The notes below the pieces were generated by a model. It saw only the letters and a program-made list of their open reading frames with translations. It was not told the origin of the DNA and did not search any database. Below, in pieces: positions 1 through 49,561 of a stretch of 49,561 nt of DNA; the stretch's first letter is position 1; each line of letters starts with the position of its first letter. The stretch is from an uncultured Clostridium sp. (GTDB lineage: Bacteria > Bacillota_I > Bacilli_A > RF39 > UBA660). The translations under genes were made by a program, and so were the position numbers. The stretch lies in assembly GCA_946402315.1 (NCBI GenBank), contig CAMIWC010000009.1:1-49561 (forward strand). The letters run 5' to 3'.

Positions 1-533
1 ATTAATGTACCTTTAGGTATATCACTACCATATCCAGTAGTATCATTAAATCTACCTCCATTAATACAAACTATTCCATTATGTCTTTTACACATATCTT
101 TAATTCTTTCTTGTCCTCTTCCTGTATTAAAAGATTTACTAGATATTAATCTTACTCTAGATGGATCATATATTGCAACTAAATGTCCATCATACTTACC
201 AACTTTTACTTTAATGTATTTATAATCCTCATTTCCAGGATCTCTTCTAAGTATTTCTTCATCATATTTATTTTCATATGATTCTTTTTCTTTAGTATCA
301 ATAACTATTTCATCAAGATTAACTTCATCAGTTAATGGTATATATTTATTAGCATTAGTTACATCATTAACTGTTTTCTCACTATAAAATACATAAGCAA
401 TATATTGATGTGTTTTAGTAATCATTGCAGTTGAAATAATTTTTACTTTAAAAGAAGGTACTAAGTACACAACTATAAAACAAGCCGCAACTAAAACATC
501 TATTATTCCTATAAATATTGTAAATTTCTTCAT
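1..533 (-). CDS. Phosphodiester glycosidase-family membrane protein (3' end outside window)
   Basis: The open frame runs from an ATG at 533 off the left edge, giving the first 177 residues. An N-terminal membrane segment lies at about residues 4-27. The extracellular part reaches an INGGRFND segment near residue 160, which resembles the Asn-Gly-Gly core of the NAGPA/phosphodiester glycosidase family (PF09992) that cleaves GlcNAc-1-phosphodiester linkages. The start is supported by a GGGGG Shine-Dalgarno about 10 bases upstream. The gene begins 3 bases after the stop of the 515-residue surface protein, so the two are probably co-translated. The catalytic C-terminal part is not visible, so the family call rests on the first half only. 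Confidence 0.65.
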   Translation of the reverse strand, partial: MKKFTIFIGIIDVLVAACFIVVYLVPSFKVKIISTAMITKTHQYIAYVFYSEKTVNDVTNANKYIPLTDEVNLDEIVIDTKEKESYENKYDEEILRRDPGNEDYKYIKVKVGKYDGHLVAIYDPSRVRLISSKSFNTGRGQERIKDMCKRHNGIVCINGGRFNDTTGYGSDIPKGTL

Positions 534-536
534 ATG

Positions 537-2084
537 TTATTCCCCCAAAACAAATGGATTATCTATTGATCCATTACCACTAACAATTGAAGTCTTCTTT
601 ATACATATAGTTGGTTTAATATTACGATATAAATCAACTTTAGATTCAATTAACAATTCATCAAACATGTAAATAGTATTATCTTCAGTACCATTAATCA
701 TAAAATAACTATTATCAGTTTCATATTTAAAATCTTTTACTGAAGGAATACCTACTTTAGCTTTTACTTTTTCTTTTTCAATATCTTTGTAACTATTATT
801 ATATTGACCTATTTCCCATTCTACTTCTAATAACTTATCTTTATAACTTAAGCTATTATAATAAGTAGTATTTAAGTACTCAGCTAAAGAATATTTACTA
901 CTAGGATCGTATTTATTAGTCTTAACATCAAAACGATATTGTTTATCTAATACTTTAGTAGAAACTAAATATAATTCATCTTTTTCTATCTTATAAACAG
1001 TCCATATATCTTTATCAAGTTTAATATGAGAACCAAGAACTAATTTATTCTCATTTTTCTCTTCTATTACATACGGTTTTTCTTTAGAACCATCACCAGA
1101 AATAACTGCGGTTGAATTTTTTAAGGTAACAACTGGTTTTACATTATATGTTTTATTTGGTTCAGCAAAACTAACACTTTGATCATTTATGGCCCAAACT
1201 TTTTCAGTTCCTCTACTAACTAACCAAATACTACTTCCATCAGATAAGAAACTATTATTATTAACTTTACTATTTAAATATTCATCTATACTTAATAAAC
1301 GAACATATTCAGATTGATCAATATCATTACAACTAATACTATCAATATCATTAATTACATCTTTACATATAGTTGTATTAACTAAATAATCTTTATCTAA
1401 TAAAGGTAAGAATTCATTATTTAAATACTTTTGAATATCTGAATTCTTATATTCTGTAACTTTATCATTCCATTTAAGAGTATTAATATTAGAATCAAGT
1501 ACTAAATCTATAGTCTTATCTTCATTTATTTTTAATATTCTCCAAGTAAATCCAGAATATTCTACATAATTGTTTTCATTTAAACCTTTATATAAATAAT
1601 TACCATTAATTAGGTATAATCCATCTCCTTCATAAACAAAGGTAGAACTACTAGTAATTGTATTTGAAAGAAGAGCTAAAACGTTACCATTAGCGTCTTT
1701 AGGATTATATATACGATAGTATTTTATAAATCTATTACCATAGAAAATGAAGCATCCAATGATAAAGAAAATACTTAACATACAGAATGCAGTTTGAGCT
1801 ACTAATCCTTTTTTAAGTTTTCTTACTGTCTTCTTATGTTGTGGTTCTTCTTGAATATCAATATTAAGTTGTTGTTTATTTTGTTGTTGTTTTTCAATTT
1901 TTACTTTTTTAGGTGTTTCTTGTTGTTGTAATTCTTGATTTTCCTCTACTGGAATTTCTCTAGTTCTACGATGAGTTTCTCTTCTTGTGGGAAGCACTTG
2001 TTTTTCACCTACAGGAACAAATTCTTTAGTTTTATCTTCTACTTCAAAAGCATCAATAAGTTCTAATTCTTCTTCATCATTCAT
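537..2084 (-). CDS. Single-pass surface protein with two tandem DUF6273-like domains
   Basis: 515 residues. A charged, Gln-rich cytoplasmic tail (1-90) precedes one membrane segment at about 93-115. The outside part has two related modules of roughly 170 residues. Each begins with a W-[RT]-[IV] strand (WRILKI, WTVYKI), carries a YLN segment, and ends with a near-identical closing motif (ISGDGSKEKPYVI and VSGNGSIDNPFVL). This pattern resembles the DUF6273/formylglycine-like domains of gut Firmicutes surface proteins, but no enzymatic residues can be assigned. It is coupled to the downstream glycosidase-like gene, which suggests a shared envelope role. Function unknown. Confidence 0.6.
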   Translation of the reverse strand: MNDEEELELIDAFEVEDKTKEFVPVGEKQVLPTRRETHRRTREIPVEENQELQQQETPKKVKIEKQQQNKQQLNIDIQEEPQHKKTVRKLKKGLVAQTAFCMLSIFFIIGCFIFYGNRFIKYYRIYNPKDANGNVLALLSNTITSSSTFVYEGDGLYLINGNYLYKGLNENNYVEYSGFTWRILKINEDKTIDLVLDSNINTLKWNDKVTEYKNSDIQKYLNNEFLPLLDKDYLVNTTICKDVINDIDSISCNDIDQSEYVRLLSIDEYLNSKVNNNSFLSDGSSIWLVSRGTEKVWAINDQSVSFAEPNKTYNVKPVVTLKNSTAVISGDGSKEKPYVIEEKNENKLVLGSHIKLDKDIWTVYKIEKDELYLVSTKVLDKQYRFDVKTNKYDPSSKYSLAEYLNTTYYNSLSYKDKLLEVEWEIGQYNNSYKDIEKEKVKAKVGIPSVKDFKYETDNSYFMINGTEDNTIYMFDELLIESKVDLYRNIKPTICIKKTSIVSGNGSIDNPFVLGE

Positions 2085-2147
2085 AAAAAATACTTCCCCT
2101 TTCCAATAACTATTAACATTTTACATTAAAAGGAGTAAAATTACAAC

Positions 2148-2178
2148 CAAAAAAGCACTAAAAAGTGCTTTTCTTTTT
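2148..2178 (-). terminator. Intrinsic terminator after the riboswitch-controlled gene
   Basis: A 9-bp stem (AAAAGCACT paired with AGTGCTTTT, 2151-2172) with a 4-base loop lies just beyond the stop at 2184. T-runs occur on both sides, so it may work in either direction. Confidence 0.85.
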
Positions 2179-2183
2179 ATTCA

Positions 2184-2762
2184 TTATTGAATAATTTTTT
2201 CTTTTTGTTTTTCTGATGAAACTATATCAGAGCATCGTTTAATTGGATCAGTTATAATATAAGTTAATGCTTCTACACAACTACCAATTTTTAGTTCTCC
2301 TTCTAAATCTGGAATAATACCATGAGATTTAAAAGCAAAATACATTTCACGAGCACCGTCAGTAACGCCCATACTTTTTAAAGCATCAATTGCAGTTTTA
2401 TCATAGTATCCTACTTTTAATGGTTCATCTTTTTGTTTTGTATAAAAGTAAACTCCTCCAACATCATCAACGACCGTTCCAAATAATGAATCACTATCTC
2501 CTACGATTTTTATTTCAGCTCCGTTCCAACTACTAAAATCACCTTGACACAAACAAATTCTTAATATATTAGTATTTGAACTTGTTTTTTGAGATATTTC
2601 TAATACTCCACCGTTTTTAGTCGTTTTTGTAACTAATGGAAGATTAGTTTTACCGAATGGAGTTACACCAGCTGCATCTTGTAATTTTTGACATTCATCA
2701 GCTGATAATCCAAGCTTATCTCCAAAGCAATATGATAATTCTAAGTATAAACTATATTTCAT
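2184..2762 (-). CDS. Unknown 192-residue protein under a manganese-type riboswitch
   Basis: 192 residues with no signal peptide or membrane helix, so probably cytosolic. I do not recognise the family. It has five cysteines (CFG, DECQ, ICLCQ, SCVEA, RCSDI), a Gly/Asp-rich central section (GDSDSLFGTVVDDVGG) and a Lys-rich C-terminus. The start has a strong GGGGG Shine-Dalgarno about 8 bases upstream. It is a single-gene transcript with its own consensus promoter at 2958-2986, a yybP-ykoY-like aptamer and its own terminator. This arrangement predicts induction by Mn(II), so a role in manganese handling or tolerance is inferred from context only. It is not an MntP-, TerC- or P-type ATPase-like sequence. 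Confidence 0.75.
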   Translation of the reverse strand: MKYSLYLELSYCFGDKLGLSADECQKLQDAAGVTPFGKTNLPLVTKTTKNGGVLEISQKTSSNTNILRICLCQGDFSSWNGAEIKIVGDSDSLFGTVVDDVGGVYFYTKQKDEPLKVGYYDKTAIDALKSMGVTDGAREMYFAFKSHGIIPDLEGELKIGSCVEALTYIITDPIKRCSDIVSSEKQKEKIIQ

Positions 2763-2830
2763 TTTAATTCCCCCTTATTTTACTTAGATTTTTGAAAGGA
2801 AAAACTTTTATCAGAAGGAATCAATGTATA

Positions 2831-2864
2831 AAAAAACAAGACTTCTACTTCTGTAAAAGTCTTG
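2831..2864 (-). terminator. Riboswitch expression-platform terminator
   Basis: A near-perfect hairpin (CAAGACTTTTAC against GTAGAAGTCTTG, 2837-2864, one mismatch) is followed by at least six T on the minus strand. Its 5' arm is the 3' edge of the aptamer, so ligand-bound aptamer and terminator are mutually exclusive. This is the usual ON-switch arrangement. Confidence 0.85.
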
Positions 2865-2949
2865 TTCAATAACTACTTATCTTCTAATCCAGTTTAAAAC
2901 GGACTGACGAATTAGAACTATTCATATGAATAGGAACTACTCCCCTTCA
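2853..2949 (-). promoter_or_regulatory. yybP-ykoY-family (Mn2+) riboswitch aptamer
   Basis: Read on the minus strand, the leader has the conserved elements of this class in order: GGGGAGTAG (2937-2945), then CGTCAG (about 2904-2909), then a G/T-rich internal stretch, then TGAACAAGACTTTTAC at the 3' end (2853-2868). A perfect promoter lies immediately upstream and a terminator overlaps the 3' edge. The family senses Mn(II). The call rests on conserved sequence blocks and layout; a covariance search was not run. Confidence 0.8.
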
Positions 2950-2957
2950 ATGATTTA

Positions 2958-2986
2958 ATTATACCACATTTTACACTTTTTGTCAA
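2958..2986 (-). promoter_or_regulatory. Consensus sigma-A promoter for the riboswitch transcript
   Basis: TTGACA (2981-2986), a 17-base spacer and TATAAT (2958-2963), with an extended TGG before the -10. Transcription would start about 10 bases upstream of the GGGGAGTAG element. Confidence 0.9.
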
Positions 2987-2994
2987 ACGTTTAT

Positions 2995-3024
2995 TCGAAA
3001 ATAAAACTTTGACATAGTCAAAGT
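2995..3024 (-). terminator. Terminator after tRNA-Arg
   Basis: An 8-bp stem (ACTTTGAC/GTCAAAGT, 3006-3024) with a 3-base loop is followed on the minus strand by a TTTTATTTT run. It closes the tRNA transcript before the riboswitch promoter. Confidence 0.8.
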
Positions 3025-3032
3025 AATATCTC

Positions 3033-3109
3033 TGGTGTTCTCGGCGAGATTCGAACTCACGATCTTTCGCTTAGGAGGCGACTGCACTATCCTACTGTGC
3101 TACGAGAAC
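3033..3109 (-). tRNA. tRNA-Arg (anticodon CCT)
   Basis: 77 nt with encoded CCA. The acceptor stem GTTCTCG pairs with CGAGAAC. The D stem is GCAC/GTGC. The anticodon loop CTCCTAA gives CCT, which reads AGG. The T loop is TTCGAAT. The first anticodon-stem pair is a G-A mismatch; the other stems are good. It follows the gene at 3128 by 18 bases and may be co-transcribed with it. Confidence 0.95.
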
Positions 3110-3112
3110 AAA

Positions 3113-3132
3113 AATAATCAAAAATGATTATT
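3113..3132 (-). terminator. Weak hairpin between a CDS stop and tRNA-Arg
   Basis: AATAATCA/TGATTATT with a 4-base loop overlaps the stop codon at 3128-3130. The following T-run is short and the tRNA begins at once, so it may be a processing element or weak terminator rather than a full stop. Confidence 0.35.
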
Positions 3133-3604
3133 CTTGATTATCAAATCTCATTGTACCAATTGGTACTAATTCATCATCCGAACTAGAAAGAATAGATAAA
3201 TATAAACAATGATCTTTAAAAGTAATTTCACCACTTATTTTTATTTCTTCATTATCTATATCAAATGATGCTTTATTATCTACTAAATCTCCAAATTGAT
3301 TAGTAAACATTAATTCATCAGATAGAATTAAATCAAAGATTACTGTAGCTCCATCTATTTTAGTAATATCTATTTCATAATCTAGTTCTATTTCATCATC
3401 TTCGCTATCTTTTGTTTTCCAAATACCTATATAATCATTAATAGATTCTTTTTTTTCTTCATCATGTATCTCATTATTATTACTCTTCTTTTGAACACCT
3501 TTCTCAAAAACAAAGTAATATCCAGCAATTGCAATAACTATAATAAATAGGAAAAAGATAATCCAATATATTCCTTTATTTTCTTCATTTTCTAAATATT
3601 CCAT
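3128..3604 (-). CDS. Small single-pass membrane protein of unknown function
   Basis: 158 residues. A membrane segment at about 11-33 is followed by a short charged linker and an outside domain of roughly 105 residues. That domain has alternating hydrophobic and acidic strands (GIWKT near its start, IGTMRF near its end), suggesting a small beta-barrel or lipocalin-like fold. It is 12 bases downstream of the VanY-type carboxypeptidase and probably shares its operon. I do not recognise a named family. Confidence 0.65.
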   Translation of the reverse strand: MEYLENEENKGIYWIIFFLFIIVIAIAGYYFVFEKGVQKKSNNNEIHDEEKKESINDYIGIWKTKDSEDDEIELDYEIDITKIDGATVIFDLILSDELMFTNQFGDLVDNKASFDIDNEEIKISGEITFKDHCLYLSILSSSDDELVPIGTMRFDNQE

Positions 3605-3616
3605 AATAACTCCTTT

Positions 3617-4720
3617 TTATTTATCTAAAAACATAGCATAGTATTCTTCAAAACACAAATTATGTTCATAAATATAAGTAGCTGCTTCTACTCCAACATA
3701 TCTAAAATGCCATGATTCTGTAGAAATACCAGTAATATCTGTTTTACTACTTGGATATCGATGAATAAATCCATATTTATAACCATTATTTAAAACCCAT
3801 TTATATTCTTTAGAGTTTTTAAATACTGAATTATGCGGACTCTTAATATCAATAGCAAGTCCTGTTTCATGTTCACTAAATCCAGGAAGAGCTACATATT
3901 TATCATTATATGATTTACCATATAACTTTAAGTAATAATCCCATAATCTTTGTTGTTTATCATGATCTCTATAAGCTGAATTAGCAAACAAATCATATCC
4001 TTGTGCTTTAGCATCTCTAGCCATATTTTCAAAAGCATCTACCGCTTCTTTAGTCATATATGTTTCTCCATCAGAGAAATCTTTAGATATAGCTGTTATG
4101 TCAGGTACTACAAAACCATCACTTAATTTATTATATTTATTTACAATCATAGTAATGGAAAATGTATCTACAATATTAGGATCAGTATAATACTCTTTAT
4201 CTAATCCAATATTTACGTATAATACAGTCTTTTGATAATTACCATTAAAATATTTAAGATATCTATCATAATTCTCTTCTTTAAAATAATCTATATCTAT
4301 ATATTTAATAATATCAAATATATATTCTTTTGTTAATTTTTCAATAAAAGAATCAGATAACTTAGAATAAATCTTATTAATATCATCTACACTATAACCT
4401 TTATCTAGTAACTTATTAATATTCGGTAAAAAATTATCTCTTTCTAAATATGTAATACGCATATATTCATCTTTTTTATCTTTTTGATAATCTTTACTCT
4501 TATAGTATAAATTAGTTAATTCATTATATTCTTTATTAATATAATATGGATAATTACCATCTCTATATATTCTTAAACTAGTATCAAAACTGTAGTTATG
4601 CATACATAATTTATAAATACTTCTAATAGGATAATATGAAGATACAACAACAGTAACACCTATTAAAACTATTAGTATTCTAAAAGGCCATCTTAATCTA
4701 ACTGCTTTTTTCTTTTTCAT
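3617..4720 (-). CDS. Membrane-anchored D-alanyl-D-alanine carboxypeptidase (VanY/M15 family)
   Basis: 367 residues: an N-terminal membrane anchor (about 12-32), an unfamiliar helical region (45-200), and a C-terminal VanY domain (about 215-365). The zinc and catalytic set is visible: SEHETGLAID (H284, D291) and ESWHF (E335, H338). The family trims the terminal D-Ala from peptidoglycan stem peptides outside the membrane. It leads a two-gene operon with the small membrane protein at 3128. The long N-terminal extension before the catalytic domain is unusual for the family. A second, shorter VanY-type gene lies at 22917. Confidence 0.9.
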   Translation of the reverse strand: MKKKKAVRLRWPFRILIVLIGVTVVVSSYYPIRSIYKLCMHNYSFDTSLRIYRDGNYPYYINKEYNELTNLYYKSKDYQKDKKDEYMRITYLERDNFLPNINKLLDKGYSVDDINKIYSKLSDSFIEKLTKEYIFDIIKYIDIDYFKEENYDRYLKYFNGNYQKTVLYVNIGLDKEYYTDPNIVDTFSITMIVNKYNKLSDGFVVPDITAISKDFSDGETYMTKEAVDAFENMARDAKAQGYDLFANSAYRDHDKQQRLWDYYLKLYGKSYNDKYVALPGFSEHETGLAIDIKSPHNSVFKNSKEYKWVLNNGYKYGFIHRYPSSKTDITGISTESWHFRYVGVEAATYIYEHNLCFEEYYAMFLDK

Positions 4721-4782
4721 ATCATCACCTACCTCATATCTGCATATTTAATATAATATAAAAAAAGGATTTTTGCAATTTA

Positions 4783-4813
4783 ACAAAAAAGAATTATTGT
4801 CAAATAATTCTTT
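4783..4813 (-). terminator. Terminator of the C39/ART-like operon
   Basis: An 11-bp stem (AAAGAATTATT/AATAATTCTTT, 4788-4813) with a 4-base loop and a minus-strand TTTTTTG run. It begins right at the stop of the broken lipoprotein gene. Confidence 0.85.
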
Positions 4814-4977
4814 AAAAATCATAATATTTTATATTAATTCCATATTTATTATTAATATAAGTAATAGCTTTTTCTTCAGCTATTTGAAAGTATTCTTTTC
4901 TTTTATTCTTTTGATTCAAAGCAACCTGTCAAAGAAAGCAATATAATTATTAATAATAAATACCTACATTTTTTCAT
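4812..4977 (-). pseudogene. Frameshifted and truncated lipoprotein gene
   Basis: An ATG at 4977 overlaps the TGA of the preceding gene (ATGA). It encodes a 24-residue start with a clean lipoprotein signal, ending in the lipobox LTGC, then stops at 4903-4905. One frame over, the sequence continues openly through NQKNKRKEYFQIAEEKAI and INNKYGINIKYYDF to a stop at 4812. This resembles the first helix of many Bacillota lipoproteins (AEEYLKEKYGI-type). The join of signal peptide and mature part across frames shows a single indel in the GCTTTGAATCAAAAG stretch. The mature domain is also cut short by the terminator. A sequencing error in the homopolymer-rich join is possible. Confidence 0.65.
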
Positions 4978-5534
4978 GTATCAAATTCTCCTAAACTAAG
5001 ATTTTTACCAATTAATCTTTCATCTGTTTTATCTGTAAAGTTTTCAACTTCACTAGAAACTATAAACATACCCATAGCCATTGCTTTTCGACAAACTAAA
5101 TCAAAGTATTTATTAATTTTGGCTTTATCTTCTAGATCATATTCATCATCTCCGAGAGCTCTAAATATTTCATCAAATGGTAATCCAAGTCCTGCAAAGT
5201 GTTCTGGTGCAACATCTCCATAACATCTCCATTCATCTACTAAATCAGTTTGAGCAGGAGTTGCTTGAATCACTTCAATGTCCGGATTAATAATTAAAAC
5301 AAAACAGTTATCAATCCAACCACTACGTGCAGATTTAAAAATAGTTGTTGTTTCACTATAATCCCACTCGTCACTCTTTCTATATAAACATACATGTTCC
5401 ATATCTTCGGATTTAAGTCCTCTAACTTTATCTCTAGTTAATAAGCCTTCATCTAAAATATGATTTATTCTTTCTAATGTCTGACCATAATTTTCGTAAT
5501 AGCTCTCAATTCCATGATAGTAATATTTACTCAT
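4974..5534 (-). CDS. Unknown protein, possibly ADP-ribosyltransferase-like
   Basis: 186 residues, no signal peptide. The N-terminus has a YYYHGI segment followed by a helix ending ILDEGLLTRD. This recalls the YHGT...N...I...G start of PARP/KptA-type ADP-ribosyltransferase folds. A later VDEWRCYGDVAPEHFAGLGLP segment resembles a [DE]EVR..IPPE.I.GI.LP motif seen in some uncharacterised ART-like proteins. No complete catalytic triad can be assigned, so function is only suggested. It follows the C39-like peptidase by 11 bases and overlaps the broken lipoprotein gene, forming a three-gene operon. Confidence 0.6.
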   Translation of the reverse strand: MSKYYYHGIESYYENYGQTLERINHILDEGLLTRDKVRGLKSEDMEHVCLYRKSDEWDYSETTTIFKSARSGWIDNCFVLIINPDIEVIQATPAQTDLVDEWRCYGDVAPEHFAGLGLPFDEIFRALGDDEYDLEDKAKINKYFDLVCRKAMAMGMFIVSSEVENFTDKTDERLIGKNLSLGEFDT

Positions 5535-5545
5535 ATAACACCTCT

Positions 5546-6121
5546 TTACCTATTTATTAATATAATTGAACGTTTGTCTTTTTCTAATAATGAAAAATCT
5601 TTCTTAGATTCATCAAATAATCTTTCTAATTTAACAAGTCTATTGTGAGTAAAAGTTTCATGAAGTACTATTGCTACTTCACTATCTTTTACATAATAGT
5701 CTTCTGTTAAATAATATGGGTCAAAAATATATACAAAATTCTCATCTATTTTAGTAATTAATACATAATGCTCTGTATCTTGCCAACAACGAGCTATAAT
5801 TACACCTTTCTTATCTAAACATTTAATCATTTTTTCTAAACTAACATCTTCTCCTGATAGTATTTCACACTTAATATTAAATCTATCATTACTGTTAGCA
5901 TACTCCGTAAAAAATTTAGCTAATAATTCAGCATGTCTTCTCGATGTTCCACCTGTACCCTCTACTCCATCTTTACCTTCAACATCTAAAGTAAATTTAT
6001 AAACCGCTTTTAATAATTCAATTGGAACTTTTTCTCTATCATATAAATATGCTAAAGCATTAACAAATGATGTTGTTCCACAATCATATTCAGTATTTTG
6101 ATACCTTAATGGTACTTTCAT
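5546..6121 (-). CDS. C39-like cysteine peptidase domain protein
   Basis: 191 residues, single domain, no signal peptide. The papain-like C39 set is visible: Gln8 in the oxyanion position, Cys14 in YDCGTTS, His118 in EHYVLIT, and Asp134 in FDPY. C39 domains usually cleave double-glycine leaders or are attached to ABC exporters; this one stands alone with no exporter nearby. It heads the operon with the ART-like protein, with a TGTTATAAT element 19 bases upstream. It could be a cytosolic peptidase or a non-proteolytic thiol enzyme of the same fold. Confidence 0.75.
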   Translation of the reverse strand: MKVPLRYQNTEYDCGTTSFVNALAYLYDREKVPIELLKAVYKFTLDVEGKDGVEGTGGTSRRHAELLAKFFTEYANSNDRFNIKCEILSGEDVSLEKMIKCLDKKGVIIARCWQDTEHYVLITKIDENFVYIFDPYYLTEDYYVKDSEVAIVLHETFTHNRLVKLERLFDESKKDFSLLEKDKRSIILINR

Positions 6122-6139
6122 ATAATCAACTCCTTATTC

Positions 6140-6148
6140 ATTATAACA
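6140..6148 (-). promoter_or_regulatory. Extended -10 promoter element (C39-like operon)
   Basis: TGTTATAAT on the minus strand, 19 bases before the start codon at 6121. No clear TTGACA is visible upstream. Confidence 0.6.
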
Positions 6149-6173
6149 TAAAGAATTAATAACTTATTATTTT

Positions 6174-6297
6174 TCATTTTAACATAATACTTCCATCTTT
6201 ATCAGTTCTATATATTTTTGAATTCTCTAAATTATCTAACACTTCTTGATTAGGATGACCAAATTTATTATTTTTACCCACTGATATTGAATAGTTA
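6174..6297 (-). pseudogene. Duplicated remnant of the comEC 3' end
   Basis: The minus-strand frame reads SVGKNNKFGHPNQEVLDN and then NSKIYRTDKDGSIMLK followed by TGA. It matches the last part of ComEC (7093-9147) almost residue for residue but ends about ten residues earlier. There is no start codon or upstream domain, so this is a non-functional fragment of a second comEC copy. It lies downstream of the inserted peptidase gene. Confidence 0.85.
6205..6281. repeat. Direct repeat, copy A (77 bp identical to 7163-7239)
   Basis: These 77 bases are identical to 7163-7239 inside comEC. Weaker similarity extends about 25-40 bases to the left. The pair brackets the peptidase gene 6363-7061. Confidence 0.95.
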
Positions 6298-6319
6298 GTA
6301 CATATGATTAAAGTTTTCA

Positions 6320-6354
6320 AAAAATGAAAAAACTGCAATATATAATTGCAGTTT
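6320..6354 (-). terminator. Terminator after the gluzincin-type peptidase gene
   Basis: A 9-bp stem (AACTGCAAT/ATTGCAGTT, 6331-6353) with a 5-base loop and a TTTTTTCATTTTTT run on the minus strand, just after the stop at 6363. Confidence 0.85.
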
Positions 6355-6362
6355 CAATGATA

Positions 6363-7061
6363 TTAGATATCTAATTTTTGATCATAATAAGAAAACATCT
6401 TGGTTACTATGTCATCACCATATTTTTTAATATTTGAAAAATCAGACATAAGTTTTACAAATTTTTCTGGATTTAATATGTCATTTAAATACTTAATAGA
6501 CAAATAACTCAAATCATAGCCATTATACTTATCATTATAAAATGAGTCTCCATGTTTCAAATCATTTAAATTTGGAATTTCTTTAGTTTCTTCTTTTACT
6601 CTTAAAAAGAATTTTTTAAAAGCATCTTCATCAACAAGTTTATCTTTCTCCCCAGACATAAATTGTGCCATACCTTCATCATACCAAACTATTCTTTTTG
6701 AGTAATCATCTTTTAATATGTATTTCATATACAATATATGAAATAATTCGTGACTTGCTGTATATAATCTTTTTAATTGTGTGTCAGGTTCAATATAAGC
6801 ATTAATCATACCACTATCATATGTGCCTTTTGCATATTTTGGTAGTGATTCTCTTTCTCCTCTAATCTCATATATAAATTCTCTAAATTTTTCTAAATCA
6901 TCAAAATAATTTACAACAATTTGTTCATCAAATTGTATATTAAACATTTTCTGATATTCTACAATTTTAGTTTGTAATAATTTTATTGTTGATTCAGCTA
7001 ATTCTTGCAGACTATCTGAATAATTTATCCTACATATATTTGTTTCAATTATCTTTTGCAT
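6363..7061 (-). CDS. Gluzincin-type zinc metallopeptidase (peptidase MA-like)
   Basis: 232 residues, no signal peptide. A zinc-binding HExxH sits at 104-108 (ASHELFHIL), and a third-ligand glutamate is at 129 in WYDEGMAQF. The spacing of about 20 residues between them fits gluzincins of the peptidase-MA/M1-like group. The rest is helical and unfamiliar. The gene is sandwiched between comEC and a duplicated comEC tail, with its own TGGTATAAT element at 7081-7089 and its own terminator, so it looks like an inserted cargo gene. Substrate unknown. Confidence 0.75.
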   Translation of the reverse strand: MQKIIETNICRINYSDSLQELAESTIKLLQTKIVEYQKMFNIQFDEQIVVNYFDDLEKFREFIYEIRGERESLPKYAKGTYDSGMINAYIEPDTQLKRLYTASHELFHILYMKYILKDDYSKRIVWYDEGMAQFMSGEKDKLVDEDAFKKFFLRVKEETKEIPNLNDLKHGDSFYNDKYNGYDLSYLSIKYLNDILNPEKFVKLMSDFSNIKKYGDDIVTKMFSYYDQKLDI

Positions 7062-7080
7062 TTAAACACATCCTATAATG

Positions 7081-7089
7081 ATTATACCA
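7081..7089 (-). promoter_or_regulatory. Extended -10 promoter element (peptidase gene)
   Basis: TGGTATAAT on the minus strand, 19 bases before the start codon at 7061 and 3 bases past the comEC stop. Confidence 0.55.
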
Positions 7090-7092
7090 TAG

Positions 7093-9147
7093 TTATGGGA
7101 TATAGGTTTTTATTTTCAATTTGTTATTTTTTGTCTTGAACATAATACTACCATCATGATCTGTTCTATATATTTTTGAATTCTCTAAATTATCTAACAC
7201 TTCTTGATTAGGATGACCAAATTTATTATTTTTACCCACACTAATAATAGAATACTTGGGATTAATACTATCAATAAATTCTTTACTACTACTAGTTTTT
7301 GAACCATGATGTCCTACTTTTAGTACATCTATATTTGAAATATTATATTTATCTAAAATATCTTTTTCTTTATCAATTCCAGAGTCTCCCATAAATAAAT
7401 ATTTCTTATTATTTATTTTAGTATATATAACATTACTATTATCATTTTCATTATTATATTCTCTTGTTTGTAAAAAATATAATTTTATATTATTTACATC
7501 AATCTTATTAATACATTTATCATAATTTATATTTTTACTTTCTAATACACCTATAAGTTCAAGCTCTAATCTATTGTATTCGCCACAATTAAATATAACT
7601 TTATCTACTTTATAATTCTCTACTAAATTAATACTCTCTCCCATATGATCATAATCTCCATGAGTAAGTATTAAATAATCTATTTTCTTTATTCCTAAAG
7701 ATTTAAATACAGGAATAGTTGTATTAGATACTATTGAATAATCTTTTCCTAGTAGTCCTCCTGTATCAATTAATATATTTTTATTATATATATGAATTAA
7801 TGTTGAATCACCTTGACCTACATCTAAAAATAAGACATAAGTGCTTTTAAAAATACTATTATAGTTATATAAAACAATTAATATAATTACTAATAATAAT
7901 TTATATAATCTTTTTTCTTTTAAAGAAAAATATATAATTATATATAAAAATATTATTACAAAAATATTTGGTTTTATAAAAATAATATGACTATTTATAT
8001 TATTAAAAACAATAGATAATCTTTCTAGTATATTTAATAATAAATATAAAGGAACATCAAATACTTTAAATAAGATAGTTATACATGATAATGGAAATAT
8101 TACTAATGATATTAAAGGTACAAATATAAGATTATAAAATACTGTTAATAAGTTTAATTCATAATAATTATATAAAGATATAGGTAAAGATACTAAGAAC
8201 GCTATTAAAGATGTCATAGACAATCTATATACATAACTATTCTTTTTATTTATTAGATTACTAAATATTATTAAAGAATAAGTAATAGATGCTGAGAATA
8301 AGAAACCAACATTATAAATAATAAAGGGATTCAATAACAGAATAATACTTATGGTAAGTAATAATATATTACTTATTTTTATATTAAAGTAATAGTACTT
8401 GTTTATTGATAATAGGATAAAGAATAGTCCACTTCTTAAAGCTGAGGGAGTAAAACTAACTAAAAAGAGAAAGAATAATACAAATACTATAGATATAATA
8501 GTTCTACTTAATTCCTTTATTTTTAACTTATTTAATACCTTTAAAACAAAACCAGTAAGAATAGTTATATGCATACCTGAAATAGCTAATAAATGACTTA
8601 TTCCTAATCTCTGATAATTATTCTTAATAACACTATCTAGATATCTGTTATCACATAGAATAAAAGTATATAAATAAGATTTAGATTTATAATTATCTAT
8701 CCTCTTATAAAGTTTTTCTTTTATAAAATATAATATATTTCTATTTCTATTAACTAATTCTATTTTCTTAACATAAATAGATAGATATATATTTTTAGAT
8801 TTCATATATTTAGAATAATCAAATGTATTAGGATTTGTTGGTTTACTTATTTCATTTATTTCTCCGTATACAACTACTCTATTTCCTAAAATAAATATAT
8901 CTTTTAGAGAATTATATTCATCTTCATTGTTAAAGTAATAAGTGCATTTATATTTATTATTCCCTTGAATAACAAAATCTATTCTTAAATCATTATAGTA
9001 ATAGTCTATAATATTACCTTCTATAGTATTAGAATCAATCTTTATACTTTTATTAAAGTTTATTCTTAGAAAAAGAACTAATAAAACAATAAAGAATATT
9101 AAGTAATATAATCTATCATACAGTAATATTTTCCTTAATCTTAGCAT
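7093..9147 (-). CDS. comEC: DNA uptake channel ComEC/Rec2
   Basis: 684 residues, the usual full length. The order is N-terminal membrane segments and a soluble OB-like part, then a multi-helix competence domain starting near the LAISGMHI motif. The C-terminal metallo-beta-lactamase domain has FLDVGQGDSTLI, THGDYDHMGE and GHHGSKTSSS. ComEC passes single-stranded DNA across the membrane in natural transformation; the lactamase domain is a candidate nuclease. It overlaps the comEA 3' end by 32 bases; the start is supported by GGAGA about 8 bases upstream. Its last roughly 40 codons are duplicated at 6174-6297. Confidence 0.95.
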   Translation of the reverse strand: MLRLRKILLYDRLYYLIFFIVLLVLFLRINFNKSIKIDSNTIEGNIIDYYYNDLRIDFVIQGNNKYKCTYYFNNEDEYNSLKDIFILGNRVVVYGEINEISKPTNPNTFDYSKYMKSKNIYLSIYVKKIELVNRNRNILYFIKEKLYKRIDNYKSKSYLYTFILCDNRYLDSVIKNNYQRLGISHLLAISGMHITILTGFVLKVLNKLKIKELSRTIISIVFVLFFLFLVSFTPSALRSGLFFILLSINKYYYFNIKISNILLLTISIILLLNPFIIYNVGFLFSASITYSLIIFSNLINKKNSYVYRLSMTSLIAFLVSLPISLYNYYELNLLTVFYNLIFVPLISLVIFPLSCITILFKVFDVPLYLLLNILERLSIVFNNINSHIIFIKPNIFVIIFLYIIIYFSLKEKRLYKLLLVIILIVLYNYNSIFKSTYVLFLDVGQGDSTLIHIYNKNILIDTGGLLGKDYSIVSNTTIPVFKSLGIKKIDYLILTHGDYDHMGESINLVENYKVDKVIFNCGEYNRLELELIGVLESKNINYDKCINKIDVNNIKLYFLQTREYNNENDNSNVIYTKINNKKYLFMGDSGIDKEKDILDKYNISNIDVLKVGHHGSKTSSSKEFIDSINPKYSIISVGKNNKFGHPNQEVLDNLENSKIYRTDHDGSIMFKTKNNKLKIKTYIP
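7163..7239. repeat. Direct repeat, copy B (inside comEC)
   Basis: The 77 bases encode the VGKNNKFGHPNQ region near the ComEC C-terminus and are identical to 6205-6281. Confidence 0.95.
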
Positions 9148-9796
9148 ATAAAGTTTCTCCTATACCGGAAACTTTTTTAATATCATCAATACTTTTAAAA
9201 GGAGTATGTTCTCTATATTCAATAATAGCTTTAGCTTTTGATTCGCCTATTCCTTCTAAAGACATTAATTCATTTAAGGATGCAGTATTTATATTTACTA
9301 ATCCATTTTTAGTAGTAATAGTACTTGTTTCAATACAAGCATTATTATTTACTTGATCATTTATACATAGTTCTTGTTTTTTATTATCGATTTCTAGTGT
9401 TTTAATATAGTTTTTTACTTCAGTCTTACTATATACTTTTATAACCATACTATCTGTTATTTTTTTACTTAGATTTAATACTGATGTATCTGCATCTTTA
9501 GTTAGACCACCAGCAACATTTATAGCATCTATTACTCTACTATTACAATCTAATTTATATACTCCTTCTTTTTTAACTTTACCTTTTATATCACAATAAC
9601 ATTCAAGTATTTGTTTTTCTTCAACAACTGGTTCTTCTTTTACTAAATCTATTTCTAATTCTTCATCATTTGTTTTTTCTTTAGTATTTGGTTTATTTAA
9701 ATAATAGATAATTATTCCAGTGATTAGTACTAGTATTATTAAAGTAAATACAATTATTCCTTTCTTATTGAAATATATAAATTCTTTTATAGCCAT
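9116..9796 (-). CDS. comEA: Competence DNA receptor ComEA
   Basis: 226 residues: a membrane anchor (about 14-32), an acidic linker, an SLBB-like domain (about 70-130, with CDIKGKVKKEGVY), and a C-terminal helix-hairpin-helix pair (about 165-226; NINTASLNELMSLEGIG, VSGIGETLYAKI). ComEA binds double-stranded DNA outside the membrane and hands it to ComEC. Its Shine-Dalgarno AGGAGG is buried in the 3' arm of the hairpin that follows ftsW. It overlaps comEC by 32 bases, so the two are co-expressed. Confidence 0.95.
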   Translation of the reverse strand: MAIKEFIYFNKKGIIVFTLIILVLITGIIIYYLNKPNTKEKTNDEELEIDLVKEEPVVEEKQILECYCDIKGKVKKEGVYKLDCNSRVIDAINVAGGLTKDADTSVLNLSKKITDSMVIKVYSKTEVKNYIKTLEIDNKKQELCINDQVNNNACIETSTITTKNGLVNINTASLNELMSLEGIGESKAKAIIEYREHTPFKSIDDIKKVSGIGETLYAKIKENITV

Positions 9797-9820
9797 AAAA
9801 AAACCTCCTCTAAGGAGATT
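9797..9820 (-). terminator. Terminator-like hairpin containing the comEA Shine-Dalgarno
   Basis: A 7-bp stem (AATCTCC with GGAGGTT, one G-T pair) with a 5-base loop is followed by seven T and then the comEA ATG at 9796. It looks like an intrinsic terminator for ftsW, while its 3' arm carries AGGAGG for comEA. Confidence 0.6.
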
Positions 9821-9832
9821 ATTATATATAAA

Positions 9833-10993
9833 TTATTTTTTTCCTTTATTAGCTTCTTCTTTTAATCTTGTTTCAATTGATATTCTTTGAATAACAGTTA
9901 ATATTATTGATAAAGATAATAAGTAACTACCACCATAACTCATAAATGGTAATGGTACTCCTGTCATTGGAATTAAACCAAATATACCATATAAGTTAAC
10001 TGCGATATGAATTAATATATAGAAAGCTCCTCCATAACATATTAAAGCATCTCTATTATTAGTGGTTCTTTTACCTAAATAGACTATTTTACCAATCAGT
10101 ATCATATATAGAATAATTATAAATATACCAAATAGTACTCCTAATTCTTCTATAATAATACAGAATATAAAGTCAGTATGTGCTTCTGGAAGATATAAAT
10201 ATTTTTGAATACTATTACCTAATCCTTTACCAGTAAGACCACCATTATTTATAGCAATATATCCATTACATATTTGGTTACCATCAGTATAATAATTTTC
10301 TTCACTACAAGGACTAGTTGAACTAAAAACACTAGTTATACGTTGCATTTGTGTTTCGGATAAGATTTTTTCTCCAAATCCAGCAATAATTAATACTCCT
10401 AGAAAAGCGAAAGCTACTCCTATAGTAATAATCTTCCATTTAATATCTTTAGCTATAGGTGCTAGTATAAACATAAATGCAAAAATAAATAAAAGTATTA
10501 AGGCTGTACCTAAATCGGGTTGGAAAAGTATAGCTGCAAAACCTATTAGAATTATAAATGCTGGATAAAGTGCAGTAGTATAACTATCTAATTTTTTTTC
10601 TTTCAAATCATAATATTTAGCAACCCAGATAATCATAAATACTTTTAAAAACTCACTTGGTTGCATATTAAATTTACCTAGATTAAACCAGCTTTGAGCA
10701 TGATTTGATATTTTACCAAATAAGAATAATAAGAATAATAATAGTGTTAATAAATAAATTACTAATGAAGATAATTTACTCGTCGTTTTAACATTTAAGA
10801 ATAAGAAACATATCGATACTATTACCGATACTATAATAATTACTATTTGTCTTTTTAAGAAGAATAATGGACTAGCTTCTTTACTCATATAAATAGCTAC
10901 ATTAGAAGCAGAAAATATCATTACTGTACCTATAGCAAGTAATATAATTGTTACTATTAGAATTGTTTTATCTAAGTACTTTAACAATTTCAT
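9833..10993 (-). CDS. ftsW: Peptidoglycan glycosyltransferase FtsW/SpoVE/RodA family
   Basis: 386 residues with about ten membrane segments. SEDS-family marks are clear: PEAHTDFIF in the large outside loop region and PLPFMSYGGS near the C-terminus. These polymerases link lipid II into glycan strands with a partner class B PBP. PEAHTDFIF and PLPF[MI]SYGGS favour the FtsW/SpoVE branch over RodA, but no ftsZ-type neighbours are here to settle it. It precedes comEA, separated by a terminator-like hairpin. A TGATATAAT element lies 24 bases upstream. Confidence 0.88.
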   Translation of the reverse strand: MKLLKYLDKTILIVTIILLAIGTVMIFSASNVAIYMSKEASPLFFLKRQIVIIIVSVIVSICFLFLNVKTTSKLSSLVIYLLTLLLFLLFLFGKISNHAQSWFNLGKFNMQPSEFLKVFMIIWVAKYYDLKEKKLDSYTTALYPAFIILIGFAAILFQPDLGTALILLFIFAFMFILAPIAKDIKWKIITIGVAFAFLGVLIIAGFGEKILSETQMQRITSVFSSTSPCSEENYYTDGNQICNGYIAINNGGLTGKGLGNSIQKYLYLPEAHTDFIFCIIIEELGVLFGIFIIILYMILIGKIVYLGKRTTNNRDALICYGGAFYILIHIAVNLYGIFGLIPMTGVPLPFMSYGGSYLLSLSIILTVIQRISIETRLKEEANKGKK

Positions 10994-11016
10994 TTTCTCA
11001 CTCCTATCTTAAGTAA

Positions 11017-11025
11017 ATTATATCA
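11017..11025 (-). promoter_or_regulatory. Extended -10 promoter element (ftsW)
   Basis: TGATATAAT on the minus strand, 24 bases before the ftsW start, directly after the terminator of the preceding operon. Confidence 0.6.
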
Positions 11026-11047
11026 TACAAATAAAAAAGAAACTAAA

Positions 11048-13130
<2,083 letters not shown>

Positions 13131-13131
<1 letters not shown>

Positions 13132-13640
13132 TAATCATTTAACTCCAACTCAATAGTTTTTCTTTTTCCGGCTTTAAATTGTCTATATTTAACTCCACAC
13201 TCATCAAACATTTTGATAGATGCTTTCATTTCATCTCCATGATCATCATGATCATAATTATGTGAGTAAATAACTTCTTTAATTCCACTTTGTACAATTG
13301 CTTTAGCACATTCATTACATGGGAAGAATCTAACATATATTTTAGCCCCTTCAAAGTCTTTATTATTACCTCTATAATTTAAAATAGCATTTAGTTCACT
13401 ATGACATACATACATGTATTTAGTATTTAATCTATCTCCAACTCTACCCCAAGGGAATTTATCATCATCAAATCCTCTAGGAGCACCATTATAACCAACA
13501 GATAAAATTCTATTATCTTCACTAACTATACAACATCCTACTTGAGTATTAGGATCCTTACTTCTAAGTGATGATAATTTAGCTATTCCAATAAAATATT
13601 CATCCCAACTTATATAATCTTTTCTTTTTAAACTTTCCAT
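13131..13640 (-). CDS. comEB: dCMP deaminase (ComEB family)
   Basis: 169 residues. A zinc-dependent cytidine-deaminase fold with HSELNA (ligand His and proton-shuttle Glu) and FPCNECAK (two zinc Cys). The N-terminal SLRSKDPNTQVG and NGAPRGFDDD segments are typical of deoxycytidylate deaminases. It makes dUMP for dTMP synthesis. In Bacillus this gene sits inside the comE operon; here it is about 3 kb upstream of comEA with ftsW and tgt between. A TGTTATAAT element is 18 bases upstream. Confidence 0.92.
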
Positions 13641-13657
13641 ATAAACACCTCGAATAA

Positions 13658-13666
13658 ATTATAACA
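13658..13666 (-). promoter_or_regulatory. Extended -10 promoter element (comEB operon)
   Basis: TGTTATAAT on the minus strand, 18 bases before the start at 13640, just past the preceding terminator. Confidence 0.6.
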
Positions 13667-13677
13667 AATAACAAGTA

Positions 13678-13703
13678 ATAAAAAAAGAAGAATTGTTCTT
13701 CTT
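13678..13703 (-). terminator. Terminator after the Pro/Gln-rich membrane protein
   Basis: An 8-bp stem (AAGAAGAA/TTCTTCTT) with a 3-base loop and a T7 run on the minus strand. Confidence 0.8.
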
Positions 13704-13707
13704 CCTT

Positions 13708-14898
13708 TTATATTAGAATGGATTTATAAAGCAATGATATAGTTACTTTATAAGTATTATTTATATCTGATAAAGTAGAATAACTACTAGTAACAGAATA
13801 GATATGAGTTTTATAATTATCATTAAACAAATTATCTATAGTATCTATTACTTTTGTTTCATAATCATTTTTATTTAATCCTTCTAAATCACCTAAAGCA
13901 AGCACTATTGCTTTGATTATTAATTGATTAAACTCTTTAGTAGTATCATCAAACTCAGTACTAATTGAATCATCTTCTACTGTATACTCTACATCTATAT
14001 TATCTTTTCCTTCTATATTTAAATAGTTTGATGTAAGGAAAGATAACTTTTTATTTACATCGTCATAACTAATATTGATTTCTATATTTTTTTCAGCTGC
14101 ATAAGTACTAATTACTTTAGATTCATCTAATTTAGTTAATAATTGAGATACTTTTATTGGTTCATTAAGTATATATTCATTTTCTGTTTCTTTAGGTACT
14201 TCTTCTTTCTTTTTAACCGGTTCAATTTCTTCAGTAGGTTCATTTAATATATACTTAGAAATAAATCCGCTTATTACTTCCATATTAAAAGCAGCAACTA
14301 TTAAAAGAATAAATATTATAATCATAAAATATGGAAATTTATGTTTTTCTTCTCCCATTTTAGCAGGAGTGTTATTATCTGTTTTAGTTTCTACTCTATT
14401 AAAAATACTATTAGGATCATTTTCTTCTTCGGTTAAATCTAAAGAATTACTATCTAATGTTAAACTTACTTCTTCAAATGTAGCTGATGCTTGAACTTCT
14501 TCTACAACTGCATTATTTAAATCGGTATCAATAACTGTTTCACTAACAACATTACTTTCTGATTTAACAGTATTCTCTTCAAAACTAACATCTATTGCAC
14601 TAGTATCTACTGCTTGTGGACTTGAAGAAACTAGTTTCTTATTATTATCTAACATTTCTTGGTGTTCATCTACTACAGGAGCTGTTTCTTCAATATTTTC
14701 TTCTACCGGAGCAATAACTGGAGACGCTACTGGTTGTTGTACAGATTCAACTGGTGTTGGTTGTTGTGTTTGTACCGGTTGAATTTCTACAACAGGAGTT
14801 TGTGTTTGTACTGGTTGTTGTACAGGTTCAACTGGAGTTGGTACTGGATTAGTTACAACAACATTATTAGTATTTGTATTATTTACATTTTCATCCAT
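13708..14898 (-). CDS. Membrane protein with Pro/Gln/Thr-rich cytoplasmic tail
   Basis: 396 residues. Residues 1-70 are low-complexity repeats of PV, QQPVQ and TPVE units. An acidic region (70-180) is followed by one membrane helix (about 189-206), a short acidic linker, and an outside domain of about 150 residues. Positive-inside logic puts the Pro-rich end in the cytosol. The outside domain has no motif I recognise. The layout (disordered tail, one helix, small outside domain) matches the TcaA-like protein at 20012, and the repeat composition is alike. Confidence 0.7.
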   Translation of the reverse strand: MDENVNNTNTNNVVVTNPVPTPVEPVQQPVQTQTPVVEIQPVQTQQPTPVESVQQPVASPVIAPVEENIEETAPVVDEHQEMLDNNKKLVSSSPQAVDTSAIDVSFEENTVKSESNVVSETVIDTDLNNAVVEEVQASATFEEVSLTLDSNSLDLTEEENDPNSIFNRVETKTDNNTPAKMGEEKHKFPYFMIIIFILLIVAAFNMEVISGFISKYILNEPTEEIEPVKKKEEVPKETENEYILNEPIKVSQLLTKLDESKVISTYAAEKNIEINISYDDVNKKLSFLTSNYLNIEGKDNIDVEYTVEDDSISTEFDDTTKEFNQLIIKAIVLALGDLEGLNKNDYETKVIDTIDNLFNDNYKTHIYSVTSSYSTLSDINNTYKVTISLLYKSILI

Positions 14899-14951
14899 AT
14901 TATCACTCTCTTTATTCTCTATTTAATAATAACATAGATTTATTTTTTTGA

Positions 14952-14979
14952 AAATAAAAAAGATGATATAAATCATCTT
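14952..14979 (-). terminator. Terminator after the 177-residue unknown gene
   Basis: AAGATGAT/ATCATCTT with a 4-base loop and a TTTTTTATTTT run on the minus strand; overlaps the stop codon at 14978. Confidence 0.8.
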
Positions 14980-15511
14980 AACTAGCATTTAAGTAATTGT
15001 AACCAACATTACTTACATAAGTACCACCAGAATATGCTTCAACTATTCTATTTTGTTTTTTAGCAGCACTATATAAGTATTCTCTATCAATATCATTAAA
15101 TTCAATTGAATTAGTTGTACCAGTACCATTTACACAATATAGATTATGTCCATTAACAGCAAAATATCTATTTTTAAAACTTACTCTAGATAATAATAAA
15201 TTCTTATCTAATTCTCTAGCAATAATTCTTTCAGAAATTGAAAAATATATTTTTAAATCTCTATTATCTTCTCTATTAATATATTCTTCTGCGGTTTGTT
15301 TCATATCCATATTTAAATCACTATCATTCTCAGTAAATGATAATCTTTGTAAAAGAATATAATTATTTAGTTTTCTTCTAAATACAGGATCAGCTTTATA
15401 TTCATCCTTTTTTTGTTTTAATACTGCGATAGAATAATCTAATGTATGATATTGAAAAGCAAGCAAATGAAGATTATCATCTTGTTGTTTTAATTCATAA
15501 AAATTATTCAT
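14978..15511 (-). CDS. Unknown cytosolic protein
   Basis: 177 residues, no signal or membrane helix. The first half is helical with Gln/Leu/Lys content; the second half has aromatic beta-like stretches (RYFAVNGHNLYCVNGTG). It has its own TGTTATAAT element at 15540-15548 and its own terminator, so it is a single-gene transcript between the ABC exporter pair and the Pro-rich membrane protein. No family recognised. Confidence 0.65.
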   Translation of the reverse strand: MNNFYELKQQDDNLHLLAFQYHTLDYSIAVLKQKKDEYKADPVFRRKLNNYILLQRLSFTENDSDLNMDMKQTAEEYINREDNRDLKIYFSISERIIARELDKNLLLSRVSFKNRYFAVNGHNLYCVNGTGTTNSIEFNDIDREYLYSAAKKQNRIVEAYSGGTYVSNVGYNYLNAS

Positions 15512-15539
15512 CCATAGTCACCCCTTAAAAAGTAGCATT

Positions 15540-15548
15540 ATTATAACA
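15540..15548 (-). promoter_or_regulatory. Extended -10 promoter element (14978 gene)
   Basis: TGTTATAAT on the minus strand, 29 bases before the start at 15511. It lies directly against the T-run of the ABC permease terminator. Confidence 0.6.
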
Positions 15549-15574
15549 AAAAAACCTTGAAAAATCAAGGTTTT
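15547..15574 (-). terminator. Terminator of the ABC-2 exporter operon
   Basis: A 9-bp stem (AAACCTTGA/TCAAGGTTT) with a 4-base loop and a T7 run on the minus strand, just after the permease stop at 15581. Confidence 0.85.
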
Positions 15575-15580
15575 ATCTTT

Positions 15581-16996
15581 TTATTGGTTTTTAATATTCT
15601 TTTTACTAAAGATAATATAAGAAATTAAATTAATACCAATTAAGGTTATTAATACTACTATAAGTGAACTATATAGTCCTCCATAAGGATTATGTGATAT
15701 ACCTCCAAATAGATAATCAGTAAAATCCCAACAAGTAAATGGTAAGTAATTTACTGCTTTTACTGAAGTAAATGAACTAATAATACTTGCTGCAATCATT
15801 AAGAAATACCCTGATGCCATAGAAACACTAGTACTAGTAAAAATTACACTTACCATAAAGACAAATGACATAATTATTAGATATTTAGGTAGAATTGCCA
15901 AGAATGATAGAAGACAATAAATTAATATATTATGTTCTTCTACTATACCTTTATTAAAGTTATAAGATATAACAGGATCTAGTAATTCTTTAAATCCTCC
16001 TAAACCAATTCCAACTATAATTGCATCTACTATCATATAAGCAACAAAGAATAAGAAGAAAGTTATTAATGCTGCAATTAACTTACTTGTTAAAATTTGA
16101 CTACGTTTGTATGGTCTAACTAGCAATTGCTTAATTGTTCCTTTATTGAATTCTTCAGCTACAATAGAACCTGTTATTAAAATAATAGCAACTAGTACCA
16201 TTAAATCAGTAGATTGTACTTTATATAAAACATTTGATCTTAAATTATTATTGTAATCAGTTTTATACATATTATGTTCTATCTTATATTTTGTTTCAAA
16301 GAATTCTTTCTCTTTTTCTTTCTTTAAAATAAGATCATTCTTATTATTATAGTTCTTATCATTTTGATCCATACTATAGTATTCACGATATAAGCTTGGA
16401 TAGTTATCTAATTCTATAGATGAAGCACTATATGTTTTAGGAAAATCATTATCTACACGATAATCTAAAACAAGCATTTGATTCTTAACAAAATCTATAT
16501 CATTTTGATTAGCATTTTCTCCAATGCGTTCTAATTCTTTAACTAGTTCTGCTTTTTCTTCAGCTAAAATCTTTTTATAATCAAAATTATCTGCATTAGC
16601 AATTAATATTTCATATTCACTTTCACATTCATGTTGTTGTTTTTCGTTCTTTTCTACATACTTAGATCTATTTATACAATAAATAACATCATATAATCTA
16701 GAATCTAAATAATAATACTCAGGACTACTATATTTATATTTATCGGTAACTTTTTCAAATTCATATTGAGATTGATCAGCTACATAGTTTTCCATTTCAA
16801 TTGGATCTTCTTTATTATAATCATTTATATCTACTTCTACAGATACTTGAATACCATTTATCGTATCAATAGTTAAGTACTTATTTAATACTACTGATAA
16901 TATAGATAAACCTACTGTTATTAAGAATACTACATATATTCCAGGCTTATGAAATATTTTTATTAATTCATTTTTAACTAGATTAATCAATTTCAT
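15581..16996 (-). CDS. ABC-2 type transporter permease
   Basis: About 471 residues. One membrane helix near the N-terminus precedes a large outside domain of about 220 residues rich in charged and Tyr residues, then five further helices (VLVAIILITGSIVAEEF, then FVAYMIVDAII and others). This is the classic shape of a permease paired with a BcrA-type ATPase. The paired ATPase gene overlaps its 5' end. The start is uncertain: an upstream GTG at 17011, an ATG at 16996 only 2 bases from AGGAGG, or a TTG at 16990 with ideal 8-base spacing. The exported substrate is unknown. Confidence 0.85.
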   Translation of the reverse strand: MKLINLVKNELIKIFHKPGIYVVFLITVGLSILSVVLNKYLTIDTINGIQVSVEVDINDYNKEDPIEMENYVADQSQYEFEKVTDKYKYSSPEYYYLDSRLYDVIYCINRSKYVEKNEKQQHECESEYEILIANADNFDYKKILAEEKAELVKELERIGENANQNDIDFVKNQMLVLDYRVDNDFPKTYSASSIELDNYPSLYREYYSMDQNDKNYNNKNDLILKKEKEKEFFETKYKIEHNMYKTDYNNNLRSNVLYKVQSTDLMVLVAIILITGSIVAEEFNKGTIKQLLVRPYKRSQILTSKLIAALITFFLFFVAYMIVDAIIVGIGLGGFKELLDPVISYNFNKGIVEEHNILIYCLLSFLAILPKYLIIMSFVFMVSVIFTSTSVSMASGYFLMIAASIISSFTSVKAVNYLPFTCWDFTDYLFGGISHNPYGGLYSSLIVVLITLIGINLISYIIFSKKNIKNQ

Positions 16997-17888
16997 TACC
17001 TCCTGCCGCACTTAAGAAAGCATCTTCAAGTGATAATTCTTCCTTAGTAACTCCATATATTTTATAATTAGCTTCAATCAATTTCATAATAACATCATTA
17101 ATATTATCTTTTTCAGTAAATACTCTAATAGTATCACTATCTATAATTTCATCAGTTTTATAGATAATTTTTCTTAATCCAGCTGTTTTATTAAGTTTAA
17201 TAATATAAGATTCTTTATTAGTCTTCTTAGCTTCCTCCATTGTTGTATTAGCAAGTATTTTACCACTTTTAATAATACATACATCAGTACAAAAATTATC
17301 TAATTCAGCTAAATTATGACTTGATATTAAGACACCAATTTTTTCTTTCTTAACTAGTCCTTTAATTAAATCTCTTAATTCTTTAATTCCTTCAGGATCT
17401 AATCCATTAGTAGGTTCATCAAGTACTAATAAATTAGGTTTATTAATAATAGCAGCTGCTATACCTAAACGTTGTCTCATACCTAAACTATATTTAGATA
17501 CTTTATCATCAATTCTATTAGAAAGACCAACTAATTCTATAACATCCTCTATTCTACCTTCTGGAATATCTTTATACATATTCTTAATTAATTCTAGATT
17601 TTTTCTACCAGTTAAATACATATATAAATCTGGACTTTCTACAATTGCACCAACTTGTTCAATTGCTTTTTGGAAGTCTTTTTTAATATTAAATCCATTA
17701 ATAAATATTTCTCCACTATTCATAGATTGAAGACCTAATATTAGTTTAATCGCAGTAGTTTTACCAGCACCATTAGGTCCAATAAATCCTAATATTTCTC
17801 CTTCGTGAATAGTAAATGAAACATCTTTTAGAACTTGTTTTTTTCCATAAAATTTATTTATATTTTTTACTTCTAAAATGTTTTTCAT
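16983..17888 (-). CDS. ABC transporter ATP-binding protein (BcrA/lantibiotic-immunity type)
   Basis: 301 residues. Walker A is GPNGAGKTT, the signature is YSLGMRQRLG, and Walker B runs into LLVLDEPTNGLDPEG, followed by the switch His in SSHNL. The C-terminal extension of about 90 residues is normal for BcrA-like exporters. It overlaps the permease start and drives the same exporter, likely for a peptide, lipid or drug. Its promoter has a TGTTATAAT element 23 bases upstream. No two-component or antibiotic-sensing genes flank it. Confidence 0.93.
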   Translation of the reverse strand: MKNILEVKNINKFYGKKQVLKDVSFTIHEGEILGFIGPNGAGKTTAIKLILGLQSMNSGEIFINGFNIKKDFQKAIEQVGAIVESPDLYMYLTGRKNLELIKNMYKDIPEGRIEDVIELVGLSNRIDDKVSKYSLGMRQRLGIAAAIINKPNLLVLDEPTNGLDPEGIKELRDLIKGLVKKEKIGVLISSHNLAELDNFCTDVCIIKSGKILANTTMEEAKKTNKESYIIKLNKTAGLRKIIYKTDEIIDSDTIRVFTEKDNINDVIMKLIEANYKIYGVTKEELSLEDAFLSAAGGNEID

Positions 17889-17910
17889 ATGCTCACCTTT
17901 CTAATAAGAT

Positions 17911-17919
17911 ATTATAACA
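17911..17919 (-). promoter_or_regulatory. Extended -10 promoter element (ABC exporter operon)
   Basis: TGTTATAAT on the minus strand, 23 bases before the start at 17888, directly joined to the upstream terminator T-run. Confidence 0.6.
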
Positions 17920-17946
17920 AAAAAAGCACTTATAACAAGTACTTTT
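17918..17946 (-). terminator. Terminator after the DUF3592-like gene
   Basis: A 10-bp stem (AAAAGTACTT/AAGTGCTTTT, one G-T pair, 17922-17946) with a 5-base loop and a T7 run on the minus strand. Confidence 0.85.
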
Positions 17947-18645
17947 CTACATTATATCGTTTTTAATATTATCTATATCTACTAAATATTCATTAAAATT
18001 ATTAGGATTAACAAACACTCTAAATTTATCTATATGTCTTCCTTCTATTTCATGAGTAATATCTGTCCAAACATTCTCACTTTTAAAATAATACTTACGT
18101 TGAGTATTTGGATCTATCCAAGTACAATAAACATTATATGGATGACGGCCATTAACAGAATAAGCATAATTCATTCTCGTACCTTCATAGTCAGCTACAA
18201 TAGTAGAACCACTCATTCTTAACCTCTCTATTTTATTTTGCTTGCTAACAACTACAACATATCCAATTAAACCTATTATAAGAAATACTGATCCAATTGA
18301 GGAAAATGTAACTGGTATAAAATTACGCATAGATTTATCCATAGCAGAATAATAGTTATTAGGATCAACTAGAACTGTAATATGTTTTCCTTCATAATAA
18401 CTAGAGCTATAAGAGTTTAATTTTGCAAGATAAGTTTTACCATCTATTATATAAGTTACATATACAGTATGATCATATTCATCATCGATATCATCCCATC
18501 TTGTCTCTATTTTCACAATATTTGCTTCAGTCTCTAAAGTATATTTATTAGTGATAAAATATTTAGAAAGAATAGTAGGAACTAATCCAAAAAGGAGTCC
18601 AAATATAATAAATCCTATCCAAAGTTTTTTTAATGCATTATTCAT
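17947..18645 (-). CDS. DUF3592-like membrane protein
   Basis: 232 residues. Membrane helices at about 8-28 and 113-136 enclose an outside beta-rich domain. That domain carries the DUF3592-type pattern: an ability to read VYVTYIIDGKTY, then a GKHITVLVDPNNY stretch. A second copy-like segment after the second helix repeats the pattern (YNVYCTWID, FRVFVNPNNFNEY). Function of the family is unknown. It touches the upstream gene at 18645 and forms a two-gene operon with it. Confidence 0.7.
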   Translation of the reverse strand: MNNALKKLWIGFIIFGLLFGLVPTILSKYFITNKYTLETEANIVKIETRWDDIDDEYDHTVYVTYIIDGKTYLAKLNSYSSSYYEGKHITVLVDPNNYYSAMDKSMRNFIPVTFSSIGSVFLIIGLIGYVVVVSKQNKIERLRMSGSTIVADYEGTRMNYAYSVNGRHPYNVYCTWIDPNTQRKYYFKSENVWTDITHEIEGRHIDKFRVFVNPNNFNEYLVDIDNIKNDIM

Positions 18646-19106
18646 TATTTGTGCCTTTCTTCAACCTCTGCTCTAAGAGTTTTCATCTCAAATGCATCTC
18701 TAACACTTCTATCAGGATAAATACTTTTCATTTCCATTATTTCTCCAAAAAGATTCATATCAGATACAGCATATGCAGTAAAATCCCAATCTTGAGTAAA
18801 ACCTAAATCATTAGGAAGTCTACCAGTTTGATTAATAGATTCTAACATAGCACTAGTTTCTGGAGTACCAAAAGTTTCAGTATAGAAATAGAATTCTGCT
18901 TTAGTTTTTGGTCCTTTTGGAGTTAGTTCAACACTTGCATCAATAACACATGGTTTAAAAACTACGTCTCCATCTCTTCTAGAAACCAAATATGATTTAT
19001 CATAATTAAATACAGCACCAATATATTCTTCTGGCTTGAAATCATAAGTAGTATCTAATCCCTTTTCTGTCATTTTTAATTCTTTTATTAATAAAGCTTT
19101 TTCCAT
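18645..19106 (-). CDS. Unknown cytosolic protein
   Basis: 153 residues, no signal or membrane helix. The middle has alternating strands (AEFYFYTETFG, DWDFTAYAVSD) suggesting a small mixed alpha/beta fold. I do not recognise the family. It shares an operon with the DUF3592-like membrane protein (one base shared at the junction). A TGATATAAT element lies 21 bases upstream and a GGAGG Shine-Dalgarno precedes the start. Confidence 0.65.
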   Translation of the reverse strand: MEKALLIKELKMTEKGLDTTYDFKPEEYIGAVFNYDKSYLVSRRDGDVVFKPCVIDASVELTPKGPKTKAEFYFYTETFGTPETSAMLESINQTGRLPNDLGFTQDWDFTAYAVSDMNLFGEIMEMKSIYPDRSVRDAFEMKTLRAEVEERHK

Positions 19107-19126
19107 TATATAATCCTCCTATTTAT

Positions 19127-19135
19127 ATTATATCA
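19127..19135 (-). promoter_or_regulatory. Extended -10 promoter element (18645 operon)
   Basis: TGATATAAT on the minus strand, 21 bases before the start at 19106. Confidence 0.6.
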
Positions 19136-19185
19136 TTATTGATTACTTTAGATAATTATTTTATTGTTTAATTGTCACTTTATAA

Positions 19186-19941
19186 TTATTTATATATTCT
19201 TTTATATATTTTTAATTCATAAATATATGGCCAGTATTTACCAGTTATATAGACATGTTTATTCTCTTTGTTATAAGCAATACCATTCATTACATCAACA
19301 CTTGATAAATCAAAATCATCTTTTATATCATCAGTTAAATCTAATTCTTTAATAACATTACCAGAACTATTTATAATAACTATTTTATTAGTTTTCCAAA
19401 TATTAGCCCATATATATCCATCAATATATTCTAATTCATTTATATTTGTTACTTCTTGATTATTATACTTAACACTTATTATTTTAATTTCATTTAATTC
19501 TTCATCTAAATAATAGATATTAGAAGTACCATCACTAGCAATTAAATACTTACCATCAGTAGTAAGCCCCCATCCTTCATGAGGATAATCTAATTCACCT
19601 AATATTTCTAAACTATCATAATCAAGTACTAGTACCTTATGTTCTTTATAAGTTAAAAAATATAACTTATCCTTATATAGAGTACATCCTTCAATAAATA
19701 AAGATGGATCAAAATATTTTTTATCTGATGATAACCCTGTTTCAATCCCAATATCTTTATAAAAATAAGAATAATTATATAATCCACTAGATTCATTTAA
19801 AGAACCATTATAAAAGAATAATCCTTCAGTAAAAGTATTAGAATCATGTGGATATTTATTAATTATTTCATAGTCTTTATCATTATTACTACATCCGGTT
19901 ATAAGTAATAATAAGAATATAAATAAGAATACTTTTTTCAT
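19186..19941 (-). CDS. Glutaminyl-peptide cyclotransferase (plant-type), lipoprotein
   Basis: 251 residues with a lipoprotein signal (LITGC, Cys17). The rest matches the plant/bacterial glutaminyl cyclase beta-propeller (Glu_cyclase_2): YPHDSNTFTEGL, a SSGLYNYS segment, EGWGLTTDGKYLIASDG, a NELEYIDGYIWANIW stretch, and MNGIAYNKENKHVYITGKYWP near the C-terminus in parts. These enzymes turn N-terminal Gln into pyroglutamate. Here it would act on exported proteins or peptides outside the membrane. It is a single-gene transcript with an extended -10 17 bases upstream. Confidence 0.88.
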   Translation of the reverse strand: MKKVFLFIFLLLLITGCSNNDKDYEIINKYPHDSNTFTEGLFFYNGSLNESSGLYNYSYFYKDIGIETGLSSDKKYFDPSLFIEGCTLYKDKLYFLTYKEHKVLVLDYDSLEILGELDYPHEGWGLTTDGKYLIASDGTSNIYYLDEELNEIKIISVKYNNQEVTNINELEYIDGYIWANIWKTNKIVIINSSGNVIKELDLTDDIKDDFDLSSVDVMNGIAYNKENKHVYITGKYWPYIYELKIYKRIYK

Positions 19942-19957
19942 ATTTTCTCCTAGAATA

Positions 19958-19966
19958 ATTATATCA
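19958..19966 (-). promoter_or_regulatory. Extended -10 promoter element (glutaminyl cyclase)
   Basis: TGATATAAT on the minus strand, 17 bases before the start at 19941. Confidence 0.55.
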
Positions 19967-19974
19967 ATTTTAGT

Positions 19975-20005
19975 AATAAAAAAGAATCTGGTTTACAGAT
20001 TCTTT
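19975..20005 (-). terminator. Terminator after the TcaA-like gene
   Basis: A 10-bp stem (AAAGAATCTG/CAGATTCTTT, 19981-20005) with a 5-base loop and a TTTTTTATT run on the minus strand. Confidence 0.85.
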
Positions 20006-20011
20006 TACTTA

Positions 20012-21328
20012 TTAATATTCATGAGTAAATTGATTAGACCAAGAGAATAGTTTTTCATCTGAAACAGTGTAAATTTTGAATGAATCTCCATCTATTTTTA
20101 AGATAATACTTGACCATCTAGTTTGTACATAATCATCATGATACCAAGAATAATCATAAGACCAAGATAATTTATATCCAAAGTTTAAACCTATAATATC
20201 ATCACCATATACCCAGTTGTTTACTTCTGGTCTTGGAATTACTTCTATGATTTGAAATTTACTATTATTAGAACCAATCAATGACTTTAATCCTTCATTA
20301 TAATATTTACTTACATTATTTATATCAACTGATGAATCAAAGTATTTATCTTTTATTTCTGATACATCAACTTTATTTAAATAATCTTGATACATTCCCA
20401 TCCATGCTGTTTTAATATATTCACGAGCACGATCAGCTAAAGCAGTATCAGTTAATTCAATTCCATATTTTTCTCCAGAATTACTTCCTAATGGAGTAAT
20501 ATCTTGTGATGATTCACCAATCTTAGTTTTAAAAACTATTTTCTTTTGAGTACTTGTAATAGCTGGAATTACATATCTACATTGATATGATTTAAGAGAA
20601 GTATCTTCTTTAATATATTTTTCTGGTACTTCTACTCCATCTATTGTTACTTTAGCATCCTTGTAAGTAACAAATTCCCAGTCTGTAATATAGAACTTAT
20701 CTTCTACTACTTTCCACTTATCATTTTCATTTTTTAATTTTACTTCTAATGTTGTTTTTTGTTCACTTTCAGTTACAAGATTTACTGTATATGTTGCTTC
20801 TTTCTCTGTCTTTAATTTTTCTTCAATAGAATCAATCTTTTTAGATGTAATTCCTTCATATTTTTGTTCAGTTTGAGCAAATGTTAAATAATCATTTTTA
20901 ACAATAAAAGTATCATCTACAATATATACATATTGGAAGTTGTCATCATATTTTTTTTCAATAAGATTATTTACATATAACTTAGCTAATTCTTGTGGAT
21001 CTTTTATTTCTTTAGATCCAGATTCTTTTCCTTTATTTAAGAAAAAGAATGCTCCAACACCACATGCTACTAATAAAAGAATAATTACTACTACAAGTCC
21101 TTTCTTACTCTTCTTCTTTTCAGTAGGAGCTGGTCCTGGTGTTTCAACTACAGTTGGTGTTACTACTGGAGTAGGATTCTCAACAGGTGTTTCTACAACA
21201 GGAGTTGGATTAACTACAGGAGTAGGATTTTCAACTGGAGCTGATTCTACTGGAGTAACTTCAGGAGTTTCTGCTACTGGAGTTTCTACAGTATTTAATG
21301 TTTCATTATTTAGTTCAGTATTTTCCAT
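20012..21328 (-). CDS. TcaA-like membrane protein with Pro-rich cytoplasmic tail
   Basis: 438 residues. Residues 1-70 are repeats of PVEN, PTPVV and VETP units, then a Lys patch, then one membrane helix (about 79-98). The outside part has an NTF2-like region (about 110-215, ending near WKVVEDKFYI). A second domain with YKDAKVTIDGVEVPEKYI resembles the folded-strand repeats of TcaA/YvbJ-type proteins. The C-terminal 170 residues carry many Tyr/Trp. TcaA proteins influence glycopeptide response in staphylococci, but that role cannot be assumed here. Divergent from the plus-strand gene at 21427, with overlapping promoters. Confidence 0.65.
   Translation of the reverse strand: MENTELNNETLNTVETPVAETPEVTPVESAPVENPTPVVNPTPVVETPVENPTPVVTPTVVETPGPAPTEKKKSKKGLVVVIILLLVACGVGAFFFLNKGKESGSKEIKDPQELAKLYVNNLIEKKYDDNFQYVYIVDDTFIVKNDYLTFAQTEQKYEGITSKKIDSIEEKLKTEKEATYTVNLVTESEQKTTLEVKLKNENDKWKVVEDKFYITDWEFVTYKDAKVTIDGVEVPEKYIKEDTSLKSYQCRYVIPAITSTQKKIVFKTKIGESSQDITPLGSNSGEKYGIELTDTALADRAREYIKTAWMGMYQDYLNKVDVSEIKDKYFDSSVDINNVSKYYNEGLKSLIGSNNSKFQIIEVIPRPEVNNWVYGDDIIGLNFGYKLSWSYDYSWYHDDYVQTRWSSIILKIDGDSFKIYTVSDEKLFSWSNQFTHEY
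21121..21300. repeat. Imperfect codon repeat for the Pro/Val/Thr tail
   Basis: Short, degenerate repeats of ACTGGAGTAGG/ACAGGAGTTGG type (plus strand) encode PVENPTPVV-like units in the gene at 20012. Copy number could vary between strains. Confidence 0.6.
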
Positions 21329-21356
21329 TATTTCACCTCTATTATTCTACAAGATA

Positions 21357-21385
21357 ATTCTACAATTATTGTAGCTATTTTTCAA
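21357..21385 (-). promoter_or_regulatory. Promoter of the TcaA-like gene
   Basis: TTGAAA (21380-21385), a 17-base spacer and TAGAAT (21357-21362) on the minus strand, 29 bases before the start at 21328. Confidence 0.65.
21360..21374. promoter_or_regulatory. Candidate operator: perfect 7-1-7 dyad
   Basis: CTACAATTATTGTAG is a perfect inverted repeat (7-base arms). It overlaps the -10 and spacer of the minus-strand promoter and lies upstream of the plus-strand promoter, a position suited to a repressor. A partial extra half-site (TTCTACAAG) lies at about 21346-21354. Confidence 0.45.
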
Positions 21386-21409
21386 CTAGTTTTAATTATA
21401 TGATATAAT
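21381..21409 (+). promoter_or_regulatory. Promoter of the 21427 gene
   Basis: TTCAAC (21381-21386), a 17-base spacer and TATAAT (21404-21409) with extended TGA. Its -35 overlaps the -35 of the divergent promoter. Confidence 0.65.
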
Positions 21410-21426
21410 TATCTCGAGGTTATATT

Positions 21427-22035
21427 ATGTTTAATAAAAGTTTAAATGAACAAAAAAGAAGACATAAAGTTATAAATAAATTTAAAAAAAGTAGATTTGA
21501 TTATTCTAAATTTGTTACTAATTATTACTTAGAAGATAAAAATGCAAATATTAGTGTTAGATGTAATGATTATTATGATATTATTTCAGAATTCTCTACT
21601 AAAGATTATGAATGGATAGATCCTGATTTTGCAGAATATGTTACTGAACAAGCATTCTATATTCCACTTCATTATGATATAGTTTTAGAAATATATGGTA
21701 AGTTTACCAAAGATGAAAAGACAAGAATTGTAAGAACTATAAAATCATATTTTGGAGTAAAACTTGCTAATGCTGAAATCGAACTTCATAAGAATAAAAG
21801 AAGTAGATTATTACATCTACTATTTGGAATAATTACCTCATTATTTATCTATTTAACTTATAGATTTATAGATGGTTCAATACTAATACTTGAAACAATA
21901 TTTATTATCTTCTGGTTCTTCTTAGAATCATATTTAGATGATTTATTCTATGATCGAAAAGATCTAGAAGAAGAAAAACTAGATGCAGCTCAACTAGCTA
22001 ATATGAAAATTATATTTAATGAAAAAGAAAGATAA
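21427..22035 (+). CDS. Unknown membrane protein with two C-terminal helices
   Basis: 202 residues, one of only three genes on the plus strand. A basic N-terminus and a soluble region of about 125 residues precede two close membrane helices (about 126-142 and 148-166), then an acidic tail. The soluble region has an FTKDEKTRIVRTIKSYF segment. No family recognised. It has a short leader (GAGGT 6 bases before ATG) and is divergent from the TcaA-like gene, so joint regulation is possible. Confidence 0.7.
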   Translation: MFNKSLNEQKRRHKVINKFKKSRFDYSKFVTNYYLEDKNANISVRCNDYYDIISEFSTKDYEWIDPDFAEYVTEQAFYIPLHYDIVLEIYGKFTKDEKTRIVRTIKSYFGVKLANAEIELHKNKRSRLLHLLFGIITSLFIYLTYRFIDGSILILETIFIIFWFFLESYLDDLFYDRKDLEEEKLDAAQLANMKIIFNEKER

Positions 22036-22057
22036 GTCTTAAGACTTATTTTTTTTA
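22032..22057 (+). terminator. Shared terminator of convergent genes
   Basis: ATAAGTCTT/AAGACTTAT (22032-22049) is followed by a T8 run on the plus strand. It overlaps the TAA of the plus gene and the ttcA stop, so it likely serves both directions. Confidence 0.8.
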
Positions 22058-22875
22058 TCATAATTATCTAAGAAAGAAGTATATACTCCATCTTTTTTAG
22101 TACCATAAATACAATTTAAATTAACATTATCTGTACTTTTAAATATATTCATATCTACATTAGGATTTATTTTCTTTAACTCTTTAATTAATTCTTTTAT
22201 CTCTTTTCTTTTACTTTCTCCATCATTTTTACTAAAATGTTCCTCCGTAAAACGACAAGCACAATTTAAGAAGTGAAGATCATTATTATTAGCCCAAGAT
22301 ATAATATCATCTTCATGAACAAGTACTAATGGTCTAATTAATTCTAATCCTGGGAAATTCTCACTATGAAGTTTAGGCATCATCGTTTTTATTTCAGAAC
22401 CATATAACATTGATAAAAGAGTTGTTTCAATAACATCATCAAAATGATGACCTAAAGCTATTTTATTACATCCTAATTCTTGAGCTTTACTATATAGGTA
22501 TCCTCTTCTCATACGAGCACATAAGTAACATGGACTTTTTTCAATATCTACTACTATATTAAAAATATCACTTTCAAACATTTCTAAATCAATATTCATA
22601 AGTTTAGCATTAGATAAGATTAATTCTTTATTTTTTTCGGTATATCCAGGATTCATACATACATATTTAGCTTCAAATTTAACTTTTCCATGACGTATTA
22701 ATTCTTCTATACATTTTGCTAGTAAAAATGAATCTTTTCCTCCACTAATACAAACCATTACTTTATCATTTTCTTGTATTAGTTCATAATCACTAACTGC
22801 TTTTACAAACTTACTATAAATATCTTTACGATATTTTTTTATTATACTTCTCTCTATTTCCTTATATTTTTCCAT
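22039..22875 (-). CDS. ttcA: tRNA 2-thiocytidine synthetase TtcA-type
   Basis: 278 residues. PP-loop ATP pyrophosphatase with CISGGKDSF, the CxxC pair CYLC needed for the Fe-S site, GHHFDDVIETTL, and a further Cys in LNCACRF. TtcA adds sulfur to cytidine 32 of some tRNAs using ATP and a 4Fe-4S cluster. Length is near the family norm. The missing N-terminal extension makes a distant TilS or TtuA-like role less likely. It is downstream of the VanY-type gene after a 41-base gap with an extended -10. Confidence 0.85.
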   Translation of the reverse strand: MEKYKEIERSIIKKYRKDIYSKFVKAVSDYELIQENDKVMVCISGGKDSFLLAKCIEELIRHGKVKFEAKYVCMNPGYTEKNKELILSNAKLMNIDLEMFESDIFNIVVDIEKSPCYLCARMRRGYLYSKAQELGCNKIALGHHFDDVIETTLLSMLYGSEIKTMMPKLHSENFPGLELIRPLVLVHEDDIISWANNNDLHFLNCACRFTEEHFSKNDGESKRKEIKELIKELKKINPNVDMNIFKSTDNVNLNCIYGTKKDGVYTSFLDNYDKKNKS

Positions 22876-22897
22876 AGTTACTCCTAAACAATTAGAG

Positions 22898-22906
22898 ATT
22901 ATATCA
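22898..22906 (-). promoter_or_regulatory. Extended -10 promoter element (ttcA)
   Basis: TGATATAAT on the minus strand, 23 bases before the start at 22875. Confidence 0.55.
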
Positions 22907-22916
22907 TAAATATTTT

Positions 22917-23495
22917 TTATTTCAAATATTTATCGTAATACTCTTCAAATGTATTAATATATAAATCATGCATTTTAGTAGCATGTTCTATTCCTATATA
23001 ACGATAATGCCAATGTTCAAAGTTATAACCAGTAATATCTTCATATCCTTTAGGATATCTTAAAATAAAACCATATTTATAACTGTTACTCATTAACCAT
23101 TGTATTTCGGGATCATCTTCATTAGTTTCATCAATAAGTTTTTCTCCTCTTTTAACTAGGACATCTATACATAAACCAGTTTGATGTTCAGATGTTCCAG
23201 GAGGCGCTACATAAGCTTTAGCATATTCAAGTCCTTTTTCTTTAATAAAACGATTCATTAAATCTTCTTGATATTCATAACTTCTATATGATGAATCTAT
23301 GTAAATATAGTATCCTTCTTTTGCTGCGTCTTCTTGCATTATTTTATAAGCTTCATATACTTTCATAACTAATTTATTTTGATATTCAACCTCTTTATAA
23401 CCAGTTGGCTCATTTATATCAACTAAATCATTAGGAAGAAAATCTCTACCAATAGGATGGGATCTATTTACTAGTATTTGATAATTTGTTTCCAT
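22917..23495 (-). CDS. VanY/M15-family D,D-carboxypeptidase without signal peptide
   Basis: 192 residues. The metal and catalytic set is complete: SEHQTGLCID (H104, D111) and FEHWHYRY (E160, H163). Unlike the gene at 3617 there is no membrane anchor or signal, so it may act in the cytosol on recycled muropeptides (as VanX/VanXY-type enzymes do) or leave by another route. It shares one base with the GNAT fusion gene upstream and is likely translated with it. Confidence 0.88.
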   Translation of the reverse strand: METNYQILVNRSHPIGRDFLPNDLVDINEPTGYKEVEYQNKLVMKVYEAYKIMQEDAAKEGYYIYIDSSYRSYEYQEDLMNRFIKEKGLEYAKAYVAPPGTSEHQTGLCIDVLVKRGEKLIDETNEDDPEIQWLMSNSYKYGFILRYPKGYEDITGYNFEHWHYRYIGIEHATKMHDLYINTFEEYYDKYLK

Positions 23496-24415
23496 TAGTA
23501 TAACTTAGCTCCTGCTGGTATAGTATCATCGACAATCATAAGATGTAATTTTTCTTCTCCATTTTCTTCCCAAACTGCGGACATTAGCATTCCACAAGAA
23601 TCAATTCCCATCATATTACGAGGAGGTAGATTTAAAATTGCTACCACGTTCTTACCAACTAATTCTTCTGGTTCATAAAAGATATGAATTCCACTAAGAA
23701 TTATTCTATCAGTACCAGTACCATCATCTAAAATAAATTTAAGAAGTTTCTTGCTTTTTTCTACAGCACTACATTCTTTAATTCTAACTACACGAAAATC
23801 ACTCTTACTAAAAGTATCAAAATCTACATATTCTTCAAATAATGGTTCTAATACAACGTTAGTCTTTTCTTTATTATCCATCCAGTCTTCTTTTAATAAT
23901 CCTGTTATATATTCATCAGTTATTACTCCTGTTGATAAAGGTATATATTTACCTCTTCTTATTCCTTCTATCTTATATCCAAATTTCTTTTGCATATTCC
24001 ATGATCTTTCATTTCCAGCAAAGAAACCATTTTCAAGTCTTCTAAGTCCTAATACTTCAAAAGCATATTTAATTCTCGCACCCCAAGCTTCAGATCCATA
24101 TCCTTTACCTTGATAGTTTTCATTTAACCAAATTCCACCACCAGCTGTACCTTGTACTAAATCAATATTTCTAAGTTGAGTACCACCTATTACTTTATTT
24201 TCTTCTTTTAAAACTATTGCAAAGTTATATAATTTGTTTTCAATAGAATTAGTAATAAATTTAATTGCATCATCCTTAGTATAAGGAAAAGGTGTATGAG
24301 ACATCCATTTAGCTACATTAATATTATTTAATCCTTCAACAACATCATCGGCATCTTCTAGTTTCCATCCTCTAAGTATTAATCTTTCTGATTCAATTAT
24401 TAAATCTTTATCCAT
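23495..24415 (-). CDS. Fusion: GNAT acetyltransferase + tRNA-binding (EMAP/CsaA-like) domain
   Basis: 306 residues. Residues 1-180 are a RimJ/RimL-type GNAT with the acetyl-CoA loop ENYQGKGYGSEA and a GNERSWNMQKKFGYK helix. Residues about 195-306 match the tRNA-binding OB domain of MetRS C-termini and CsaA: DFRVVRIKE, a KKLLKFILDDGTG strand, and PEELVGKNVVAILNL followed by MMGIDSCGMLMSA. The pairing suggests acetylation of an aminoacyl-tRNA or translation factor, but that is inference. One continuous frame, no internal start with a clear ribosome site was found at the junction. Confidence 0.85.
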   Translation of the reverse strand: MDKDLIIESERLILRGWKLEDADDVVEGLNNINVAKWMSHTPFPYTKDDAIKFITNSIENKLYNFAIVLKEENKVIGGTQLRNIDLVQGTAGGGIWLNENYQGKGYGSEAWGARIKYAFEVLGLRRLENGFFAGNERSWNMQKKFGYKIEGIRRGKYIPLSTGVITDEYITGLLKEDWMDNKEKTNVVLEPLFEEYVDFDTFSKSDFRVVRIKECSAVEKSKKLLKFILDDGTGTDRIILSGIHIFYEPEELVGKNVVAILNLPPRNMMGIDSCGMLMSAVWEENGEEKLHLMIVDDTIPAGAKLY

Positions 24416-24436
24416 AGTACCACTCCAATTTTCTAT

Positions 24437-24445
24437 ATTATATCA
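24437..24445 (-). promoter_or_regulatory. Extended -10 promoter element (GNAT fusion operon)
   Basis: TGATATAAT on the minus strand, 22 bases before the start at 24415, right after the preceding terminator. Confidence 0.6.
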
Positions 24446-24469
24446 TAATAAAAGATGCTTTTAGCATCT
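24445..24469 (-). terminator. Terminator after the flavin-type oxidase gene
   Basis: AGATGCT/AGCATCT with a 3-base loop (24453-24469) and a TTTTATTAT run on the minus strand. Confidence 0.75.
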
Positions 24470-24471
24470 AT

Positions 24472-24864
24472 TTAAAACTCTATTACTCTTGGTTCTTCTG
24501 TAAATGATGAAATAGTAGCTTTTCCATATTCAAAGTATAATACTTCAGTATTATCATCTTCAGCATCATACATTCCTTTTAAAGTTGGATTCTTATCTAA
24601 CATATCTCTTTTAGCTTCAACTCTATCATCTCTTACTAGTTTTCCTTCTACTCTAATCCATTTACCATCTTTAAATGCACATAATTCTACATTTGGATTA
24701 GCTTGGATTTGTTTAGAAACATTTTTCACTTTTCCTGTTTGAATATATAAATGATTTTCAAATATCTCAGCTGTACCAAAAGGTCTTACTCTAGGTTTAT
24801 CTCCATCTATAGTAGCAAGATAATACACTCCACATTCTTTTAAAAATTCTTGTACTTCTTTCAT
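24472..24864 (-). CDS. Pyridoxamine 5'-phosphate oxidase-family flavoprotein
   Basis: 130 residues, single split-barrel domain. Typical segments are YYLATIDGDKPRVRPFGT, LYIQTGKVKNVSKQI and WIRVEGKLV. The family binds FMN or F420/haem and includes many small reductases of unknown substrate in anaerobes. Length and pattern match the short 'PNPOx-like' group and not true PdxH. It has its own terminator and precedes no partner gene on the same transcript. Confidence 0.85.
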   Translation of the reverse strand: MKEVQEFLKECGVYYLATIDGDKPRVRPFGTAEIFENHLYIQTGKVKNVSKQIQANPNVELCAFKDGKWIRVEGKLVRDDRVEAKRDMLDKNPTLKGMYDAEDDNTEVLYFEYGKATISSFTEEPRVIEF

Positions 24865-24892
24865 ATTAACACCTCATAATAATTATACAATA

Positions 24893-24922
24893 AAAAATAA
24901 AAAACTCGAATAAATTCGAGTT
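24893..24922 (-). terminator. Terminator after tRNA-Met
   Basis: AACTCGAA/TTCGAGTT with a 4-base loop (24903-24922) and a long T-run on the minus strand. Confidence 0.85.
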
Positions 24923-24929
24923 AATTTCA

Positions 24930-25006
24930 TGGTAGCGAGAGAGGGGGTCGAACCCACGACCTTTCGGGTATGAACCGAACGCTCTAGCCAACTGAGCTAT
25001 CTCGCC
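24930..25006 (-). tRNA. tRNA-Met (anticodon CAT, elongator type)
   Basis: 77 nt with encoded CCA. Anticodon stem TTCGG/CCGAA encloses loop TTCATAC. Acceptor GGCGAGA/TCTCGCT has the G1-T72 pair also present in Bacillus elongator tRNA-Met, and the rest of the body is elongator-like. A CAT anticodon could also belong to tRNA-Ile2, but the acceptor favours Met. A TATAAT-like -10 lies at about 25018-25023. Confidence 0.93.
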
Positions 25007-25054
25007 ATAAGAACAAAATTATAATAACATATATTTTTAGCTTTGACAACAAAA

Positions 25055-25082
25055 AAATAAAAAGAGTTATTAAACTCTTTTT
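25055..25082 (-). terminator. Terminator of rnc-dinG
   Basis: AAAGAGTT/AACTCTTT with a 4-base loop (25061-25080) and T-rich run on the minus strand, overlapping the stop at 25070. Confidence 0.8.
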
Positions 25083-27175
25083 TGTTTTTCTTTAAAGAAT
25101 GTTTCTACGTCTTCTGGATTTGTAGTTATATTAGTAAATGGTAATGAAGATTCAATTGAATCCTTATATTCATTAGGTATTATTCGAGCATCAAGTAAGC
25201 TTACTACTCCAATATCATTTTCTCCTCTAATTAATCTACCAGCACCTTGTTTTAAATCTAGTAACATGCTTGGCATATATACTTTTTCAAATCCTATTCC
25301 TCCACCATATACTTTGGCTTTAGAATCAATAACAGGGTCTACTACTGGGAATGGTAATTTAGGAATTATTACTTGTTGTAATGCTTCTCCCTTAACATCT
25401 ATACCTTCCCAGAAACCAGTTGAAAATAAACACGAATCTGTATCTTCTATAAATTTTTGTTTACTTATATCACTATTGTTTTCATTTTGAAGAATTAAAT
25501 TAAATCCATAATCATTACCTTTTAATCTACTATAAACAGCATTCATATCTGATTTAGAAGTGAATAATACTAAACTTCTTCCATGAGATGCTCTCATCAA
25601 TTTATCTATTTCAGCAGCAATAGATTCTAAGTATTCTTCATGATCTGTATGTCTTGGTGATAAAGCATTTTTAGATATATACATTAAAGCATTATTATCA
25701 TAATCATATGGAGAATCTATTGGTTCTTCTATAGTTATTGAAGTACCTTGAAATTCAGTAGGAGATAATCCAATAGATTCCATAAAGTAACTAAAATCAG
25801 GTTCTCCATCTTCATTTTTACCAGTTGATAAAGTGGCTGAAGTAAATAATTTACCATATCCTTCTTCTTTAAATATTTTAGCTGCTAATCTAGGTATTCT
25901 TTTATCTACACAGCATAATACAACTTTTCTTTTATCTTCTGGTGAGAATGATGACCAATATATATTCTTTCTTTTTTCAAAAGGACTAATCATATCTAAT
26001 ATTGTTGATTTAAATTCAATTAACCTTTGTAATGCAAAATACTGATCTTTACTTAATGGACTTTCTCCAATATTTATTCTTAGGTTATCAAGAAAACCAG
26101 AGAATTCTTGAAATAAAGTGAAGAAAGTTTGAACATCTTCTATTGTTTTTCTAGTTACCGCATAAGGATATCTTCCTTCATCAGTTACTGATTCTTCTTT
26201 TTTCTTCTTAATTGTTGCATTAGTACTACTTCTAATATCACTAAATACTATATTAGCTTGTTGAATAAGTCTTGAAATATTATAATCATTAAAAAAATCA
26301 TGAAATTGATTAAAATCAGCTGCTACTTGAGGACTAGTAAATTGTTTAGAATAAGCATTAATTACTTTTTCCTCGAAAGTATGAGCTTCATCTATTACTA
26401 AAAAAGAAGGTTTATGTAATGGTCCTCTATCTTCAGTTACTTTTTTTCCTTGATATTTATCCATAAAGATTTGTATTGTTTTTCTTTGACTATCAATCTC
26501 CATATCGTGATTAGTAATAATTATATTTCTTGAATCAGCCCAACTTTGTCTTTGCATTTGATATGGACATTTATCTCTAAAATTACAATATCTACAATTT
26601 AAATTACTAACATTAATTTGACTCCAAGCAAGAGGTGTAATGTCTGAATAAGAAGATTTGTCAAAATTCTCCATAGGCATATCTTTTCTAGTCTCTGGAT
26701 TTGGTCCACCAATTCTTTCACTAATTATTTTTTTAAATCTAGTATCACTAGTAGATCTTAAATAAGAATAAGCATTAGCTAAACACACATAATTATTCTT
26801 ACCTTTAGCAATTACTACTGGTGCTTTTACTCCTAATAATTTTTCTACACGTTCTAATTCTGCTTTTAATTGTTCTTGTAAGGCAATAGAAGCAGTTGAA
26901 ACAATAAATCCAGGAAGAGGCATTCCATGTTCTTTAAACTTAGAATAAGTTAAAACTAATGGTACTAAATAGCCCATAGTTTTTCCTGTTCCTACACCAG
27001 CTTCTTGAATTAATACACTTTGATTTTGAATACTATCAAAGACATTATAAGATAATGTTCTTTGATCATTTCTATATACTAATCCAGGAATTTCTCCATT
27101 TTCAATTCGATCATAGAATCTTTCTAATTCTTCGAATATTTCTTCATATACTTTTAAATAATCCATAAACTCCAC
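25070..27175 (-). CDS. DinG-family ATP-dependent DNA helicase
   Basis: 701 residues. Superfamily 2 helicase with Walker A EAGVGTGKT, DEAH box VIDEAHTFEE, an Fe-S domain between them (Cys in NYVCLAN, then NLNCRYCNFRDKCPYQ), and motif VI QGAGRLIRG near the C-terminus. XPD/DinG enzymes unwind DNA 5' to 3' at damage, R-loops or G-quadruplexes. No N-terminal exonuclease domain is present, so this is the short form. The gene starts one base after the rnc stop. Confidence 0.92.
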   Translation of the reverse strand: MEFMDYLKVYEEIFEELERFYDRIENGEIPGLVYRNDQRTLSYNVFDSIQNQSVLIQEAGVGTGKTMGYLVPLVLTYSKFKEHGMPLPGFIVSTASIALQEQLKAELERVEKLLGVKAPVVIAKGKNNYVCLANAYSYLRSTSDTRFKKIISERIGGPNPETRKDMPMENFDKSSYSDITPLAWSQINVSNLNCRYCNFRDKCPYQMQRQSWADSRNIIITNHDMEIDSQRKTIQIFMDKYQGKKVTEDRGPLHKPSFLVIDEAHTFEEKVINAYSKQFTSPQVAADFNQFHDFFNDYNISRLIQQANIVFSDIRSSTNATIKKKKEESVTDEGRYPYAVTRKTIEDVQTFFTLFQEFSGFLDNLRINIGESPLSKDQYFALQRLIEFKSTILDMISPFEKRKNIYWSSFSPEDKRKVVLCCVDKRIPRLAAKIFKEEGYGKLFTSATLSTGKNEDGEPDFSYFMESIGLSPTEFQGTSITIEEPIDSPYDYDNNALMYISKNALSPRHTDHEEYLESIAAEIDKLMRASHGRSLVLFTSKSDMNAVYSRLKGNDYGFNLILQNENNSDISKQKFIEDTDSCLFSTGFWEGIDVKGEALQQVIIPKLPFPVVDPVIDSKAKVYGGGIGFEKVYMPSMLLDLKQGAGRLIRGENDIGVVSLLDARIIPNEYKDSIESSLPFTNITTNPEDVETFFKEKQKRV

Positions 27176-27847
27176 CTACTTATTATTAGCCATTCTTGTT
27201 AAAGCATCTTTAGCAGCTTCTTGTTCTGACTCTTTTTTACTACTACCTATACCTGTTCCATATTTGATATCATCAATCATAACAACAGTAGTAAACTTTT
27301 TATCATGGGCTGGTCCTTCTTCATTTATAAGTACATATTTTAAACTTCTTCTATCAGTTTGTGTATACTCTTGAAGAATAGATTTATAATCACTAAAGAA
27401 TGTTACTTCAGGATTATCTATGTAAGGAACTATTATTTTAAGAACTATTTCTTTTGTTTTATCAAATCCTTGATCTATATATAGAGCCCCAATAAAAGCT
27501 TCAAAGATATCAGCAAGTATTACTTTTTTAAATCTTCCTCCATCTTTTTCTTCTCCATGCCCTACTTTTATATAATTACTAAATCCCAAATCAGATGCAT
27601 ATTTAAAACAAGCATCTTCACAGACATAACTAGCTCTTAATTTAGTCATATCTCCTTCAGGTATATCTAAATTATTATATAGATAGTCACTAGATATTAA
27701 TTCAAGTACTGCATCCCCTAAAAATTCTAATCTTTCATAATCAGCTTTTAGATTATTTTCATTTACATAGGATGAATGAGCAAATGCTGTTTTATATATT
27801 TTTTCGGAATTAGGTACTAAATCTAATTTATTAAATAGTTCATCCAT
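27176..27847 (-). CDS. rnc: Ribonuclease III
   Basis: 223 residues. The endonuclease signature ERLEFLGDAVLEL is at about 41-53 with a second acidic site (ADIFEAFIGALYID). A dsRNA-binding domain fills the last 70 residues (SSKKESEQEAAKDAL). The enzyme cuts rRNA precursors and structured RNAs. It lies immediately before dinG; the usual smc/ftsY neighbours are absent. An extended -10 is 17 bases upstream, sharing the short divergent gap with the plus-strand lipoprotein gene. Confidence 0.96.
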   Translation of the reverse strand: MDELFNKLDLVPNSEKIYKTAFAHSSYVNENNLKADYERLEFLGDAVLELISSDYLYNNLDIPEGDMTKLRASYVCEDACFKYASDLGFSNYIKVGHGEEKDGGRFKKVILADIFEAFIGALYIDQGFDKTKEIVLKIIVPYIDNPEVTFFSDYKSILQEYTQTDRRSLKYVLINEEGPAHDKKFTTVVMIDDIKYGTGIGSSKKESEQEAAKDALTRMANNK

Positions 27848-27863
27848 AAAATCACCTAATATA

Positions 27864-27872
27864 ATTATATCA
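27864..27872 (-). promoter_or_regulatory. Extended -10 promoter element (rnc)
   Basis: TGATATAAT on the minus strand, 17 bases before the start at 27847. Confidence 0.55.
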
Positions 27873-27879
27873 AACTTTA

Positions 27880-27908
27880 TTGAAAAAATAGATAATATTT
27901 AGTAGAAT
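27880..27908 (+). promoter_or_regulatory. Promoter of the ZnuA-like lipoprotein gene
   Basis: TTGAAA (27880-27885), a 17-base spacer, TAGAAT (27903-27908), then GGAGTGG before the ATG at 27931. Confidence 0.65.
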
Positions 27909-27930
27909 TAAATATGATTGGAGTGGTTTA

Positions 27931-28791
27931 ATGAAACGTTTATTATTAAGTAGTTTTATTATCTTATTTATTCTTATCTTAGCAACAGGATGTGTAAAGA
28001 AAGATAGTATGGAAGATATAGATATAATTACATCATCTTATCCAATAGAATATCTGGTAGATAGAATGTATGGAAAGAAATCTAATATAAAGAATATATT
28101 TCCTGACAGTGAAACTATAGATACTTATAAATTAAACAATAAACAATATAAAAACTTTAGTAATAAAGACTTATTTATTTATAATGGTAATAATGCCAGT
28201 AATATAGCACTAGAATTAAGTAATAGAAATAATAATATATTATTAATAGATTCAACTAGAGGTATGAATACAATCTATGGAGTTGAAGAATTATGGTTAG
28301 ATCCATCTAATATGTTAATGATGGCTTTAAATATTAAAACTGGTTTAGTTGAATATATTACTAATAGTTATCTAATAGATGATATAACTTCTAATTATCA
28401 AGATTTAAAAGTAGAATTATCAGAATTAGATGCTGAATATAAACTTAGTTTTGAAAATGCTAAAACTAACACTTTAGTAGTTACTAATAGTGCATTAGGT
28501 TTATTAGAAAAATATGGTTTAAATATAATTGTACTAAATGATAATACATTAGAAAGAACATATAATGATGTAGCAAATTTAGTTAAAAACAACGAAATTA
28601 AATACTTATATATCTTTAATGAAAATGAAATAAATGAAAGAACTCAAAAATTTATAGACGATACAGGTATAACAATTATTAAACTATATAGATTAGACTA
28701 TATAACTGATGAACAAAGAAGTTCAGATAAAAATTATATGACTATAATGAATGAAAACTTAGATTTATTAAAAAATGAATTATATAAATAA
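27931..28791 (+). CDS. ZnuA/TroA-like lipoprotein lacking the metal-binding histidines
   Basis: 286 residues with lipobox LATGC (Cys21). The body aligns with zinc/manganese ABC binding proteins: TSSYPIEYLVDRMYG, SNKDLFIYNGNNAS, LWLDPSNMLMMALNI and LLEKYGLNII. The three usual His ligands are replaced: Asp64 in DTYKLN (family HTYEP), Glu120 in EELWLDP (family PHIWLDP), and Asn186 in TNSALG (family SHDAFG). No permease or ATPase gene is adjacent. Probably a repurposed binding protein, not a classic zinc importer component. Confidence 0.8.
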   Translation: MKRLLLSSFIILFILILATGCVKKDSMEDIDIITSSYPIEYLVDRMYGKKSNIKNIFPDSETIDTYKLNNKQYKNFSNKDLFIYNGNNASNIALELSNRNNNILLIDSTRGMNTIYGVEELWLDPSNMLMMALNIKTGLVEYITNSYLIDDITSNYQDLKVELSELDAEYKLSFENAKTNTLVVTNSALGLLEKYGLNIIVLNDNTLERTYNDVANLVKNNEIKYLYIFNENEINERTQKFIDDTGITIIKLYRLDYITDEQRSSDKNYMTIMNENLDLLKNELYK

Positions 28792-28804
28792 TTAGGAGGT
28801 ACAT

Positions 28805-30274
28805 ATGGAAAATCAAAATATTAAAAAACCCATATCTCCTTTTCTTTTGGAACAAGAAAAGAAAAGACAAGAAGAAAATAAAGTAAATATTCCTTCTATT
28901 CCATTAGAAGAAAAAGAACTCCCTAAAACAGAACCAGTTGTAGAACAGGTAAAAGTACCAGAAATAACTCCAGTTGAACCAACTATTATTCCAGTTAAAG
29001 ATACAAAGAAAGATACTATAATAATTGGAGGTAATGAAAAGACTGCGACTACTACTACCACTACTACAACTACTACTGAAGTTGAACCTACAATAATTGA
29101 AGTAACACCAGTAGTAATACCTACCGAAGAACAAGTACATGTAGAACAAGTTCCAGTTAAACAAAAACCATTAGAAGAAATTGTTCCATTAAGCAAAGAA
29201 GAATTAACTCATTTAGCTATAATAGAAGAAATTAAAGAATACTTAGATGATGATTTAAAAGAAATAAATGAATTAGCTTATAAAATAAAAGTATTAAAAG
29301 AACAAGAAGAAGATGAAGTTCTACTAAAAGAACAAGAAGAAATAAAAAGACAATTAGAATTACTTATTCAAAGAATTGAAGAATTAAGAAAAAAGTATGA
29401 AGAGTTATATGTTAAGATTAAAGCTAAAGATATATCTCTAATAGATAATGATGTGCTTGAGATATCCATTAAAGATTACATTGAAGATACTAAAGAAGGA
29501 CAAGATACTAGTCAGTATTTTGATCAAATAGTTGAAGTATCTTACTACTTAGATTTATTAAATAAAATTATTGAAGTTGATCAAGCTAAAGATGAATTAT
29601 CTGTTGAAGTAGATCAAAAGATAGATCGTTTTGAAGAAAGAGATCAAGATTTTGAAGAAGCTCAAGATCAAGCAGTAGATATAGATAAAATTAATTATGA
29701 TATAAAATTATATAATGAAACTGTTTCTAAAGCATTAGAACAAATAGAAAGAGAAATGCATAGTTCTACAGAGGTATCTAGAAGAGTTGAAACTACTACT
29801 AATAGAGCTATTAACTTTGGTAGAATTATAGCGGCTACAATAATGCTTGCTGAATCACCTAGAATCCCACCTACTCCAACAGGAAGTTTATTAAGAGGTG
29901 GATTAGTTGGTTTAGCAATTCATTTACTTCTACATGCTACATATAATGAAACAACTACCAGAAGAATAACTACTATTACTTATAAAGATTTCAAACAAGA
30001 TATCTTAAAAGGACAAGAAATTATTACTCAATCTTTAAAATTAATTGGTACTTCATATGAAGAACTAGAAGAAATAAAAAAGAAATTTGATGAAGAGTTC
30101 AGTGAATACGCTAATCAAATTCCAGAATATGCAAAACTAATTAAAGATTTAATAGATTTAGAAAAAGAATTACAAAGACAAGAAGAACAAGCTTATAGAT
30201 ATCAAAAACAATTAGATGAACAATTGGTAGAAAATGAAACTAAAGTCAAAAAAATAGAAGAAATTACAGATTAA
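28805..30274 (+). CDS. Coiled-coil protein with Pro/Thr-rich N-terminus
   Basis: 489 residues, 13 bases after the ZnuA-like gene with AGGAGG before its ATG. Residues 1-135 are Pro/Glu/Val-rich and contain a run of ten Thr (about 80-90). Residues 140-325 are strongly charged helix, likely coiled coil. A short hydrophobic section (about 336-382, with GRIIAATIMLAES and LVGLAIHLLLHA) could be one or two membrane segments. The C-terminal 100 residues are again coiled coil. It could be a scaffold or membrane-associated structural protein. No family recognised. Confidence 0.7.
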   Translation: MENQNIKKPISPFLLEQEKKRQEENKVNIPSIPLEEKELPKTEPVVEQVKVPEITPVEPTIIPVKDTKKDTIIIGGNEKTATTTTTTTTTTEVEPTIIEVTPVVIPTEEQVHVEQVPVKQKPLEEIVPLSKEELTHLAIIEEIKEYLDDDLKEINELAYKIKVLKEQEEDEVLLKEQEEIKRQLELLIQRIEELRKKYEELYVKIKAKDISLIDNDVLEISIKDYIEDTKEGQDTSQYFDQIVEVSYYLDLLNKIIEVDQAKDELSVEVDQKIDRFEERDQDFEEAQDQAVDIDKINYDIKLYNETVSKALEQIEREMHSSTEVSRRVETTTNRAINFGRIIAATIMLAESPRIPPTPTGSLLRGGLVGLAIHLLLHATYNETTTRRITTITYKDFKQDILKGQEIITQSLKLIGTSYEELEEIKKKFDEEFSEYANQIPEYAKLIKDLIDLEKELQRQEEQAYRYQKQLDEQLVENETKVKKIEEITD

Positions 30275-30290
30275 TTTCTTCTTTTATTTT
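30257..30290 (+). terminator. Terminator between convergent genes
   Basis: GAAGAAATTA/TAATTTCTTC with a 5-base loop (30257-30281), then a TTTTATTTT run on the plus strand. It overlaps the stop at 30272 and precedes the convergent gene's stop at 30289. Confidence 0.75.
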
Positions 30291-31395
30291 ACATATCAAA
30301 TTTAAAGTCTCCATTTTCATTAACAGATGGTGACTGAACTTCATCACTACTATCCTTCTTGTGTTTAACAATAAATAATATTAATACTGTAAAGAAGAAA
30401 GTAAGAATACTAGTTATAATACATGGAACAATAGGACTAGATCCATTTGATTTAGTTTTAGTACCAGTTACATTAACACTTATTTCAGTTTTAACTAAAC
30501 CAGCACTAATAGTTATAGTAGCATCTCCTTCACCCATTGCATGGATATTTAAATCTTTATCAATAATTACTACATTATCATCACTAGACTTAATAATAAT
30601 ATCTTCATCTTTTACTGTTGCATCAAAAGGGTCTAGTGTATAAACTATCTTTTTCTTATCCCCTACTTTAAGTTTCATTTCTTTTTCTTTTATTTTTATT
30701 TCTTTAAGTTCAATAGGATCTTTCATAACTGTAAAAGTAGCAGATTTCTCAACATTTCCAGAACGAATAATAACATAGGCATCACCTTCACCAGTTGCGG
30801 TAACTAATCCTGTTTCAGATACAGTTATAATATTATTATCACTACTTGTAAAAGTAACTGTTTTATCATTAGCATTATCTGGATATACAGTAACACTTAA
30901 TTGAGATGTATCTCCAATAGATAAAGTATTTTTATAACTATCTAAAGTAATACTAGATACTTCAATTATCTTCTCTTTTTTATTAATTGTAACTTTACTA
31001 CTAGCAGACTCTGCCGCTACCGTTTCACTAGCTACAACATTAATAGTTTGATTAGAAGTAAAAGTCTTTTTTATTTTAAAGACTGGATATACTAAACTAG
31101 TACCATCTTCACTACAAGTTATTTCATTATTAGAATAAGAACAATTCCCATTTCCAGGCTCAAATCCTACTAATTGTAAATATTCTGTGTCATAACTAAA
31201 AGTTATAACTACACTAGAAGTACTAGATTGTTTACCTAATACATTTAAACTAAGTGTTATATAATTACCTGATTCTGTTGCTTCAGGTACACTTTTAGTA
31301 GTTAAACTAACACTAGATAAAGCTTCTACTTTAATACCAATAAATAATATAAATAAAGATATAAATATAAACATATATTTCTTCATATTATTCAC
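30289..31395 (-). CDS. Surface protein with cohesin-like and two BIG2 domains
   Basis: 368 residues. A signal peptide (about 1-25) precedes a beta-rich domain (about 28-140) resembling cohesin-type folds (VVITFSYDTEYLQLVGF). Two bacterial Ig-like group 2 domains follow (about 145-225 and 228-312; VYPDNANDKTVTFTSSD and GEGDAYVIIRSG are typical). A C-terminal membrane helix (about 325-345) and short tail anchor it. This layout suits an adhesin or envelope scaffold. Convergent to the coiled-coil gene. Confidence 0.85.
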   Translation of the reverse strand: MNNMKKYMFIFISLFILFIGIKVEALSSVSLTTKSVPEATESGNYITLSLNVLGKQSSTSSVVITFSYDTEYLQLVGFEPGNGNCSYSNNEITCSEDGTSLVYPVFKIKKTFTSNQTINVVASETVAAESASSKVTINKKEKIIEVSSITLDSYKNTLSIGDTSQLSVTVYPDNANDKTVTFTSSDNNIITVSETGLVTATGEGDAYVIIRSGNVEKSATFTVMKDPIELKEIKIKEKEMKLKVGDKKKIVYTLDPFDATVKDEDIIIKSSDDNVVIIDKDLNIHAMGEGDATITISAGLVKTEISVNVTGTKTKSNGSSPIVPCIITSILTFFFTVLILFIVKHKKDSSDEVQSPSVNENGDFKFDM

Positions 31396-31441
31396 CTCTA
31401 TTATAATTTAACATATTTTTAAAGAGATTTTTTTTAAAAAA

Positions 31442-31466
31442 GAAAAAAATATGTAAATTTACATAT
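31442..31466 (-). terminator. Terminator after gmk
   Basis: ATATGTAAATTTACATAT is a perfect 18-base palindrome (31449-31466) followed by a T7 run on the minus strand; it overlaps the gmk stop. Confidence 0.75.
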
Positions 31467-32151
31467 CTTCATCTATCTTAATTTCTTTATTAAGCATCTC
31501 TTTATCACCAAGCATAATCTCGTGAATATAATCTTCTGGAGTATTAAGTACTACTTCTTCTATACGATCACATCTACATTTTTCAGATATAAGTATAGCT
31601 TCAATCTTTTTTATAGTATTATTAATCTCATCATTAACTACTACATAGTTATATTTAGTTACTTCATTCATTTCTTTATAAGCAGTTAAGAATCTTTGAT
31701 TAATCTTTTCTTCAGAATCAGTTCCTCTATTCTTAAGTCTTTTCTTTAATTCATCTAAGCTTGGTGGAAATAAAAAGATAAATATCGCTTCAGGTATGAG
31801 TTCTTTTATTTGCATAGCACCTTGTATTTCTATTACAAGAAAGACATCTATTCCTTTATCAAGTTTCTCATTTATATATTTCTTAGGAGTACCATAATAA
31901 TTATTTACATATTTAGCATATTCTAAGAAGAATCCTTCTTCTATTTTCTCTTCAAATTCTTTCTTACTAACATAGTAATAATTCTTCCCATCTTCTTCTC
32001 CATCTCTTATAGGTCTAGAAGTCATAGAAACAGATACCCATGAATCTTTATGGGTTTTAGTATATTCATTCACAATAGTATCTTTTCCTACTCCAGAAGG
32101 TCCTGAAATAACTATTAAACTACCTTTAGTTTTAGTCTTAATTAAACTCAT
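31459..32151 (-). CDS. gmk: Guanylate kinase
   Basis: 230 residues. P-loop GPSGVGKDT, GMP-binding TSRPIRDGEEDGKNYYYVS, and a lid region KKRLKNRGTD. It turns GMP into GDP with ATP. About 25 residues longer than typical at the C-terminus (VVLNTPEDYIHEIMLGDKE and after), with no known domain there. It stands alone after the rpsB-tsf terminator; the usual rpoZ (omega) and coaBC partners are not next to it. Confidence 0.95.
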   Translation of the reverse strand: MSLIKTKTKGSLIVISGPSGVGKDTIVNEYTKTHKDSWVSVSMTSRPIRDGEEDGKNYYYVSKKEFEEKIEEGFFLEYAKYVNNYYGTPKKYINEKLDKGIDVFLVIEIQGAMQIKELIPEAIFIFLFPPSLDELKKRLKNRGTDSEEKINQRFLTAYKEMNEVTKYNYVVVNDEINNTIKKIEAILISEKCRCDRIEEVVLNTPEDYIHEIMLGDKEMLNKEIKIDEDM

Positions 32152-32187
32152 ACTATCACCTAGAAATAATATAACATAATTTTAAAA

Positions 32188-32212
32188 ACAAAAAAACGGA
32201 TTACTCCGTTTT
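32188..32212 (-). terminator. Terminator of the infC...tsf operon
   Basis: AAAACGGA/TCCGTTTT with a 4-base loop (32193-32212) and a T7 run on the minus strand, directly after the tsf stop. Confidence 0.9.
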
Positions 32213-32214
32213 TA

Positions 32215-33087
32215 TTATCCATTAATTTGATTCATTACTTCTTCAGCGAAGTTTTCTTGTCTCTTTTCGATTCCTTCTCCTACTTCGTAACGAATAAATG
32301 ATTTAATAACTCCACCATTATTTTTAGCAAATGCTTCAACAGTTAAGTCTGGATCTTTAATAAATTCTTGTTCTACTAAGCAGTTTTCTTTATAGAATTT
32401 ATTAATTCTACCATTAACCATCTTTTCAGCTATATCTGCAGGTTTACCTTCATTCATAGCTTGTTCTTTAATGATTTCTTTTTCATGATCAAGTACATCA
32501 GCAGGAACTGCTTCACGATTTAAATATCCAGGATTCATAGCAGCTACATGCATAGCAACATCTTTAGCTACATCTTCATTACCACCTTCAAGAACAGTAA
32601 TAACTCCAATTCTTCCTCCCATATGTGAATAAATTCCAAATACTTCATTGTCAGCTTTAGTTACTCTTTCAAATCTTCTAAAACTTAATTTTTCTCCAAT
32701 AGTAGCAATTAAGTTTACTAAGTATTCACTAATTTTACCATTAGGAGTTTCTACTTCCATAGCTTCTTCCATTGTCTTAGCACTACTATTTAAAATAGCA
32801 TTACTAACTTCATCAACAAATGTTTTAAACTTTTCATTTTTAGCCACGAAGTCAGTTTCAGAGTTAACTTCTATAATAACAGCAGTATTTCCATTAACTA
32901 CGATATTAGTTAATCCTTCAGCTGCGATTCTTGATTCTTTTTTTGCAGCTTTAGCTGTTCCTTTTTTTCTTAAATAATCGATTGCTCCATCCATATCTCC
33001 TTTAGATTCTTCAAGAGCAGTTTTACAATCAGCTATACCAGCTCCAGTTTTTTCTCTTAGAGCTTTTACATCTTCAATTGTATACAT
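32215..33087 (-). CDS. tsf: Elongation factor Ts
   Basis: 290 residues. An N-terminal UBA-like helix set (LREKTGAGIADCKTALEESKGD) is followed by the TDFVAKNEKF motif that contacts EF-Tu and the two EF-Ts core repeats. It recharges EF-Tu with GTP. It follows rpsB by 11 bases in the usual order. pyrH and frr, which often come next, are absent; a terminator follows. Confidence 0.97.
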   Translation of the reverse strand: MYTIEDVKALREKTGAGIADCKTALEESKGDMDGAIDYLRKKGTAKAAKKESRIAAEGLTNIVVNGNTAVIIEVNSETDFVAKNEKFKTFVDEVSNAILNSSAKTMEEAMEVETPNGKISEYLVNLIATIGEKLSFRRFERVTKADNEVFGIYSHMGGRIGVITVLEGGNEDVAKDVAMHVAAMNPGYLNREAVPADVLDHEKEIIKEQAMNEGKPADIAEKMVNGRINKFYKENCLVEQEFIKDPDLTVEAFAKNNGGVIKSFIRYEVGEGIEKRQENFAEEVMNQING

Positions 33088-33098
33088 ATTATTCCTCC

Positions 33099-34100
33099 TT
33101 ATTTTAATGCACTGATTAAATCAGCTTTTTTCATTGTAGAATAACCTTTTACCCCTTGTTCTTTAGCTATAGTTTTTAATTCAGTTAAAGTCATATCATC
33201 ATAGTTAGGTTTTTCTTCTTTTTTAGTCTCTTTCTTAGCTGGTTTCTTTTCAACCTTTTCTTCAACTACTTCTTCTTTAGATTCTTCTTTAACTTCTTCA
33301 ACTTTTTTTGCTTTCTTTTCTTTTTTTGGTTCAACTGGTTCTTCATCCATTGGAGGTACCATATCGTCTTTAATCTCTTTTACTGATTTTTCATCTTCTG
33401 TAATATAGTCAACTAATTCTCTTCCTGTTGCTTCACAAATAGCATTAGTTAATACTCCAATCATTAATTTAACACTTCTTACAGCATCATCATTTCCTGG
33501 AATAACATAGTCAACCATATCTGGATCACAGTTAGTGTCTACTACACCAAATACTGGGATTCCTAGAATTCTTGCTTCTTTAATAGCAATTTCTTCTTTT
33601 TTAGGATCAACAATAACTAGAGCATTAGGAAGTTTTCTCATTTCTCTAATTCCTCTTAAGTTTTTGTTTAATTTATCATATTCTTTTCTTATTTTAATAA
33701 CTTCTTTTTTAGGAAGAAGATTGAATACTCCATCTTTTTCCATATTTTCAATATCTTCCATTCTTTTAATTCTTGAACGGATTGTTCTAAAGTTAGTAAG
33801 AGTTCCTCCTAACCATCTTTCATTTACAAAATAGTTATCTGTTCTTAAAGCATTTTCTTCAGCTGCTTCTTGAGCTTGTTTTTTAGTACCAACAAATAGT
33901 ACTTTTCCTTCAGCTTCTGCTATTTTTTTCATAGCATCATATGCTTCTTCTAACATTTTAACTGTTTTTTGTAAATCGATTATATAGATATCATCTCTAG
34001 ATGTATAGATATATTCTTTCATCTTAGGATTCCATCTTCTTTTTTGGTGTCCAAATTGAACACCAGCTTCTAATAAATAATTCATTGAAACTACTGTCAT
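33099..34100 (-). CDS. rpsB: 30S ribosomal protein S2 with Rho_N-like C-terminal extension
   Basis: 333 residues against a usual 240-260. The S2 core fills about 1-235 ([39 protein letters not shown]). A Lys/Glu-rich linker (about 240-298) leads to a 34-residue end domain starting [17 protein letters not shown] and closing with [12 protein letters not shown]. That end matches the Rho N-terminal/SAP-like helical fold known to bind nucleic acids. L20 in the same operon carries a similar end. The 92-base gap before rpsB has no terminator. Confidence 0.95.
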
Positions 34101-34192
34101 AATTTTAATTTTCCTTTCGTTATTACACTTATTAATTTCTAAAATTTACCACTCATATGAGCACTAGATAAATAAATCCATTAATATGATTA

Positions 34193-34795
34193 TTATTTAG
34201 ATAAAGCTTCAACTAGTTCAGCTTTTTTCATTTTACTAGCACCTTCTATTTTCTTTTTAGATGCTAATTCTTTTAATTCAGCAACTGTCATAGAAGAATA
34301 ATCTACTTTCTTAGTAGTTGCTTTCTTAACTTCTTTCTTTTCTTCAACCTTTTCTTCTTTTTTAGCTTCTGTTTTTACTTCTTTCTTTGTTCCTTTAACG
34401 ATTTCATTCTTTACTTCTTTTGGAGCAGCTTTAGCTTTTCCATCTAGTCCAGCTTTAGCAACTTTTACAAGTTCAGTAAATGCTTTAGGATCATTGATAG
34501 CTATTTCAGAAAGCATCTTTCTATTTACATCAACACCAGCTTTGTTTAAACCACTAATGAATCTAGAATAACTAATTTCATTTTCACGGCAAGCTGCGTT
34601 AATTCTTGTAATCCATAATTTTCTAAAATCTCTTTTCTTTTGTTTACGATCACGGAAAGCATATTGTCCAGAATGCATTAATTGTTCTTTTGCAGTTCTG
34701 TATAATCTGTGTTTACTACCAAAATATCCTTTAGCAGCTTTAAGTACTTTCTTATGACGTTTCTTAGAAACAGTTCCAGTCTTTACTCTTGTCAT
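34193..34795 (-). CDS. rplT: 50S ribosomal protein L20 with Rho_N-like C-terminal extension
   Basis: 200 residues against a usual 117-120. The L20 core (1-118) is normal: [20 protein letters not shown] and [15 protein letters not shown]. After an Ala/Lys/Glu-rich linker (about 119-164) comes a 35-residue end domain ([17 protein letters not shown]... [11 protein letters not shown]). About half its residues match the S2 end domain. L20 is needed early in 50S assembly and in many Firmicutes represses its own operon through the infC leader. It follows rpmI by 12 bases. Confidence 0.95.
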
Positions 34796-34807
34796 GTCTA
34801 AACCCTC

Positions 34808-34999
34808 CTATCTTATTGCATTTTTTAATCTGTTAGTATCAGCTTTTGATAAGCTACTAGCAGTTCTTTTCTTTCTATTATAATTCATATTCTTTTTTCC
34901 AGTATTGTGTCTGTGTCCTGGTGCACCTATTGTTATACTTCCACTTTGTCTAACATTTAATACTTTCTTTAACCCTTTATGTGTTTTAATTTTAGGCAT
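34808..34999 (-). CDS. rpmI: 50S ribosomal protein L35
   Basis: 63 residues, the family length. MPKIKTHKGLKK start, GHRHNTGKK and KKRTASSLS-type motifs. Sits between infC and rplT in the standard order. GGAGGAAG ribosome site upstream. Confidence 0.97.
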   Translation of the reverse strand: MPKIKTHKGLKKVLNVRQSGSITIGAPGHRHNTGKKNMNYNRKKRTASSLSKADTNRLKNAIR

Positions 35000-35017
35000 A
35001 ATTCTTCCTCCTTATTT

Positions 35018-35542
35018 TTATTTCTTTGGTGCTAAAAGCATATTCATACTACGTCCATCAAGTTTTGGCATTTGTTCTATTTCTGCAAGGTCATTTAATC
35101 TAGCTGAGAAATCCATAAGTACATCTTTTCCTAAATCTGTATGAGCCATTTGACGTCCTTTAAAACGGATACTAAGTTTAATCTTATCTCCTTTTTCAAG
35201 GTACTTAGTAACTTGTCTTAATTTAGTCTCAATGTCTCCAATATCAATAGTTGGTGATAATCTAAACTCTTTAACTTCGACAATATTAGCTTTTTGTCTC
35301 TTTAAAGCGTCTTTTTCCTTCTTGTTTTTTTCATATTTGTACTTATTGTAATCCATTATTTTGCATACAGGTGGATTACCATTTGGATTTATAAGAACTA
35401 AATCCAATCCTGCGTAATTAGCTAATGTTAAAGCATCACTAGTAGGCTTAACACCAACTTGTTCTCCATTTGGGCCAATAACTAAAACTTGACTTAATTT
35501 AATTTGTTCATTAATTAACAAATTATTTTTAGAACTTGCTAT
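35018..35542 (-). CDS. infC: Translation initiation factor IF-3, ATA start codon
   Basis: 174 residues. The N-domain (LLINEQI...VLVIGPNGEQ) and C-domain (KEFRLSPTIDIGDIETKL; MPKLDGRSMNMLLAPKK) are typical. An in-frame ATG lies at 35557, but the Shine-Dalgarno GGAGGTG begins within it, so it cannot be the start. The first codon at proper spacing (8 bases after GGAGG) is ATA at 35540-35542, giving the normal N-terminus (I/M)ASSKNN. Rare AUU/AUA-type starts let IF-3 control its own synthesis. First gene of the infC-rpmI-rplT-rpsB-tsf run. Confidence 0.93.
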   Translation of the reverse strand: MASSKNNLLINEQIKLSQVLVIGPNGEQVGVKPTSDALTLANYAGLDLVLINPNGNPPVCKIMDYNKYKYEKNKKEKDALKRQKANIVEVKEFRLSPTIDIGDIETKLRQVTKYLEKGDKIKLSIRFKGRQMAHTDLGKDVLMDFSARLNDLAEIEQMPKLDGRSMNMLLAPKK

Positions 35543-35560
35543 AAAAAACACCTCCATTAA

Positions 35561-35591
35561 ATAATAAAAAGTAGGTACTTGTACCTACTTT
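35561..35591 (-). terminator. infC leader attenuator terminator
   Basis: A 10-bp stem (AAAGTAGGTA/TACCTACTTT) with a 4-base loop and a TTTTTATTAT run on the minus strand, before the infC ribosome site. An upstream leader segment can pair with its 5' arm. Confidence 0.85.
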
Positions 35592-35592
35592 A

Positions 35593-35696
35593 ATCCCACA
35601 AAAAACAATATAAATAATTATTCTCTTTGGCATTTACCCATCGCTAATCTGCGATCAGGTGGATGTAGGTACATCTCTTTCCTTTTCATATTTACA
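35593..35696 (-). promoter_or_regulatory. infC-rpmI-rplT leader (candidate L20-type autoregulatory leader)
   Basis: Between promoter and attenuator the minus strand holds two hairpins: GATGTA/TACATC and ATCGC/GCGAT. The segment TGTACCTAC (about 35664-35672) is perfectly complementary over nine bases to the 5' arm of the terminator (GTAGGTACA), giving a clear antiterminator. L20 leaders in Bacillota control this operon in the same place. I cannot confirm the L20-binding fold without a structure search. Confidence 0.7.
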
Positions 35697-35702
35697 GGAA
35701 TA

Positions 35703-35730
35703 ATTATATCATAAAACATTATATTGTCAA
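35703..35730 (-). promoter_or_regulatory. Promoter of the infC operon
   Basis: TTGACA (35725-35730), a 16-base spacer and TATAAT (35703-35708) with extended TGA. Confidence 0.88.
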
Positions 35731-35733
35731 CAA

Positions 35734-36027
35734 TTATTTGCTTTTCTTCTTAGTTGTAGTTTTTTTCTTTTTCTTTTTATTCTTCATTTCATCTTTTTCT
35801 TTTTGGTTTTCTTCACTTAGATTAATAGGAATTCTTTCTCTTACTTTAGCAAGTACTACATTTAATACAAAGAATACTAAAGCTACAAAGACAAATCCAT
35901 AATTCCAAGTAACGTAATATATTATAACAAATAGTATAGTTAAAAATGCAAATAGCATTACTAACCATCTAAGTAATTTTCTCTTTTGATAATTCTTATA
36001 ATTTTCTTCATTAGTTAATTTATTCAT
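35734..36027 (-). CDS. Small Lys-rich membrane protein
   Basis: 97 residues. Two membrane helices (about 20-38 and 44-61), then a highly basic C-terminus ending in Lys/Thr runs. Such tails often bind nucleic acid or acidic lipids, but no function is known. It follows the tail-anchored unknown by 9 bases and ends just before the infC promoter; no hairpin terminator was seen between. Confidence 0.7.
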   Translation of the reverse strand: MNKLTNEENYKNYQKRKLLRWLVMLFAFLTILFVIIYYVTWNYGFVFVALVFFVLNVVLAKVRERIPINLSEENQKEKDEMKNKKKKKKTTTKKKSK

Positions 36028-36036
36028 ATATAACTC

Positions 36037-37341
36037 CTATGCTGATAAGACAACAAATGATACTAGTACAATAAATAAGACAAATATTACAAGTAAGACA
36101 GTTATTTCGATAAACGCAGCTTTATCTACTGGTTCTTCTCCAATTTTCTTTACTTTATTTATTGTAGTAGGTCTCTTTTTATTAATATCACCTATAATAA
36201 ATGATACATCTGATTTAGTATATCCGACTAATTTTAAAGTAGAATTATTATTACTTTCCATTAACATAGATATTTCTGTTTCTGTTGTTCTAATATCTTC
36301 AGTTGAATCAGGGTTAGTAGATACAAAGCTATTAATAATTAAAGGAAGAACTTCATTATCAAAGTTTTGACCTCTTTTAAAGATTATTTCTCGATCTAAT
36401 TCACCATTACTTTTTAGAAGTACTACTCTCTTATCTAAACTATCTTCTGGAATTAATATTTCTACTTCATCATGATTACGATTAGGACTAGTTTCTATAA
36501 AATCAATTATTCTAGCTACTTCTAAATCATTATTTAGATTTATATAAGTTCTAGTAAACTCTTCATCTGTATAAGTAACATCATCTTTACTTAGAGGTTC
36601 TGCTATTTCATATAATCCATAATCATTTTTTCTCTTAGATTTAAATCCTAATTTTTGAGCATATTCTTCATAACCTAAAGATCCATCTGATAATACATAA
36701 CTGGTTTTAGTATCAGTTGTAATACCAAGAGTAAGATCATTAGCTCTAATATAGAAATCATTATTAATAATATATCTTATTCTTTCTAATTCTTCAGGTA
36801 ATTCATTAGTATTAGGAATACCTATAGATTCACTTATTAAATCAAATACTGTTATTAATCGATCATTATATTCTTCTAATGATAAATCTCCTGGAAGAAT
36901 ATTAATATTAAAATATTCTTCTGCTTTAGAATGGATTCTTCTAAATTCTAGTTCTAATCCATCTAATTCAAACATATTATTAATAATACTAATTAAAAAT
37001 TTTTTAGATACATCTTCAAACTTAAATGATACAGATTTACCACCAGCTGGATTATTATAAACGTATATATCTAATCCTAGATTTAAGCAATACTCCTCTA
37101 CTAATTTCATTACTTCTTTTGGACTTCTTCCAGTATGAGGAGTTATAGGATCAGTTACTATTTCAATTTCTCCACTACTAACTTTATCTATATATTTTCC
37201 TGCTTCATCAATAAAACCTAGAAATTGTGTTGAATCTACTTCTGTTAAAGGAAGTCTTTCAATAAATCTTTCTAGTTCATTAACACTTATTTTATGACTT
37301 TGCATTAATTCTAATACTTTACTGATATCTTGTTCTACCAT
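36037..37341 (-). CDS. Tail-anchored protein of unknown function
   Basis: 434 residues from the ATG at 37341, chosen because GAGGGTG lies just upstream; a longer frame to 37368 runs into the preceding gene. The protein is soluble, mostly acidic and mixed alpha/beta, with one hydrophobic helix at the very end (about 412-432), so it likely hangs from the membrane facing the cytosol. Some local features (PHTGRSPKEVM near 75) do not point to a known family. It overlaps the DUF1294 gene by 7 bases. Confidence 0.7.
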   Translation of the reverse strand: MVEQDISKVLELMQSHKISVNELERFIERLPLTEVDSTQFLGFIDEAGKYIDKVSSGEIEIVTDPITPHTGRSPKEVMKLVEEYCLNLGLDIYVYNNPAGGKSVSFKFEDVSKKFLISIINNMFELDGLELEFRRIHSKAEEYFNINILPGDLSLEEYNDRLITVFDLISESIGIPNTNELPEELERIRYIINNDFYIRANDLTLGITTDTKTSYVLSDGSLGYEEYAQKLGFKSKRKNDYGLYEIAEPLSKDDVTYTDEEFTRTYINLNNDLEVARIIDFIETSPNRNHDEVEILIPEDSLDKRVVLLKSNGELDREIIFKRGQNFDNEVLPLIINSFVSTNPDSTEDIRTTETEISMLMESNNNSTLKLVGYTKSDVSFIIGDINKKRPTTINKVKKIGEEPVDKAAFIEITVLLVIFVLFIVLVSFVVLSA

Positions 37342-37598
37342 AACACCCTCGCAATTATTACAATCCAAATAATTAAAATAATATAAATAGGAATATTGAA
37401 TACTTTTTTCTTAGTTTTATGTCTTATTAAATGCATACCTAAAACGAATCCAAATACTCCACCTATTAAAGAGATAAGTATAAGTAATTTTTCACTTATA
37501 CGATATTTATTCTTAATAGCGAAATACTTATCTAATATACATAAAATAAAACCAATAATATTTACAACTAACAAGTACTCTAATAACATATGTTTCAT
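37335..37598 (-). CDS. DUF1294 membrane protein
   Basis: 87 residues with three membrane helices. Family marks: CILDKYFAIKNKYRISEKLL, then GGVFGFVLGMHLIRHKTKK. Function of DUF1294 is unknown. First gene of a three-gene operon with an extended -10 20 bases upstream. Confidence 0.9.
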   Translation of the reverse strand: MKHMLLEYLLVVNIIGFILCILDKYFAIKNKYRISEKLLILISLIGGVFGFVLGMHLIRHKTKKKVFNIPIYIILIIWIVIIARVLW

Positions 37599-37617
37599 TG
37601 TTTCCTATCCTATATAC

Positions 37618-37626
37618 ATTATATCA
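37618..37626 (-). promoter_or_regulatory. Extended -10 promoter element (DUF1294 operon)
   Basis: TGATATAAT on the minus strand, 20 bases before the start at 37598. Confidence 0.6.
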
Positions 37627-37644
37627 TAATTTTATTTAATCAAA

Positions 37645-37670
37645 TAAAAAAAACTATATATTTATAGTTT
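37645..37670 (-). terminator. Terminator after the YtxH gene
   Basis: AAACTATA/TATAGTTT with a 4-base loop (37651-37670) and a T8 run on the minus strand. Confidence 0.85.
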
Positions 37671-38093
37671 TTATTTATCTTCTTCTACTTCTAGTTTTTT
37701 AAGAACTTCTTTAGTAACTTTAATAGCACTATTTCTTACTTCTTTAGCAACTGTATTAACTACTGGTGTTGCTTTTTCTTTAGTAATTTCTATAAGTTCA
37801 TCAGTCTTTACTTTTAATTCTCCAGCTTTATCAATTGCTAGTTCTTTTACTTTTTCGGAATTTAAATCTTGAATAGTAGCTTTAATCTCTTCTATCTTTT
37901 CTAAAATAGCTTCTTGTACTTCTTCTACATCTAAGTTTTTTGCTTTTTCAGTTAATTCATTTAATTTAGCTTTTAATTCTCTTTGAGTTTCTTTACCACT
38001 TTTAGGAGCAAATAGAATACCCATTCCAGCACCTATTCCAAATCCTAAAATAAATTTACCTAAATTACTTTTCTTTTTACTCATCAAAATCAT
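37671..38093 (-). CDS. YtxH-domain protein
   Basis: 140 residues. The YtxH start KFILGFGIGAGMGILFAPKSGKETQ gives one membrane helix with a typical Gly-rich face, then an amphipathic helical tail. YtxH proteins are general-stress, membrane-associated proteins of unclear role. The likely start is the fourth-codon ATG (MSKKKSNL) at 38084; both starts have weak ribosome sites. It overlaps the DUF948 gene's 3' end, a pairing common in Bacillota. Confidence 0.88.
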   Translation of the reverse strand: MILMSKKKSNLGKFILGFGIGAGMGILFAPKSGKETQRELKAKLNELTEKAKNLDVEEVQEAILEKIEEIKATIQDLNSEKVKELAIDKAGELKVKTDELIEITKEKATPVVNTVAKEVRNSAIKVTKEVLKKLEVEEDK

Positions 38094-38343
38094 CTTCTTT
38101 CTTAAATTTTCTTAGTACTTTTCTAAATTTCTTACTTACTCCATATCTAAAGTTAGACACATTATCAGTAACCTTTTCAACTAATTCAAAAGCTCCATCT
38201 AAAGATTCTAATTTTCTATTAACATCTTTAAGAGCTCTGTTAGTTTGATCTAAGATCTTAATAAGTTTTACCCCAACTATTATGAATACTATTATAAGAA
38301 ATATTAGAAATACTTCTAATACTATATTTAATACTGGCCCCAT
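38077..38343 (-). CDS. DUF948 membrane protein
   Basis: 88 residues. One N-terminal membrane helix (about 7-29), then a coiled helical tail with basic end. Pattern (LIKILDQTNRALKDVNRKLESLD) fits DUF948, often found next to YtxH. Likely a partner of the downstream YtxH protein. Confidence 0.85.
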   Translation of the reverse strand: MGPVLNIVLEVFLIFLIIVFIIVGVKLIKILDQTNRALKDVNRKLESLDGAFELVEKVTDNVSNFRYGVSKKFRKVLRKFKKEDDFDE

Positions 38344-38351
38344 AAATCCTC

Positions 38352-38936
38352 CTATTCTTTAACTAATTCATATTTAGCATTTACTATATTATTATCGTCT
38401 ATATTATTTAAGAATAAATAATTTGTAATTATATTAATAATTGAATAAAAGAATATAAATAAACCTAATATAATATTTATATTTAATATTTCTCTAGTAG
38501 GATTTAAAAGTACTACTATACCAATTAGAAACATTATAATTGAACAGAATAAACTTAATCCAAAATTCTTGTTTCTTTGTTTAGCTAATAAATTAACGTA
38601 TTTAAGTTTTAAGAAAGGGAAAGCTACCATTATAATTCCAAAAGTAACTTGTAGTCCATCCTTTATAAGAGTTGGTTTAATAAATAGTATTAAAGCAATT
38701 ATAAAAGAAATACTCATATATATTAAACTAATATCAAATTTCTTTTTCTTATCTTCTCTAGTAATAAATTTATATAATCCAAATACACCTATAACTGCTA
38801 GAATAATACCTAAAAATGTAGATATAAAAGTTACAGTAGATTCTGGTTTATAAAATAAATATACACCAAAGATTATAAATAATACTGAACCTATAACATT
38901 AGCAAAAAATATATTTCTTAATTCATTTTTACTCAT
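38352..38936 (-). CDS. DUF308/HdeD-like membrane protein
   Basis: 194 residues, six membrane helices in pairs. The repeated ...VLFIIFGVYLFYKPESTV and PTREILNINIILGLFIF-like units match the HdeD/DUF308 fold. Role unknown (HdeD is linked to acid stress in enterobacteria). Lies between the degenerate phosphoglycerate-mutase-like gene and the DUF948-YtxH pair. Confidence 0.82.
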   Translation of the reverse strand: MSKNELRNIFFANVIGSVLFIIFGVYLFYKPESTVTFISTFLGIILAVIGVFGLYKFITREDKKKKFDISLIYMSISFIIALILFIKPTLIKDGLQVTFGIIMVAFPFLKLKYVNLLAKQRNKNFGLSLFCSIIMFLIGIVVLLNPTREILNINIILGLFIFFYSIINIITNYLFLNNIDDNNIVNAKYELVKE

Positions 38937-38945
38937 AGTACACCT

Positions 38946-40523
38946 CTATTTCATAAAGTTTGAATAGTACCACCAAGCTAGATATGCAATTGTACCTATA
39001 ACAATTACAATAATTAACGTCTTATTATTCTTTTTACCTTTTAAGATCATCATTGTTTTAGCTGTAGTATCTCCCATTAAATATAATAATGTTTTAGAGA
39101 TATTAGATATAGAATCTGTAAGTAATAAAGCAGTATTCTTACTATATACATCATCTACTACTATATATGGTACTTTGTTAGCATAATTAAGTAAATGTTC
39201 TTCATTATCTACCATAACACTTTCTTTTATACCATATAAAGAAGTAAAGATAAGCATATGATGATTCTTATATGTATGTTCATACACTTTTCTCAAAGCT
39301 TTATCCATTTGAGTAAAGTTATATTTTAATTTTTCAATATCGCCCTTTTGGTAATCATTCATTAAATTATAATCAATAATAATAGTATCATTAGTACCAT
39401 TAGCAATTTCATTTAATAAGATTTGAGTCATTTCAGCAAAATAATCGTTATTTATTTTAACTGATTTAGTATTCAAGAATGGACTTACTTCATTTCTATT
39501 ACCATTAAGAACACTATTAATATAAGTTGCACGTGTAGAATCAGCTATTAATGTAACTTTTTTATTTAACTTTTCTAAATGTTTAGTAAAGTAATCATCT
39601 GGAATATCATACTCATAAGCATGAGCAAGAGTACCTTTTTCATTAATAGGTAATAATGAAGTTATCTTAATATTAGTAGGATTATCATCTGTAGTATATA
39701 GTTGTTTTGGATTAACAATAATACTTAGATATCTACTAATAGGCATATATGCATAGTTAAAGATAAAGATACTATCATTATTTTCAAATAATACTCTTCT
39801 CTTTGTTAAGAATGGTGCAATATTTTCATCAGCTACACCATTTTTATAACGAGTATCAAATAATGATTGCCAATCAGCCCAAGTTTCACTTACTGAAGTA
39901 GTAGATATTTTATATAACTTAGATAAATTAGATATTGGTGCAGAATCACTAACGAAGTCTACTCCAACGATTAAAGATATATTTACATTCTCATACCCAG
40001 CTATATTTCTAGTAATTTGTTTAATAGATTCTTTGGCTGTTTGAAGTCCTTTTTCACTATTGTATCCACAAAATAAATGAATACATACTTCTTTAACTTC
40101 TTTCTTTAAACATTCTTTTACAAAAGCATTTAATTGATCTCCTGTAGAATAAGAGAACTTATCTCCAATCATAAAGAAGATATGCATTTTAGATTTATTT
40201 TTAGCAGCGAAATCTATACTTTCAATCATAACATCATCAATAAAATTATTCTCTGATATTCTTTTATCCATACTATGTACAGCTAAATCAATGTATCCTC
40301 CATGAGAGAAACATTGATATCCAAATTGATATGTACTACATTGATTTGGTAAGAAACCACATTCACGTCCAGACGATAACATACTACCATACATATATTC
40401 TTGACTTAGTTTTATAACATTAGGAGTTAGATTATCTCCTAAACTATAAGAATTAGCTGCTTCGATTCCAAAACCATTGGCTAAAAATAATATTGTTTTC
40501 TTTCCATCCATGCTTTTGTCCAC
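38946..40523 (-). CDS. Tail-anchored, degenerate phosphoglycerate mutase-like protein
   Basis: 525 residues. The overall run follows cofactor-independent phosphoglycerate mutase (alkaline phosphatase superfamily): ILFLANGFGIEAANSYSLG, TPNVIKLS, SGRECGFLPNQ, VCIHLFCGYNSEKGLQTA. Key sites differ: the nucleophile Ser segment (GNSEVGH) reads STYQFGY, the DGRD motif reads GYNS, and the late TADHG motif reads TSLYG. A membrane helix at about 503-520 ends the protein. A pseudo-enzyme tethered at the membrane is the best reading. It lies 9 bases upstream of DUF308 and downstream of folD. Confidence 0.75.
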   Translation of the reverse strand: MDKSMDGKKTILFLANGFGIEAANSYSLGDNLTPNVIKLSQEYMYGSMLSSGRECGFLPNQCSTYQFGYQCFSHGGYIDLAVHSMDKRISENNFIDDVMIESIDFAAKNKSKMHIFFMIGDKFSYSTGDQLNAFVKECLKKEVKEVCIHLFCGYNSEKGLQTAKESIKQITRNIAGYENVNISLIVGVDFVSDSAPISNLSKLYKISTTSVSETWADWQSLFDTRYKNGVADENIAPFLTKRRVLFENNDSIFIFNYAYMPISRYLSIIVNPKQLYTTDDNPTNIKITSLLPINEKGTLAHAYEYDIPDDYFTKHLEKLNKKVTLIADSTRATYINSVLNGNRNEVSPFLNTKSVKINNDYFAEMTQILLNEIANGTNDTIIIDYNLMNDYQKGDIEKLKYNFTQMDKALRKVYEHTYKNHHMLIFTSLYGIKESVMVDNEEHLLNYANKVPYIVVDDVYSKNTALLLTDSISNISKTLLYLMGDTTAKTMMILKGKKNNKTLIIVIVIGTIAYLAWWYYSNFMK

Positions 40524-40554
40524 CTTTCCATTCTAATTATATTTTAATTTATAT

Positions 40555-41400
40555 TTAATTATAATTCAATTCTTTTTGAAGTTTATAAGCAATAATAACA
40601 TTTTTCATAAGAGATGAAACTGTCATTCTACCTACTCCATTAGGGACTGGAGTAATATAAGAAGTTTTATCTTTTACTTCATCAAAATCTACATCTCCAA
40701 CTAACTTTTCATTAACATAGTTTGTACCAACGTCAATAACGATTGATCCATCTTTTACCATATTGGCTTTTATAAACTTAGGAATACCTACTCCAACTAC
40801 TAGAACATCTGCTTGTCTTGTAATACTTCCTAAATTAACTGTTTTAGAATGTGTTACTGTTACAGTAGCATTTCTCTTTAACATACAAGCAATTAATGGT
40901 TTACCAATCAAAGTAGATCTACCTACTAAAACTACATGTTTACCTTCAAGATTAATATTATATTTATCAATAATATCCATTACTCCTAAAGCAGTACATG
41001 GTACTAAACAACGTTTATTATCAAATAATAATCCTGTATTTAAAGTAGTAAGACCATCTACATCTTTTAATGGATCTATTCTATCAATAATTTTTTCACT
41101 ATCTAAATGATTTGGAAGAGGTAATTGAACCATTATTCCATTAACAGTAGGATTATCATTTAATTCTTCTATTTTAGAAATAATTACATCTTCAGTAACG
41201 TCTTCTTCATAATTAATATGAATTATTTCTATTCCTATTTTAGACCCAACTATTTTCTTTTGTTCAATGTATTTATTACTAGGTCCATCATGACCTACTT
41301 GGATAATTACTAATCTAGGTTTGGAACTTAATTCTTCTACTTCTCGTTTTAAATTATCAATTACTTCTAATTGTAAACTTTTACCATCCATTATAACCAT
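40555..41400 (-). CDS. folD: Methylenetetrahydrofolate dehydrogenase/cyclohydrolase
   Basis: 281 residues. Catalytic Lys region SNKYIEQKKIVGSKIGI, PLKDVDGLTTLN, VGRSTLIGKPL and TPVPNGVGRMTV (family GGVGPMT). It interconverts one-carbon folates using NADP. Starts one base after yfcE-like stop with GAAGGTG as ribosome site. Confidence 0.95.
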   Translation of the reverse strand: MVIMDGKSLQLEVIDNLKREVEELSSKPRLVIIQVGHDGPSNKYIEQKKIVGSKIGIEIIHINYEEDVTEDVIISKIEELNDNPTVNGIMVQLPLPNHLDSEKIIDRIDPLKDVDGLTTLNTGLLFDNKRCLVPCTALGVMDIIDKYNINLEGKHVVLVGRSTLIGKPLIACMLKRNATVTVTHSKTVNLGSITRQADVLVVGVGIPKFIKANMVKDGSIVIDVGTNYVNEKLVGDVDFDEVKDKTSYITPVPNGVGRMTVSSLMKNVIIAYKLQKELNYN

Positions 41401-41925
41401 CTAATCACCTTCTAACTTTAATGCATCAATTAAATTGTTATCTATATCATACAAATAAAAAGTATGATTATCATATATTATATACGTTCCGTCTGTATTG
41501 TCACGTGATAATGATATACTTCCTGGATTTATATAATATTTATTATCTTCTTTTAAAAGAAGTCCTCTATGAGTATGTCCTTGTATAAGTACCTCATTCT
41601 CTTTTAAAAATGAATGATTACTTCTATTATATTTATTACCATGAGTTAAGTAAAAATTATAATTATCTACTGCTACTTTAAAATAATCATCTATTAGATT
41701 AAATCTTAGTCTACCATAGATTAAAGTATCATTATTACCTCGCATACAAATTATATTAGAAGCAACACTATTAAGTAAGTCTTCTACTTCTTCATAATCC
41801 CATCCAGGAGAAAAGAGATCTCCTAAGCAAAAGATAAAATTACACTTTTCTTTTCTATATATGTCTAATACTTTTTTTAGATTCTTACTATAACCATGAA
41901 TATCAGAAATTATTAGTATTTTCAT
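41401..41925 (-). CDS. YfcE/MJ0936-type metallophosphoesterase
   Basis: 174 residues. Motifs ISDIHGY, CLGDLFSPG, GNNDT, THGNKY and GHTHRG bind two metals. The family hydrolyses phosphodiesters such as bis-p-nitrophenyl phosphate; the natural substrate is unknown. Lies between the acyl ligase and folD in one operon. Confidence 0.9.
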   Translation of the reverse strand: MKILIISDIHGYSKNLKKVLDIYRKEKCNFIFCLGDLFSPGWDYEEVEDLLNSVASNIICMRGNNDTLIYGRLRFNLIDDYFKVAVDNYNFYLTHGNKYNRSNHSFLKENEVLIQGHTHRGLLLKEDNKYYINPGSISLSRDNTDGTYIIYDNHTFYLYDIDNNLIDALKLEGD

Positions 41926-41943
41926 ATGTGCAAAAAGAGAAGA

Positions 41944-43704
41944 CTATTCTTCTCCTTCATATGGATCGTCTCCGTTATCATCATCTTGTAATTTTTTAAA
42001 GTCAATCTTTCCTAAAAGAGTTTTAGGTAACGATTTACGATATACATATTTATATGGGCACTCATAATGAGCTAAATTCTTCTTACAATAGTTCTTAATA
42101 TCATTCTTAGTAAAGATACTAGGATGATATCCATCTTTTAAAACTATGAAAGCTTTACCTACTTCCATTTTATATTTATGAGGCATTCCTACTACTGTAC
42201 ATTGAAGAACTGCTGGATGAGACTCTATTACCTCTTCTACATGTTGTGGATAAACATTATACCCGCTACTAATAATCATTCTTTTAATTCTTTGATCATA
42301 GAATAAGAATCCATCTTCATCCATATGTCCCATATCTCCAGTATGAAGCCAAATATGTCCATCTTTATGAATTTGAAGCATTTCATTAGTTTCTTCTTCA
42401 TTATTTAAGTACCCCATCATAACAGTAGGTCCACAAATACATATTTCACCTTTTTCATTAGGTTTTACTTCTTTACGTGTTACAGGATCTATTATTTGCA
42501 TATAGTTGTGTAAGAAAGGTATTCCTATACTTCCTTTTTTATGCACTTCTTTATAATCACATGATACAGCACTCATAGCTTCAGTCATTCCATATCCTTG
42601 AGCTATTTCTATTTCGCAACCATGATCTTTTAAATAATTATTAATTCTTTCTTCTAAAGCAGGATTTAAGCTATCTCCACCAGAAACAATGTACTTAATA
42701 CAAGATAAATCCAAGTTTTTAACTTTATTTGTATTAAGTAATGCTTCAAATAAAGTAGGTACTCCCATAACTACATTAGGATGATGCTTATTAAGTAAAA
42801 CATCAAACTTCTTCGCATCAAAAGTAGGAAGAAGTATTGTAGATACTCCTAGAGCATAAGCAGTATGCATAGTAACACCTATTCCAAATCCATGGAAGAT
42901 TGGCATAATAGTAAGACATTTATCTCCTACCCTTAATCTCTTTAAGAATGTTTCTCCTTGAATAATTAATGCAGCAAAACTTCTATTACTATTAACTATT
43001 CCTTTAGGTTTACCAGTAGTACCTCCACTATGAAGGATAACTGCTGGTGAATCGCCATCAGTTTTAGGATCTGGAATTAAGATATTATTACCATACTTTC
43101 TTAAGAACTTACTCCATTTTATATATTTATTATTATATTTAGGATTTTTATATTTATGTTTCTTAGTAAAGAAATATCCAATCTTCATATAAAGAGGCAT
43201 AGAGTCTGATGCACAAACACATATTATCTTCTTTAAAGAGGTTTCATTTTCTATATTTGAAACTTTTTCATAATCTAGGTCAATTGTAACTAAATACTCA
43301 CTATTACCTTCATTAATATAATTTCTTATTTCTACTTCACCAGAAAGAGGATGAATCATACTAGCTACTGCACCTATTTTGTTAATAGCATACACTGCCG
43401 TAATAGCTTCAGGAGTATTAGGCATACATATAGAAACTATATCCCCTTTTCTTACTCCAATGTTATAGAATGCTGCACTAGTTTTATCTATCTTTTTAAT
43501 AAATTTTCTATATTTTATTACTTTTCCATAGTAATTTATTGCTGGTAGATCAGAAAACTTTTCGCAAGCAGATTCTATTTCTTCATACATAGTATTATTA
43601 GGAATCTTTTTATTTAATTCTTCTTCTGTAAAATATTTTTCCCATCTTCCCTTTAATTTTTTCTCTTTATTTCCAAATGGTAATCTTATAAAAGGTATAT
43701 TCAC
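41944..43704 (-). CDS. AMP-forming acyl-CoA synthetase/ligase
   Basis: 586 residues. ANL-superfamily signatures: LHSGGTTGKPKGI, GYGMTEA, WLHTGDMGHMDEDGFL and a C-terminal Lys in LPKTLLGKIDF. The N-terminal cap is full length. It activates a carboxylic acid as acyl-AMP and probably forms a CoA thioester. Substrate unknown; no beta-oxidation genes are near, so phospholipid or exogenous fatty-acid use is possible. Heads the operon down to YtxH. Confidence 0.9.
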   Translation of the reverse strand: MNIPFIRLPFGNKEKKLKGRWEKYFTEEELNKKIPNNTMYEEIESACEKFSDLPAINYYGKVIKYRKFIKKIDKTSAAFYNIGVRKGDIVSICMPNTPEAITAVYAINKIGAVASMIHPLSGEVEIRNYINEGNSEYLVTIDLDYEKVSNIENETSLKKIICVCASDSMPLYMKIGYFFTKKHKYKNPKYNNKYIKWSKFLRKYGNNILIPDPKTDGDSPAVILHSGGTTGKPKGIVNSNRSFAALIIQGETFLKRLRVGDKCLTIMPIFHGFGIGVTMHTAYALGVSTILLPTFDAKKFDVLLNKHHPNVVMGVPTLFEALLNTNKVKNLDLSCIKYIVSGGDSLNPALEERINNYLKDHGCEIEIAQGYGMTEAMSAVSCDYKEVHKKGSIGIPFLHNYMQIIDPVTRKEVKPNEKGEICICGPTVMMGYLNNEEETNEMLQIHKDGHIWLHTGDMGHMDEDGFLFYDQRIKRMIISSGYNVYPQHVEEVIESHPAVLQCTVVGMPHKYKMEVGKAFIVLKDGYHPSIFTKNDIKNYCKKNLAHYECPYKYVYRKSLPKTLLGKIDFKKLQDDDNGDDPYEGEE

Positions 43705-43754
43705 CTTAAATCACCTCACACTATTCAAACTATAATTAGTATATCATTATTTAG

Positions 43755-43781
43755 AAAAAAAAAGAATAGCATTGCTATTCT
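43755..43781 (-). terminator. Terminator after rubrerythrin
   Basis: AGAATAGC/GCTATTCT with a 3-base loop (43763-43781) and a T10 run on the minus strand. Confidence 0.9.
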
Positions 43782-43786
43782 ATTTA

Positions 43787-44329
43787 TTACATATAATTAT
43801 CAGCTTTAACTTCAAAATAAGCTTGAGGATGATTACATACTGGACACACTTTAGGTGCTTCTTTTCCTACACATACATGTCCACAATTACGACAGATCCA
43901 AATCTTCTCTCCATCTTTACTAAATACTAATCCACCCTCTACATTTTCAAGAAGTTTTCTATATCTTTCTTCATGTTCTTTTTCTATTTTACCAACCTCA
44001 GTAAATAGATATGCTAAACGATCAAATCCTTCTTCTTTAGCAGTTTTAGCAAAACCTTCATACATATCAGTCCATTCATAGTTTTCACCATCAGCTGCAT
44101 CTTTTAAATTAGTAATAGTATCAGGTACATCTCCATCATGTAATGCTTTAAACCATAGTTTAGCATGTTCTTTTTCATTGTTAGCTGTTTCTTCAAATAA
44201 AGCTGCGATTTGTTCATAACCTTCTTTTTTAGCTTTACTAGCATAATAAGTATACTTATTTCTTGCTTGTGATTCTCCTACAAAAGCAGTCATTAAATTT
44301 TGTTCTGTTTTACTTCCTTTTAATTCCAT
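43787..44329 (-). CDS. Rubrerythrin
   Basis: 180 residues. A four-helix di-iron domain with ExxH pairs ([10 protein letters not shown] and IEKEHEERY, plus GESQARNKY) is followed by a rubredoxin-like C-terminus with CRNCGH and CPVCNH. It reduces hydrogen peroxide in anaerobes with electrons from rubredoxin/NADH. Supports an oxygen-sensitive host. Confidence 0.95.
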
Positions 44330-44366
44330 AATATCCTCCTAATTACCAATTATTATATATTTTTTT

Positions 44367-44624
44367 CTATTCTCTTTCAATATCATTTAAGATATATGAG
44401 CCTAATCTTTCTTTAATTAAAGTAATATATGAATAAATAATATCTTCATAATCAGATTCACTAGTAATATTAGTATCATCTATTACTTTTTTATCGTACT
44501 TTATACCATGATTATCACAAAGTAACTCTAGAGTAGCTAAAACAAGTTTTAATTCTTCTTTAGTCTTTTCTCTTTTACTATTTATAGGTAAATTATCATA
44601 TGCTTTTATTAATTCTTCAAACAT
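44367..44624 (-). CDS. Unknown small protein
   Basis: 85 residues, soluble, acidic, mainly helical. Third gene of the 46633-44367 cluster, 3 bases after the 582-residue protein. No motif recognised. Confidence 0.6.
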   Translation of the reverse strand: MFEELIKAYDNLPINSKREKTKEELKLVLATLELLCDNHGIKYDKKVIDDTNITSESDYEDIIYSYITLIKERLGSYILNDIERE

Positions 44625-44627
44625 AAT

Positions 44628-46376
44628 CTACTCCTTAGATACAACATTATACAAAGCAGTTACAAATGTACTTTGTTCATCCCATTCTTTTTTCTTATCT
44701 AAAAATTCAACTTCATATTCAGATGGAGCACCATTATCTTCAAATGATACAAGTAATCTTTTCTCATGTAAGATATTATTATAAATACTATTAAGTAAGG
44801 CTTGATATCCATCATATGATACATTTTCATTTCTTTTATAAGTTTTGTTAAGAATAGATTTAGCAATCATTTCTTGTAGTACAGCAAGTGTCTTATTTTG
44901 AACAGTACGAGCATCTCTATAAGCTTCTTCTTTATTACTAGTTACTTTTTCTTCATCTACGAAATTAGTATAAATAATATTTCTCTTTAATTTCTTATAG
45001 ATTTCAGCTAGATCATCTACACTTATATTTTTAGCTATTACTTCTAAATCATATTGGTAATATTTTCCTCTATTCATCGCACGATATTTAAACTCTTCTA
45101 CCGCATGTGAATCTAAGAACTTAATTTCTTTATCAATTAATCTATCTATTATAGTTTGATAATCAGGAATAAGTTTTTCACTAGAAATATTTTTCTTCAT
45201 TTTAGCTAATTGAGATTTCTCTATTATTTCTTTTCTTTTAGATTCTTCTAAGTTATTAAATATTTCCATAAAATTATGATAAGTATTCTTATATTTTTCT
45301 AATCTATTTTTAGAAGAATATAAGTTAAATATAGTATACATACTTTCATAATTATCACTTTTATTTATTACGTTAGATGAGTTATGCGCTACAAATAATA
45401 ATTCTTTAAACATAAAATCAACTATATCGTATGCTAATTCATTTAATGCTACTATTTGTTTAACAAAACCATCAATAGTAGATTCTCTAACTACTTTTAA
45501 TTTATAATTTTCATCAAAGTAAGAATTAATTATATTAACCTTTTTACTTTGTAAAGAGTTATTTCTAGGTATATCAAATTTAATTTTTACTCCACTAAAA
45601 TAATCTTTATTAAGTTTTTCAAATTCTTCTTCTAGTAATTCATTTATTTTAATAATTTCATCTATAGAATCAGCTTTAGGTATAACAAATCCAAAACTCT
45701 TAACTTTCTTATTATTACGATTATATTTATTTATACACTCTTTTAAGTATGCAGATATATCATTAATAATATTAGAATCTATTTCATATAAATAAATACT
45801 TTTTCTGATAAATGAAGATAAGTAATATCTATATGGATAATGTTTAGATTTATGAAATAGTTTATTTATATCACTTTCTATTAGTTCTTTTTCTTCTTGA
45901 GTTAATTCTTTTTCTTTTACTTTTCTAATATCATCTATATAACGAGAATAGTACTTAATACCAGAAAAATCTAAGATAAATAAATCAATTATATCTAGAT
46001 TCTTATATCTGTTAGTAAGTTCTATTTTTTCTTTACTAGACAATAGTACAGTTAATAATCCATCTATTTTATATAAATTATAAAAAGAATCTCTTAATAC
46101 TCTAATAATATCTTTTTTATCCTCTTGATAATACTCCACACTAAAAGATTGGAAGAATTCTTTATCGATTACTTCTATTTTATTTAATATAAATTCTAAT
46201 TTATTAGCTTTTCTATTTAATTTTTGGTAATAGGAATTATCATTAATCGCTTTAATATTATTAGTATCTGTTACTAGTTTTTGAATTTCTTCTAGATAAA
46301 TACTTACTCTTTTACTAACTGTTCTTTTTCCCGTAATAAAATAATTATAAAAATATTCAAATTCAGGGATATTCAT
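44628..46376 (-). CDS. Unknown large helical protein
   Basis: 582 residues, no signal or membrane helix. Almost entirely helical with many Lys, Asn, Tyr and Ile. No catalytic motif or domain I recognise. It lies 5 bases after an 83-residue coiled-coil protein and 3 bases before an 85-residue acidic protein, suggesting a complex. The composition looks like the host's own genes, not recent transfer. Confidence 0.65.
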   Translation of the reverse strand: MNIPEFEYFYNYFITGKRTVSKRVSIYLEEIQKLVTDTNNIKAINDNSYYQKLNRKANKLEFILNKIEVIDKEFFQSFSVEYYQEDKKDIIRVLRDSFYNLYKIDGLLTVLLSSKEKIELTNRYKNLDIIDLFILDFSGIKYYSRYIDDIRKVKEKELTQEEKELIESDINKLFHKSKHYPYRYYLSSFIRKSIYLYEIDSNIINDISAYLKECINKYNRNNKKVKSFGFVIPKADSIDEIIKINELLEEEFEKLNKDYFSGVKIKFDIPRNNSLQSKKVNIINSYFDENYKLKVVRESTIDGFVKQIVALNELAYDIVDFMFKELLFVAHNSSNVINKSDNYESMYTIFNLYSSKNRLEKYKNTYHNFMEIFNNLEESKRKEIIEKSQLAKMKKNISSEKLIPDYQTIIDRLIDKEIKFLDSHAVEEFKYRAMNRGKYYQYDLEVIAKNISVDDLAEIYKKLKRNIIYTNFVDEEKVTSNKEEAYRDARTVQNKTLAVLQEMIAKSILNKTYKRNENVSYDGYQALLNSIYNNILHEKRLLVSFEDNGAPSEYEVEFLDKKKEWDEQSTFVTALYNVVSKE

Positions 46377-46381
46377 TATTT

Positions 46382-46633
46382 TTATTCTCCAATTATATCT
46401 GAAGTTTGTTCTCTTAATTTTTGAAGTTCTAAGTATTTTTTAGGGACTTCCATATATCCTTCTAAAATATCATCAATTAAATCTAATTGATCATCAATGG
46501 TATCAAGAACAGTTTCTAGTGATTCTATTTCTGTTTCTTTTCCTTGACGCTCTAGTTCTAATATTTCTATTTCTACTTTTTCATATTTAGATTCTAAAGC
46601 TTCTTTATATTTTTTTACTTCAGCGATATCCAT
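46382..46633 (-). CDS. Small coiled-coil protein
   Basis: 83 residues, nearly all heptad-like helix with paired charges (YEKVEIEILELERQGKETEI). Likely a dimeric adaptor for the following 582-residue protein. TGTTATAAT 22 bases upstream. No family recognised. Confidence 0.65.
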   Translation of the reverse strand: MDIAEVKKYKEALESKYEKVEIEILELERQGKETEIESLETVLDTIDDQLDLIDDILEGYMEVPKKYLELQKLREQTSDIIGE

Positions 46634-46654
46634 ACTACCAACACCTCTATTTTA

Positions 46655-46663
46655 ATTATAACA
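46655..46663 (-). promoter_or_regulatory. Extended -10 promoter element (46633 cluster)
   Basis: TGTTATAAT on the minus strand, 22 bases before the start at 46633, against the T-run of the GH25 terminator. Confidence 0.6.
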
Positions 46664-46689
46664 AAAAAAGTAGTTATTAAACTACTTTT
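46662..46689 (-). terminator. Terminator of the dxs-GH25 operon
   Basis: AAAAGTAGTT paired with AACTACTTTT and a T7 run on the minus strand; overlaps the GH25 stop at 46682. Confidence 0.85.
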
Positions 46690-47902
46690 TATTATTTAAA
46701 TATAGTATATCTATGTCAACATCACCATTTATACCGGAAATTTTACCATTACTACACATTTGCCATATGGAATATGGACCTGTATAAGTAGTATTACTAG
46801 TATAATGAGCAAGCCATATATTGTGTTTTTCTTCAGTCCAAATGTTTTCTAAATAATACTTACTACTATATAAGTATCCTTTATATCCTTTTTCTTCTAC
46901 GTAATCTAGAAAAGAATCTCCTACTTTAGTAAAGTTATAGAAACTAAGATTTAATTTATTAAATACTGCCCAACTTTCCCAGTCATAGGATATACCTAAA
47001 TCTAGTTTCTCATTACCTATTTGTTTAAGTGCCCATTTAGCTTGATCAATAGATTCTTCTACCGAAGAAGAATAAGTATATAGGTATACTCCTACTTTTA
47101 ATCCAGCTTTTTTAGCATTTTCTAGATTTTGTTTAAAATATGGATCGACTATTAATTCTCCATGAAGACCTTTTTGATGACCTAATCTAATAATTACAAA
47201 CTCACAACCAGCATCACGTACTTTTTCAAAATCAATAGTTCCTTGCCATTTAGATATATCTATACCGATCATAGTATTATCATTTTTATGAGTTTCAACT
47301 ATATCATTAAATAAAGTTCTTTCGTGTTTAATAGAAGTATTTGTACTAGTAGAAGAACCTGTATTCTTAGGCTTTTGTTTTACTACTAATTTAAAATCTC
47401 TTTCATTTTCATTATCTGAAGAATCAGTAACTCTATAAGTTAAATTATAAGTACCAATAGTATCTATATCATATTCTCCTATTATTTCTCTTTTAGGATT
47501 ATTATCATAATTATCTCCAGCATAAATACTATTAATTATATCTATTTCTTCACCTACATAAGTAGTAACTGTACCACTCTTAAAAATAACAGGAGCAGTA
47601 TTATCTTCTACTGTAACTTTTATATTAGATTTATATCTCTTATTATCTTTTAGATATTTTATTTCAAATTCTTGAGTACCAATACTATTTGTAGATATAA
47701 GAACATCATCTTTTAATTCAACATTAGTTACTAAAGAAGATAATTGTACTGTACTAAATACTTCTATTTCAAAACTATTAGGATTTATCTCTATATATTT
47801 ATAATCATATTTTTCATGATAAAAATGAATACCAATAGATACTCCAATAACAATTAAAATTATTAAGATAAATACTATTATTACACTTTTTCTTAATCTC
47901 AT
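46682..47902 (-). CDS. Membrane-anchored GH25 muramidase with Ig-like domain
   Basis: 406 residues. An N-terminal membrane anchor (about 7-27), a beta-rich linker, a DUF5011-type Ig-like domain (about 103-182; GEEIDIINSIYAGDNYDNN), a Ser/Thr linker, and a GH25 catalytic domain (about 207-403; MIGIDISKWQG and the DxE site SYDWESW). It cleaves the MurNAc-GlcNAc bond of peptidoglycan outside the cell. It starts one base after the dxs stop, so the two are one transcript, an uncommon pair. Confidence 0.92.
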   Translation of the reverse strand: MRLRKSVIIVFILIILIVIGVSIGIHFYHEKYDYKYIEINPNSFEIEVFSTVQLSSLVTNVELKDDVLISTNSIGTQEFEIKYLKDNKRYKSNIKVTVEDNTAPVIFKSGTVTTYVGEEIDIINSIYAGDNYDNNPKREIIGEYDIDTIGTYNLTYRVTDSSDNENERDFKLVVKQKPKNTGSSTSTNTSIKHERTLFNDIVETHKNDNTMIGIDISKWQGTIDFEKVRDAGCEFVIIRLGHQKGLHGELIVDPYFKQNLENAKKAGLKVGVYLYTYSSSVEESIDQAKWALKQIGNEKLDLGISYDWESWAVFNKLNLSFYNFTKVGDSFLDYVEEKGYKGYLYSSKYYLENIWTEEKHNIWLAHYTSNTTYTGPYSIWQMCSNGKISGINGDVDIDILYLNNKK

Positions 47903-49561
47903 TTAAAACTCCATTTTATTCTTTATATCATTATAAATTGATAATGCATCTAGTCCATATTCTTTCTCTATCTCAGAAACACTACCTTGTTTAATAAATT
48001 CATCAGGATAACCATAAGATATAATATCTATATTTTTAATATTTCTATCGACAATTAATTCTTTGATATGAGTACCAAATCCACCAGCAAGGACATTATC
48101 TTCTATAGTAATTACTCTATGAGTCTTTTTAATAGAAGTTTCAATAGCTTTAGTATCGATTGGTTTTAAGAAACGGGCATTAATTACTTCTGCATTAACA
48201 CCATCTTTTTTAAGTAATTCTTCTACTTCTATAGCACGACTAACCATTTTACCTATCGCAATAATACTTATATCCATTCCAGTTGTTAAAAACTCACATT
48301 TACCACAAGAGATATTAGTATGTTTCTTAAATGATTTATCTTCTCCACCACGCGGAAAACGGATAACAACAGGTTTATTTTCTTTTAAAGCATACTCTAA
48401 CATATCATCTAGTTCTTGAAAGTCTTTAGGAGCCATTACAGTTAGATTTGGTACAACTCCAAAGAAAGATAAGTCAAATACTCCTTGATGAGTTTCTCCA
48501 TCTTGTCCAACTACTCCTGCACGATCAACGATCATTACAACTGGTAAGTTTTGCATTGCAATATCATGTATTACTTGATCATACGCTCTTTGATAGAAAG
48601 ATGAATAAATAGACACTACGGGTTTTAATCCTTCTTTTGCTAATCCTGCAGCAAAAGTTAGGGCATGTTGTTCAGCAATACCTACATCAAAGAAACGATT
48701 AGGATACTTACTAGCAAACTCTGATAAACCAGTTCCACTTTTCATAGCTGCACATACCGCAACTATTTTTTTATCTTTAGAAGCAAGTTTTACTAAATGT
48801 TCACCAAATTCTTTAGAATAATCTTTACTCTTCTCTTTTTTATCTTTTCCTGTTTCAAGATCAAAAGCCCCTATTCCATGGAAACGAGCCGGATTTTCTT
48901 CAGCAAATTTATATCCTTTACCTTTTTTAGTAACTACATGGATAAGTACTGGTCCTTTAATCTTTTTACTCATTTTCATAATACTTTCTAATTGTTCAAT
49001 ATTATGTCCATCTACTGGTCCTAAATAAGTAAATCCTATATCTTCAAATAACATATTAGGTAAAAGTATTTGTTTAAACATTCTTTTTACTTTACGAGAA
49101 CCTTTTACCATACCTTTACCAATAATTGGTATACGAGCAAATCCTCTTTTAATTAAATCGTTAGATCCAGTATGAAGCTTACTACTTCTAATACGTCCTA
49201 AACTAACAGAAATACCTCCTACGTTCTTAGAGATACTCATTTCATTATCATTTAATATTACAGTTATATTTGTTTTAGAATAACCACAGTCATTTAAGGC
49301 TTCTAGAGCCATTCCTCCAGTTAAGGCACCATCACCAATAACTGCGACTACATTATGTTGTTCTCCTTTAAGATCTCTTGCTTTAGCCATACCTAAAGCT
49401 GCTGAAATAGAAGTACTAGAGTGTCCAGTACTAAAAGCATCATAAACTGACTCATTTATCTTAGGGAAACCACTTATTCCATTTTTTTGTCTTAATGTTT
49501 TAAAACTATCTTTTCTACCAGTTAATATCTTATGAGTATAAGTTTGGTGTCCTACATCCCA
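47903..49561 (-). CDS. dxs: 1-deoxy-D-xylulose-5-phosphate synthase (5' end outside window)
   Basis: The frame continues to the window edge, giving 552 residues of about 620; an internal ATG at 49390 is not the start because matching sequence (GHQTYTHKILTGR, FSTGHSSTSISAALG) lies upstream of it. The TPP motif GDGALTGG...NDNEMSISKN, the DVGIAEQHA transketolase motif and the C-terminal domain are intact. It makes DXP from pyruvate and glyceraldehyde-3-phosphate, the first step of the MEP isoprenoid pathway, and also feeds thiamine and pyridoxal routes. Confidence 0.97.
   Translation of the reverse strand, partial: WDVGHQTYTHKILTGRKDSFKTLRQKNGISGFPKINESVYDAFSTGHSSTSISAALGMAKARDLKGEQHNVVAVIGDGALTGGMALEALNDCGYSKTNITVILNDNEMSISKNVGGISVSLGRIRSSKLHTGSNDLIKRGFARIPIIGKGMVKGSRKVKRMFKQILLPNMLFEDIGFTYLGPVDGHNIEQLESIMKMSKKIKGPVLIHVVTKKGKGYKFAEENPARFHGIGAFDLETGKDKKEKSKDYSKEFGEHLVKLASKDKKIVAVCAAMKSGTGLSEFASKYPNRFFDVGIAEQHALTFAAGLAKEGLKPVVSIYSSFYQRAYDQVIHDIAMQNLPVVMIVDRAGVVGQDGETHQGVFDLSFFGVVPNLTVMAPKDFQELDDMLEYALKENKPVVIRFPRGGEDKSFKKHTNISCGKCEFLTTGMDISIIAIGKMVSRAIEVEELLKKDGVNAEVINARFLKPIDTKAIETSIKKTHRVITIEDNVLAGGFGTHIKELIVDRNIKNIDIISYGYPDEFIKQGSVSEIEKEYGLDALSIYNDIKNKMEF

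What the first reader, a model, noticed from the sequence alone, without database searches (positions are those of the whole stretch)
2184..2986. Manganese-type riboswitch controlling an unrecognised protein
A perfect TTGACA-17-TATAAT promoter, the ordered yybP-ykoY blocks (GGGGAGTAG, CGTCAG, TGAACAAGACTTTTAC) and an overlapping terminator stand before a single 192-residue gene. Known targets of this class are Mn exporters and P-type ATPases; this protein is cytosolic, has five cysteines and matches none of them. It could be a new Mn-handling or Mn-dependent protein.
Basis: partly seen in the sequence, partly recalled or inferred. Interest (0 to 1): 0.65.

Follow-up and report, generated by a model that had tools for sequence, protein, structure and literature searches.

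The report
Manganese riboswitch before an orphan gene
A gut bacterium with a small genome carries a divergent manganese-sensing RNA switch in front of a protein unlike any known, and its relatives have placed the same switch in front of dozens of unrelated, mostly unknown genes instead of the usual manganese pumps.

Summary
Confirmed in substance. On the minus strand lie a perfect promoter (2986-2958), a divergent yybP-ykoY (Mn2+) aptamer (2948-2855), an overlapping intrinsic terminator (2867-2830) and a 192-aa gene (2762-2184). Rfam RF00080 gives only 20 bits (threshold 45), but that model also misses elements in front of MntP, TerC and P-type ATPase genes. A covariance model built only from elements outside the window's family finds it at E=1.4e-4; helices covary, and the Mn-sensing adenosine and L1 are kept.

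The protein is an orphan: no homologue in 386 genomes of its family, Pfam, NCBIfam, PHROGs, phages, plasmids or viral contigs, and no usable fold. Its own link to manganese cannot be tested here.

The larger result is lineage-wide. In this family 45 elements in 34 genomes precede mostly unrelated, unknown genes (PGDYG-like, lipoproteins, SPFH/NfeD, nucleoside-deoxyribosyltransferase-like, AdoMet-decarboxylase-like); only two precede transporters. Whole leaders were copied within genomes, and the genus's MntP and P-type ATPase loci examined lack the element. Best reading: a Mn-responsive ON-switch redeployed as a portable leader. Ligand and protein functions are untested.

The parts
2958..2986 (-). 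sigma-70 type promoter TTGACA-17-TATAAT with TG before the -10
   Evidence: 12 of 12 consensus matches
2855..2948 (-). yybP-ykoY (Mn2+) aptamer: P1.1 GAAGG/CTTTT, L1 GGAGTAG, P3 with L3 (CGTCA), side hairpins
   Evidence: R1 23.9 bits, E 1.4e-4; R3 38.6 bits; RF00080 20 bits, below threshold
2830..2867 (-). intrinsic terminator; its 5' arm holds the 3' strand of P1.1 (2859-2855)
   Evidence: 15-pair stem and T run; -18.4 kcal/mol
2184..2762 (-). 192-aa orphan protein, single-gene unit; SD at 2776-2768
   Evidence: ORF; codon use; no homologue and no family match; no membrane segment
2149..2174 (-). terminator-like hairpin after the gene
   Evidence: 11-pair stem

Best explanation
A divergent yybP-ykoY riboswitch controls the 192-aa gene by transcription antitermination. 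RNA polymerase starts at the strong promoter and makes the aptamer. Without Mn2+, the 3' strand of P1.1 (CUUUU) is drawn into the 15-bp terminator and transcription stops before the gene. With Mn2+ bound between loops L1 and L3, P1.1 (GAAGG/CUUUU) holds, the terminator cannot form and the gene is expressed (ON-switch). In this bacterial family the whole leader (promoter, aptamer, terminator, up to the ribosome site) behaves as a portable cassette placed in front of unrelated genes; the 192-aa orphan is one of them. Shown by sequence: anatomy, class membership, the overlap, cassette copies, diversity of targets. Inferred: Mn2+ as ligand, ON direction, and that the protein serves in a response to high manganese (perhaps at the cell envelope, as many co-targets are lipoproteins and SPFH proteins).
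For: Independent model R1 finds it. Reversed-pattern control zero in 196 genomes. Covariation in two alignments. L1 invariant and the Mn-sensing adenosine kept in 34 of 35 aligned family rows (role of the adenosine: PMC9190785, PMC6754395). All 45 family elements have a terminator, 41 with the P1 strand in its 5' arm. The same motif precedes P-type ATPase, MntP, TerC and antiporter genes in Clostridia, Ruminococcus and Rhodanobacter, and one P-type ATPase and one antiporter-like gene inside the window's family. Cassette copies: 97% over 198 nt, 95% over 196 nt, 97% over 141 nt.
Against: RF00080 is below its gathering score. The targets in this family are mostly not manganese transporters. Positions of L3 vary in the family (U39 is A in some rows). 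No binding or expression data exist. The alignments used for covariation lean towards the structure.
Confidence: 0.78

Rival explanations
1. Same architecture but changed ligand: in this family the aptamer senses another metal or has broadened specificity, which would explain why the targets are not manganese exporters.
For: Targets differ from all described ones. Subtypes with CGACA and CAACA in L3 exist in the family.
Against: The window has the canonical CGTCA and the Mn-sensing adenosine. L1 is invariant. Two elements of the same family still precede a P-type ATPase and an antiporter-like gene.
Confidence: 0.12
2. The leader is a hitch-hiking or decayed copy: it still folds but no longer gives useful regulation of the orphan gene, and only supplies a strong promoter.
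For: Leaders have been copied as units in front of unrelated genes. The sister species G006 lacks the element at this locus. Homologues of the own genome's second target occur without the element in 4 of 7 genomes.
Against: Promoter, aptamer core, P1.1 pairing and terminator overlap are all intact in the window and in most of the 45 family elements. Recurrent target families across genera argue for selection.
Confidence: 0.08
3. Chance resemblance: not a riboswitch but a promoter and terminator with short motif matches.
For: RF00080 below its gathering score.
Against: Independent model hit, covariation, reversed-pattern control of zero, known targets behind the same motif.
Confidence: 0.02

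Closest known systems
yybP-ykoY / Manganese riboswitch (Rfam RF00080), L. lactis yoaB and B. subtilis meeY (ykoY) type
   Same: L1 GGGGAGUAG, L3 CGUCA with the Mn-sensing adenosine, P1.1 switch helix, AACAAGAC junction, terminator that shares the 3' strand of P1.1
   Different: P1.1 ends in CTTTT instead of CCTTC; CTGG instead of CCGG (a G-U pair next to L3); an extra hairpin after L1; scores below the Rfam threshold; target is an orphan protein, not a transporter
Riboswitch classes with many copies per genome (for example SAM or cyclic di-GMP riboswitches; from own knowledge)
   Same: One aptamer class in several copies controls several genes of a genome
   Different: Here the copies precede mostly unknown, unrelated genes, and the class is normally tied to metal export

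Membership tests
yybP-ykoY (Mn2+) riboswitch, RF00080 | Reaches the Rfam gathering score | tested here: inconclusive
   20 against 45 bits. The model also finds nothing at threshold in 20 family loci and in 19 further loci, several in front of P-type ATPase, MntP or TerC genes, so the test does not discriminate here.
yybP-ykoY (Mn2+) riboswitch, RF00080 | Match to a model of elements of the class from other families | tested here: met
   R1, built from ten elements outside the family: E 1.4e-4 in the window, 2.7e-3 in the genome
yybP-ykoY (Mn2+) riboswitch, RF00080 | Conserved L1 and L3 with the invariable Mn-sensing adenosine | tested here: met
   GGGGAGTAG and CGTCA in the window; columns; role from PMC9190785 and PMC6754395
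yybP-ykoY (Mn2+) riboswitch, RF00080 | P1.1 switch helix that excludes a terminator | tested here: met
   P1.1 3' strand 2859-2855 inside the terminator arm 2867-2853
yybP-ykoY (Mn2+) riboswitch, RF00080 | Helices supported by covariation | tested here: met
   0.69 against 0.21 in shuffles (16 rows); 0.53 against 0.15 (52 rows); alignments lean towards the structure
yybP-ykoY (Mn2+) riboswitch, RF00080 | Binds Mn2+ and changes expression | not testable with these tools
   needs in-line probing and reporter assays
Known targets of the class (TerC, MntP, P-type ATPase, cation antiporter) | Sequence or profile match of the 192-aa protein | tested here: not met
   no such match in Pfam or NCBIfam; no membrane segment

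The most novel reading that the evidence does not exclude
A family of small-genome gut Bacilli has turned the manganese riboswitch into a portable regulatory leader: whole promoter-aptamer-terminator cassettes were copied within genomes (up to six elements in one) and control dozens of unrelated, mostly unknown proteins, while the genus's MntP and P-type ATPase loci examined lack the element. This would be a manganese-responsive regulon built from RNA leaders instead of a protein repressor.
Probability: 0.55. Interest if true: 0.72.

Novelty: new variant of a known kind. Interest (0 to 1): 0.58.

Why it matters
The described targets of yybP-ykoY switches are largely transporters (PMC3766115), in particular manganese exporters. 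Here a whole bacterial family, missed at the current Rfam threshold, uses the switch for other proteins. That gives a ready list of candidate manganese-response genes of unknown function, and a clear case of a riboswitch spreading by duplication of its leader. The window's orphan is one such candidate, testable with a single reporter construct.

Tried and rejected
RF00080 at gathering threshold: no hit in the window, none in the own genome at E 0.001, and only weak, below-threshold hits in 97 relatives, none in loci with known targets, so it was dropped as a criterion. Homologues of the protein: 97 and 386 genomes, viral contigs, phages, plasmids: only weak, partial hits that do not agree with one another (best E 0.0011 over 52 residues of a 709-aa frame); not accepted. 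PDB sequence hits (pentatricopeptide-repeat designs, residues 122-153): 32 residues of a repeat, no passing stretch; rejected. Profile comparison with 42 clusters of other targets of the element: all below 1% probability. Structure of the protein: pLDDT 40.9, not used. A mobile island at tRNA genes: only 3 of 45 elements lie within 600 nt after a tRNA; rejected as a general rule. A first drawing of P3 with pairs 37-47 and 38-45 was replaced by one in which C-G and G-C continue P3, which the A-U and G-U variants support. Two family hits (G236:C37, G273:C4) were discarded as probable false positives; G236:C37 reads like coding sequence of a ComEC-like gene. PGDYG-like target family: good model (pLDDT 91.7), but Foldseek against PDB gave no match with E under 0.001 and the second look no Z of 5 or more; this does not show a new fold.

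Full report
What is there. The unit is on the minus strand. A 12-of-12 promoter with TG before the -10 lies at 2986-2958. About ten bases on comes GAAGGGGAGTAG (2948-2937), an extra hairpin (2933-2918), the helix TTCTAATT/GATTAGAA around CGTCA (2917-2882), a short hairpin (2881-2867) and AACAAGACTTTT (2866-2855). A 15-pair terminator with a T run covers 2867-2830. The 192-aa ORF starts at 2762 behind a strong Shine-Dalgarno sequence and is followed by its own terminator-like hairpin, so it looks like a single-gene unit. Codon use says that the ORF is a real gene. It has six cysteines, not five, and no hydrophobic segment.

Is it the manganese class? RF00080 gives 20 bits against a threshold of 45. 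This proved uninformative: at threshold the same model finds nothing in 19 further loci, several with elements in front of P-type ATPase, MntP and TerC genes. A covariance model was therefore built from ten elements outside the window's family, with variable loops shortened by hand (R1). It finds the window's element at 23.9 bits, E 1.4e-4 in the window and 2.7e-3 in the genome. The ordered pattern GGGGAGTAG-CGTCA-CAAGAC is found in 13 of 196 related genomes, its reversed control in none. On 16 elements 92% of pair cells are paired and the covariation score is 0.69 against 0.21 in shuffles. On 52 distinct elements aligned to the model it is 0.53 against 0.15. Both alignments lean towards the structure. 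The last pair of P3 before L3 is G-C in 34, A-U in 6 and G-U in 3 rows; the window has G-U, which explains its unusual CTGG. The adenosine whose N7 binds Mn2+ (A41 in L. lactis, A48 in X. oryzae; PMC9190785, PMC6754395) is kept in the window and in 34 of 35 family rows aligned there. L1 is invariant.

How it should work. The 3' strand of P1.1 (2859-2855) lies inside the 5' arm of the terminator (2867-2853), so the two exclude each other. Without ligand the fold with the terminator is favoured: -28.5 against -11.1 kcal/mol for the aptamer with P1.1. In known members Mn2+ docks L1 on L3, stabilises P1.1 and blocks the terminator (PMC6754395, PMC11087558). The window has every piece of that ON-switch. 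The same overlap holds in 41 of 45 family elements, and all 45 have a terminator. Mn2+ as ligand and the ON direction are inferred, not measured.

The protein. No convincing relative was found in Pfam, NCBIfam, PHROGs, PDB sequences, phages, plasmids, viral contigs or 386 genomes of the family. A single-sequence structure prediction failed (pLDDT 40.9). The neighbours upstream (a VanY-like gene and a 158-aa gene, with tRNA-Arg in some species) are shared within the genus, but in the close species G006 neither the switch nor the gene follows the tRNA. It is a lineage-specific gene.

The wider picture. A model with family members (R2) was run on 386 genomes of the family: 33 have a match, some several, G414 six, the window's own genome two. 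After two discards and one addition (G004), 45 elements remain. Their downstream genes are PGDYG-like proteins, several kinds of lipoprotein, SPFH/Band-7 and NfeD proteins, nucleoside-deoxyribosyltransferase-like proteins, AdoMet-decarboxylase-like proteins, transglutaminase-like proteins and many singletons. Only two precede transporters, a P-type ATPase and an antiporter-like gene. Most are gut MAGs labelled Bacilli, Tenericutes or Erysipelotrichaceae with the same odd targets, while those of Clostridia, Ruminococcus and Rhodanobacter precede mostly P-type ATPase, MntP, TerC and antiporter genes. The 122 elements pooled fall before 43 unrelated protein clusters. The two sets share some genomes, so counts are not independent. 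Homologues of the target of the own genome's second element occur in seven of 291 family genomes; three have the element.

Portable leaders. G434 has two leaders 97% identical over 198 nt, from the promoter to the ribosome site, in front of unrelated genes. G368 (95% over 196 nt) and G294 (97% over 141 nt) show the same. In the window's genus the MntP and P-type ATPase loci that were examined have no such element; the window's incomplete genome (74% complete) shows neither gene. The switch therefore seems to have been redeployed. Lipoprotein signals are more frequent among family targets (18 of 86) than among neighbouring ORFs (10 of 254), but many fall in two homologous groups, so the P value is too small. 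In B. subtilis the TerC proteins MeeF and MeeY (the latter behind a Mn riboswitch) act with the secretion machinery to load metal onto exported enzymes, and flotillins are in their interaction table (PMC10246235). A manganese response at the cell envelope would fit the lipoprotein and SPFH targets. This is a suggestion only.

Verdict. The orphan protein stays unexplained. The part worth following is the family-wide use of this switch for unknown genes.

Noticed in passing
L071 1381-1472 (G000:C3:52880-52971 +): The window's own genome has a second element of the class, with CGACA in L3, in front of a nucleoside-2-deoxyribosyltransferase-like gene.
   Followed up: partly
L048 and L072 (G434), L078 and L063 (G368), L079 and L080 (G294): Nearly identical leaders stand in front of different genes within one genome, as if promoter, aptamer and terminator had been copied as a unit.
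   Followed up: partly
L077 (G414:C3): Two elements stand in front of two neighbouring genes, a 138-aa protein and an SPFH protein; the genome has six elements in all.
   Followed up: no
L230 (G301:C11): A close homologue of the deoxyribosyltransferase-like target follows directly on an ORF that looks like TelA (from memory), without the element.
   Followed up: no
L043, L053, L056, L057, L101, L114 and others: A recurrent target family of about 190 aa, weakly PGDYG-like, has a confident predicted structure (pLDDT 91.7) but no clear match among solved structures.
   Followed up: partly
L054 and L052 (G389, G436): AdoMet-decarboxylase-like proteins (PF02675) behind the element.
   Followed up: no
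window 3036-3109 (-) and L073 (G046:C3): In two genera the order tRNA-Arg(CCT) then element is the same, but the gene behind the element differs.
   Followed up: no
Rfam RF00080: The release-15 Manganese model (gathering score 45 bits) misses elements of this type even in front of MntP, TerC and P-type ATPase genes, so annotation by Rfam may lack them.
   Followed up: partly
window 6174-6338 (-): A 54-aa ORF repeats nearly the C-terminal end of the ComEC-like protein at 7093-9147 (SVGKNNKFGHPNQEVLDNLENSKIYRTD), probably a partial duplication.
   Followed up: no
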